Shown one piece after another: positions 1 to 64,000 of a DNA stretch of 64,000 bases (the stretch's first letter is position 1; every line of letters begins with the position of its first letter). Under the pieces are notes generated by a model. That model saw nothing but the letters and a program-made list of their open reading frames with translations. It made no database searches and was not told the DNA's origin. The position numbers and the translations under genes are program-made. The DNA comes from Rhododendron vialii (taxonomy: Eukaryota > Streptophyta > Magnoliopsida > Ericales > Ericaceae): positions 36,857,501-36,921,500 of the forward strand of contig NC_080567.1 in the NCBI RefSeq assembly GCF_030253575.1, given 5' to 3'.

Positions 1-68
1 TACACGCCACGTGTTTTTCTTGGAAGGAATCGGTTACACGCCACGTGTTTTTCTTGGAAGGAACCAGA
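1..68. repeat. 34-bp tandem duplication carrying two G-boxes
   Basis: Two nearly identical 34-bp units (1-34 and 35-68) each contain the palindrome CACGTG (8-13 and 42-47) in the context CCACGTGT, the core of G-box/ABRE sites bound by plant bZIP and bHLH factors. The array may continue beyond the window edge. It could belong to the promoter of a gene outside the window; that is inference. Confidence 0.6.
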
Positions 69-2307
69 TGAAAAGTTTTTCTTGGCTTATCTGTTGGTCC
101 CTACAAATTGAGACTAGTTTCAAAATCATTCTCAAAGTTTTTCCTGTTTCGATTTAATCGTTTCTTTTGAAACCATGTGCCAATGTGATCGCTGCTGTCA
201 ATTAGTGACTGATGTGTCTAACAGATAATTGGGCAATTAAAAGAAAAAATCAAGGTCTTAAAGACTCTTAACCCACCGAAGCCCCATGCCCACCCATTTA
301 AACCAAAGATCCAAAGTGCTAGTAGCATTATTGAAATCAAAGACCAAAACGTTACCCACCACACTAGACCAAAGATTGATCCCCTCTGCATCATCTCCAC
401 CGATTCCTTTTCTCTTATTTCATCAATTGCTCTTAATAACCAAACAACACACTACTCAAAACCAGAAAAGTTCCCAAATTTTGAACCCAATTGATAATTT
501 TGCACAACAATTTTAGACTCTGTTTTTTTGCCCATAGTTTGTAGCAATTGAGCGTAATGTATTTGAGGGCTAGAAACGGATATTCGATTTGAAAATTAAC
601 AAGGTTTACAAACTTGGTTTTATTTGAATAGTTGAAAGGTCAGGAAAATAATGGTATTTCCAATTTTTAAAGTTTTAGAATGAGATAATTGTCAACTATT
701 TAAATGCCGTAAAAAGTGGGAAGGCTTTGCAAATCAGTCATGCTAAGACTACCGACTCCATCCAACATACCTATTGATATCCGTTAGAGTTGATTTTTCA
801 CTGAGCCTCATAAATAATTATACCTACCAAGCACTGATTATCAAACACTAGCAACGTATTCGTAATTTTAAATCCCGGGTTGCAAGCATATTAACCCGTT
901 AGCATTAAAATGCAAGTAAACAATGTAATTATCTAAGTATTTCTCATCTCAACATGACCAAGGACAACTACAAATACACCAAAGAATGCAAGGAGGTCAC
1001 ACAAATATTCTTTATTTTTTGTATTTTTTTTCAATTACTACAAGAGTTGACAATTAAAGGGAACACATGAAGTCATGACCCCACAAATAAATCTATCTTT
1101 CAAAAAACAGATTACAAGAAATTCAATAAACCCAATTCCACACAGATTATCCACCGTTACAATTGCGCAAAACAAAGATAATTGTCAAGGATGGGATAGG
1201 GAGGTCTAGTGCCGGCGGCCGCCACGACAAGAATTTTAGAAAACGCAATTATTATATGTGAAAAAAAATTTATCCCCAACTTATATAGTCTCGCCACTGC
1301 TAGATTTTTTCCTTATTTTTTATTATATACTAGTCATAAATCTTCTATTTGTTTTTCAAGAAAAGAGACCCAAAAAAGAATTTTAAAACTAAATTGAATA
1401 AGTCAAAGTGAAATAATATAAATGATGATGTGTAATTAAGAAAAAAAAAACTTCACATTAATTCTAACCCTAAAATAACTTAACCTAAAAAACTAAGGAA
1501 ATTTAATTATAATGTCACTTCCAAAAGGGAGTGCGGTTATCAATTTGGAAAATCTATATAGGGATTTGGAGAGTGACATTATCTTTGTGCATACCGATGC
1601 TCTGAACTATCAATGAAGGAAGCATAATAATGTGCATATAAATTGAATTGGATTTATAGGCCTGCCCTTTCTGATGTCATTTGGTTTTGATTTAGAGGCA
1701 TGGTTCCTCAACAAAAAACACATACAGGGAGGCTACTGTTTAAGTGGTATTCTGAGATCAGCCACTTTGTATATATTGTTAAAAGTTAGGTCTGTCTCCA
1801 ATCCTCCTCCGCTCATACTCCCAATGATTGGAGACTACATGGGTTCTGCTGTTGTTGTTGTTGGAGTGGTATTATCGATGCCCGAAATTAAAATTAGTCT
1901 TTTTTCATACTTTATGTACAAATGAAAAACATCATTTACTATAGTTTTTATTATGTTATTTTAATTTTTTCTGTAGCCGATTACAATTAATGTTGTAATG
2001 AATCTTTTTATTTTTTTAGTATACATTTCGCCACTGCTAGGGTAAAATACTGGTTCTATCCTTGATAATAGTTAACATTACAAACCAAACAACTCCCCAA
2101 CCCCAGTACAACTATCCTCGACCTCGATCGACAGAACTCCCCAATACAAACCAAACACCATTTGGTTTAACAATCGATCATAACCAGCGGTAAAGACACA
2201 TATACCTATCAGTATGAAAGGGTAGTATAGGTATTAAATAAAAGTTTTAAATTCATTAGCAAATTAGGTTTTTTCCTATAATCTAAAGTTTTGAAGCTTC
2301 CCTATTA
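69..2307. other. AT-rich spacer, no gene seen
   Basis: No reading frame here resembles a known protein. Apart from the SINE-like copy at 1726-1863, I see a 12-bp direct repeat CGCCACTGCTAG at 1292-1303 and again at 2029-2040, which may mark the borders of an old insertion, and a short GC-rich patch near 1211-1225. Confidence 0.5.
1726..1863 (+). mobile_element. tRNA-derived SINE-like element, copy 1
   Basis: About 138 bp with an A-box-like AAGTGGT segment, a B-box-like region (GGTCTGTCTCCAAT) and a 3' end TACATGGGTT followed by a run of TTG units. (TTG)n tails are typical of Au-type plant SINEs. A diverged second copy in the same orientation lies at 9789-9922 and aligns along almost the whole length, which supports a dispersed family. 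The exact ends and the family name are inference. Confidence 0.5.
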
Positions 2308-3131
2308 GGCCATCTACAGTGATATAATAAAAATGGATAACCAAAAGTTGACACATCAGCTTTTGATTATTCATTTAAGAGGTTGCTAAGCTTAACAATG
2401 TTGAGGTCCACAATGGTCACTTCTATTCCATTACCAAAATAAGGGGTCCACTACAATCTCTCTCTCTCTCTCTCTCTCCCTTCTTCCCGCCATTCACTTC
2501 GCTCCATTACATTTTTGTGGGCAAAATTATATCGAACGTATGGTGCTCTTCATAGTATTCTCTATCAAAACAACACCGAAACTTTTTTTTTCCTATTCTT
2601 GTAGCCTATCTTACCAAACTAATATCACAAATCCACAACTCTCTTAATCTTCCAAAAAAAAATCAGATGTGCTCTTGAATTTGAAAAAGAATGCAAGGTT
2701 CTTCATGTACTCAACCACAATAGATGAACGAAAAAGGAATAAAATAGAAACGAGAAATAATAGTGAAATACCTTAATTCGACAAAGATGGGTTGAATTGT
2801 AGATGATCGAGAGATATGAGCTTTACTTTTGGAGAGAAAGAAAGAAACAATTTGTGGGTGAAGTGAAAAAGATATAGAGCAGGCGAAGAATTAGAAAATA
2901 CTAGTTGAAACACACGTGTATACAAATTTTGAAACCAATTAACTTATATGGTGTGGGGTCCACAAAATTTGATTATTGAAAAAAGTTGCTAGTTTTAGTT
3001 GTTCAAGGCCCAAAATTTGATTATTTCTAAAGATGTTGTTAAGTTTGATTATATCATTATGAACCATCTTTTGAACCAATATTGTTAACTTTAACATCAA
3101 TTGGATTTAGATTATACCACTGTAGATGACC
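2308..3131. mobile_element. Tourist-like (PIF/Harbinger) non-autonomous element with TTA target duplication
   Basis: An 824-bp segment begins GGCCATCTACAGTGATATAA and ends with the inverted counterpart (reverse complement GGTCATCTACAGTGGTATAA). It is flanked on both sides by TTA (2305-2307 and 3132-3134), the 3-bp target duplication of PIF/Harbinger elements. It has no transposase. A (CT)n tract lies at 2457-2479. The inverted ends extend imperfectly for about 30 bp. It would depend on an autonomous Harbinger element elsewhere. Confidence 0.75.
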
Positions 3132-3134
3132 TTA

Positions 3135-3629
3135 ATATTAGAATTAGGAATTTTCCTATAATCCCCCGCAAGAATTTAAAACTTTGTAAACCACTAGAAT
3201 AATGATATGGGCAATATACATACAACTTGTGGTACACTACGCATCATCAATAATGAGAAGAATATCAACAGTATATAGAATGTCACAAAACACCATTCAG
3301 ACTTCATCAATTACTTTTTCACGGTACAAAATCGGAAAGAGAACAAAGGTTTTCTCACACAAGATACAGTCGAGAACAAAAATAATGGTTTTCCCTTCCT
3401 CAAAAGAACAGAAGAATTTGAAGTACTACGTACATACAAATCTTAGTTTTTTTTTTCAACAGATAGAGTTCCTCTTCATCAATTTTGTAGAACATTTCAA
3501 ATACTCAAAATGAATTTCATACTATCATGTTTGGAATTCGAATCACACCGGATTAGTATGAATCCAATTTTAATCCACGAGTCATGTTTCTAAAAAATAT
3601 GCAATCAGTATCCAGACCAAAAGTCTCGT
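3135..3629. other. Spacer, no gene seen
   Basis: AT-rich sequence between the Tourist-like element and the LINE-like insertion. A 103-codon open frame at 3202-3513 has no recognisable domain and biased lysine/serine/isoleucine content typical of AT-rich noncoding DNA. Confidence 0.45.
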
Positions 3630-3643
3630 GGTTCGGTTCCAAT

Positions 3644-4767
3644 TTTTTTTTGGTTGATCCGAATCACGTTTCATTAAAAGCCAAAAATGGCAAATTACAG
3701 CGAATCCATCTGAAAACAGAGAAAGGACAAACGTGCAACAAGCCATCATAAAAGAAAAGGTATGAAAATAGGTGACAAAAGGACACCGGTAAAACCGACA
3801 TAAACTAGAGGATAGGCCTTAGCACGTCTCACCACCTCAAAGGGTCGGATCACGAGGGGCCCTTAGCGTACCCCCTAGCCGCCCCAGCCTGAGGCACGCA
3901 CCCAGTCAGAGACAAACTAAACCGAACCGATGGAAACAAGAATAAACAACAAACAAGGGAAAAAAAACATAGCGACCATGGTCCATGGGGAATTACCACT
4001 TGATGCACGCCGGCCAAACCCTAGCCGAGGAAAACCACCCTCCGCCGTAGATGGAGGCACCGACTAGATCCCGAACCGGAGCAGTGGAGAGACATCTCTG
4101 GCAAGCCCCCGCTGACACAAGCAGGCTCCGGGCATGGAGAAACGAAGAAGATATCCACCTGGGCTGAAACTCCAAAACACCGGCCCACGACGCCAAAGAC
4201 TGTGAATCTCCCTTGCGTGGATACTCCCCACGACTGAAAGCTGAAACACAGGCTCTAGGGCCAAGCCTCGACCCTTATAAGGCAGATCTAAACCAGATCT
4301 AACCAAGCAAACCTAGCATTATTTGCCCACAACCATCACCCACGGGATTTGGAAGGCCAGACCAGTACAAACCCGGACTAGGGGAGACCTAGCCGGGGGA
4401 AAAAGGGCACGATAGGTCCAAAGAAACCTAACAAAAAACCCTCTGCCCTCCTACCTCACCTTATTGAACCACACCGCTGCCCTAGCGAACTAGATCTGGT
4501 GGAGACAAGGTGGAGAGAAGAGAAAGAAACAAGCTCTACAAATGCCGATTGCGAACGCCTCCGCCACTGGAAGCTGCCTTCGTCGGAGCGAAACCAAAAC
4601 CCCTACTTTGACCAATCAGAGGCTGGAAGCAAGACACAGGTGGGATGGAAAGGAGGATGAGAGAGGGATGAGGGACCCTGGTTGAAAGCTCCTCGCAGGA
4701 ACTAGGGAGAGTAGGAGAGGAGAAGATAAGGTTCTAGAGAGAGAAGGAGAGGAGAGAGTAAGCTTTT
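3644..4767 (-). mobile_element. LINE-like non-LTR insertion, non-autonomous, flanked by a target duplication
   Basis: About 1.12 kb, much more GC-rich than its surroundings, flanked by near-identical 14-bp direct repeats GGTTCGGTTCCAAT (3630-3643) and GGTCCGGTTCCAAT (4768-4781). A run of nine T at 3643-3651 is the poly(A) tail read in reverse, preceded on the minus strand by TTTAATGAAACGTGATTCGG, similar to known plant L1 3' ends. The minus-strand 5' end is pyrimidine-rich. No reverse transcriptase frame is present, so it is an internally deleted LINE or a LINE-mobilised passenger. The single mismatch between the flanking repeats suggests a fairly young insertion. Confidence 0.6.
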
Positions 4768-4864
4768 GGTCCGGTTCCAATCCAATCTGTGAGTTATGAA
4801 TCGGTCCCGATTTTATCCACAGATTACATCATCCAAATGTTTGAATTTTCTGGTATTATTGTAG

Positions 4865-7161
4865 GCACATGTTAGCAGTTTTCAGATCAAAAAATGTTCT
4901 TACACTTCCTTCTGAATATCTGTTGAAATGGTGGCAAGAAATGCCAAGAGTGGAGGTGCCGTTGATGAACAGGGCTCCTGAATTTCCAGGAAATTTGCAA
5001 GAGCCTTTGACTGTTAGATATAACAATCTACGGCATGAAACAATTAGATTCGTTGAAGAAGGAGCAAAGTCTAATACATTTTTATAACGTCGCTATCGAT
5101 GCTCTGCAAGAGGCTGCAAAAACGTTGCTGCTGCAAAGAAGCAAAGCTCTGGAGCCACACAGGGAAGCACTCTGGCCAATGGAGCTAGCCAAGGAACGCA
5201 TATGGATGAAAAAAATCAAATGATGCCACATAAATCTGCGGTAAGTAGAATGTGATCTAAATTTGAGTTGTTGGCATTAATTTTGCATCGTCCTAGACCA
5301 TACTGGTGCTCAATATTTCTTTTCTTTATATCTTTTGTTTCCCTCCCCCTTTTGTTGAGGAATGGGAATGTGCTGCATGAGCAGTACTTCAATCTTTAGA
5401 ACCTGAAACTAAGTTTTTGTTTAGATAGTTTGTTTAGTTGGTTGACTTTCATTTTTTCTAAAAAATCCCATTTACCTTGTGCACACTCTTGTTCTAGTGT
5501 TACAGTCGTATCCGTATGCTACTCCAAATCAATCATCTACTCAACTCTAGTAAATATGAGATCCGTTCCTTCTGGTTGATGCTGTCCGGAAACATCCCAC
5601 TATTTTCTCCATCCGATCATCATCCACCAATCACCTGATTTGCAGCCTCTCCTCGTTCAACTTGTCGGAAATTTACGGAATTTCGGGTGAATGAAACCGG
5701 GATTTTGGAGGGTCTTTCGAGGCAACCGGTCCCGGGTTCGTTATATCTGAACGCACCACCACAATCAATAGACGTATTGATGTGTATGGCCGTAACTCCC
5801 GTAACCCCTCTACCTTGATGGCAGCATTACTCCTCCCTCTTGATGGCAGAAATCAATTCTGAATTCAATGGGCAGAATTCATTGCAGGAGTTATTCAGCC
5901 CTCCTCCACCCTATAAATTGAAGCATCACGTTTTGGAGGAGCACAAGCAATTCCACAATCCTCCTGCATATTCTGAAATTCGGTTTTTTTTAGAGAGAAA
6001 GGCAGACGGTAGTCAGTTCGCCAAGGCGGTCGACGGCGGTGTTCCGACGGCTTGCGGTTTAGCCGAGCCAACCCTGGGAGGAAGACGCCGAACACGAACC
6101 TACAACACCGACGGTAGGCGGCGAATCTTTCTTAAGGTGACTGTGGTATCACACAGGACTCGGTTTGGTTTCAAAGATTTCGTTTGTATTCCGTTATCTC
6201 CTGTTCAAGTTTATGTAATTTGTAATTTGTTTCAATCATGTATTGTATTGTATCGTTATCATTGAAATTGTTCTCTGGAACTTTATACATTATTGCCGAA
6301 ATTTTCCCAACTCTGTCACACTCACCGCCCTCCTACTTGTTTGTACAATTGGTAACACTTGTTCAATTTTCTGTCTCCCCAACCCAATTCGCCCATGTAG
6401 GGTGTTGAACCACGTATCATTGAGTGAATCAGGGAATAGGGATTGGATTTGTAAGAAATTAATAATCATGTGGACGATCTAACATCAGTTCACGTGTTTA
6501 GTTAAGTCAGTTCGAGAAATCAAATTATCTCGCGCTGCTTCAAGTAAAGAGCCTCGAAACAAAACTAATGTTGGCGTGGTTACAAAACAAATCCTTGTTG
6601 GCTAATTGTCTCACGCTTCTATCTCTGTCAGACTGTCTCTCTATTCGTCCTTGTATCTGTGCTTGCTTAGGGGGCTAGTGTGATGTTTAGAGGAAGGAGG
6701 TGATTTTTAGCTGTGACTTGTGAGAGTTGATTGTGGGTAGTTGTGATTTCCACGTAGGAGAAGATTGAACGCAAACAGCTATATGGATTTTTCTCTCTCC
6801 TCTTTGACCCTACAGTAATTTTATTTTAGCCGGAAAGGTTGTATATATAAATAAAAATAAAACTTGAGATATCTTCATACGTACGGAAATTACTTTTGTG
6901 ACACTAATTTACAAATCTATTCAACCCCAAAAAGCCCTTCTCCATTTCATATTAGAATAGATGATTGGGTCCTCTTTAATACACCTTTTGCAGGATAAGA
7001 AGGGAAAGAAAATTCGCGAATTGGCTGCCGAGTTGGAGAGCACAAATGCACGATGTGAAGTGTATCGTGCAAATCTGCTTGCGTTTCTGAGTGATCTGTA
7101 GGATCAAAAGTTAAAACTGTCGCCGAAAGTTCAAAAAGCAAGGCTTAGCTTGAAAGAATGA
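4865..7161 (+). pseudogene. FAR1-RELATED SEQUENCE (FRS) gene, decayed 3' end only
   Basis: Two exon-like blocks resemble the C-terminal part of FRS proteins, plant transcription factors derived from Mutator-like transposases that act with FHY3/FAR1. Block 1 (4865-5240) follows a TAG acceptor and begins HMLAVFRSKNVLTLP, the segment after the SWIM zinc finger, then LTVRYNNLRHETIRFVEEGA and NVAIDALQEAAK; it ends at GTAAGT. Block 2 (6994-7161) follows TTTTGCAG and encodes DKKGKKIRELAAELESTNAR and CEVYRANLLAFLSDL, then a TAG at 7099-7101, after which DQKLKL and ARLSLKE with a final TGA continue in the same frame, matching the usual FRS end. Frame also slips inside block 1 (near 4930, 5075 and 5115). 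The FAR1 DNA-binding, MULE transposase-like and SWIM parts are absent. It is a truncated pseudogene. Confidence 0.65.
5241..6993. other. Intron-like interval of the FRS remnant, probably containing inserted DNA
   Basis: 1.75 kb between the two FRS blocks. The middle part (about 5550-6480) has a different texture: more GC, a TATA-like CTATAAATT near 5911 and a 141-codon open frame (5840-6265) with no recognised domain. It could be an old insertion, but I found no convincing terminal repeats or target duplication, so I leave it unclassified. Confidence 0.4.
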
Positions 7162-7633
7162 ACTTGAAAAAAAATTGAGCCAAAACATGTCCATTCTTCT
7201 CTGTTACTTTTCCTGCTTTAGCACTTGAGGAGTCTGAAGCTCATGTGGGGTTTACATGTCTTCATTAAAGCAGTTGCCATGATAGAAGAGAATAGAATGC
7301 AGTCCTTTCATGACTCACAAAGACCATTTTCTTTTCTTTTACATCCACGGGAAATCAATGTCAAGAAAGAGTACTCTATACGGAAATGATTTCCCAAAGC
7401 AACTTTGATAACTGCAGAAAGAATAAGCTTATACATTTTACATGCTATAGAAATCAGTATATATATTTACAAGGTTTACGTCAAAGGTCATAACATCTCA
7501 TTTATTAAACAAGAGAAACCTTTGTTCAAACACAAGTACTGTAGTCCCTCCTCCATACATCGATAATATCTCGAAACGATCAATTTGAACACAACAAAAT
7601 TATTGCTATACCGTTCCGTGCTGCAGAAAATGA
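7162..7633. other. Spacer between FRS remnant and kinase 3' end
   Basis: No gene seen. The right part probably holds the 3' UTR and polyadenylation region of the minus-strand kinase gene, whose stop codon ends at 7634. Confidence 0.5.
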
Positions 7634-10600
7634 TCATCTCCGTTTTGATCTTTGCACATCACCACCCACTGTCTCCTTTAATGCATTCGGAAATTTACAG
7701 GTGACAGCCTCGTGGGATCGGAGAGGAGCTGTGTCTTTGTTTGTACGCGGTTCCTGCATAATATGAATCAGTTTTCGTTTGATGAGATAGGCAAAGCTCT
7801 GATTAGGGGTGTGATTAAACCCTTCATATTCTATGTATGCAGATTTGTTTGTACTTGTGTTTCAATGGATTTTTGGCCTTTGGATCACATGAGATTCCCA
7901 AGTGATTCAACGACAAGAATGTGACCAGAACTGGCATCAAGCAATAGCCCATCAAATATTGGAAAACAACACTATTGCTCGGATATGACATAGGAAAAGG
8001 GCTTACAGATCGGAAAGGAAACTCATCTGCCTCTAGCATATGCACAATTTGCCCCATTTTCGGCCGCTTTTCGGTATCCAAATCTATACACCTAAGGCAA
8101 ACCAACAACGCCCGCTTCAAAGCTCTAGGAGAGGGCTGTACTTGGATCCGGGGGTCCAACGCCTCTTCCCCACGCCGACTTGAAACCATTCCTTTAAACC
8201 AATCAACCAAGTTCATCTGAAGCCCATTCAATGAAACAGGAGTTTAAAAAAGACTGCGAAAATCAAGGACCAAATTGATAAGGGAAAGGAAGGGCAGAGA
8301 AAACTTGATTTCACCTCTCCAGGTGGTCTAGAGTAATCAACTGGACTCTTTCCAGTAATTAGTTCCATGAGTAGGATTCCAAAGCTGTACACATCACTCC
8401 CCTCGTTGAGCATACCTGTATTGGCATACTCTGGGGATACATATCTACAACACAAAAGCGCGAATAAGCTAGTAAACTTTGGAGCGTAGAAAGCGCCCAT
8501 TCACTTTAATAGACTCTTCACTATGCCAAGGAAAGATAATTTCAAGAAAAGAACAAACCCGAATGTTCCCATCACTCGTGTAGTCACGTAGGTACTTTCG
8601 GATCCCAAGAGCTTGGCAAGTCCAAAATCGGATACTTTTGCATTCCATTTCCTATCCAGAAGAATGTTACTAGATTTGACATCGCGGTGTACAACTTTCG
8701 GTTCTAAGCCTTCATGCAAGTAGGCTAATCTGTTAACAGAAATAACCAAGAGAAAACAGAAGTGAAGACAAGATAAAACTCACTATCTGTGGCAGAAACG
8801 AGGCATCTAACAATTCAGTAAAGACAGTGAATAAGACAAGGAAAAAAAAATTACTTGAAAGAGCTAAAAGGTAAAATCTACTCGTAAAGAAGTATGAAAA
8901 AAGGCAAACAGAACAGAAGGCAAGGCAAAGCAAGAATTGCTGCCAATTGAGAAGTGGAATAGATAAGTTCCAAGAAACATCAATTAGGACACACATGGAA
9001 TGAAAACGAAAGAAAGTCAATTAAGACACGCGTGGATGAAAAATGAAGCGAGAGTATCTCACCCTTTCGCGGTTCCAATAGCAATCTTCAATCGAACATC
9101 CCAGGTTAGAGGGCTACAAGGGCCTACATCACCGTGTAACCATTGCTCCAAATTGCCATTTTCTACGTACTCGTACACGAGCAACCTGTTTGGACAGCAG
9201 CGTTCAGTTTAGGACAGTAACGAGGAATTCTCTTGTTATTCCGTTAAAGAAGCCAACCGAAACAAGAAAATTACTCACCTTTTAGCACCTTCTGCGCAAT
9301 ACCCAATCAGTCCCACGAGGTTCTTATGCCTAACTTTTCCAATTGCTTCTACTTCCACCTTGAACTCCTTCTCAGCTTGTCCCCTTCATAAAAGGTGATC
9401 AAAGAATGTGAAAAGCACCCAGAAACTCTTTATCAGAAGTAAACATTTACGGTTACGACTTTGTTGAGACTTTGCACGGAGGGAAGCTTCTTTGTTACAC
9501 CATCTTGGACTAATTTTTGTAGTTATAGAGCTTCATCACAGCACACGTACGTAACGAAAGCTTTTTCTGAATCTTTGAAAGTCCTGTTCCATAGCTCATT
9601 AAGTTTCTAAAATGTAGGGAAAAAATTAGCTATGTGACACTTCATCCACTTTCAAGAAGAATGCATTGGTAAGGATTCAGAAGAACTTCCCTAGTTTCAG
9701 TGTTCATGTACCCCACTATATTGCACCAGATAAACATTTCAGGGCACTCTACGACTCCATAATGTCTTTCCTCAATTTTTGGAGATATAGGGGGCCGCTA
9801 TTTCAGTGGTAAAACTTTCTGAGAGCAGTGACTTGGTGCATGTATTGTTAGAGGTTGGTTAGGCCTGTCTCCAATTGTTCCCACTCATGCCCCATCGATA
9901 GGGAATTACATGGGTATCATTACCCATGACTCTATCTCTACTTCAGGTGATCCACATGAAAAACTTAAAGGTAAGAGTACTGGAATTGTGTCCCCGAGAA
10001 GAACAACTTATCTGTAGTATGACACCAATCAAAATGATATCTTGTTTGACAGTGTTTCCAATAAACACTTGTTTGTTTTGGAAATCAAAACCTCAGCGCA
10101 CGGTCCCGATAAATTTTCTCTATCTATCCCTTTCCACTTGTTACTTTAAAAAATCTCTCTAAAAATCCAAACTGAACGGGATCTTTTTTCCACTAAAGTC
10201 TAAACTTCCTAGACTTATATTCCAATCTATAGGAAGATCTTTTTATGGGTAGGTAATAAATTTCCAAGTTGTTTATGAGATGAAATACCATTAGAACTTT
10301 CGTACTATTAAAATGGGGAAATGGCATAAAGTCCATCCACCCCAATAAAAGAAAAGGCACAAAAAACAAAAGTGAACCAATCTCCACTGCAAAGCAGAGC
10401 AATTGATAAGGAAAAACTAGTTAAAGTGGAAGAGTGAATAAACCCTTAGTCAAATAAGAAAAGAAGACCAATAAATAAAGAAACAAAGGGACCCCTTTTT
10501 TTGCATTCCGGTACCAACACCGACATGATATTATTAGATCTATGTAGCTATGATAGTTACTCCATTGAAGACTTCTCCAAGAATACCAACATCGTTTCCG

Positions 10601-11589
10601 TTGATCCCTTGTACAGCCAAAAATGATGATCCCCAAGAAAATCAGATTTTGAAATTCAAGTTTTCCGGCAGGTGGAGTGGTAGGCAATATGTACCCTCAT
10701 GCATTAAACTTGAATTCAAACCTCACTAACTGCGGACTTTTGCTAAACTACTATTTGAAATTCAGTAGGCAGTTATTTTGAAATAGTGAATTTGGGTATC
10801 CAAAGCAATTCTCAAAGTTCTTTTATCTCTGTTCTTTGGGAGAGAAATTAGATGAAATTAACCGAAATTTGAAGAAACTAAAGCTTTTGCTAGATAAAAA
10901 ACCCAAAACATGATAAACACCTAGAAATGGATTTTGCATGAACAATTCAGAAAATAACAATGATCTGTTTTGTTCTGTATTTGTCACCTTCCTCCTAAAG
11001 AAAGCGTCACCTTTTACGTAATTCTAGATGTCCGGATCAACTTACTCGAACAAGGTACTCGAATTAACGTGACTCACTTGTTATTAAGAAGACTTTTCAC
11101 AGCGACCACGGACCCGTCCAGCAAAACTCCTCTGTACACGATCCCGTAACCACCTTCACCCACCACATTCTCGTCGGAAAATCCACCCGTAGCCGTCTCC
11201 AGTTCCTTGAAACTGTACCACCTCCCCCACCCGATGTTCCCCCCATCCACCGACGACACAGCCGAGGACGACGTCGTCGTCTCGCTCTGACTCCCACCGG
11301 AAAACTCGCTCTGATCAGAACTTCCCTTTTTGCCCCCGCTCTCCACCTTAATCTCCGTTCTATCGGAGCTGTTGATTTCGGTGATATCCTTGGAAACTAG
11401 AGGCAACGAGCCTGAGCCGTGCTTCAGGATGGTTCGACGTCGTTTCGCCCTTCGTTTGGAGAAGAAACAGAGGAAGATCAGGAGGAAGGATGCGATGAGG
11501 AATGCGGAGCATATTCCGATGACAATGTAGAGCCTGAGGCTGAGAAATGGAGATTTTTTGGAGCTGTGGGTTCCGACGGAATCTGCCAT
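7634..11589 (-). CDS. Receptor-like serine/threonine kinase, At1g01540/At4g02630 type (RLCK-V-like)
   Basis: Seven coding exons: 11589-11078, 9383-9279, 9185-9063, 8729-8559, 8444-8315, 8216-8007 and 7753-7634; phases close to give 456 aa. Residues about 21-44 form one hydrophobic membrane segment, followed by an arginine/lysine stop-transfer stretch and a serine-rich linker. The kinase domain starts near residue 130: glycine loop GEGGYG (144-149), VAVK lysine 165, HRDVKSSN with catalytic Asp263, DFG at 281-283, then GTFGYVSPEY and [15 protein letters not shown]. All catalytic residues are present, so it should phosphorylate Ser/Thr on cytosolic targets at the membrane. There is no extracellular receptor domain, only a short N-terminus. 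This matches the At1g01540 family in length and exon pattern. The last exon encodes a short basic tail (ending QRSKRR). Intron 1 is 1.7 kb and holds a SINE-like copy. The exon-4 donor (GTTTGT) is weak. Ligand and pathway are unknown. Confidence 0.92.
9789..9922 (+). mobile_element. tRNA-derived SINE-like element, copy 2, in kinase intron 1
   Basis: Starts GGGGGCCGCTATTTCAGTGG (A-box-like TTCAGTGGT), has the B-box-like GGCCTGTCTCCAAT and ends TTACATGGGT. It aligns with copy 1 (1726-1863) across almost its full length, including the spacing between boxes, but is well diverged and lacks the (TTG)n tail. It lies antisense to the host kinase gene. Confidence 0.5.
10080..10180 (+). repeat. Short dispersed repeat, copy in kinase intron 1
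   Basis: A segment with CGCACGGTC followed by TAAATTTTCTCTATCTAT is repeated, diverged, at about 12735-12835 (GTGCACGGTCTTTAATAAAT onward). A reverse-oriented relative appears near 13505-13565. Family not recognised; probably an old small transposon. Confidence 0.4.
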
Positions 11590-13106
11590 TGAAACAGGGG
11601 AGGTGAGAATTGAGGTGTGTGATTTTGATGGGGACTACGGAGTAGTCTCCATTAGAGTGAGAAAATTGGGAGGAGAGAGAGAGGGGGGGCGGTTGAGTAG
11701 CGGAGAAGCTGAGTGTGAAGTGGGTTGGGGAAAAATCGGATTGTTGAAATCTTTTCGGGGTTGGAAAAGCAGGTGTTTGGGGAGATTTTGGTAGGGACTG
11801 TGTTCAAACGGATATGAAGAAAAAGAGAAGAAAAAGAAAGCGAGATGACTTGTTGGTTTTTAACGGGATGGAATGTCAAGAGGATGTTGTTACAAGCAAC
11901 AATGTTAACGCTACACACAAATACACAAAGTGAAAAACTTCTTTACGGAAGGTTTTCACGGAGGCGGACAATTCTATCCGTCCACAAATATTTTTGACGG
12001 TCCAAATTTTAAATAAATTATTTGCGTGAATAGTTTAAATTGTTAAACTATTTAAAATCAGGACCGTCGATAGAGCGACACGAAAACCTCTTTTACGAAC
12101 CTTCCATGAATAAGGCAACCTTAATACACAAACACTTGTACACACATATTCGCAATGGGAGTGTCCAGTGTATGTAGGGCTCACCTCCATTTGTGAGTGT
12201 GTGTGGTAGTATTCGTGTGTGGTCCCGTTACAAGAAGGCCATTTGTTCGGGACTCAGGTCCTGTTGTCCCGTATCCCTCCCATCCAGTCACGTCCAGATT
12301 GATTTTTGAAGGTCGTAGTGCACCTTGGTAAAGTTCTTTCGAAATTCCCATTCTCATCATCCGAATTGGCCCTTCTATAGAATTCGCTTAATACAAGTTC
12401 AAAAAATAATATATTAGTCTGGCACCGATATCTACGTGATTATCTCACGGTTCATTCTATGAATCATACTAACCATTTATGTTTGTTGAAATGAACTTTG
12501 TCTAATTATGTGGTTATTTTTTTAATTCTATTTTTCCTCACATTAGATTGAGAGAATCGAAAAGCCTTCCCTAAAAAAAAATTTTTTTTTGTCTATGTTT
12601 GCAAAAATAGATGTATTTGCGTGCACATGGATATATTCCTCCTCAAGTGATTCACAGCAGCTTTTTTTTTTCATGGTAGAGTCCTTAATTAGTTGTTGGG
12701 TTTGCCTAATCATGTACATGCTTATTCGTTTGGAGGTCTTAAAACTTCTGTGCACGGTCTTTAATAAATTTTCTCTATCTATTTTTCTTCACTTATTACT
12801 ATTAAAAAACATCCCTTAAAATCAAAACCGGGGTTGAGTTCAAGTAGGGTGGAGGTCTTGGGTGACGGATGGTGACGACTATGGGTGGCAGTTGGAAATG
12901 ATGGCATGACATGATAGGGACGAGTGGAGAGACAGAGTGAAGAAAGACGAGAAGAAAATTGAAAACTAAATTGAGGTTATTTTAATAATAAACTTTTTCT
13001 AGTTCTTTAACAAAGAGATAGACACTACACAGAGTTTCCTGACGGCGGGGGTGCAAGCGTGATTCCAATGAAGAAAGCGGTATCCAATTAGATTTCATTG
13101 AAATAT
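11590..13106. other. Kinase promoter and gene-free spacer
   Basis: The left part should contain the 5' UTR and promoter of the minus-strand kinase. At 11938-12112 there is an imperfect inverted arrangement around GACGGTCC / GGACCGTC, resembling other small hairpin elements in this window. A diverged copy of the dispersed repeat at 10080-10180 lies at 12735-12835. No gene seen. Confidence 0.45.
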
Positions 13107-13107
13107 A

Positions 13108-13430
13108 GGGGGTGTTAGTGATATTTACCGAAAATTTAGTCAATGAAAATATGACATTAAAGAGATGTTACTTAACAAAACTATAAGAAAATCGAGGGGG
13201 TGTTAAGTGAAATCTACGCAAGATTTTTTCAAAGAAAATATGATTACACAAAAATAAGGATGTTACTCAACAAACCAATAAGACGATAAGACGTGCCAAA
13301 TACTATCTATAATGAAATGCAATAGAACTATTAATACGAGCATAGGGTTGTAAGATGTTCAATCAGTTGTCAATGAACATATGATAATTAGAGACGTTAC
13401 TTAACAAACCTATGAGATGCGTTGGAAATT
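13108..13430. repeat. Diverged 88-bp tandem repeat, two clear units plus a partial one
   Basis: Units start with GGGGGTGTTA at 13108 and 13196 (period 88 bp) and share a GAAAATATGA... block and a GATGTTACT(T/C)AACAAA block. A degraded third block (GTCAATGAACATATGA, GACGTTACTTAACAAACC) follows at about 13373-13430. It looks like an old minisatellite; no coding content. Confidence 0.6.
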
Positions 13431-15327
13431 ATCTATTACGAATCTTAATCAAGTCAATACAAGCAGAGCTCGAATCAGTTGATTTTTCTAAATAATAGTC
13501 ACTTTGTTTGGTTGAGAGATAGATCGATAGAGAAACTTATTGTGAACCGTGTAGCCAGTAAAAAAAATTTTCAAAACGTAAAAGAACAAAGTGGGTATGT
13601 GTTTATCTAGTTGGGTTGTAAATTAATTTTTCAAATTTTAACAAAGTTTTAAATTGTGTTCTATCTTGCTGTTATTTGAAAAGTTGTTAATAACTATTTC
13701 AATACAAGTCAAATGGAAATGTCCCCTTATGGGGGTTGTAGTTGAGTTTATAGGGATTGTGGTGCCTTTGATAGGCTTATTTATCATGTTGGTTTAATTA
13801 TTGGGTTTGATTATATCGTAGACTCTCACAAAATGAATATAGTGTTCCGTGATTTGTACTTCATACATAATGTAATGATCTCTCCTACAGACCGATTGGA
13901 AAAAAAAAAACAAACAAAAGCCAACAAAGTTAATCCCACATTTTGGTAAAACGATTAGAATACATGTCGTTGACAGAAGTTCATTGATTTACCGTGAAGT
14001 AACGTGTAAGATGCTAAAATCTCCGGATTAAAATAAATCATGAGACCTTTGACTTTCGTGACCATTTACATCAAATTAGCCAAATGCATATGGGGGGCTG
14101 GTAAAGAATTTACTATTTTTATTTAAAAAATGACAAAAAGAAATTGAAGTAGGTGAGAGGCCATTTTAATCGTTACAACTTATGGACTTGATTGATGCAA
14201 TATTAGAAGAAATACCAGAAGGATTGATAGTGATTGTCAAACGCTTACATACCCCGTGAGGGAAGTCTATAAATTTGTAGGCTTTTATAGGGGTACGTGT
14301 TTATCTGAACTTAGAAATTCCATTTTAAAGTCAAATGACACTTATAATGATCTTTTTTTTTTAAAAAAGCACATCGGAAAATGCCTAAGCATCCAATGAC
14401 CATTTCAATGATAAGTACTAATTACTCCTTGAAAAACTAGGTGGATGAACATGTTTTACGAGGTTATTCATGTAATTTTCTAACTATCTTTTAGCTTTGG
14501 ATTTTGCTTTAAAAAAGATAGCTAAAACTCTAAATAAAAGTCTTAACTTTTTTTTGATGGGACTAAATTTCTGTTAACAACGCACACTCGTACTAAAATG
14601 CTCAGGAAAGTAAGCAAAAATAATTCAAAACTTGGAGCCACTAAAAGATATGTTCGTTCGTTAACTTCAGGACTCCAGAATTAGTCAACATGTGAGCAAA
14701 CTGACTTGAATATCCAGTTATAAAAAATAAAAAAAAAGTAAAGGGGAAATTTTTTATTCAAAAGCCGAGCATTAATGAGTTTTTTAGAGTAGAAAATTCA
14801 AACCTAGACATCCCACCAATCTAGAGTATCTTCTAGACTTGCAAAAAATAACAGTATGGACTTTAGTCACGTAGAATTTTTCAAAATGACATTCGCTTTT
14901 GCTCTCAATTCTCGCACTCACGTATTTTAGTTGTTTGGAAGGGGTTTTTGGAAGATGTTTTCACGTTCGCTCTTTCACACCCGCATTACATTACGTGACT
15001 TAGGTCTGGACTCTCCAAGCTAAAACGCGGGGGTTTGTTGTAAATTTCGGGGGAAAAGGAGGTGTGATCTGTTATTAACTTTTGCACGCAATAAGATAGT
15101 GCCAAATGTCCCCTGGGAGCACATTAATGATTTTGTTTCAAAGCGTGATTGAAATTTCGAAGGCATTTCCGATTTTGGATTTTTACTGGCTCCTGGAGCG
15201 TCGTGGGACGCAAGCGCCACGCCATGTGGGGTCGGGATTTGTCGGCGGACGTTATTACGTTGTTCAAAATTTGGTGTTGCAACGGTTGGGAGCTTGCGTG
15301 AGCCGGAGATGTGTGAGCCTTTTTTCC
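13431..15327. other. Gene-free AT-rich spacer
   Basis: No protein-like frame, RNA gene or clear transposon end was recognised. Composition is AT-rich with T and A runs. Confidence 0.45.
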
Positions 15328-15778
15328 GAAGAGATTAAATTCTGTCCGGATGAGCCGGACATAGAGGATTTCCACCAGCGCCTCCATGGGCTCCCTTCGC
15401 GTATTTTTTTGGGTAATTCAAAGCGTACATTTTGTAGGGACTGTAAAATAATGCATTTACATAAAAAATTAGTTTATCCAGATATAGATAGGTATGTTAA
15501 AAGTTGAGTTATCTACGAAAAATATACGGCTTGGATCTATTTACTATTTTTTAACGTTAAACTGTACACAACCGTTCATTTTTCCATCTAAAAACACAAC
15601 TTTTGACATACCTATCAATGTCCGGACAAGCTGGTTTTTTGCATGGATATATTATTTTACCGGCTCTACAAAATGCACGGTTTAAATTACTCAAAAAAAA
15701 TGCGTGAAGGAGACCCACAAGGGTCAGAAAATCCTCCTTTTCCGGCTTATGCAGATAGAATTTACACTCTTCTTCAAA
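15328..15778. repeat. Long-armed inverted repeat (fold-back element)
   Basis: Two arms of roughly 180 bp (about 15328-15510 and 15590-15778) are diverged reverse complements around a spacer of about 80 bp. Shared landmarks read inward from each side: GAAGAG..TAAATTC, TTTTGTAG, then GATAGGTATGT(T/C)AAAAGTTG. The open frame at 15106-15507 (plus) and the one at 15557-16045 (minus) both run through the arms and both end a segment with PDIDRYVKS, because the arms are copies of each other. It is a MITE-like or fold-back element; target duplication not found. Confidence 0.65.
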
Positions 15779-15986
15779 ATATCTAAAATTACTAGAATTA
15801 AACAAAGTGAGAATTGAGAAAGAGCACGATGAGGGAGAACTAAGAGAAGGAACGTATAGCGACAACTTGAGGACGGAAGCGTAATGTCCAACTCGAGGAT
15901 TACGTGAACTAGGACAGGTGTTACTTTGACAAATGTGTTTTGTTCTTTGGTGAATCATTAATTTACAGAGTAATTTGAGAACGTAA

Positions 15987-16288
15987 GAGCATCTCCAGTC
16001 TTGACCTATTTTAAGATTTAAATTTAAAAATGGGGTAAAAATCACAAAAATTTCTCTCCAATTTTTGATCCAAATCCTTCCATATTTTGGGTTTTACCCA
16101 TTTTTTTGTCCAAATCTGAAACAACTTTTGTCTTGACCAATTTCTCCAACGGCTAATTAGAGAGAGAGAAAGAAGGAGATGTGTAAAATTTGGGTTTGAT
16201 GGTTGGAGATGTGTCTATCCAAAATGAATTTTTATCCAAAATTTGACTTAAATTTAAGAAAAAATATGGGTGAAGGCTGGAGATGCTC
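15987..16288. mobile_element. Tourist-like MITE with TAA target duplication
   Basis: A 302-bp element begins GAGCATCTCCAGTCTTGACC and ends with its inverted counterpart (reverse complement GAGCATCTCCAGCCTTCACC). It is flanked by TAA at 15984-15986 and 16289-16291. GAGCATCTCCA termini and a TAA/TTA duplication are hallmarks of plant PIF/Harbinger Tourist MITEs. No coding capacity. Confidence 0.85.
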
Positions 16289-16291
16289 TAA

Positions 16292-17777
16292 AGAGTAAGA
16301 AAGGCAGATTTTGCTTCACTGCACATAGAAAGAATAAGTGGAATATTTATCTCTTTCTTTTATTTTCTATATATTTTTTAGATTGAAATGCGACTATTAA
16401 AGTTTTCTAATGAAACGCAAAAAACAAATGATATGTGAATTTTTCCCATGTGGATGTTTCTCTCTAGACCATAGTTTTCAAAGTACTACAACATTAATTT
16501 GAAGTTGCAAACTCATACTATAAAACAAACTTCTGAAAACGAACGAAAGACAATAGAAGAAAATAAGTCCAGCAAATTAAACAACCCCATGTACTGATAG
16601 AGTATAAATTCCGTCCGTCGGTGGTGGTGGAAACCGTGAGGTCTCCCACCGCCATTGAGTCTTATCGTGAATTTATTGTTGTAATTTAAATAATTTATTC
16701 TGTAGAGTTCGCAGAGTATTTTTTATCCAAAAGGCATCAAGTTAAAATAATCTAATACTCCGTACTATTTCTTTTTATTTTTTAAAAAACTTCGGATTGC
16801 CTCTTCATCATTTTCTAGTTTGGTACTCCACTACTATATTTTTGTGAAACTGGCACCTATTCATGACAAATGTTTGGATCCGGTTGGTGTTGTGCAGTGT
16901 AGTGACGTGCACAGAACCGGATCACCTACTCATGACAAATGTTTGGATCCAGTTGGTGCTGCTGCACATCTTCGAGTTGTCAGATCGTGCACCCGATAGC
17001 TTGGATCTCATCTCGACAATTTACAATCGAGAGTCATTTATTGTCGAGTTGAAATCCGAGTTGTCGGATGCATGATCCAACGGCTCAAAAATGTGCAACA
17101 CGGTGCTACGCACACCACTGCAGAGCACCATTCCCAATTCGGATGATTGTGTCCCACCCTTGCATCATGCCATTGTTTCCGGTACTCTAGGCATAGATCA
17201 AGTGCTTTTATGACATGACATGTGAAGAAGATAAATTACACTTTTGTGTTGCTTTAGATGAAATACTCTTTCATTCTTTCTTCTCCTATATGTCCACCAT
17301 GATGACCATTTTTTTTTTTTCAAATGAAAATACTCTCCTATCCACGCATCAAAATACTACTCCATTTATCTTGATATTTTAAAACGAATGTATATGGTGT
17401 TTGGTCTTGGTGAGATTGGGCAAAGAGATAAATCATGTAAGCCTTTTAAGAATATTTGCATCTCCACACGAGTGTTGCGTCCGCTCACGATAACCCAATG
17501 TCATGCATGTGTTACGAGAAAAACTAACCAGGATAACGATCACATGTGTTTTTTCCTTTTTTATTCAAAAACTATCTAAATTTACCCATTATAGCCCTCT
17601 TGGTGTTCAATTGTGACTTCAAAGCCTTCAACTATGAGGTGATACCTGCAACGCCTGGACAGCCGGACTATTCTAATTTCCCGATATTTACGACAAGGGA
17701 AATGTAATGTCATTTATTCGTTGGCAATCGACGTTAATTAGGAGCAATTTGCCAAATCTAGCAGCAAGAAGATGTCA
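16292..17777. other. Gene-free spacer with a small tandem duplication
   Basis: At 16861 and 16930 a block TCATGACAAATGTTTGGATC is repeated with a 69-bp period, next to an imperfectly palindromic stretch up to about 17120 (GCAC/GTGC-rich), perhaps a degraded transposon. No gene recognised. Confidence 0.45.
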
Positions 17778-19580
17778 TCTATCTATCTATCAATATATTA
17801 TAGAAATGTAGTTGAAGCCTTACAACTGCTTCCAAATCCTTACTCCTAATTTCCTAGATTTTTTACTTTTTAAAAATGAAAAATCCCCCACCTTTGTCCC
17901 ACGCACATGGCAAACGGCCGGAAAAAAAAAACTGCCTCTTCTCCCATGCACGCGTACGCCAGTTAACATCCACGTCCTCATTCTTTTGAACTTAAATTTG
18001 AAAATTTTGTCCATTTTTGAATTTTTTTTGCAATTGTTAGTTTTGCGCCAAACTTTTGTGTGTCATTGATTCGTCTCGATGAGATGAATCGAAAAAGTAA
18101 ATTGTTTTTACTTTTACCTAAGTATTTAGAGAAATAACCATTTTTAATTTAGCCAAAAAATGACATTTTGACATAAAAAAATGATTATTTCTCAAAATAC
18201 TAGGGTAAAAGTAAAAAAAAAATTAACTCTTCCGATTCCTCTCATCGAATCAACAACCCACAAAAATTTGGCGCAAAACTAATAAATATAAAAAAAAATT
18301 CAAATAAAGACAAAATTTTTAAATTTAAGTTAAGTTTAAGTTAAGTTCAAAAGAATGCAGCCCGCTACCTCCCCGTTATGTTCTGCCACTATTTCCCTCC
18401 ACCTACCATTGTAAAAACTCTCCTCGTACACCATTCCCGTACACATCAAACAAACAAACAAAAAAAACCATCTAAACAAAAGAGCAATTAATGATCAAAA
18501 AAAACAAAAGAGCAAAATTGATTGCCATCCATTTTTTCCCCCAATATCTGTCCCAACTCGACCAAACCTCTCCTAATTAATGGTGTATCTACTTTTTTGT
18601 TCTCTATATTTTGATTAAAGTAAGATGTGTTCACCAACTACAAGAACGTACATTGAATTTTTGGAAGGGTTAGAAGTTGGCTGAACCATTAACTGGGAGT
18701 GACTTTGAATTTGGGTCTACAAAGAATTAGTGACTGCTCAATTCACTGCAATATTTGGTTTCAAGCTCGTCAACTACTCAAAGGTTAATTATAATACAAA
18801 TTGCATCCCCATGTCTTTATGTTATGTGTGCATAATATGATCTAATTCATATATTTCATGTAGAAAGGATAACTGCTTGATGGCTAGTATCTGTATGAGC
18901 GGTAACGTCCACGTAATGGTGTTCTCACTTTTTTGTCTTTAGATTTTGATTAATAAGTTGTGATCACTAACGTTTAGTTTCAGTGCTCATCCATTACTCA
19001 AAGGTCAGTCTTGCGAATTCTCTTCCTCTGCTTCTACCCATCAAATTGTGAGCGAAACAAAATTCGACCCACGTTTCACCCGTCCAATTGAAAGCATCTG
19101 GAAAGAAAAAAAGAGTCTCCCCCACGCCCATATACATAGTTGTTTTAATTATATATTTCATATTTTATGCAGGTTTCATGAGGTCTCCTCCATGTTTGCA
19201 TCGTAATGATTACTTAGATATGTTGAAATACCATACACAATTTTGAAACTAATCTCAGAGAGGGAGGGCTTCCCAATAGAAATTTTTGTTAAGCAAAAAA
19301 TAGAGGCATGTCAAGCCTTGCAAAAGCTTGGAGAAATTATAAGTGAACAATACCTTATGAAAAAAATAATAGAATTATAAAGTTAAACTAATTACGATCA
19401 TCTTTTATGGTTTCCTCATCGTAAATTAGTAAGTTTCATTTGTAAGTGATTAAGCAATGCAAGTGGGTATAGGTAGACAATCAAATTAGCGTTGTGCCCA
19501 TTCGATGTACATTAACGAGAAAAAAAAATCATCATGAACTTTTTTTTGTGGCCCCGTGCATTGAATGGACACAACACTAG
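17778..19580 (+). mobile_element. Candidate non-autonomous Helitron
   Basis: Starts with TC after an A (TCTATCTATCTATCAATATA, then ATGTAGTTGAAGCC) and ends with a GTGC...GCAC hairpin-forming stretch, then ACAACACTAG followed by T. A 5' TC, a 3' CTRR with a hairpin just inside, and insertion between A and T are the Helitron signature. It carries no Rep/helicase. A separate hairpin element (17979-18357) lies inside. The same 3' end recurs downstream at 19725 and 20075, each preceded by the same 5'-like motif, which supports the boundary call. Ends are weakly conserved, so confidence is moderate. Confidence 0.45.
17979..18357. mobile_element. 379-bp hairpin (fold-back) MITE
   Basis: Near-palindromic along its full length: the left end CATTCTTTTGAACTTAA is the exact reverse complement of the right end, and landmarks such as TTTTGCGCCAAA, the ATTCG..GATGAGA.GAAT block and TTTTACTTTTACC recur inverted on the other arm. 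The arms meet near 18150-18165. A related fragment lies in PheRS intron 1 (44571-44645), so the family is dispersed. It is coding-free and could yield double-stranded RNA if transcribed. Confidence 0.7.
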
Positions 19581-19586
19581 TAAATA

Positions 19587-19725
19587 TCCTATGCAAATGT
19601 AGTTGAAGCCAAATGCCTTTCAACCCTCAATTAGCGTTGTGCCCGTTCGATGTACATTAACGAGAAAAAAAAATCATCATGAACTTTTTTTTGTGGCCCC
19701 GTGCATTGAATGGGCACAACACTAG
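19587..19725 (+). mobile_element. Tandem Helitron-like unit, 145-bp period
   Basis: Begins TCCTATGCAAATGTAGTTGA and ends GGGCACAACACTAG before T. The 145-bp period repeats the end of the preceding element almost exactly (19486-19630 versus 19631-19775). Inside, an inverted version of the terminal sequence (TTAGCGTTGTGCCC) precedes an A/T-rich centre, so each unit also contains an 98-bp imperfect palindrome. The head-to-tail layout fits rolling-circle transposition or simple tandem duplication. Confidence 0.5.
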
Positions 19726-19731
19726 TAAATA

Positions 19732-20075
19732 TCCTATGCAAATGTAGTTGAAGCCAAATGCCTTTCAACCCTCAATTATAAATGACCTAGTGTGGAATGG
19801 GGGGGGGGGGAGAGAGAGAGAGAGAGAGATGTGGGGGTTGAATATGGAGGAAAAATAATTCTATATTTCTAGGACACTGTCACGTGGTACTCTAAATTCA
19901 TTTTTCACACATGTATGTTTTTCAGTGCATAGAACTAAACCAATGCTAGAGTGCATCGAACATGGGACCGAAAAAGAAAATTAAACTATTTAAGCAACTA
20001 GCGTTGTATCCATTTGATACACGGGGCCGAAGCGATTTTTTTTTATCCCGGCCACCGAACGGCCACAAACGCTAG
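19732..20075 (+). mobile_element. Third, more diverged Helitron-like unit
   Basis: Starts TCCTATGCAAATGTAGTTGA like the unit before it and ends CACAAACGCTAG followed by T (20076). The terminal 77 bp (19999-20075) again form a palindrome (CTAGCGTTGTATCC... / ...GGCCACAAACGCTAG). The interior contains a 12-base G run and (AG)n at 19799-19829, and diverges from the other two units. Confidence 0.4.
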
Positions 20076-20465
20076 TAATATTTGAAAAAGATTGTACGTA
20101 GTAAGAAATTTTGAGAATGGGACCATTAATTAACATCTAAATTTTGAAAGGACCAAGTTGTGCTGAACCAGGCCGGCCCCCAGTAGCTTCTAAAGGAAAG
20201 GAGAAAGAGAGAGAGAGATAGGCCTGCCCGCAGCTAGGTAACGCACATGCTGGGCTTTTGACATTCAATTAAAAGCAGATAAATGACTGGGCCAGCCGAA
20301 CTTGGCCCAGTGGACCTCGCATTTTTTTCATCATTTCTACTGTTTCCAACCGTCCAAGCACGTGGTTTCCTATATAGTATGTTTGGTTTAATTTTGTCTC
20401 TATTGGATTATCATCGTGCTTTATTTCAAATCCAAAAGAGGGAAAAAAATTTCACTGCTGGGTAA

Positions 20466-21531
20466 GGGGGTGTTTGGTTAGCCCCTTTTCCCATTTTCCC
20501 CTTCTCATTTTTGTGTTTTGGCTGTTTGGTTGCAAGGGGCAAAATGAGTTATCCGAAAAATGGGTTTTCCATTTTGAGGTTTCTAAAACAAAAGCCAGAA
20601 AGAGCTCAGAGGAGCTTTTTCCATTTTCATTTTCTCATTTTGTTCTCCTGCCTTGCCAAAAGACATTACTACCCTCTTCTTTTTGGGATAATTCCACAAA
20701 GCCCTTGTTTTGAAACGGACGGCGACGAGGAGATCAAACCCTTCTTCGATTTAGAGTTTGCCGTCCCCGACGAAGACGCCGACGGCGAAGATCAGGACAA
20801 GCAGAAAACGGCGGCGGGGATGGTACGGAGGGTGGGAATCTGGTAGCGGTGGAGCCGTCGTCGATCGTCGATGATTCTGAGCAAATCGCGAAGCCCCAAT
20901 TCTCGGAGGAGCCTTCGTCGATCCTCGTCATCTTCTACATCCATTTCCCTTCAACCCCAATTGACATTTTTCTTGTCTCTGTTTCAAGTTGTTCTTATTC
21001 TTAACCATCTTTTTTATTGTAATTATTTATTTATCCGAATTTCTGTAATGTTTTTGTGTTGTAGTGTTGTAATGTTTAGATTCTCAATTTCTGTAATGTT
21101 GTAGTGTTTGGTTTTCGATTACTTTGGTTTAAACTTAATTATTATTTTAATTTAAAAATAAAAATATTATTGATGAAAAAGTAAGAGCAAAGAATAATTG
21201 AAATAATTAAAATATAATTAAAAAGTAGTGTGACACTTTCAATTCATATAGAAAGCAATTTCAAAATGATTTTTTTTAAAAATTGATTAAAACATTATTT
21301 ATATATACATTATACACCATTATTAATAACCGGGGGCAACACAGTAAAAAATCAATCCATAATTTATTTTCATTCTACATCTTCCAAACACTACTCCTGC
21401 TACAAAATACATTCTACAATATCATCCAAACACTCTACTAAATACAAAATACATTTTAATCATAACCTCAAAAGCCAAAAAATCAAAAAGTTGAAAATAA
21501 AAAGTCAAAAAGTAGGCTTCCAAACACCCCC
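20466..21531. mobile_element. PIF/Harbinger-type element with TAA duplication and possible captured host sequence
   Basis: A 1066-bp element bounded by GGGGGTGTTTGG and its exact inverted copy CCAAACACCCCC, flanked by TAA (20463-20465 and 21532-21534). Most of it is AT-rich, but 20716-20940 is strikingly GC-rich and, read from about 20712, encodes an acidic stretch IKPFFDLEFAVPDED followed by ADGEDQDKQK. This resembles the acidic FFDLEFAVPDE segment I recall in MAKR-type membrane-associated kinase regulators. It looks like a gene fragment carried by the transposon (Pack-type). No transposase is present. Confidence 0.7.
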
Positions 21532-21540
21532 TAAGTACCA

Positions 21541-21709
21541 TGTGGTCCCCATTTAGCACATCCGACCCGTCCATTGCGTTTTTTGACGGCTCGGATTTGG
21601 AAAAAGAAAAATGAGAGAGAAAGTGTTAGAGTGAGAGGAGAGAAATGATTTCAATCCGAACTATCCAAAAGTATATTGGACGGTCCAAATGTGTCGAGTG
21701 GATACCACA
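21541..21709. mobile_element. Small hairpin MITE, GACGG family
   Basis: About 169 bp with imperfect inverted arms: TGTGGTCCCC...CACATCCGACCCGTCC on the left, and on the right the reverse complement of TGTGGTATCC...CACATTTGGACCGTCC. The centre is purine-rich. It starts 6 bp after the Harbinger-type element. It shares the GGACGG / TCAGATTT style of the hairpins at 32212 and 33466. Confidence 0.55.
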
Positions 21710-23033
21710 ACCAAATCTGGAGTTTCGAACCTCATCCATTGAGCCTACGTAAAGTAGAGTTGTCAGCAGTCCTTCGCTTACCCATTACTCATAAACACAC
21801 TCCATTATCTTGAATTTATGGCCCAATCACGTCCCGTTCAGTTAAGGTTCTTATTTTTGAAGAATTTATTTTTAAATTACGAGACAGATCATTCTCTTAT
21901 TCTTTATGAGACAGATCATTCTCTTACAATAAATCACATTTTAATTTTCGGAACGGGGCCTCACTTTATTCTTTCATGAAAAATTTGTCTATTTGAGCTG
22001 AGTCTCCCCTAGAAAATGAGCTTGATTTCTGTTCACCAAAAAAAAATTTACCATTTCAGTGGGAATTTGTCCGTGATTGTGTTTGAGATCTTAGATTCAT
22101 TGAATGACACTAAAATGAAAGAAGGAAAAAAAAGAAGGTAAAACGATAATGTTATAGAAACATAAAGTATTTTACAAAAATAATACGACGAAATTAGTAA
22201 CTTTTGTAAAATAATAGCAATGATCGTATACGTCCGTTCTTTTTTAAAAATTGATTTACATACTCCCTTTTTGATGCACATGCTCTCTTTTTTTGTCCTT
22301 TAGTTTGTGAATTTACCAAATAGTTCCAAAAACTTATGAAAAATGCCTTGTTTCAGGGACATGTTTGATAAATTCACGTGCTAAAGGACTATTTGATAAA
22401 TTCACTTGCTAAAGAACTATTTAATCTTAATGAGAACATCTTATTACAGTTTTTTTTAAATAATTTTGATAACAAAATTTAAAATTTCACTAAATAAAAA
22501 TTAATTCATAAATAACCATACAAAATTAATTCATAATTCACTAAACATCTTATTACATCTTAACTATTTGGTCATCATTGCCTGGAAAAATAATTATTTC
22601 CTACAAAATTGCTTCCAAAGAGGGTGACAAATCCAGTGTACCCCCGCGGGTGCATACAAGAAGGAAACTCGCGCGCATTTATCCCAGCTCAGCCAGTCCA
22701 AATCTCAGAAGAGTCGACACATTTCTTCTAAATAAAGCTTGAAAAAAGTTTGCGGAGGGCAATTTTGACCGTTTAAAAATATTTTAGATGATTCAGTTTA
22801 AAAATAAATTATTTATTATCGATTGAAGATTAAAAATATATCCATATTTTTAATTATTAATTGTCAAAACAGACGAAATTACGTATTTTCTGTGAATTCT
22901 GTGAACAGCTTAATCACAGCTACCGCAAATAAGTTTCTTTCATAGAAAAAACGACCTTTATTCGAATTACTAATAAAATTCCTTTGTCCTCTTTCTACAA
23001 TCTTCCCCTAATTCCTAATCCAAGGAAAAAACG
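21710..23033. other. Gene-free spacer and BTB gene promoter
   Basis: AT-rich with no recognised gene. 22741-22880 shows an imperfect inverted arrangement around GACCGTTTAAAAATA and TATTTTTAATTATT, perhaps another small hairpin element. The last few hundred bases should hold the promoter and 5' UTR of the BTB gene; a pyrimidine-rich leader (CTTTGTCCTCTTTCTACAAT) precedes its ATG. Confidence 0.45.
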
Positions 23034-26000
23034 ATGATGGGAAACCACACCGGCGGCGGCGGCGGCCCGAAGAAACGCCAACGCGTCAACAGCAGCAGCC
23101 GCCTCTCCTCCACCGCCGCCGTTATCGACTCCTCCCGCCCTGACATAACCCTAACCGAAGCATCCCACAAGCCAGCCCCCGCCACCCTCCGCCGCTCCGC
23201 CTCTCACTCCTCCCTCCCCACCCCCTCCTCCTCCACCTCACGCGGCGGATTCAACGACGCTGCCACCGCCGACGTCATCCTCCGCCTCTACCTCGAAAAA
23301 ACCCCCTCCCCCTTCGACTCCTCCCCCGACGACTCCGAGTCCATCTCCGCCGTCGATTCCGTCGACAAGCCCGACGTCCAGGTGTACCTCCACTCGCACG
23401 TCCTCGCCAGATCCAAATACTTCGCCGCGCTCTTATCGGATCGATGGCAGAGAGAGAATTACGACGGCAACAACAACACCAACACCGAAGCCGATTGCGA
23501 GAGCAGTGACAAGAAGATTCACCGCTTCAACTTTGGAGTTGCCGCGGTAACTGGGTCGATCGACAACCACTTGACCGTTCTTCAGCTCCTTTACACCAAC
23601 GATTTCTCTAATGCGATCGATAGTGTATCGACGGCTTTGTATATACTTCCTGTGGCGCTCGAGCTTTTGTTCGAAGATTGTGTTAGGTCGTGCGTGAGGT
23701 TTTTGGAAGCCGTGCCGTGGACCGAGGAGGAAGAGAGGAGAGTTGTGAGCTTAATTCCGTTTCTCAGCGAGGAAGAGTCTAAGGAGCTTCTGTCTAGGGT
23801 TTCGCCGTTGAGGAACGAGTTGGGTGAAGAAATGCTTTACGGATTGATTCTCACGGCGATTCACAACTACAACCAGCTGAACATGGCGTTCGCCAAGGCT
23901 TTCGTGGCGAAGCTCCTGAGGGACTTCTCGTCGAAGGTGTAACATCTTAGACTCCAAAGGCTGAGTTCTTCCTAAATTATTAGTTTTTGAAATTTCTTAT
24001 TCAGCCTTTCGTCATAGACCAGTGGAAGTGGAAGATAAAAAATGTGGTCCGAAATTGAATGAAGTTCAGATAAGATGACACTAAGGACGCACATGGCAGT
24101 TGCTAGTGAATTTCTTTTGGTCGTAATCTTTTACTTTTTAGACTTTTGTGACGACAAATGGCGAATCTAAAAAGATTAACGTGAATGAAACAAAAATTCA
24201 GAAATGACAAAAATAATACCAACGCAATAATTTGGGAAGAACGGGGCCTAATTAGCTTAATTCTTCTTAAGTGATATTTTATGAGCATGTTAGTACTAGG
24301 AATTCCTTTGGTCTGTGATGCGTTTGCATATTGTTGTTAGAATTGTGAATTTTTATTTGCTTATTTGATCTTTCTTGTTCTTTAAAATGCTTTGTGTTGT
24401 ATCGTGTCATGCTGGCCTAATATAAATTATGTGCATGATATTTAAAATACCCAGGAATCTGCAAGGAGAGTGTTGGATCGGGTGTTCGAGATGAGTTTGA
24501 AGGTCGTGAAGGAGTCGTTGGAGGAGTACTCGAGTCCGGAATTTCGAGGGGACCATAAGGAGACGGAGGCGATTCAGAGGTTGAATTTGCATACGGCGAT
24601 GACCAATGGGAGGCATTTGGTGTGGCTGGTGGAAAGGATGATTGAGTTGAGAGTGGCAGATATGGCTGTGAAGGAGTGGAGCGAGCTGTCTGCGTTCACA
24701 GCGGATTTACAGAGGGCATTTCGAGATGATGCTTGGAGGAATATCGTACCGGCGCTTCCTGCTGTTGTGATGCGGACCACTTCTAAGCTTGCCAATGCTA
24801 TTGTTGTTGGACACATTTTGGCTCCTAGACAGGTTCTGCTTCCAACTAGCTAGATTTGAGATGCATTTCTATTTACTACGCACAGATCATTGGCATCACT
24901 GGGTTTCCCTGAGATTGATTACTGTTATGTGAACTTAACTCACTGCAATGTGCTTGTTATGTGAGATTGATGACTGTTATGTGAGCTGAACTTATCTCTC
25001 TTGCTGCAATGTGCTTGTTATGGTTTATAGTGTGAGGTGGTTATGTGTATCCCTCTCAATTCAAGGTTTTATTACTGCTTCATCTTTGCCTTAATTTTGT
25101 AGTTTCGTAGGTAGTGGTGGCTAGCAACTTGTTTTGCTTAGACAATATTCTTTTCTGGGCAAGTTGGAAGGCGTCAGATTTTGAGTTTTGAGTTTGGTGC
25201 ATCTATCATTCAAAAAGGAATACTTAAAAGTATCTCTCTTAGTCCTAGGTTAAATTCCTGCTTCATCTTTACCCTAATTTTGTATTGACGGAGTCAAGTT
25301 GACTCAACACTAAACTAAGAAGTCCAGCATTGATTACCCAAGCTAAGCTAAACTAAATAGAAGAACTCGCCTGAGTTTGCCCCTCGCCTACCAGAGTTAT
25401 GGATTGATTGAGAGTCACGACTAACTTTCTAAGGGGATTTGGGATCCGGTGGTGGAGTGTTCAGAGAGGAGACTTGCCCTTTTCTTTTGGAATAAGTGAT
25501 AGTCTGTTTATCCCAACTTGGAAAACTCACCATTATCCATTAAGGCATAGCCTTGAGTGATACATTTGGTATTATCCCATTTCCTGTAATATAGTTGAAA
25601 GTCCTTTATTGTGTTTTAACAAGTAGTAGAAGCATCCTAGCAATGCTTCAAACTACGAATTTGGGATGTTAGTTATCATATTAGGAAGCTAGTCATCTCT
25701 TGCTTTTGTGTCCAATGTTTATGGGTTCCATTGAGCCCCTCTTCCAATCCGTAAGTGCAAATAATTGTTGAGAGGCTTCGATGGTAGCAGCATAGAACTG
25801 AACACTCTGTTTATTGGGCCCTAATCCAACCTTGGTGACTTCAGCATTAAGGTTATTGGTGTAGGCTAGGATATGTACTTTGTTTATCGCTTTTGTTCTT
25901 ATTTTGTTTTTTTCCCATGAGCTAACTATATTTAATTTTGAAAAAGAAGCTACTATAAAAACTTGAGAAGGAAAATGGTTGATGCCATTCGCTATAGCCA

Positions 26001-27358
26001 TGAATGAGGTGGTCTTTCTTGTTTTTTTGCTGTTTATTTTCTCATTTTTGTTCTTTAGTTTTGGATGCAAGAAAGATGTTCAGATATAACCAATTGAAGA
26101 AAATGGGTCTGTGTAGCTATCCCAGGTAATTGGGACAGAGACTTGTTGAAATGAGTTTGGTGCAAGAAAGGTCTTTTATAGATTGGTATTGTATGACATA
26201 AGAAAAGGAAGACCGATTGAAAAGAGGAAAAGATTATTACTTTGGTGAAAAATCTTTGTCCTAATTTGTACACTACACCTAAAAATGTGTCAATGTGTCA
26301 TGGAAAGTGTGGTTCGGTTTTTACTTAAGCTAGTGACGAGTAATTTTTCTTATGCATAGGTTTCATAAGACAATTCAAAGGATCAGAATATGAAATCTAA
26401 TAGGTCCGGTTAAAGACAGTTAAATGACTTCTCACCATCATTGAATGGGTTTTAACACCATGAGATGCATGCCATCTTTGGGGATTCCTAAGACGAGGAA
26501 CAAATTGATGATATTCTCATTCAAAAGAATGTTTTATATGTGCAGTTGATCTCTTCAATGGGGCCCATTGCGTGCCCCATTATCAACCTGTTTACATAAG
26601 CTTCATGTCTGGTTGCAGAGTATAGTATGTCTGGTTGCAGTTCATACTTCCATATAGTACAGACGTTTTAAATCGCCTTTCACCCTTTCTTCCTTTAGCT
26701 TCTTACATGACTATTCGTAACTATGGTTGACCCTATTCTATTGCACCTCACAAACATAACTCAACTCAACAAGCCTTCGCAATGAGTTGGGTCAGCTACA
26801 TGTGTCCATTGCCAGTGAGTTGACTCCAATAAAGTCATATCATCGCTTGAGTTTATGGCAGTTGTTGACCCAGTTAAAACCAAAAGATTTGTGTACTTGA
26901 ATGATGGAAGAGATCGATTCTTTTTTGGATTTCTGAGTGTTGCATCTTTTGTTAGTTGTACCATAAATGTAATTGTCAGGCAGTTTGTTCATAGAGAGGA
27001 GCCATCTCTTCTTTAAGACTTTAACTTGATGTGCTACTTTAGATGGCTAACATTCTGTGCTAATTCTTTTGCACAGGTTAGGATGAAGCTAGTTAAAGAT
27101 TGGCTTCCGGTGCTGATTGTGTGCAAGGAAAATGTTTCACCCATCATGCCAAATCAAAAATTGCTGTATTTGGAGCTTGAAGAATCATTTCTGAAAATTA
27201 TATCCACTCTGCCCATGTTGGATGCACAGGAGCTGCTGCAGCAGTGTCTCAGCTTCTCGACTCGAAATGTTGATGACTGCCCTCATTTAGTAAATGCATT
27301 CAACACCTGGTTCCGGCGTGCAAATCGTCCCCAACATTCTGAAAACCCTGGTGACTAG
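23034..27358 (+). CDS. BTB/POZ domain-containing protein, At1g63850-like
   Basis: Three coding exons: 23034-23936, 24455-24832 and 27077-27358, all in phase 0, giving 520 aa. The N-terminus (about 1-75) is low-complexity with glycine, serine and proline and a basic KKRQR patch. The BTB fold follows: TADVILRLYLEK near residue 78, then VYLHSHVLARSKYFAALLSD near 117-136. A long helical C-terminal part (exons 2 and 3) is typical of the At1g63850/At1g50280 family. BTB proteins of this kind usually act as CUL3 adaptors; I infer that role here. The first exon has a steep base gradient: its first 350 bp is very rich in C and G, later parts normal. ATG ATG is present at the start and either could serve. 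Intron 2 is 2.2 kb and includes a duplicated 50-60 bp block at 24911-25022. Confidence 0.93.
24911..25022. repeat. Two-copy tandem duplication in BTB intron 2
   Basis: GAGATTGATTACTGTTATGT at 24911 recurs as GAGATTGATGACTGTTATGT at 24963, and both copies end with TGCAATGTGCTTGTTATG. The second copy carries a small insertion. Confidence 0.6.
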
Positions 27359-27765
27359 GATGTCGAACTTGTGCTGACAGTTAGAAACACCATGTCCGTT
27401 TGCTCTACCACAGGTCTATGCCTTTCTTGTTAAATACTTGTGCAGTTGAAACCGGTAACTTTGTACATACCTGGGTCTGGTTGTGGCCTGTGCGGTGAAA
27501 GTAAATTGTTTAGATATCTTGCATCGGCTGCAGTTAACTTCTTGTACTTCGAGAAGCAAATCTTTGTTGCTGCTTTTCTAGTTTATTTGATGGGTTTTAC
27601 TTTGGCGTACTATATTTTTTAGTTTTTCTAAGGTTCCTGAATCTATTTGTAATGCTCACGTGAGAAATAAGGTGCACATTAGGATTATGATGTGATATAG
27701 TCCTTGATGGAATGAATTATGATTGGAATGTAATGAGGGATGGGAATCTGCCATCCCAGCCAATG

Positions 27766-27828
<63 letters not shown>

Positions 27829-28594
27829 ATTGATTTCAAGATTATTTTCTTAAGAGTTTATTTGACCGGATAAGAGCCTTGAATAAGATTACAGATTTGG
27901 TACTCAAACGTCGATTGAAATTTTTGCCATGGAATTGAGCATTTATGAATATATGGTCAAGAGAAAGTGTGGAATATATAATATCATGACGCTATAGTAT
28001 TATTAATCACATCACTATTAGTCAAATCGGATTACATATGAGATTATATCACTTCACTAAGTCCGTTAAATATCAATAACTGCTACTAGAAAAAGTCTAA
28101 ACAGTAACTTAGTTCTGCTCATGTACGCCAAGAATAAACACATTTTCAGCAAATTCAAGAGAGGCTCTAAATCTGTTTCCATTACCAGAACTTGTTGCTA
28201 TTGACAACTTCATGAAACAAAAACCCAAAAGAAAAACAGAACTCAGGGATTAGACCTCAGTCTGCTACATACATAACACTTCAAAGCTGCACGAAGAGGG
28301 TCTTGTCACGGTTACATGCTATTTCCTACAACACCAGGTGAAGAACAGGCCAGGAAAATTCCTGTTAATGGAACTTATTTAGGAACAAAAATGCCACTTT
28401 TATTTAGGATCAAAGCCTCAACCATTGCAAGCTAAAAAACTCGGAAAGCCGAAATTCATGAAAATAGCCTGCACTTGGTCAAGGAAAATGAATCCTTCGG
28501 CAGTATTCCTTTTTTTTTTTTTTGGTCCCTGGAAAGACGTTAGATTAGCAAAGATGATCTCAGGTTAGAAGAGAAGTACGGATGGAAGAGGTTA
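27359..28594. other. Spacer between convergent BTB and At1g01500-like genes
   Basis: Contains the two 3' UTRs and a perfect (GA)n microsatellite of about 29 units at 27769-27826. No further gene seen. Confidence 0.55.
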
Positions 28595-29099
28595 TTATAG
28601 TAGTCGTCTTCTGAAGTTTCTGGTGGTTCCCTGGTAGGTTCGAACCAGCAATCCCACTCCTATTCCAATTCCGACACAAACACCAAGGCCAATTCCAACA
28701 CCAACCCTAACTCCAGCATTGAACCATGAGAGCTCTCCATCTTCACCTTCTAAGTATTCAGCCCCTGTATAAAGGTATTTGTAGTCTGCATTCTCTGGTT
28801 TATAATTTGGGCAATCTGATGGCTGCATATGACCGAAGTCCATGTTAGAGTAAAACACATAACCAAAAGATTTCATGCAAAGACATCCAATACTGAAGGT
28901 TATAAAATTTTTAGAAACTGCAAATCCATTCAACTTCAAACCTCAGTGACAGACTTGAAATTTAAAAGCGCCTGGCATGCATAATGTGGTCCCTTTTGCC
29001 TAAAGAATGCATTACCCAAAAAGAAAAAAAGCTTCGAAATTCACTCAGTAAACTTCCTCAAAATTGTATGGCACATGCATACGAAAATAGACATGTACT

Positions 29100-29137
<38 letters not shown>

Positions 29138-30449
29138 CGTGGTTTTTCAGGGTTCGGCCCCATAATTAGTCGAGGTGCAATGGAGTGGACAGAACAAACA
29201 AAACTCAACAATGGCATATAGAAATGGTGTTAAATATCTAAACCATACAGGAATATGACATGGTATCAAAATAATGTCACAAAAAACAAAAAGGACAATA
29301 TTGAAACATGTGCCAGCCCCATGCTCTACTGACCCTCCCAAGATAAGATTTCATGTGCTAGTCACAGCCTCAACCCCCTTCCTGCAGTGAAGAGATTGCT
29401 GCAACAGAATGAAGCTTTTCGGAAACAACTAAAGAATATGAATTCAATATGGTCAACTTCCAAAAAACATCCTTTAATAGAAAAAGTAAAAACTCACTCA
29501 CTTCTGTTGGTATGGTTTTAAGTATTCTGTTTTGTGTTTGCATCATCCGGAGAACACAAAAAACTTGCTTGGCGAACGGTTACCAGTAAGTGTTATCGTG
29601 ATTTTAATAGGAAAACTACCCACTTTAAAGAGTACATCAGCTAGAGATATCGAAAAAATGTTTTGGTGCAAATATGAAAATGAGAGAATTTTGGAACTTT
29701 TCATCCATCCTTTCTCTTTCTGAAAACACGAAAACAATAAACAAAGAAAACGAAGACGATATCAAACATAATTAAATTGAATAAGAAAGTCTTACCTGAA
29801 GATTAAGAAACTCGGCTGGCACATCTTTTTGGCTCTCAGCTGCCTCATATTCTGGTATTGAATCCAAGCCATTCCTCATTTGCTTCTTTCGGAGACTAAG
29901 CTGCACAGTTTTCGTTAAGATAATAGGACTACCACCAGCGAAGCAACCAGCAACAAAAACTTCAATTCTTGGTTTTCCCTTCAAAAACCCCATGCCCGGA
30001 ACCATATCCGATTCACAATTCACCCTCCATTTCTGGCCATAGGTCTCTACTTCCCCAACACAACCATTACTGGTACACAACTCTAGTACCCCAGAAAGCA
30101 ATAGAACATCTTTATCAAAAACCTCAAATTTTACGCTCCCACTCACTCTTATACTCTCAGTGGACACAAATGTTACCTCTTCGAATTTCTTGTCCAGCCG
30201 ATCCCTTCTCAGAAGGGAAGAAACACCATCAGAATACATGCTAGTTCTTGCACCGTTTACTTCTAGAAGGGTGTCCCGATCTAGTGGAATATGGTTTAGT
30301 GTAAGGTACTCAGGAGTTGAAGCATCTATCTCACATTTGGTAATTCTCACGTAAAAGACTTTCAAATCAAGCCAAGATAAGGATGCCTTAGAGTGCCTCA
30401 TCTTGTTGTGGCCTCCATTTCCATTTTCCGATTCGAGAGAATTATCCAT
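28595..30449 (-). CDS. At1g01500-like protein (annotated elsewhere as erythronate-4-phosphate dehydrogenase family)
   Basis: Two coding exons, 30449-29796 and 28822-28595, phase 0, 293 aa. Conserved segments typical of the plant family are visible: SLSWLDLKVFYVRITKCEID, YLTLNHIPLDRDTLLEVNGA, MYSDGVSSLLRRDRLDK, and GSVKFEVFDKD. The C-terminus has GEDGELSWFNAGVRVGVGIG, then an alternating glycine/aliphatic run to VGLLVRTYQ and ends RNFRRRLL. The run could be a membrane anchor or glycine-zipper. The database name refers to a dehydrogenase, but I see no NAD-binding Rossmann motif, so the function is unknown. A 5' UTR intron is likely: donor at 31798 (CTG|GTAAAC), acceptor before 30556 (TTTTTTCAG). 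The ATG at 30449 is the first in the reading frame. Confidence 0.88.
29104..29135. repeat. (TG)16 microsatellite in the At1g01500-like intron
   Basis: Perfect dinucleotide run within the single coding intron (28823-29795) of the At1g01500-like gene. Confidence 0.85.
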
Positions 30450-31903
30450 GGCGATCAAGAAGCTAACTGCTTACGTCACCGAAACCTATGAGAACTAATT
30501 GAGACGATGAATTGGGAAAACCCAAAACAAGTAGGACTCATATGAGCATAGGGAACCTGAAAAAATGTCAACATCCATATCAAAGCAATTCAGAAAAAGT
30601 GATTGAGACATCAAAAAACCAAGAACAAAAGAAACCACAGATTAGATACAATAGAGAAGAAAACTTTATTATGGAGTAGCAAAAAGAGGAGTCCAACTAC
30701 TGTGAGTCAAGATGAAGCTACAGGAAAGGTCTGTTCAGTTACAAAACTATAAGAGAAACCCATTTGAGAGAAAAGGTAACCCTCAACAGAATAATGTGGG
30801 AAGAAAAGGAAGCAGCCCATCAAACAAAGGACTTGTGTAGAAGAATCCTTTTTGTTGCAACTTTTTGCCTTAATTTCTGGTTGAGAGGGAGCAAAAGACA
30901 AACGAACAGAAATTAATTGACCACAAGACAACCACCATCTGAACAAAGAAAGAAACAGTAAGTCCAAAATAAGAGAAAGCAGGCATGAGAGGTGAAGCAA
31001 TAATTCCACCCAAAAGAAATACTAAAAGAAATATGAAGTAATATTGCGCAAGAAAACTACAAAATCAACAAGTTGCCATCCAACAACAGTTCATAGCTAA
31101 ACAGCTAAACAAGATGGTCTCTCTGTCAACACTGATTGATAACCCAATTTCTAGTGAAAAGAAAACATACACTTGTAAATCAGATAGCAAAAATTGACAA
31201 CAATGAAACAGTCCGACAGCATCAGAAATGAGGTCAAATATTTTGCACCGAAAAAGTGCATGTACCTCTATTCCTGTGCGATTTCAACGGCAAGATTGCA
31301 CAATGGTCTCTTCACGAGAAGAGAGTTACATGCATTTCGGTACAGGTGACCTGAGGTGCTCCGAAAACCCAACATATAGGAGTATATTTTTTGGATTCCA
31401 TTCGAAGAGTGATAAGTGATTACAAGGAACAAGAAAACTAAACTAAACACTCACAGAATGCAATTAAATTGCGGGCAATACCCGACAAATTACGCACGTC
31501 ATAGAAAACAAACAAAAAAACAGCCAGTTTTCACTGTACTCACCAACGTAGAAATCAAACCAAAATAACAAAACTCCTCCCTTTTTTCTTTTTTTCTTTT
31601 TGTAATCCGCACATTCAATTACACTTCATCGATCATCACTGAATGGTAGTTCCAAAAAATAATGTATAGAAATGAATTTTGTAAATCAGGAACACAAAAA
31701 AACAGATCCAAATTGTTTAGTACTGATTACTACACAGACACTCACATTGATAAGTTTCTTCCAAACCGATTGTCCGCCTCTGAACGAATTGGGTTTACCA
31801 GAAAATAGCAAAACGAACCCAAATCCTCAAATCCCACGAGCAGAAACGGGTTCCTTCTGTTCTCGATTAAAAATCTGAGAAGTTTCTTGCCGTGCCGCCG
31901 GCC

Positions 31904-31909
31904 TTTATA
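31904..31909 (-). promoter_or_regulatory. TATA box of the At1g01500-like gene (predicted)
   Basis: On the minus strand GATATAAAGGCC lies about 105 bp upstream of a candidate 5' UTR splice donor (31798), with a GC-rich leader between. Spacing fits a start of transcription near 31875-31880 and a leader exon ending at 31799. Confidence 0.5.
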
Positions 31910-32211
31910 TCTGGTTCAATGTATAGTTATTAATTTTATTGATATACGTAATGTACAAGTGCAAATAAAATATAGATTTAGGTAGTGTAGTGGAAAGTAG
32001 TAGGGCCGCTGGAAATCTGATATTCCTCAGACCTTATCCTGGCAAGAGAGAGAGAGAGAGAGAGATCACAAGACCGATGTATTGGAATTGAAATGGGTAT
32101 AGTAGTAGGAGAAGAATTTAAAAGCATCTTTGTTTATTGTATTCTTGTGACCGTGCACTTACACATCACACCGACGAACTGGGGCAGGGGACATCATGGG
32201 TGTTGGCCTAT

Positions 32212-32335
32212 TCGGGTCACTTATGCTTGGGGATGGACGGTTCAGATTTTATCTCGATAATAAACAGTTAATATCTATTTGGATGAGATGAAATTTGAAC
32301 TGTCCATCATTGAGCATTGACGGTCCATGACCTTC
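32212..32335. mobile_element. Small hairpin MITE, GGACGGTTCAGATTT family
   Basis: Left arm GGATGGACGGTTCAGATTTT pairs with a right arm whose reverse complement reads GATGGACAGTTCAAATTTC; outer parts (GGTCA) also match. Same core as the element at 33466-33622. Target duplication not resolved. Confidence 0.5.
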
Positions 32336-33001
32336 ATTTCGACTCGAACTGGGACTCGTTCTTTCTTCCACGGACCAAAAATAGTGGGCAACAAGTGCCA
32401 AGAGAAAAGGGGTGTTTGAAAGTAAATACTTTTGCCTTTCAAAAGAAAAAGAAGTAAATACTTTTGAAAATTATAAGTTTAGAATTATAACCAGAACCGT
32501 TAAAGTGTTTGAAAATTCTGTAATATGTAAAAAACAACTCCATAGCGAAGTAATATGCAAAAAAGAATAATCTAACTGAAGTTAATGAATCAGATAACTA
32601 AGCAAAATTGAATTCATGAATAGTAGTAATTCACAATAATGTAATTTGGAGAGGCAAGAGGTTACAGAGTTTGGACAATACTCTTTTTTTTGACAAATAA
32701 GATTAGTCGAAGTTTCGACCGCTTAATAGAAAAGAGAAAAAGTCTTTTTTTTCAAAAGTTATGTGCTTAACGTTTGAGGATTCACATGAAAGTGTATATG
32801 TTATTTTTGAGGTGATTTCGAATTCCGCCTCCTAGCAATTGTTATGGAGAACCAATTTTAGATCGTACTAGTAGTATTTTACAATTAACGCCAAAAAAAT
32901 TGTAAAAAGAAAATGAAAAATGCTAAAAGGAGGTGACGAAACACTCCCAGAGAGAGAGAGAGCGAGGGGTGCGTGTGCGTGTGCGTGTGCGCGTGTGTGG
33001 T

Positions 33002-33028
33002 GGGGGTGGGGGGGGTGGGGGGAGGGGG
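33002..33028 (+). other. Strong G-quadruplex motif
   Basis: Four G runs of 5, 8, 6 and 5 bases separated by single T, T and A. This fits the canonical G-quadruplex pattern with one-base loops, the most stable class. A (GT/GC)n alternating stretch (32968-33000), able to adopt Z-DNA, lies directly upstream. Neither falls within a predicted exon. Confidence 0.7.
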
Positions 33029-33465
33029 CGCAATGCCGTATAGGTGTTTGCAATGGTTTTCTCAAGTATTGGCTCTAAATCGCGACACTTTTTAAGTCAT
33101 GTGGTATGTGTTGTATTGTTTCTGTTTCTACTTCTGAATGAAAAAACATATTCTTAACTTGCCTAAAAATTAATTTTGAGTAGCACCAATTATAACACTT
33201 TTGAATTTTGCCTAACCCCGGCTGATGCATAATGCGTGGCAAAAAAAAAAAATTCTGATTTTCAAAAGAAAATAATTTTTGCAACTATTTTTTAATAAAT
33301 ACACTCTCAAATTTATCATTTGGTGTGTTTGAAAATATTAGTGTACGCCATTTTTTTGAATTTTTTTGAACAGTGTACGCCATTTTAATCACCAAAAGAA
33401 CAAATTTGCACATTTCTAAGACAGTAAGTGCGAAAATCATTTCCTGGTTTTAAAAACCCGGGATT

Positions 33466-33622
33466 CATGTTGTCCCTTGGGCACATCTGGGCCGTCCGTG
33501 CTCGGTAATGGACGGCTCAGATTTTATCTTGGCCGAATAGATCTCAGCCGTTGGCCGAGTTAAAATTTGAACTGTCCATTGCCAAACATGGACGGACGGC
33601 CCAGATGGGCCCAACACGCATG
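33466..33622. mobile_element. 157-bp hairpin MITE, GGACGG family
   Basis: Left arm: CATG, then TTGGGCACATCTGGGCCGTC, then AATGGACGGCTCAGATTTTA. The right arm in reverse complement reads TTGGGCCCATCTGGGCCGTC and AATGGACAGTTCAAATTTTA. Short centre (GGCCGAATAGATC..). The arms are about 70 bp with a few mismatches, so it is a fairly young copy. Confidence 0.65.
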
Positions 33623-35135
33623 CTGTCACAGCAAGCTCCCCCAGTCTGTCAAGATGTACCCCAGTTGTTACTGGAATGTTTTTTCTACTCCCATCCCATG
33701 TCTCTTCGTAACGAATTTATTTCGTCGTTTTGGAAATCCTGCTGACAATAGAACACGTGATAGCAGACTGCCATGTCATCCTTTTTCACGTGCTATTCCC
33801 ATGGTCTCAAGACACGTACTCCGTAAATACGACTCCAACGTATATGCTTGAAAAATGTAGACACGGAGAGAATTTGTTGTGCCCCTTGCGGCACCCTCAA
33901 GTGGTGCTCTGTTTTCCCCGCAAAAGAATGGTGACGACCGAAGAGCACTCATAACATGCTTTACATTAAGACACGACAAATGTAATGTCCAACGAAACGA
34001 GAGATATTCGAGATTAGTTTAAAAATTTAACCAGCTTAAATACACAAAAAATATGAACACAGATTTACCCTTCATCACACAATCGCAAATAATGCAAATC
34101 AATCAAAGTAGTTGAGAAGGTCTCTCAATGCCTAAAGGCTAGTTCCTTTCTTACTATTTCAGGTCTCCAAGATTTCTTGTTACAAATATTGAACTCCACC
34201 CCACACAAAAAACAGAAAGTAAAAGACCCAAAGATCCAATGTACCGACCCAAAATAAAAATGTACAAAAAATTTCCAAAACAACATATTTCATGGAGAAG
34301 ATGAGCCAAAAGGATGATATTATTCATCTGATCTCCGACAAACGGTTATGTTTCAAATTTTGAAAAAATGGCTAATGACAGCCCAATAAGTTGTTAATAA
34401 AGCAAAAAGAAGAAAAAAAGAGAGTACAATTTTCTATATGTTAAAGGTGCCTTGAAAAGTGTTACAATGCGTCGGAAATAGCATTTTTTTTTCCTTCTAC
34501 TCCTTGCCTTATGGACAAGTAGGCTGTCAATAGCATAGCATCGGTCTCATTTAAAGGGATCGTGGATATATTTGTAACGGTACCAATTGAACACTAATAT
34601 CCCTATGCATTCAATCCATCAAACACCTTTCAGTATAACAGTTGTGATTTTGGAAAGAGAAGAACAACAATATCTTCAGCCAAAAGAAATGACTTCCTAC
34701 CATTTAGAATGGAGAGAGAAACAAAAACAGCTTGAAATCCAAAGCTGCAGCTGTATCAAAGTTCTAATCTATTGCAAAGAAACTAGTTCAATAACTGAAG
34801 ACTGTGTAATAGTTTCTAGCATCGTAAATCAAATAATTTCTAGCATTGTCTGTTGTCTTCAGGTTACACCACCATTGCCTTCCGCGATAGATACTTGTGT
34901 TCAAAGAAAATAACTGGTAAAGGATTAAAACCAAGAGATTGGGATTCTGGGAACAAGTGAAATGATCGTATAGCAAAAACCAAAAGAATGTAATCATATA
35001 TCTAAGCTGTGGTTAACCAAATTACACCAATCAACAACCCTAAATGGAATGAAAAGTTCAGTGGTGGGCGCAACAGAAGAGGCAGAACAGACTGTTCATA
35101 TGCAAAGCTCAATCGACTGCAACTTAGAGTCTCCA

Positions 35136-35155
35136 TCACCGAGGAACTGCAAAGC
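35136..35155 (-). other. Candidate alternative last exon of the NFD6-like gene (ends GFAVPR)
   Basis: After a pyrimidine-rich tract (TTCTTTCTTCTTCTTTTTCC) and TAG acceptor, the bases complete the split glycine codon left by exon 2 (37780) and read F A V P R stop, giving ...LLSQGFAVPR. The nearer candidate at 36934-36915 gives ...LLSQGFATPL. Both are in correct phase and end after a handful of codons with nearly the same residues. Short alternative ends of this kind are, to my knowledge, known for NFD6-like transcripts in other plants. Use of this exon is inferred. Confidence 0.5.
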
Positions 35156-35679
35156 CTACGCAATGCCAACGAAGGGATATACCGGAAAAAGAAGAAGAAA
35201 GAATCAGTGGTGGACTTGCTTGAGTGGTGAGAAAATGAGAGAAAATGAAAGCAATGTCGTAAGATCTGAAAGAATAAAAAGATACATTGCCCGGACTCAT
35301 AGCAGAGACAGATAAAGGAAACAAGTGCAGATTTGGGTAAAGTCTCAATAACACCATGAACTGACTTGAGGCCTGAGAGACTCACAAGTTTAACAAGGGG
35401 TTGATCGGACTTTTCCTGTTCCTTTGTTCGCGATGGGGACACCCACTCCCTAGTAAAAGCACATCTAGAGTGACAAGAAAACTGCAATACATTCAGTACA
35501 GCTAGATAAATACTGCCGGCAGACTTCTGAGCACCGCGTTCATACTTCATACCAGATGCAGCCCAACAAGTTTAACAAGTCATAATAGATGTTTCCTGCT
35601 CGTTTGTCCCCAAACGTACACCCCCGTGACCATTAACTAGAGTCATCCCTCGAGTCTCATTAAAAGATATTCTTACCAC

Positions 35680-35682
<3 letters not shown>

Positions 35683-35734
<52 letters not shown>
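35683..35734. repeat. (GA)26 microsatellite
   Basis: Perfect dinucleotide run in the spacer/intron between the two candidate terminal exons of the NFD6-like gene. Confidence 0.85.
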
Positions 35735-35737
<3 letters not shown>

Positions 35738-36118
35738 CTTGTTTCTTAGACAAGAATCGTAAAGAAATAGAAAATGTTCCATGGTGGGAAGACTGATGCT
35801 TAAGCAATGCAGCTGTCCCTTGTGGCAAAGAAAATTATTCTTGACATCGAGAATGTCTCAAAATAGACCTAGCTAAGAAATTGGAAGATCCCCAAAAAAA
35901 GAAGCAAGACAAAAAAAAAAAAGAGGAGAAAGATTAAGGTGCATTGCCACCAGAAAGTATGTGACAGAAAATCATTAAGTAGATTCTTCCCCTTCCTAAT
36001 TGATGGACAATATCTCACCGGGTAATGGCCACTGAACACTAAATTTTATTACGTCATGCGTCGTAAAGCGTGCCACACGGATAGATCAACATCAAGAGAC
36101 TGTCGATCCCATGTGAAC

Positions 36119-36119
<1 letters not shown>

Positions 36120-36180
<61 letters not shown>

Positions 36181-36182
36181 GA

Positions 36183-36226
<44 letters not shown>
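36120..36226. repeat. Long interrupted (GA)n microsatellite
   Basis: About 107 bp of GA dinucleotides with two GGGAG interruptions. It produces artificial open frames of Arg-Glu or Ser-Leu repeats on both strands; these are not genes. Confidence 0.9.
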
Positions 36227-36230
<4 letters not shown>

Positions 36231-36914
36231 ACCAATAGTATGGAAAGGGTTCAACCAAAAGTGAGCAGTCCTTAACTCATCACCTAAGTCTTTGACAAAG
36301 TTAATCTATACTTTTGTGCGGATTTTTCCACATGTAGCAGTTAATAGTTCATATTCAACTGTGTTTTTGTTCCGGGATAAACTATTGTCAAGTTGATGAT
36401 TGCCGGAAGCGGAAACCAACAAGAAAACTTAGACACAAAATGTCTTGCTTTCTAAGCAAAACTTCCACAATTTTTCCAAACAAAAACCCCAGGAATTTTT
36501 TTTGTCAGAAATGCCGCATTGCGACTAGCCCAAATTCCCAAATAAAATGTAACTATCAACAAAGCACCCCACAGATTCTGTAATAATCAGTGATGCATTA
36601 AAACAGGCAGAAAGTGAAAATCTGACAGAGATATAGACCCCATAGATATCATTTGCAGCAGTTATCCTCATTCACTCCTTCCACAGAAACAACTTCAAAA
36701 AGGCAGAGTTATAAGTCCATGAAAGGAGCATAAATGGAGATGCTAACTAAGAGCTGAAGTTAATGGCACAACTCAAAAACTTGAGGTGAACTGTTTACAC
36801 ACACTGCAGAATTCAATGCCAAATTTTTTAAACTTGAAGGACTTCTCCATCGACAAAACGTTATGGAATCAAATCCTACTCGCTTATTGCCCCGGATAAA
36901 TCCAGCAAGCGATG

Positions 36915-38535
36915 TCACAACGGTGTTGCAAATCCTATATCAAAAGGTAGAAGACCAATGTCAGCATAGACATCGCAAAGAAACCGAGAGGTGTGACATT
37001 GTCACAACCAGTTATTGCATAAAACAATAAATACCGGTGAGTTGGTAATTGATATTGAAACTGCAGGGACCGAACTAAAGAGAGTCAATGGGGGTGCCAC
37101 ATACTTCTCTGACTAAACAATGCCTATACAAATGTAGCAGCGCTGTTTATTTGATTAACATTGACAACGCTAGTTGGGTGTTTTGATCCTTTAACATAAA
37201 GAAGAATAAGACCATTATTCTCCCTAGTAACAGAATATGATCCCCTGGCCCCACATACCCCATCGTTGTAAAGATTATTCTCCCATCCAATTCTTAGCAA
37301 CAATTGACATACTTGTTTTTGGGAGATACATCCTTCTCACCTTTTGCAGGAAGCTTACAAGTGTTTCAGCAACATATTCATTTCTCTTCTACCAATGAAA
37401 ACTTTTGCAGGAAGCTAATGAGTGTTTCAGCAACATATTTGTGGACCAGGATAATTTATTGTCCCCCCTTCCTAAAAGATCTTGCTTCCGTCCCAGATAG
37501 AGTGTTTTTCTGTTTCTCTTTTTCAAACGAATGCGGAACACTAGAAGCCCAAAACCACACACAACATCAGCAAGAAGCATTACTCATACCATTCATATCA
37601 ATGTATCCTACTTAGTTGTATATATTAATATACGAACAACCAATCTACTTTACTAGGCTGCTCTGTTCAAACGAAAACGAAAACAAGCTAAAACAGATGT
37701 AATTTGACAAAGCAGCAGAAACTAAAAGATAGAAAGGATAACTTTGAAGGGAAGAAAAGATATGTCAGAGGAGAGGTACCCTGAGAAAGCAAGCTCCAGC
37801 AGGTGGAATCAACAGCGATGCTGGACCTCAGACGAGCAGAAGCAATTACGCTGTGAAGTGGCATCATTGACTCCACGCTTCCCAGCACCGCAGCTATCCT
37901 GAAACCCAACAAACCTACTTAGACAAATGCAGAAATACACAAACAAATGCAAATCTATCTATTGATACGCTGTACTAAAAAGTGTATCCAACATGGAAAT
38001 CCTTTTTTCCAAGAAAATGAATAAAATCACACAAAAATCCACATCTTCCCTCTTCCCTCTCCACTTCTCATTTTATTCTCTTCTCCACCCTTTCACTTCC
38101 CCACGTCACTCATTTACTGCCCACACACCCTTTTCTTCCTCTACCATTTCACTTTCCGAAGTCATTAGCCAATATATCTTTCGAATAATTGGATAATTTT
38201 AACTTTTTTCTTATTGGAAACTCCATAATTAATCTCTTATCAATATAGTTTTTTTCTCTACAATTCATGTTGTTTACTTTTCACAATCTAATTATTGCGT
38301 AAGACAAAATATATTTTTTCCTGCTACGCACGTACCGCGCTTGTGTGTACATATACATCCACATATACATATGTTCGAGTGTTAGGAGTTACCTTGAAGC
38401 AGCGGAAGACCTTGTGGAAGAGGAGAAGGGAGAAGGGGGGCTGGATTTGGGTGATAAGAGGTTTTTGAGAAGTGGTGTTTTGGATCGAGCTGCGACGGAC
38501 CTTGCTCCCGCCATTACTGCCGATCTGCAGGCCGA

Positions 38536-38541
<6 letters not shown>
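36915..38541 (-). CDS. NUCLEAR FUSION DEFECTIVE 6 / NOXY2-like small mitochondrial protein
   Basis: Exons 38541-38393, 37898-37780 and 36934-36915 give 95 aa. The N-terminus MASACRSAVMAGARSVAARS is rich in Ala, Arg and Ser without acids, a typical mitochondrial presequence, followed by a Ser/Pro stretch. Exon 2 encodes the family core RIAAVLGSVESMMPLHSVIA then SARLRSSIAVDS. The last exon has only 20 nt (ends GFATPL). In Arabidopsis, NFD6 is needed for polar nuclei fusion and NOXY2 for the 9-HOT oxylipin response; both are mitochondrial. Molecular role is unknown. The ATG directly abuts a (GA)18 tract that forms the end of the leader. Reading through the exon 2 donor would add a hydrophobic tail. 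The gene is divergent from the complex I TYKY gene, with a shared upstream region of about 460 bp. Confidence 0.85.

Positions 38542-38576
<35 letters not shown>
38541..38576. repeat. (CT)18 microsatellite abutting the NFD6-like start codon
   Basis: On the gene strand this is a (GA)n leader ending exactly at the ATG; the A of the ATG is the last base of the repeat. Length changes could alter the leader and possibly translation or GAGA-factor (BBR/BPC) binding. Confidence 0.85.
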
Positions 38577-38579
<3 letters not shown>

Positions 38580-39002
38580 GAAGAGTGTAGAGGCCTGGAA
38601 AATGATGGAGACAGAGAGTTTCAACGATTCCTCAGAGTCAGCGGCTTAAACCCTAAACCACCGGGGTCGATATGTAAAAATATATACACGTTTCAGGATG
38701 ATATTGTAAAGTACAAAAACTAACTAGAGTACTTAAAAGAGTGTGATTTCAGTAAAATCGAAGGTCTGTGAGTGCAATTTAACTTTGATAAACTTCCCAT
38801 CTTCAACCTCCGCGGTGAACTCGTGCTCCAGCAACGCGAGTTTAGTGAACACGGGTTATCCTCGCGTCTTCAACTGCCCTTTCGTCGACCTACGAAACGC
38901 AGTCTGCACCATTGAACGTACCGTTCTCCCCGACCGATACCCAAATCGTCTCTCTACGAAATCGAGTCCCCCTTCATCGCATTGCGCGTGAATCAATCTT
39001 CG
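38577..39002. promoter_or_regulatory. Bidirectional promoter region between NFD6-like and TYKY genes
   Basis: Only about 426 bp separate the (GA)n leader of the minus-strand NFD6-like gene and the ATG of the plus-strand complex I gene. It holds a telo-box (38648-38657) and no obvious TATA box near either start, as is common for housekeeping plant genes. Both products go to mitochondria, so co-regulation is plausible. Confidence 0.6.
38648..38657 (+). promoter_or_regulatory. Telo-box AAACCCTAAA
   Basis: AAACCCTAA is the plant telo-box, enriched close to transcription starts of translation and mitochondrial genes, often with site II (TGGGCY) elements. It sits about 107 bp upstream of the NFD6-like ATG and 346 bp upstream of the TYKY ATG. 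Confidence 0.6.
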
Positions 39003-42909
<3,907 letters not shown>

Positions 42910-43733
42910 TTACCCGATGACTGAAATACTGGACGATTCCTACTAGCTTCATACTTGAAGAATTTTCTTGGATTCTGAGAAAATTTGGTGAATAATCAGA
43001 TTTGTCTGTCTGCGGGATTCGTGTTTTGATTATTGGGTTTTTGATGAAAACTCTTGTTATTAAACTTCTCTACCTCGTAATTGGTGGATTAATGTAGACA
43101 ATGCAATGGGAGTACCAAAGCTTATGTTTGTAAAACTAACACCACTTGCAATCTGTCTTTCAGAGCTTTGAGATGTGCATGTTCAGTTCTACCTTTTTCT
43201 ACCTCAAATTATGGGGAAAATTATTCCAACCCAGCAGTAGGTTCCAAACTGTCTCGAAAGACAACCAATCAATTGATTATGGTCATGCGTGGGTTTGTTG
43301 CAACTTGCAAGTTTTAGAAAACAAACCGGTCGTTGAAGTGGCGGATCTAGAATTTTAATTGGAGGGGCGGATTTAAGAGAAATATTTAAATATACTCAAC
43401 ATATTGTATAACTTTGTTGTATAGTATTATATCGTATTTTTGTAGTATAGTATTATATCGTATATATGACATTGTTTTGATTCTATGAGTATGATATCAA
43501 CCGAAAATGTTGCTCAAGAAAGATAAGTTCTTTTTTTTTTGTTCAAACAAAGAAAGAGAAGTTCTTTGAACTATCCTTTTTCTTCGTTGATGATTACGTT
43601 AAATTCGGTAATTAATTCGGCTCTGAATTAGGTTCCACCCGAATACGGAAAAAATACCCGACCCGAACGAAAACGACACACGTGCATTACTAGCCGCCCC
43701 AACGCAGAGCGCGTGTTTTGGACAGGGAGAACG
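42910..43733. other. Spacer between TYKY and PheRS alpha genes
   Basis: Contains the TYKY 3' UTR and the PheRS alpha promoter. A short tandem block GTATAGTATTATATCGTAT occurs twice near 43420-43465. No further gene seen. Confidence 0.5.
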
Positions 43734-43742
43734 AAACCCTAG
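43734..43742 (+). promoter_or_regulatory. Telo-box-like AAACCCTAG before PheRS alpha
   Basis: Lies 40 bp upstream of the ATG at 43782, probably in the leader or at the transcription start, next to a GAGA-rich stretch. Telo-boxes near the start are typical of plant translation genes, which fits a tRNA synthetase. Confidence 0.55.
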
Positions 43743-43781
43743 TCCAGTGGGTTGGAGAAAGAGATAGAGAGATTGAGAGAG

Positions 43782-46700
43782 ATGGCGGAGGAAGCCGTAC
43801 TGGGCTTCCTGGAGAAGAATGACGAGATCTCGGACTCCGGTCAGTTCGCAGCCGACCGTGGAATCAATCACCAAGAACTCACCAACATCATCAAGAGGCT
43901 TTCTGGTTTCAGATTTGTCGATGCTCAGGTTTCCGCTTCTCTCACAGTAGTTTTCTCAAACACATATTTGGATACGTTGGTGTAATCTCGTAGTTCATCG
44001 CGTATGACCCTGTTTAAATGTTAGTTATAGTAATTGCGGTGGAATGATAATCCGTTTGTTAGCTGTGCATTACTGGCTGCACTATAGGGGCGAATTTTTT
44101 ATTAGGTTTGTATTGAAGTAAATATCGCAATTGGCCGAATTTCAAAAGCGGTAGCTGATTCTATTCTGTCCTCTTGTTAGCTCAATTCGTTCCGCTCTTA
44201 TGTTTGGAAGCTGGTTAAGTATTTTGGTAAATAGTTGGTGTGGTCGTCAAGGGAAATCAAATGATCAAGGGACAAATCTATAGAGTAACTCTCAGCGTTT
44301 ATTTATCTATCTCTTCCTAATAATTTTTGGGTGTGAACTGATTTTTCCATGGAGGGTGTAGATGTCCCAGCTGATTGGAGTGAGACTTGTGACTTAATTT
44401 TTCTGAAAAGTGCCTTTGGCACACTGTTTCTACTTTTGGATTAATCTTATGATTGTAGTTGGATAAATGGGGAAGTATGCACGGTGTCTTCAATGCCCCT
44501 AAGCCTGCACTTAGGCTGAGTTTTCCTAAAAAAGCCAACTTGACCTTTTGTTGTTTCTCTATTCAAAAATTTTTCATGTTTGTTTTGCGCCAAACTTTTG
44601 TGGATTATTTATTCGTCTAGATGAGAGGAATAGGAAAATAAAAAATCATGATCGAAACACTTTTTTATTTTGGAAAAATCCAAGAAGAAGCCTCAAAAGC
44701 CGGTTAATTGGCAATTCTCACATCATAGGTTGTAATCTTTACAAGTTTCTTTATTGGCTCATGACTCTTGAGCATTGGTCAGAGTATGAGTGAAGAAAAT
44801 CTCAGTAAACTATAAGTGACAAGACTTTCAAACTATCCTGGAAGGTGAAATGAAAAGTGGAAAAAAACTAGCTGGTGGCATATGAAGTCATGGAGTGTGT
44901 GCTCAAAGACTATAGCGATCTCCGTACTTCTTTGTGCATCTTTATTGGGATTATAAAAAACTAATTCAATCCTATTGCCTATGAGAACAAGTCTCCTTAT
45001 TGGCATATATCACACTTCTGATAATTCTAGATATTACTGAAAATTGTGCAGGACATTAAGAGGGAAAGATGGGTACTTACCGAGGAAGGGAAAACATATG
45101 CTGCTGCTGGATCACCTGAGATGCAAGTTTTTTATGCCATACCACCACCGGGCATCTCACTCGAAGAATTGCAGGTTATACAAAAATACATGGTGGAATA
45201 TGTATTGTTTCCAAATCGTAGGATACGTATCATGTATCGTAGGTTTTCAACAACTATGCTTAGGACTACTACATTTGGTGGTGACTGGTTAAAATAATGT
45301 CTACTTCCTATTCCTTGCCCATGAACACAATCTAAGAGACTAGTGTGCATAATTGCAAGATTGTCTTTTGTTTTCTAGAATATTGATTTTATGCTCCAGG
45401 GAGATTTATTTTTGTCTCCAGTGATGGGCTGATTAAATTGATCTTTGTGCATGCAGAGGAAATTGGACCCATCAGTTTTCAAAATTGGCTGCTCACAAGC
45501 AAAAAAGAATCAATGGGTGGAGATGGGAAAGCAACTAGTGACTAGAAAGGTAAAAGGAGTACATATTCAGATTACATACATCTGCAGAGCTTCTTATGTT
45601 CAGGATAAAAGTGTCAGCTGGTAGAGTGCGTGTAAATGATTCCATAGCCAAAACTTTTTTTCTTGGGTGTAATATGCTGCAAAGCTGAAGTTATTTGGTT
45701 GTCTTTTTGAAGTTTATTGTACATTTTAGTAATGCACGTCCGTGAAGACTTGGGTACTGACATCATCTAGAACTCAGTCAATAATGTCTCTCAAAAGTTT
45801 GTGTATCCATTCAGATAACCTGTGATGAATAGTGTCCAACTTTACATTTTCCTCTATTCATGTAAGTTTCCATTTAGTATGTATGATTTGCTGATTCTCG
45901 TAATTGGTTCTTGGCTTCAAAATCTTAGATATGTTTCACTTGATTGCCATATGCTCTGCGCATATGTTGAGAGCGTATATGGTTTTGTTCGCTTTGGGGC
46001 CTAGGTTGCTTTTTCGACTCTTGTGTGGTCAATATTTGATGGCACATGCCGCATGTGAAAGGAATACTTGGTTGTAAATTGAGTTGTTATTTTCATTTAC
46101 ACATTTATGTTCAAGTTTACCAATGCATTAGTTCTATTCTTTAATACTGGTTAATTGATGTAGGTTGATAATGTGGAAGACAAGGTTAAAGATTTGCTTA
46201 ATCGGGTACAAGATGGAGAGGTATGTATCTTTTTACTTTCTCCTCATTCAGTTCATTATATTTTTGTATAATTAATTTCCTTACCTCTTTCTTTGGCTCT
46301 GAGTTGTAGAAAACTGAAATATCCATCTTTTGCCTTTCATCAACAAAACAAAATAGAAACTATTTGTACCTTTGAATTTCAATGTTCTTAGTGAATAGCT
46401 CGTTGTTTTACTATCACGGTATTTCCTGCTACATAAAAAACCATCCAGAAGTAAAACTTGCTGCTGCTACGGTTAAGTTACGTTTGCTGTTCCGTATGAG
46501 GTACTAATCTGGTTTCTGAGAATGAGATCCACTTTTCTATAGAAGTGTATTTATGCATGAATGACTGTTTGAACATCATAACTATGTCGAAGCATTTTGT
46601 TGTGAGTGTTGCATATCTGTGTTTCTGGTAATTTTCAAAAGAAAAACTATGCACAGCTTGTACAATGTAAGAGAAACTTATTTCCCTCTGGCTTAATGTA

Positions 46701-49700
46701 TCTTCTTGTTATGCCGCAGGCCATTGACCCCAAAGAACTTGATACTCTCAAACGACGAAAGCTCATTGCTCCCCAGTAATCATCTTCCTTTCCTTCAGTT
46801 AATTTATGACCTTCGTGTAACTTTTTTTTACAGTTGCAGTTAGTGTTATAAGAAGCGCAACTTAGGCTGATTAAACCAAACAGAAATGATACCTACACAG
46901 ATGAAAAATGCACAGATCTTGCACTGATCGAGATGTCGGGCCCACTACGGGTCCTACACAAACGATCCAATCCGTTCATTAAATTTAAAACATTTTTTCA
47001 AAGGCCCTCGTGAAAAATCAGCTCAATCTAATGCCTATAAATACTTGATCCAATCATCTAACGTTTTGTTCAGTTTCAGATCTGCACGAAAAGTAAGATG
47101 ATTGGATCGAGTGCCTCTTGATATCAGATTGAGCTGATTTTTAGCAAGAGTCCCTGAAAAAATGTTTTAAATTTAATGAACAGATCGGATCGTTTGTGTA
47201 GGACCCGTAGTGGGCCCCACAACTTGATCAGTGCATGATCTGTACGCTATTCATCTGTGTGAATAGCATCCCTCTAAACCAAATCCAGGGTAGATTTCGT
47301 TAGAGAGAGATCATCCCAAAATGGGATACAAGGAGCAAAAGCTCTCAATATTCTTTAATCAATACATCAAAACCACCAAATGAAAGAACAAGTCGCCTAT
47401 TTATAGACTCAAAATCCTACACACACTAGAGGACACCAAAATGACACAAATGACCCTAGATCCTACTGCATCAGAGGCGCCTAAACGCGAGGCAACTTTC
47501 ATGAAGTGAGCCTCATTTAAACATTGAAGTCCTATACGCTGGAGTCTGGTCATTTAATTAACCATTATAATTATACTACGCCATTGGTTGGGAGTTAGTA
47601 CAATACAGATAAAAACATACGATAAATTTCTCATACTCATTGAAATCTATGCAATATCTATGACATGTACCTCTCTTCAATGAGATTGAGGCCTGTGTCT
47701 CGCCTCATGTCTAAGGTTTAGGGAAACTTCGTCTCAATCTCTTGCCTTACGCTGACTGCAGTGTTAGCAAATCAAAACCTCACTTTTTGATGAGATCTAC
47801 CATTCTTAATGTGGGTTGTTGCTTGTGACGCTGGAGAAGTTGTCTCGTGTTATTATAGCTTGTGGCATGGCTACCATTCTTATTGTTGATCATTTCTTAT
47901 TTACTTTCTTCTTAGGACATGGAAGGGATACTCCGTAAGAAAAGGTCCTAATTATGCTCCAAAAAGGAAAATATTTGCCACTGATTTGACTCGAGATAAT
48001 CTGCTAAGGTAATCCAGATAAGCTTTTGATATTTCTCGTAGACATGTATTTTGCATACAAACAATGGCTAAACATGTTCGTTTAATGACATACTTTGGGA
48101 TGACTTAAGATAATGCTCACTCAGTGTATGACTATGAATCGAAGATATGATTCTGGTTATCATTTTTTCATATCCCCCACCCACAACCACCATCACCACC
48201 ACCCACGCGTAGTGGACACTGACTTTTTCAATGCTCTTAATGGTCATCTGTCAACCAAAGCTGGTCAGAGTGTGGACTGTGGAATCTTGATCTCTTATCT
48301 TTCTCCCTGTGTTTGATAGTTTTTAACAAAGCTGAATCAATAGCTGTTTCTTTGAGGTGTCCTTCCTGCCAAACAATTATTCCTAATTTTGGTTTTGATT
48401 AAGTTAATATTTTCCAATTCCAATTTAATGGCTAAAGGTTATAGGTGGCCCCTGTTGTTCATGAACTAATCTCAATTTTGTCCATTAAGATGAATGCCCT
48501 TATATGATGTTTGAAATTTGAATGCTTAGAATGCTATGGAATTCTCATATGCCCTTTGCCGCCATGATTGTTGTGATGTTAGCCTTGAATATTCATGCAA
48601 AGGATCATGTAAACCATTGATTGTGTATGAAGTTCACGTGTTCCATGAAAGAAGCAGCTTAAATGTTATTGCTTATCTGCTACAGCTTGATGTCAATCCC
48701 CTATATATTGAACTTACCACAACTGGTATTCAGAGTTTGTTTTTGTCCACTTTTTTTTTTTTTTTTCTTCTCTTAATTTAAAGGGGTGATTGGAAGGATC
48801 TGGAGTTCAAGGAATATAATTTCAGTGCTAAAGGTCAGCCTATTGAAGGTGGCCATCTCCATCCATTGCTCAAGGCAGGGTTATGTATTTTCTTTTCCCT
48901 TTCTTTTTCTATTTCTTCCGCATTAAATCCTTTTCTCTTGGACTTCTAAATGTGAGTCTCTGTGAAAGGCGAGACGGAAATTGTCGTAAGGGTTGGCTTG
49001 AAGAATATATACTTTTGGAAAAAGTCGGGATATTTGCAACTAAACAGGGCAAGCATTAAATCGAATTTGGAGTCAGCTACATTGATCCTCTTAAAGTTGG
49101 TCCCATTTGAAGCCATGTCCTCAATTAAGCCTGAGTCCAGAAATATGTCACCCTCAATATAACCAAATCAATAAATTTACCTATTATTACATTATATATG
49201 CAAAAGCATGATATGCTGCATCCAGTGTTCTATTCCAACTCACCTGCACTGAGAGTCTAAGAACATCAGGTGCTACATCAACTAGTGAATAGTTAAGAAC
49301 TGCAATTAGTTGTCAAGGTGCCCCTGATTGAATGCTTGTTCTTCAAATAGTAGTTAAGCATCCAGTTTAACGGCTACAAGGCTATTTTACCTAGAGGAGC
49401 CTGGTGGAATGGTTTTGATAGATGATAAGAGTTGCATGCATTACAACTGCTATGATCATAGAAAAATTTATTCATTTTTGGTCATGTCTTCATGCGATTA
49501 CCTTGTCTAAAAAATCTGTTCATTTCAGGTACGGCAACAATTCAAGATGATTTTTCTTCAGATGGGGTAAGACCTGATTTTTATCCTGTCATACACATAT
49601 GACATACATATCTATATGCATATGTATAAAACATATTTTTAAATATTGAGTAGAAAATTTGCCCCATTGCCCCCTTGGGTAACTTCTCACTTTTTGTATA

Positions 49701-52700
49701 TTTGCTTGAATCCCAGCGCACAACTTCTACATAGAACTATACAAGTATTTTGCAGCTTCATACATAGGTCTAGAGTCTTGAGTACATTGACACTTGGTAT
49801 TTTGTGAGTTTGTACTTTGTACTGTAGCAGTGGATTCACTTCAATGAACATGTGTTTGAGCCTATGGTGTGTGTGTTGTGTAATGAGTTATCTTATCCGA
49901 GGATAACTTGTGTGAATTGGCTGGAATCCTTGTGTCTTAACCATATTTGAGGAGCATAACAAGAATTAATATTATGCCAAGAATTGTGAATAAAGTTGTT
50001 GAGTTAACAAAGTGCATGTAAGAGGCAATGGTAGACAATCCCTACCATCACTGAGTTTGTGCATGTTTATGTATGTACTATGCATCACTAAGTAATTGAG
50101 GCTGACAGTTTTCTTGCTCTTGATATGCACTATGCAGATTTGAGGAGATGCCCACGAACAATTTTGTCGAAAGCAGGTAGATTGTCTCCCTTCATATGAT
50201 GGTTGGTTAGAGCTTCTGACAACAGAAAAGTAACTTTTTTTGAACTTCATCTACACACACATATTTGAAGATAATGCATCTAAAGATTAGGATATATGTA
50301 TGTGGAACGGGCTGCAACAAGTACTAGGTGCTTTCCGCAAATAATCCTGGATAGATAATGACATATGGTTGTCCACTCATTTTTTGGTATGCATCTTTTT
50401 TGTCGATAGAGGTATGTTGTTTGTGGAGATAACTTTTCGAATAATGGGGTACCTCCAAATGCTTCCCCAATTGTTTGAGTCCAAACAAAAATGTTTTGCT
50501 GAATGAGAAATGCTGCAAAATGCATAATAATGTCCTTTTGATCTGTTTAGACAGATTATGAGTTTGTTATATGATTTTGTCGCCAGGGTTTTTAGGACTT
50601 AAGAAGTGGAATTGTTGCAGCAAACTGCCGTTAGTCTTTAAGTGTTAATTCATTTTCTCTCGGCTTTGCAGCTTCTGGAATTTTGATGCACTCTTTCAAC
50701 CTCAACAACACCCTGCTCGTGATTCTCACGATACTTTCTTCTTGCAAGGTTTGGTTGACTTTACTTTAATGTCACTGACTCATTTAGTTTGTTCTACCTC
50801 ATGTTTTTGTGGTGATTACATCTGTAGTTCCTTCCACCACGAAGACACTGCCTGAAGATTATGTTGAGCGGGTGAAGCGCGTTCATGAATCTGGTGGCTA
50901 TGGGTCTAGGGGGTATGCAACTGGTTTTCTCTTGTAAAATTTTCCCCAGTATAAACATTATGAGATGAGATCTTTTCTTGTAGTTATGGATATGAGTGGA
51001 AAAGAGAAGAGGCAAACAAGAACCTTCTGCGAACTCATACAACTGCTGTTTCTTCAAGGATGCTCTACTTGCTTGGACAGGTTTATCTGCTTTTCTTTTA
51101 TGCTTTCCATTTTTGTGTGCTGTTGTACAGCTTCATATTTGGCGACTACATTGTTCTGATGGTAATAACTTGCAAACTTTTCCACACGTGTATTATAGAG
51201 GGGTGGGTGGGGTGAAGAGAGAGACATTTGACGAGTGCAGATTAGCTGAACTCTGTTGCTCACTCCCTTCTTTTTGGATGTTCAACACAGAAGAAAAACT
51301 TTTGTTTTATGTTGTAATAACTACAAATTGCAACAAGGGATTCAATCTTAGGATTTCGTTATCTTCACTGATCAACCTCCAATTGTGAAGGGATTCTTAG
51401 AAAGTAAATTTCGGCTGCATTATGCTCTATGGAGTATGGTCTGAAGTCTAAATGAGTCTACAAATTCTTTTCGTTTAAGTGGATATAGTTCTTGTGGCTA
51501 TGGGTTTATTTTACTTTTTACCTCACACAATGTCTTTATTGGGCAAAAATTATTCTATGCCCCTGGGGCACCGCCACATGGTGCCCCAGGCCCCTTCTCC
51601 ACCACACATTGGTTTGGGGCCCAAAAGAAAGTGTATGGACCCTACCATAATGTCTGGTGGAGAAGGGGCTTAAATAATTACTCCTTTTATTGGAGCTTCT
51701 CTTCTTATTCTTCCTCCTCTTCTCAAGTTTCATAGATTTTGACAAATTAGTTTCCTTCCTTGATAAAATTGAGGGACTGTTATTTGCAGCAAAAAAAATT
51801 TACTCCCAAAAAGTACTTCTCTATAGATCGCGTGTTCAGAAACGAAGCTGTGGATCGAACTCACCTGGCCGAGTTCCACCAGATAGAAGGTATGTTCCAA
51901 ACTTCCAATGACTGTAAAAACCTCTGCTATGTTTGGTCACTCAGGATGTTACTCATTCATGTTAAGTCATTTTGGTATCAATGTTGGCATACGGGGAACT
52001 AAAGCGGTATGGAAAGGCTGCCTGTGTCTTGCCTAGAAATGATCACTTAAAGTCTGATTTTTTCCCTTCCATGTTCCAATTAGATAGTGAAAATCGTATT
52101 ACAACATGCAGCATGATGCAGAGGAGTTGAGCTTTGATTGGATAGCTAAGGCGCCATAGTTGATTTTATATGCTTTCGACTTAAGGTTTTAACCTTTATA
52201 CGATTTCAGGGCTGGTTTGTGATCGAGGGCTTAGTCTTGGTGACTTAATCGGAGTTCTCAATAATTTCTTTCTTCGTCTTGGTAGGTCATGTTCTTTTCT
52301 TGTTATGATTATGATAGTTATAAAAATTAAGAATTTAATTGGTGTGTTACAGTGGTGCTCGCGCCTAAGGGTGCACTCTTTTAAAAATCCTGTTTTTCAG
52401 GAAATGAAGCTTGCCAATTTTGTACTGTGTAAACTATCTAATATCAACATTCATTGTATATTGTATGTAGATAAGATAATTGAATATTATTATGCACGTG
52501 ATTTTGGTGAAGGTGTGAAACAACCATCAGACTTTCTTAAATCTTTTGGGTATTTTTTAGGGATGTCCAAGCTAAAATTCAAGCCTGCTTACAACCCGTA
52601 CACTGAACCCAGCATGGAAATTTTCAGGTAAATAGATTGTCATTTGTCTGATGAGTCTGTTGCATCTAGTGAAGCCAACTTTAGTGCATTATTATTTTTG

Positions 52701-53335
52701 TTGTCATTATTGCTATTGTTATTTTTAATCATATTTCTGCAACTAAATTAATTCTCACTGCATTTGGTCAGTTATCATGAAGGCCTAAAGAAATGGGTAG
52801 AAATTGGAAATTCTGGCATGTTTAGACCTGAAATGCTCCGTCCAATGGGACTTCCAGAAGATGTTAGGGTTATTGCGTGGGGTCTTTCCCTAGAAAGGTA
52901 TGGGAAATAAAGATTATTGTTATTGTTGAGGTTGTTTTGTTATTGTTCTTGTTAATGAATCTTTTAGAAATGATGAGCCGGAATGTCCTGAATCAAAGTG
53001 AGGAATAAAGTATGCTCAAGTAAATGCAATGGCAATATTGTGAAGTTCGTTCTGTTCTGTTGGAGTAAATTCTGTAACTGAAATGACAATTTCTTTTGTT
53101 CTGTGAATCAGGCCGACGATGATTCTGTATGGGGTTGATAACATCCGGGATCTCTTTGGTCACAAGGTACTTATAAATAAACTGAAACAGATAATATCAC
53201 TTGCTTACAACTGCTACAGAAGCAGCTCACTTCCGGCTAATTTTGGTATTGCAATTGTGATATTTTTGCTGGTCTTTGCAGGTGGATCTCAGTCTCATCA
53301 AGAAAAACCCTCTTTGTCGACTTGGAATGGAGTAG
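43782..53335 (+). CDS. Phenylalanine--tRNA ligase alpha subunit, cytosolic
   Basis: Eighteen exons, all phases closing, give 489 aa (Arabidopsis about 485): 43782-43928, 45052-45174, 45457-45549, 46164-46220, 46720-46775, 47916-48008, 48784-48874, 49529-49566, 50138-50176, 50672-50748, 50828-50912, 50984-51080, 51790-51889, 52210-52281, 52561-52627, 52772-52897, 53112-53166, 53282-53335. With the beta subunit it charges tRNA-Phe in the cytosol. The N-terminus ([16 protein letters not shown]...) is the winged-helix tRNA-binding part of eukaryotic alpha chains. The class II core has [40 protein letters not shown], motif 2 around FRNE (348-351) with [14 protein letters not shown], and motif 3 GLSLERPTMI (from 449). 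No organelle presequence. Intron 7 appears to use a GC donor (48875). Intron 5 carries a 383-bp hairpin element and intron 1 a MITE relic. Confidence 0.97.
44571..44645 (+). repeat. Relic of the 17979-18357 hairpin MITE family in PheRS intron 1
   Basis: TTTTGCGCCAAACTTTTGTG followed by a TTATTCGTCTAGATGAGAGG block matches one arm of the hairpin element at 17979-18357 (closest to its right arm in reverse complement). Only about 75 bp is recognisable. Confidence 0.55.
46888..47270. mobile_element. 383-bp snap-back MITE in PheRS intron 5
   Basis: Almost a complete palindrome. Left: CACAGATGAA, GCACTGATC, GGGCCCACTACGGGTCCTAC, ACAAACGATCC, TTCATTAAATTTAAAACATT, AAAAATCAGCTCAATCT, GATCCAATCATCT. 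Each recurs in reverse complement on the right arm, with the turn near 47075. The arms are about 185 bp with roughly one mismatch per 8-10 bp. Terminal target duplication is not clear. As part of the primary transcript it would fold into a long double-stranded RNA. Confidence 0.75.
47271..47915. other. Remainder of PheRS intron 5, possibly transposon-derived
   Basis: A segment with a minus-strand TATA-like GTCTATAAATAGG (about 47398-47411) and a repeat-like texture lies between the snap-back element and exon 6. I could not define its ends and do not classify it. Confidence 0.35.
51546..51681. mobile_element. Small hairpin element in PheRS intron 12
   Basis: Outer ends AATTATTCTATGCCCC and, in reverse complement, AATTATTTAAGCCCC; an inner pair GCCCCTTCTCCACCA(C/G)ACATT occurs once on each strand. 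The left end also contains a small perfect hairpin TGGGGCACC..GGTGCCCCA. No coding capacity. Confidence 0.55.
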
Positions 53336-54807
53336 AAACTGCGGCGTTTCTGTCATATTTATAGGAAAAGTTTTGCTGTACATCACCCCCGTTTTGGGAA
53401 TGACTTGCAGACACCAGACACCTCTCTTTTGGTCTTTTCATTTTTCTGTTTTAATTAGCTAGGCTTTTGCTTCCAGATTAGAGCGCTTTTGCCCGCTAAA
53501 TTTATCTTACATTTTCCTTCTTGGCAGTGGAATAGACCAAAAAGAATTACTGTAGTGGTCGTTGATAATTACTCCAGTTATTAACTTATTACCATGTGGT
53601 TTGAGCATTAACCTACTATTTAAATTGAAGTGATTAGAATTTTTTTGACATTATTTTGATAATTCGTGTTTTCTATCACAAATAAGCTATTATGAAGTAC
53701 CGAAACGCCGTCTAAATGGTTATTGTACTCGAGTTGAGTAGCCAAGAACACAAACACGTCAAGGACGTGCCAATATACGTTCCTGTAACTAGTTCTTCTA
53801 ATGGTTCATTTAGTAGGTTTGCTACGTCAAATGAAATGAATTTCACAATATAAGCATGGTGATTTGTGTGAACGGACCAGTAGAACAGGTGAATAATGTT
53901 TACTCACTTAAAATAATTGCACTCTAAAGACAAATTACATCCTTGAGACATTTTTGTCACGGGAGCCACGACTGGCTCAAATGAAATGAGCTGTTTGTAA
54001 ATTGTTTGAGGCTCGATTTGGTAAAGGTTCGTTTGAGTGCAATTCATCTATTAAACAAACCTAATATGAGCCTCTGCATTCAGCTCAATTAGACTTGCAA
54101 ACCTAGAATATATGTATGTATAAAAGAATTTTTTTATATATGTAACGTTGAATATGTATAAACTTGTACATGTACAAACTTGTAAAAAGTTCTAGTATAA
54201 ACTTTTATGTTTATATATGTTGAGATCAAATTATTTACATTGCGCTACGTCGCCATATTTTATTAATTGGAACAACTATTTTGACGACGTGACGCAATAT
54301 AATTAATTTGGAGGAAATAAATATTTATTATCTTATATGTTTCTTCAATCTTATATGCGTATGAACTTGTTAATATACAAAAAAAAAATTTATGTACATC
54401 TTTAGACCTGTATGAAAACATAAATAACTAAAATTTTGACTTATTAAGATTTGTGAACAAGCTCGAATTTGACTTAAATCTAGGCAAGCTCGGCTCGTCA
54501 AATTTTTATTGAACTCGAGCTTGAGTTCACTAAAAACTTGACAAACAAACCAGCCCTACGTTGGACATCTGGGACACAGCAGGGCCAAGAACTTCAATCT
54601 TAAAATTATCTTTTGGGGCAAAAATGTGATATTTAGAAGTTGTAGGGTAAATTTTGTGGAGCTAAGAATATAGAGTGACATATACATGTATCAGCCCTAA
54701 AATTTCAAGTACAATTCTGATGAGAATCAGTACCTCCCCAAATCTCAACGGTCAATCGAACGAAGCTCCGGCAGCGATAGGCGGCGCCGGCGACAATTAG
54801 CACAGGC

Positions 54808-54847
<40 letters not shown>

Positions 54848-55153
54848 TGTTTTTCATGGGTTTGATTTGGATCCTTAAACATGGTACTTTTGTACTCACC
54901 AGTCACCAGCAATGAAAGAGTTCGAAAACATGTATGGTATGCCGTTACCGGAAAAAAGAAAGATTTTTTTGGCTAGATAATGGTCAATAGCAAACTGAGG
55001 GGGTTGCCCAAAATTATTTATTATTAGTTTTGGTCGTTGAGAAATTACACAAATGCAAGTCCATGAAATCATTTCACGGTAAAATATGCTGCATCAAGCA
55101 ATGTTCTTATCTGAGTTCTCTTCATGTGGGTGATGAGATTGTAATTTTTCGTG
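53336..55153. other. Spacer downstream of PheRS alpha
   Basis: PheRS alpha 3' UTR, then AT-rich DNA without a recognised gene. 54735-54860 is locally GC-rich (GGCGGCGCCGGCG) followed by (CT)17 at 54810-54843, an arrangement that resembles a plant promoter/leader; it could be the displaced 5' end of the L27 gene (see findings). Confidence 0.45.
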
Positions 55154-55158
55154 AATAC

Positions 55159-57128
55159 TGTGGGCACGCGCCCCGAAAATCGCTCGATCTTTGGGTTCCC
55201 TTTTTAAAGACTGGGCGCGGCCCTCTTTTGAAAATGCGCGGCGAAAAGCCTCGATTCAGAGTCGCCACTCGGGTTTTAGCGGTAGGAACACCCAAGGAAC
55301 CGAACTCGAAAACGTTTTTGCCACGTTTGTTTGATTTTGAAAAGGCGTAGACCGGTCCGTCGTCACCTTCGATATCTGAGGTTCGGGAGCCAGGTTACGA
55401 GAGGGGAAGGGTTTTATGGCACCCCCTCTCGCCCAATCCGGAGATCGGTCTCTACTCGGGCATTTCATGAAAACCTTTGCATTTTTCTCTCATTTTATCA
55501 TTTCTTTTAGCCAGTTAGGGCGGGGGAACAGTTAATGGGGACGAAAGCGGTAACAAATTGCAGTTTATGTGACAAAATGCTTATGAATGATTTGATTGCG
55601 ATGCTAAGTATAGATTGAGAACAAGCACTGAGCATCCCGAGCAAACTGCAGTACGCCGTCACAAGGTGACGTGAGCAGATTCTGCCAGCATGCACTGGTC
55701 GAGCCACTGCATGGTGATACAACCTGCGCACGCCACATATAAACTGGCGTACTCCACTTGTTGGATCTCTCAGTCTTTGTTTGCAACCCTCTGGGCTCTG
55801 GAAGAGGACCAGCGCACACCCAGGGCAAACCACGCAGTTTAATATAGCAGAATATACACAATCACAGGCAAAATGAATGGCTTTAGGCCATGAAAGAAAG
55901 CAGAACACCCCAAAACAGTGTGGGACAGAAGATAGACCTAGCTAACGCTTCAGATACAAGGGCCAGTCACTGGACCCAGAAGCCTACTGCTGTACGCCAG
56001 TATATTACTGCCGTACGCCACTTTGCCTTTGATTCCAGTGTTTGGCTTTGCATCATCTGGGTTCTGGAACATGACCAGAAAGATCCCAGAGGCCTTTACA
56101 TGACAGAGATGAAAAAGATAGGATATTACCACTAAACAGTTCTAAATATGGAAAGCAGTAAACCGGTTATTAGCATGCTAAGGTGATCGACAGAAAGATA
56201 AAACAAAAGGAATGACGATCCATGATCCCCACGCCAGTTGTGCTCATACTGCCATGACTGGCGTACGGCATGTAGGAACTGGCGTGCGCCAAGTATCGTC
56301 GCATACGATTGTTGTATTTTTACCAGTTCAAGGCCAGGACTAATATTGTTTACCAGCCTGGGCCTTGCTGGTTCCCCTCAGGGGCCGAAAACAGAAAGGA
56401 ATGCAAAGGTGGTATACCTTTTGGGTGTTGAAGTTTGAAGGTGGTTTAGAGCCTAGAGGTTGAAGATGGATGTTGTATGGTGACTGGATGTCAGTGGAGG
56501 TATGTGGAAGTGGGCTTCTTTCCTTTCTCTTTCAATGGAAGAAGAAGAGAGAAAGCAAGAAAGGAGGAAGAAGAGAGAACTTTTCTTTCTTAATGAGGCC
56601 AACCCCTTGCAAATGAATGCAAGGGGGGTATTTATAGAGGGGGAGTGGCTGAGATCAGTCTGGTCTAAGGCCTTGTTTGGCTGTTTAAGGTAAGGTTGGA
56701 GCCTCCCATGCATTAAATGCATGGGACTTGCCTTGATGGGGGGTGTAGGAGAGAGAGGGGACGCCCCTGCCGAAAGCAATCATCAGGGACACTGTGGCCG
56801 ACGTCAGGGTGGCACAAAAGTCCCGCCCAAGTGGCTGAATAAAGTTGATTTGACTGGGTTTGACTGGCGTGCGCCAGTATAAGCTGGACCACTGGTCGAT
56901 GACTGACACGTGGCAGCTTACTGGCGTACGTCACCAAGACACTGGCGTATGCCAGTTGGGTTTTGCTGGGGCCGTTTGGCTCTGGTTTGAAGGGTTTGAA
57001 ATGGGTTTTGGACGCTCAAGGCTTAAGTACACCCTTGTCCTTGATCTGTTTTCGACTATAATCATCATTGGGGAAATAAAAGATCGACAAATAACGTTAT
57101 CTGGACAGTCCAGAATGGGGTGTCTACA
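55159..57128. mobile_element. Solo LTR of an LTR retrotransposon (fossil)
   Basis: A 1970-bp element with TG (55159) and CA (57127-57128) ends, flanked by a 5-bp target duplication AATAC (55154-55158 and 57129-57133). No internal coding region or second LTR is present, so it is a solo LTR left by LTR-LTR recombination. The identical target duplication suggests it is not very old. Its left part matches, from memory, large dicot LTRs with GAGTCGCCACTCGGGTTTT. It contains many copies of a palindromic motif close to ACTGGCGTACGCCAGT. Superfamily (probably Gypsy-type) is inference. Confidence 0.7.
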
Positions 57129-57133
57129 AATAC

Positions 57134-57797
57134 TAATCAGGATTTATTATTTACGTGATGCATTGGTTCTTTATAATCGCACCAAATGAGTGAATATTCG
57201 AATTCCGAAGGAAGACACATTTGTTGTGCAAGGAACTTTTGAGTGCACTCGAAGTTTACTATCGTTGTTTGTTTTTAAGGGGTTCCTGGTTCTTAAATTT
57301 TAGGTTTACCAATTTGACAGTTTAAATGTCAGGATATATGTTTGATTCCTGGGACTTTCAGCTTCACTTGCTAGTTATCTTACTTTCATCAGCCTTATAA
57401 GACTGCTCGTTACCTTCGAGCATTTCTTGGTCTTATTTGCTAATTGACAATGCAAGAGTGTGGTTTCACGGACTGCCGTGTAAAAAGACAGTCGGATCAT
57501 TTGGCTGAAAAAGACAGCCCATTTCTAATTCACGACTTGACTCATTGTTATAGTAGCTCAGTACATGCTGTTAAAATTGAAAAGGTGCCAAAGTCCGAGA
57601 ACTTCAAGGAAAAGTTTCATCACTGAATAATACTGGTTAGACAAGCCAAGCTTCAGTTCCAATGCCATGGTTCAAAAATATGAACATGGGCCCATCAAGC
57701 TGGATTTTGTCGATATATTGTCATAAAAAACTTAGCCGTTCTCTGTTGCTTTGGTGTTTCTTTCAGTTTCAATCTCCTTGTACCAGAAAACAGAAAG
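57134..57797. other. Region upstream of L27, likely 5' UTR intron end
   Basis: No gene seen. Just before the L27 ATG there is a strong acceptor-like stretch (TTGGTGTTTCTTTCAG, ending at about 57765), suggesting that the L27 leader is spliced and that its first exon lies further upstream. Confidence 0.5.
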
Positions 57798-58421
57798 ATG
57801 AATTTTGTGACGTCACTCTGTAGAAGATTGAACCTCAATGAGCTGGTTAGAAACGCTCCTGTCTACTGTTCTGCCAGTGGTGAGTTTTCATTTCGTTGGT
57901 AGAAGTTTGAGCTTTTATTATTTCGATAAAGGATTTCTTTTTATTTCTGTATCTATTGCCCTTTTATTTAGATATCTCTGGAGGAGGATTAAGCTTGACA
58001 TTCAGACGATGGGCTACAAAAAAGACGGCAGGATCCACAAAGAACGGTCGTGACTCCAATCCAAAGTTTCTTGGAGTGAAGAAGTTTGGTGGAGAGGTTA
58101 GTGCAGAGCGGAAAAAGTTTTGAAATCATGTTTTGCCAATGAAAATTAAGATTATATCGTAAGCATGTACTCATTTTTTTGTAGAGAGTGACTCCTGGGA
58201 ATATCATTGTTCGTCAAAGAGGAACCCGATTCCATCCGGGAGACTATGTTGGAATTGGAAGGGATCACACCTTTTTTGCTTTGAAAGCAGGTTGTGTCAA
58301 ATTTGAACGCCATAAGCTGAGCGGAAGGAAGTGGGTGCATGTTGAGCCTAAGGAAGGCCATGTCCTCCACCCTGTCTATTCAAGTGCTTCATCAGCTCCT
58401 AAGATGGAGAGCGCCTCCTAG
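57798..58421 (+). CDS. RPL27: Large ribosomal subunit protein bL27, mitochondrial
   Basis: Three exons 57798-57879, 57972-58096 and 58185-58421 give 147 aa. The first 45 or so residues ([20 protein letters not shown]...) form a mitochondrial presequence. [20 protein letters not shown] then [11 protein letters not shown] is the conserved bL27 N-terminal region, which in bacteria reaches toward the peptidyl-transferase centre; [20 protein letters not shown] and [20 protein letters not shown] complete the fold. The C-terminal extension ([10 protein letters not shown]..) is typical of plant mitochondrial L27, which tells it from the plastid form. A solo LTR lies about 0.7 kb upstream. It faces the mTERF2-like gene tail to tail. 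Confidence 0.93.
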
Positions 58422-59013
58422 ATTTCATCCTTTAGTTTTCATCTAGTGTTCAATAGCTGATGCAACTATAAGGAGACTGCTCAGAAACATTTTTGTTTTC
58501 AGTTATTTTGCTCTTGTTTCTTAAGTTTTTAGAAACAGGCAGCTTTATTACTTGATTGGAAATACTGCCTTTGGTTGATGAATGGGACTCAAGATGCTAT
58601 CTTGTGCTGTTATCGTGCCAAGATTCAGAGCTAAATAAATTGTACTCTGTAATATACTTCTTTATTTGTTTTTGGCTTCAATGTATGGAGATGAGTATAT
58701 TGCTTGGGTTTGTCTGTTGTTTTCGTTCTCCCCCAGTTTACTAGGACACGAAGCTTGGTTTGATTTTGTTGTTTGTTTTCAACTGTGGTGGTCTCCCCCA
58801 GTTTACTAGGACACGAAGCTTGGTTTGGTTTTGTTGTTTGTTTTCAACTGTGGTGTATGATGAGGCCACATGGTCCACACCCACTGCAATTGCAGTTAAT
58901 TTTTGAATTTCTTCTGTATCAGCTACATATGTTTCCAAAAAAAAACCCTGAAGCTGTAACTGAGAATTTTTTTTTTCGACGAACGCTGTAACTGAGAATT
59001 GTACATATGAATC
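58422..59013. other. Spacer between convergent L27 and mTERF2-like genes
   Basis: Holds both 3' UTRs and the 65-bp tandem duplication at 58727-58856. No gene seen. Confidence 0.5.
58727..58856. repeat. 65-bp tandem duplication downstream of L27
   Basis: Two adjacent copies (58727-58791 and 58792-58856) share TCTCCCCCAGTTTACTAGGA and ACACGAAGCTTGGTTTG with only about two differences: a recent tandem duplication. Confidence 0.85.
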
Positions 59014-62000
59014 CTATTGTGTATTCAACAGTCTTTGATGATTCTCGTTTTCTGTATGAGTATCAGAGGAAGTATAGTCATTTACACGTAAATCAACCGA
59101 CGTCCTCTCTATGGGATCATTACATTGAGAATCAGATGAGTAGTTATAGCTTTCTATGGAACCACCAGTTTGAGAATCAGATGAGTTGTCTATGACACCA
59201 GATTCAAATCTTCGGCGCCTTTCTACTGCAGCCTGAACTCTCTGGTCAAATTCTTCGTCTGTGCCTGGCAACATGTACCGCAGTTTAAAATTTACCCTAT
59301 TCTCGACCAGAATCTTGTGCCTTGGAATTATTCGTCCGTCAAGGGAGTAACTGAAGAACCTGTAAATAAGAAACAGTAGTATAGCAATTTGGTGAAATTC
59401 CCAAACTGAAAATGTTATTCAAACGTTACCTTAGATTGATCACTGAACTAGTTTTAAATAAGATGAAAATTCAGGAATAACTGTAGGAAAACAATGAAAA
59501 TCAGAGAGACTCACCTTGGAAACTCGATGAGATCCTTCAAAGGCCGAACCATAGTCCTCCGCAAATAGCGGTACTTCGGACGGAGGATGTCTATGTTGTA
59601 CCGGAGTAGCATGGGAAAATCAGCGACCATTTCACCCAATAATCGAAGAGAAATACCGAGCGATAGAAAATACTTCACATTAACTTCCAGCTTATGATGT
59701 ATGCTGCACCCCAAGAGCTCTGGCCCCAAAGCTATTGCCTTTCCAATATCCCTCTTTGCAACCCCAGCTTTCGTCAACAAGAATATGACCTGTACGAAAA
59801 TATAGTGAAAACTAAGTTGATTTTCTTTGGATATATGAAAGCAAGTTCCATAAAAGAAAAATACAAAAAAAAAAATGTCGATAGACCACCAGACTGGGCA
59901 GCATGTTGGTCAATCGATATGCCGAAAGATAAGTTTAACACAATGAAAGTAACTCACAGTTTGGAGCTAAACACCTTAATGCTTGAAAAGCAGAAACTAA
60001 GGAACATGAAAAAATTAACAAAGTTGGTGAAGCGCTATAAGTAGAAATGAAAAGGAAGGAAATTGACGTACCACTGGCCGGATTTTCTTGTAGAGGCTGT
60101 AAGTCAGTAATGGAGGAAACTTGACAAGCATGTTGCCTATGGCAGTTTCTCGAACACCAATGTCGCGCAAAAATTGTACCTTCACTACGCGAAACAGATA
60201 TTTGTAAAGAAAGCTTGCGAGTAAAGCTGCATTGTTTCAGCATAGAGAATTTTCCAGTTCTAGACTTTGCAAGCAAACAAGTTAAACTTGAGAGAAATTT
60301 TTTTGGTCAGGTGGACCAAGTCTAACTCCAAACTGACAGCAAAAAAATCTACCAAATAATAGAAATAGACTCTTCAGATATTTTGCCATTTAGAATATAA
60401 TTCAACACGACGATGTTTACAACAGGTGAAAGCATACCTTTGGCACAATGTTGCTCTCCAAATCAACACAGAAAACCATTGGTTTGATCGTAAGTATTCT
60501 CCTCATACCATCTTTCGAAACCCCTAGGTAATATAGATACTTGACAAGGGGCTTCCATCTTTCCTCAATGCTGCAACGCATCAACTCAGGCCTGAATGCT
60601 AATAGTCGCCCAACATCTTCATAGCTGAGGCCAAATTCCATGAGATAACGTACCTGAATGAATGAAAGTGTAAAAAGGGCATTCCCCAATCTTAGCAGTT
60701 ACAGAGTCATGTTTGGTGATTGGACTTAGCACAATGAGAGAATACGGGAATTGCTGCATTAAATATCCTTCCTATAACTATGGAAACAATGCCACTAAGG
60801 AATTTCTTTTGGCAATATATGTCAAGAGTAATCACGTTACCAATTCTCTAATACTCCAAACATGGGAATTCACTTCATCAAATTTTGAAATTTTCAAATG
60901 TACAGACTACAGATCACTTTCTAACCTAATATATGAACCAGAGATTTTTACCTTTTGCTTCATCTCTTCCATTGAGAAGTAGCCTAACACCTGGGGATAA
61001 TCAAAAACCATTGTTCCAAAATCTTTATCATTCATGCCCATATCCAAGAAAAATAGCACCCGAGATTTCAGTTCTTCCATACTGTAAGACAACAATTGAG
61101 GACATTGGCTCATGACATAACCCATCCAAACCCTCCTCACTCCTTGGCTTTCTAGATAACCAACAATCTCATCCAATTCTTCTGGACTGCGTCCCAACAT
61201 ATTCTCTCCTGATTTCGTCAATGCCACCCCGATAAATCTCCCCTTCACATTAATTGATTTCACCCATTCAGCAACATGCCTTATGGCATAAAGATTCCCT
61301 CTTGACATGCATATGAGCTTCGCAATTTGAGGATATGACAGCGAATTGTGTTTCAGCCACCTATACATTTCAGTAACCAAACCAACAAAGAAAAGTTTTA
61401 GCATTGAGTCCCTTCCTTCTCATTTCTATCCAATATTGAGCAAATCCAATAGTTGGAATTTGGCCACAAACCAACAATGCTGACAAATTTTGTTGGGTTA
61501 CGTTCTTGTTAAAAAGATATTCATGATAAGCCAAGACTAACTAAGAAACTACTTCCGGTGTTACATGGACTCTTCTAATTTCCCAACATCACCCATTGTC
61601 CAATGACTATGACATGGAATGGTGAGGGATTTGGGTGTACGGATACGAGATTTGTGCCTTCACCCATACAAATTAGATACTTGGATCCTCTACTTTTCTA
61701 CGCTGTTTGAGGAAAATGAAGCTCAAATCAGCTGAAAAGAAACATTTCTCGCCTTTGACATAAATATGCAAGAGAATTTCCATTCTTCATAAGCACCCAA
61801 TTATACCCAAGTCTATCATCATTGTTATGAAGTTTTCCTCCATACTCAGGATGCCACAGTGAATATGGACACATACATATGCACACACGAATTCTATGAC
61901 ATGAACTGAAAACCTCTATGATAAAAACTGAAAAAACAATCCGAATTTTCTTAGGTGGTTTTGTTATTGTACCTGATAAGTGGGACAACATTAGAATCAT

Positions 62001-63282
62001 CAATGAAGGTCTTCGCACGAACGTTATACGTCGAATCCGAAAACTCAGGCAATTGCTTCATCTCCGCAGCTCTAATAATCACATAATCAATAAACTCACC
62101 TAACCTAGAAACCAAATTAGTATAATAAGTGATCCCAAACTTGCCCTTTCTCATCGCTTCCTTAAAAATCTCCACCGTCACGCCCCGCCGAATCTCAACC
62201 GCCCTCACCAGCATCTCCTGCTCCTCCTCGTCGCCACCACCATCGAATATCTTGTGAAGAGGCGGCAGAGAGGAGTTCACGTCAACGTCGCTAGGGGACT
62301 GTACGTAGATAGAGCCTGGGAATTGAGGGGTTCTCTTCCGTATTAAAGACATTTCTAGAAGCTTGATTTTGTCCGATGAGGATATGGAGTTGTCTTGTTG
62401 AGTTTGGGGGTTGGGTTCCTGTTGTTTTTTCCATGGGCAAAAAAGAAAATTTCATTAACACAGATAAAAAAATGAAATCCATACGATAGGAAATAGGAAA
62501 AGAAAAGCACAAAGTGAGCTTGGAAGAGTACAGATACTATCCTAATGCTGCTGGTGGCAAAATCTCAACCTGCTCTCAGCCTCTCTATTCTAGTAAGATT
62601 GATTTTCAGTGAAGCAGAAAGTCACAATCATAAACCAAGTTCACAAGCAGTTGATAAGCATCACAACCTCCAAGACCATTTTCACAAGAAAAAATCGAAA
62701 ACCAAATAGCCAACAAAGAAACCCAGTAAAAAATTAACCAAAAACCCAAATGGAAGAGCTCAAATTGGCACCATTTTCTAACAAGATTAGGTCATAAATC
62801 AAAAAATGTACATAGCCTATCAACATTTTCTCAGAAACCAAACAAAATCAAAGAGTACGGGTTTGTACTGGTTTAGCAAGAAAAGCATAGAGAGAGAGAG
62901 CTTCGAAGAGTACAAAGACTATTCTAATGCTGCTACTCGCAGAATTTCAACTCACCTCTGTGCCTCTCGATGTCAATAAGAGTTCCTCTTGTTGTTGGCG
63001 GTTTGGGAGGCGGTGGAGGAGGAGGTTTGTGGATTTGGCGTTGTGTTTACGGAAGATTTTGTTAGGGGTGGTTGTAGTGGTGGTGGGTTGTGGGGTTTCT
63101 TGGTGGCGGTGGTGGTTGGGTTGAGTGTGAGAAGATGAAGAAGAGATAACGAAGAGGCGGGGGTTGGAATTGGGGTTCGAGCGGAAATGGATGTGGGGGA
63201 AAGGGTGGATGGAGAGGTGGTGGCGGTGGCGGAGGTTGTGGTGGCGCTGGGGGTGAGGAGGACGAGGAGGAGACGATAGCAT
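59014..63282 (-). CDS. mTERF domain protein, organellar (MTERF2 / EMB2219-like)
   Basis: Seven exons: 63282-62956, 62418-61973, 61360-60952, 60653-60438, 60179-60072, 59789-59515 and 59359-59014; phases close for 708 aa. The N-terminus is rich in Pro, His, Ser and Thr with few acids, in keeping with an organelle transit peptide. A conserved block follows (KRTPQFPGSIYVQSPSD), then KFGITYYTNLVSRLGEFIDY, and a series of mTERF repeats with the P-x-(L/I/V)-(L/M) signature: YPQIAKLICMS, CPQLLSYSMEEL, YPQVLGYFSMEE, RPELMRCSIEE, PPLLTYSLYKK, GPELLGCSI, FPMLLRYNID. It ends FFSYSLDGRIIPRHKILVEN and an acidic Ser/Asn-rich tail. In Arabidopsis the At2g21710 homologue is essential for embryos; mTERFs bind nucleic acid and act in organelle gene expression. 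Exon 5 has a nearby alternative TAG acceptor, but only the AAG one keeps frame. Confidence 0.92.
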
Positions 63283-64000
63283 TTTGGAAGTGGAGGGATA
63301 AAGAATGGCGCGACCTGGAAGGAGCAAATTCCGGTGAGGAAATAAAGAAAGAGAAAATTACAGGAAACCCCCTTGATGTGTTGTTGGTTTTTAACTTTAG
63401 TACCTTTGTCTTTGAATTGGTACATTGTCTACCCTGATTCACTAATTTTGTATCAGTGTGGGCCTTCAGGTTTCTAGACAGCAATGGGCCGACATGTATA
63501 TGAGATGCACATGAGTTTAATATCAACCTCCGAGAATACAATATTTGCGGAGTAATAGGACGGTTTATGCTGTTAGAACAAGATTTTTGACATGTTTCTG
63601 AAGAAATAAAACAGTTTTGATTTACTAGAAAATTTTTGGAGTTAAAATTTCCATTGTATGGTTCTTGTTCTAAGAGAACCAACATAAGAACAAGAACCAG
63701 CATGGGAAGAGAGTATTAGAAGGAAGTTGAAGTGATCAGAGAGTGGAAGTTATGAACAAAAGATACAAGCGGTTGGGATCACGCTTATTTTTTTAGTTGT
63801 GTTTACTTGTCAGTCAAAGTGAAAAATAGAGGGACACGTGTATAAAAGTTGGTTAGGTTGTTCGTACATTTTCGTAGGTTGGACCACAAGAAGACATAGT
63901 TGGTTATCACAACTTTATTTTTGTTTTAATTTTACTTTTTTTTTTGTTTCATGTACATAGAAACACTAATAAAATACCCCTTTATACATGCAAAATTATT
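63283..64000. other. Promoter side of the mTERF2-like gene
   Basis: No gene recognised. The 213-codon frame at 63062-63703 (minus) is a shadow that overlaps exon 1 of the mTERF2-like gene in another frame. Confidence 0.5.

Follow-up and report, generated by a model that had tools for sequence, protein, structure and literature searches.

Alternative last exons usually encode unrelated tails. In the public annotation of many plants, several different tails are found for the NFD6/NOXY2-like family, of which we take AT5G47455 and AT5G11630 to be members. An Arabidopsis proteome survey with peptide support for 2442 events counts 13 alternative last exons among them (PMC13136898).

Papers that mention NFD6/NOXY2-like genes report transcripts.1,.2 and.3 of AT2G20585, nuclear fusion defective 6, in Arabidopsis (PMC3553062), an alteration of AT5G47455 intron retention by SC35/SCL proteins (PMC5362245), an alfalfa isoform, G1130.10, named NFD6, chloroplastic (PMC8390513), and, in a genome paper, NFD6/NOXY2-like proteins that are lateral-root-associated (PMC12903786). 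The organelle differs between papers: a table of chloroplast-protein genes includes AT2G20585, AT5G47455 and AT5G11630 (PMC3083342), whereas mitochondrial aggregates are described for noxy2 mutants (PMC8358658). In the literature on NFD6/NOXY2 genes, covered mostly through papers open without subscription, no account of paired similar last exons was found, and a literature search for six peptides, taken from the window or guessed, gave a sole match, SLLSQG, in a Toxoplasma paper. In two papers, plant microexons are internal exons whose length is put at 1-15 nt or at up to 51 nt (PMC8831610; PMC12409088).

Here we describe an NFD6-like gene of Rhododendron vialii, located in a window of 64 kb (the whole stretch of DNA analysed), in which the codon left open by the second exon can be completed at two downstream sites, each of which gives a similar six-residue tail.

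Results

One donor and two in-phase ends

The coding parts of the gene are as follows.

38541-38393, minus strand: exon 1, coding part, from the ATG to the donor CAAG/GTAACT, 149 nt
37898-37780, minus strand: exon 2, 119 nt, ending in VESMMPLHSVIASARLRSSIAVDSTCWSLLSQ and the G that opens a Gly codon
36934-36915, minus strand: candidate proximal last exon 3a, coding head and stop (GFATPL-stop), with the 3' UTR running on downstream
35155-35136, minus strand: candidate distal last exon 3b, coding head and stop (GFAVPR-stop), with the 3' UTR running on downstream

Joined in frame, exons 1 and 2 make 268 nt and leave one base (G) over, which results in a split glycine codon. Exon 3a would start at 36934, after ...GATATAG, and completes this codon in the reading G/GA TTT GCA ACA CCG TTG TGA; exon 3b would start at 35155, after ...TTGCGTAG, and completes it in the reading G/GC TTT GCA GTT CCT CGG TGA. 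By arithmetic, the predicted introns from exon 2 are 845 nt (to 3a) and 2,624 nt (to 3b) long, and each candidate last exon consists of a 17-nt coding head followed by 3' UTR. One donor is thus faced by two in-phase acceptors with a stop after each, which at the sequence level is the arrangement of alternative last exons. The sequence-only reading, which had placed two in-phase ends here to complete the Gly codon of exon 2, is borne out on this point and its coordinates are right.

Its wording for the tails went further than the data allow. GFATPL and GFAVPR have four of six residues in common and their coding heads match at 13 of 20 bases, stop included, so that "near-identical" is an overstatement, and "hydrophobic" does not suit a C terminus that ends in Leu in the 3a tail and in Arg in the 3b tail. 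The predicted proteins, of 95 residues each, would be the same except at residue 93 (T/V) and residue 95 (L/R). The label "micro-exon" is also wrong, since 3a and 3b are candidate last exons, in which a brief coding head precedes the 3' UTR, and not internal ones: among the best 25 of 243 donors, none lies 51 nt or less after 36934 or 35155, as an internal exon of that size would need, and the nearest are at 36487 and 34894, respectively.

The predicted protein has the N terminus MASACRSAVMAGARSVAARSK. By composition count, residues 1-50 include no acidic, 8 basic and 16 Ser/Thr residues, which fits an organelle presequence, and the product is probably a small, organelle-targeted protein. The name NFD6-like, together with the likeness of the core that it implies, is our assumption. 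A Pfam search of the predicted protein gave no match, and the one match in the PDB (E 0.39, a probable acetyltransferase) was taken as chance. The collections scanned for relatives were of viruses, bacteria and archaea, not plants. The peptide pattern matched 71 stretches of the viral collection and 590 of the genome collection (bacteria and archaea), none of which was confirmed as a relative; the core-motif pattern matched no viral stretch and 27 stretches of the genome collection, which their titles place in bacteria, and none of these was confirmed as a relative either.

Weak donors are common in regulated introns. The exon 2 donor, CAGG/GTACCT, is weak: by an approximate matrix it scores 0.9 and comes 19th among 243 GTs. 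The frame that would be retained beyond this donor is open for 29 residues after the Gly. Both features would suit a gene whose downstream acceptors are little used and whose main alternative is the unspliced exon 2 donor, with a retained-intron protein ending in SQGTSPLTYLFFPSKLSFLSFSFCCFVKLHLF. Regulated retention, of an intron not specified, is described for Arabidopsis AT5G47455 (PMC5362245), presumed above to be a member of the family. Such an explanation, which leaves the paired in-phase ends unaccounted for, appears highly improbable to us, and retention may in any case coexist with both ends.

Splice sites of 3a and 3b

Acceptors (158) and donors (243) were ranked with an approximate matrix. 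The acceptor of 3a ranks 3 of 158 and that of 3b 14 of 158; the "good acceptor" that had been attributed to both ends is therefore a fair description of 3a, whereas the one of 3b is mediocre. The best acceptor by rank lies just upstream of 3b.

35280-35266, minus strand: competing acceptor TTTTTATTCTTTCAG (exon start 35265), rank 1 of 158, 110 nt upstream of 3b

Joined to exon 2, this acceptor would give a different tail of 20 residues, and it has no branch point with any of the five motifs considered below. A further AG is found nine bases into 3b (35146; rank 16 of 158), from which the tail would be VPR.

The better acceptor of 3a, the distance of 126 nt between 3a and the previous AG (rank 2 of 160) and the stronger acceptor at 35265 all favour an explanation in which 3a alone is a real last exon; 3b would then be either fortuitous or a decayed remnant, and the sequence around it would lie downstream of the gene or within a long 3' UTR. 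Set against this are the rarity of a chance match, given in the next section, and the context of 3b itself, which is the first AG after a CTGAT branch-point motif, 49 nt upstream, and a pyrimidine-rich run (73% over 37 nt), the previous AG being 59 nt away. On balance we regard the restriction to 3a as unlikely.

A branch-point motif is present at 3a as well (CTGAC, 27 nt upstream). When a CTRAY motif had to lie 18 to 55 nt upstream, the interval being free of other AGs, five of the 160 AGs from 37759 to 34501 passed, 3a and 3b both among them; four looser motifs were passed by 8, 11, 17 and 18 of the 160, and every one of these sets contains both ends. Over the whole window and both strands, 80 of 3035 YAG sites pass the strict CTRAY test. 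The test is post hoc, having been chosen after CTGAC and CTGAT were noticed in the sequence, and the acceptor of exon 2 itself fails all five versions, so that the result is to be taken as support and not as proof.

Chance and DNA-level resemblance

The 267 AGs between 37700 and 32000 were joined to exon 2 and the tails of at most 20 residues were listed; GFA.P. tails occur among these at 3a and 3b only. On both strands of the 64 kb, GFA.P. and a stop after any AG gives two strict matches, both on the minus strand, namely 3a and 3b, and a looser tail (same length, at least four of six matches) gives one further match, on the plus strand. When the 2.9 kb that follows 3a was shuffled with its dinucleotides preserved, a strict second end (GFA.P. 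and a stop after AG) arose in 2 of 20,000 cases and a loose one (six residues, at least four matches to GFATPL) in 70 of 20,000; the loose figure, 0.35%, is the fairer of the two because the strict pattern had been derived from the very pair under test. The paired ends are unlikely to be a chance product. These shuffles, along with the post hoc branch-point test, lend the earlier claim that the paired ends encode related tails a support that goes beyond chance.

At the DNA level, the likeness of the coding heads does not extend outwards: the next three 20-base blocks downstream match at 5, 5 and 6 of 20 positions, and the three blocks upstream at 10, 7 and 8 of 20, pyrimidine-rich stretches included. 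When 60 nt around each acceptor were aligned locally, 117 of 2000 shuffles did as well or better, which makes the DNA-level resemblance weak when taken alone; the pairing owes its strength to the frame, the length, the residues and the stop that the two ends have in common. For 700-nt stretches around each acceptor, the best local alignment does not pair the two heads. A recent tandem duplication of the exon was rejected as an origin, as the clear likeness is confined to the 20-base head and no clear duplicated flank is seen.

The region between and beyond the ends

Donor-like sites occur after 3a at 36487 (score 0.47), 36018 (3.04), 35676 (4.13) and 35552 (4.26), all among the best 25 of 243 donors and to be compared with 0.9 for the donor of exon 2. 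Together with the top-ranked acceptor at 35265, they would allow 3a to be an internal exon that is spliced, within its 3' UTR, to an exon at 35265 or 35155; the isoforms would then have the last 3' UTR in common and be told apart by whether 3a is included, and inclusion could affect nonsense-mediated decay. However, the nearest donor among the best 25 of 243 would produce an exon of ~447 nt and the next one an exon of ~916 nt, both long for a plant cassette exon, and we find an internal 3a quite unlikely.

Plant poly(A) signals are degenerate. A motif scan gave a single AATAAA, at 36050, over 1,234 nt following 3a and none over 855 nt following 3b, where TGTA motifs and variants occur. Three dinucleotide tracts accompany the ends and the start codon.

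36226-36121, minus strand (sense): CU tract of 53 units (106 bases) between 3a and 3b; GA on the plus strand, 96% matches
35734-35683, minus strand (sense): CU tract of 26 units (52 bases) between 3a and 3b, from the tandem-repeat scan
38576-38541, minus strand (sense): GA tract of 18 units adjoining the start codon, its last A being the A of the ATG

The GA tract by the ATG is complementary to both CU tracts over 36 to 37 bases with no mismatch. Since six GA/CT arrays are found within the 64 kb, this complementarity may be that of ordinary microsatellites. The CU tract at 36121-36226 is a possible pyrimidine-tract-binding site, and the CU tracts are candidate control elements for the choice of end. 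A plant study reports that a cassette exon cannot be included unless PTB binds specifically (PMC10914923). The RNA structure predicted between the ends, at 35683-36227, was no better than that of shuffled sequences (z -1.20; 15 of 100 as good). In the intron after exon 2, a 38-base direct repeat is present (37341-37378 and 37402-37439, 92% identical, spacing 61).

A stop-free frame of 189 residues runs over the distal region (35571-35002, minus strand), in a frame different from that of GFAVPR. Frames of at least 187 residues arose in 2 of 2000 shuffles of the distal region with the microsatellites cut out, and an acceptor at 35372 (rank 9 of 158) would join it to exon 2 in phase, with 123 residues of the frame then being read. 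We rejected it as a gene on account of its flat codon-position GC and a Pfam match at E 0.082 only, which is below the cut-off.

Elsewhere, the window contains split genes and GA/CT microsatellites, as well as two-copy tandem repeats at 19484-19778 (145-base unit) and 58727-58855 (65-base unit), with 98% matches each. At the Rfam gathering thresholds, the only match in the window was a full-length snoR100 H/ACA snoRNA (1611-1718, plus strand, 72.5 bits), and no tRNA was found. Three of the ten open frames scanned gave Pfam matches. One of them, at 42354-42752 on the plus strand, carries a 4Fe-4S domain (Fer4, E 5.6e-9); it resembles, we presume, the complex I 23-kDa subunit, and may be another mitochondrial gene nearby. 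The other two, at 59014-59418 and 60907-61419 on the minus strand, match mTERF (E 1.8e-5 and 6.7e-13, respectively) and are perhaps parts of one organelle transcription-factor gene. With its split genes, microsatellites, snoRNA and Pfam matches, the window has the character of plant nuclear DNA.

Discussion

Reading frame, phase and splice-site anatomy are in order at both ends, and the probability that the second arose by chance is low. We propose, as the moderately probable explanation, that 3a and 3b are alternative last exons coupled to alternative polyadenylation, and we infer from this the existence of both mRNAs and of a poly(A) site for each. The weak donor of exon 2, the three transcripts of AT2G20585 and the altered intron retention of AT5G47455, a presumed family member, also speak for this proposal. 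One pre-mRNA would thus contain two alternative last exons, with the weak donor of exon 2 giving time for the acceptors to compete. Splicing of exon 2 to the proximal exon 3a would yield the GFATPL end. If neither the 3a acceptor nor the poly(A) sites downstream of it are used, exon 2 would instead be joined to the distal exon 3b and the protein would end in GFAVPR. The outcome would be mRNAs with entirely different 3' UTRs that encode nearly the same protein, and the main consequence would lie in the 3' UTR. A 3' UTR switch would be the logical outcome of the use of both ends, and such a switch is plausible.

A stronger version of alternative last exons would have the heads of two terminal exons, unrelated in their flanks, held separately to the GFA.P. 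tail, which would allow the 3' UTR to be swapped with almost the same protein. The CU tracts would decide between the ends, either as sites for pyrimidine-tract-binding proteins or by pairing with the GA tract at the start codon. This version strikes us as improbable, and we offer it as a speculation.

Should both ends prove to be used and conserved, the gene would be a clean example from nature of alternative last exons that replace the 3' UTR and leave the protein nearly as it was. One could then test, with little confounding by the protein, what the UTR does to the localisation, stability or translation of an mRNA for an organelle protein. If it is the Leu/Arg difference that matters instead, the locus would represent a two-residue protein switch near the C terminus of an organelle protein.

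Several known systems resemble this locus in part. Mutually exclusive duplicated exons likewise offer two similar coding exons of which one is used at a time, but their homology extends over the exon and often the flanks, whereas 3a and 3b are without a clear duplicated flank and each has its own stop. Plant microexons have in common with the two ends a very short coding segment; they are internal, whereas 3a and 3b are candidate terminal exons in which only the coding head is short. With the NFD6/NOXY2-like small plant organelle proteins, the predicted product shares a short Ser/Arg-rich N terminus without acidic residues, and the gene shares the prospect of multiple transcripts, as in AT2G20585; the likeness of the core is presumed, and Pfam gives no match. 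Multiple NFD6 transcripts are not new. The closest likeness is to alternative last exons with alternative polyadenylation, in which a single donor can be spliced to either of two terminal exons further down, and a separate stop and 3' UTR come with each of them. The tails of such exons are usually unrelated, whereas here they are similar over six residues, and this similarity of the two tails is the unusual feature within a known kind.
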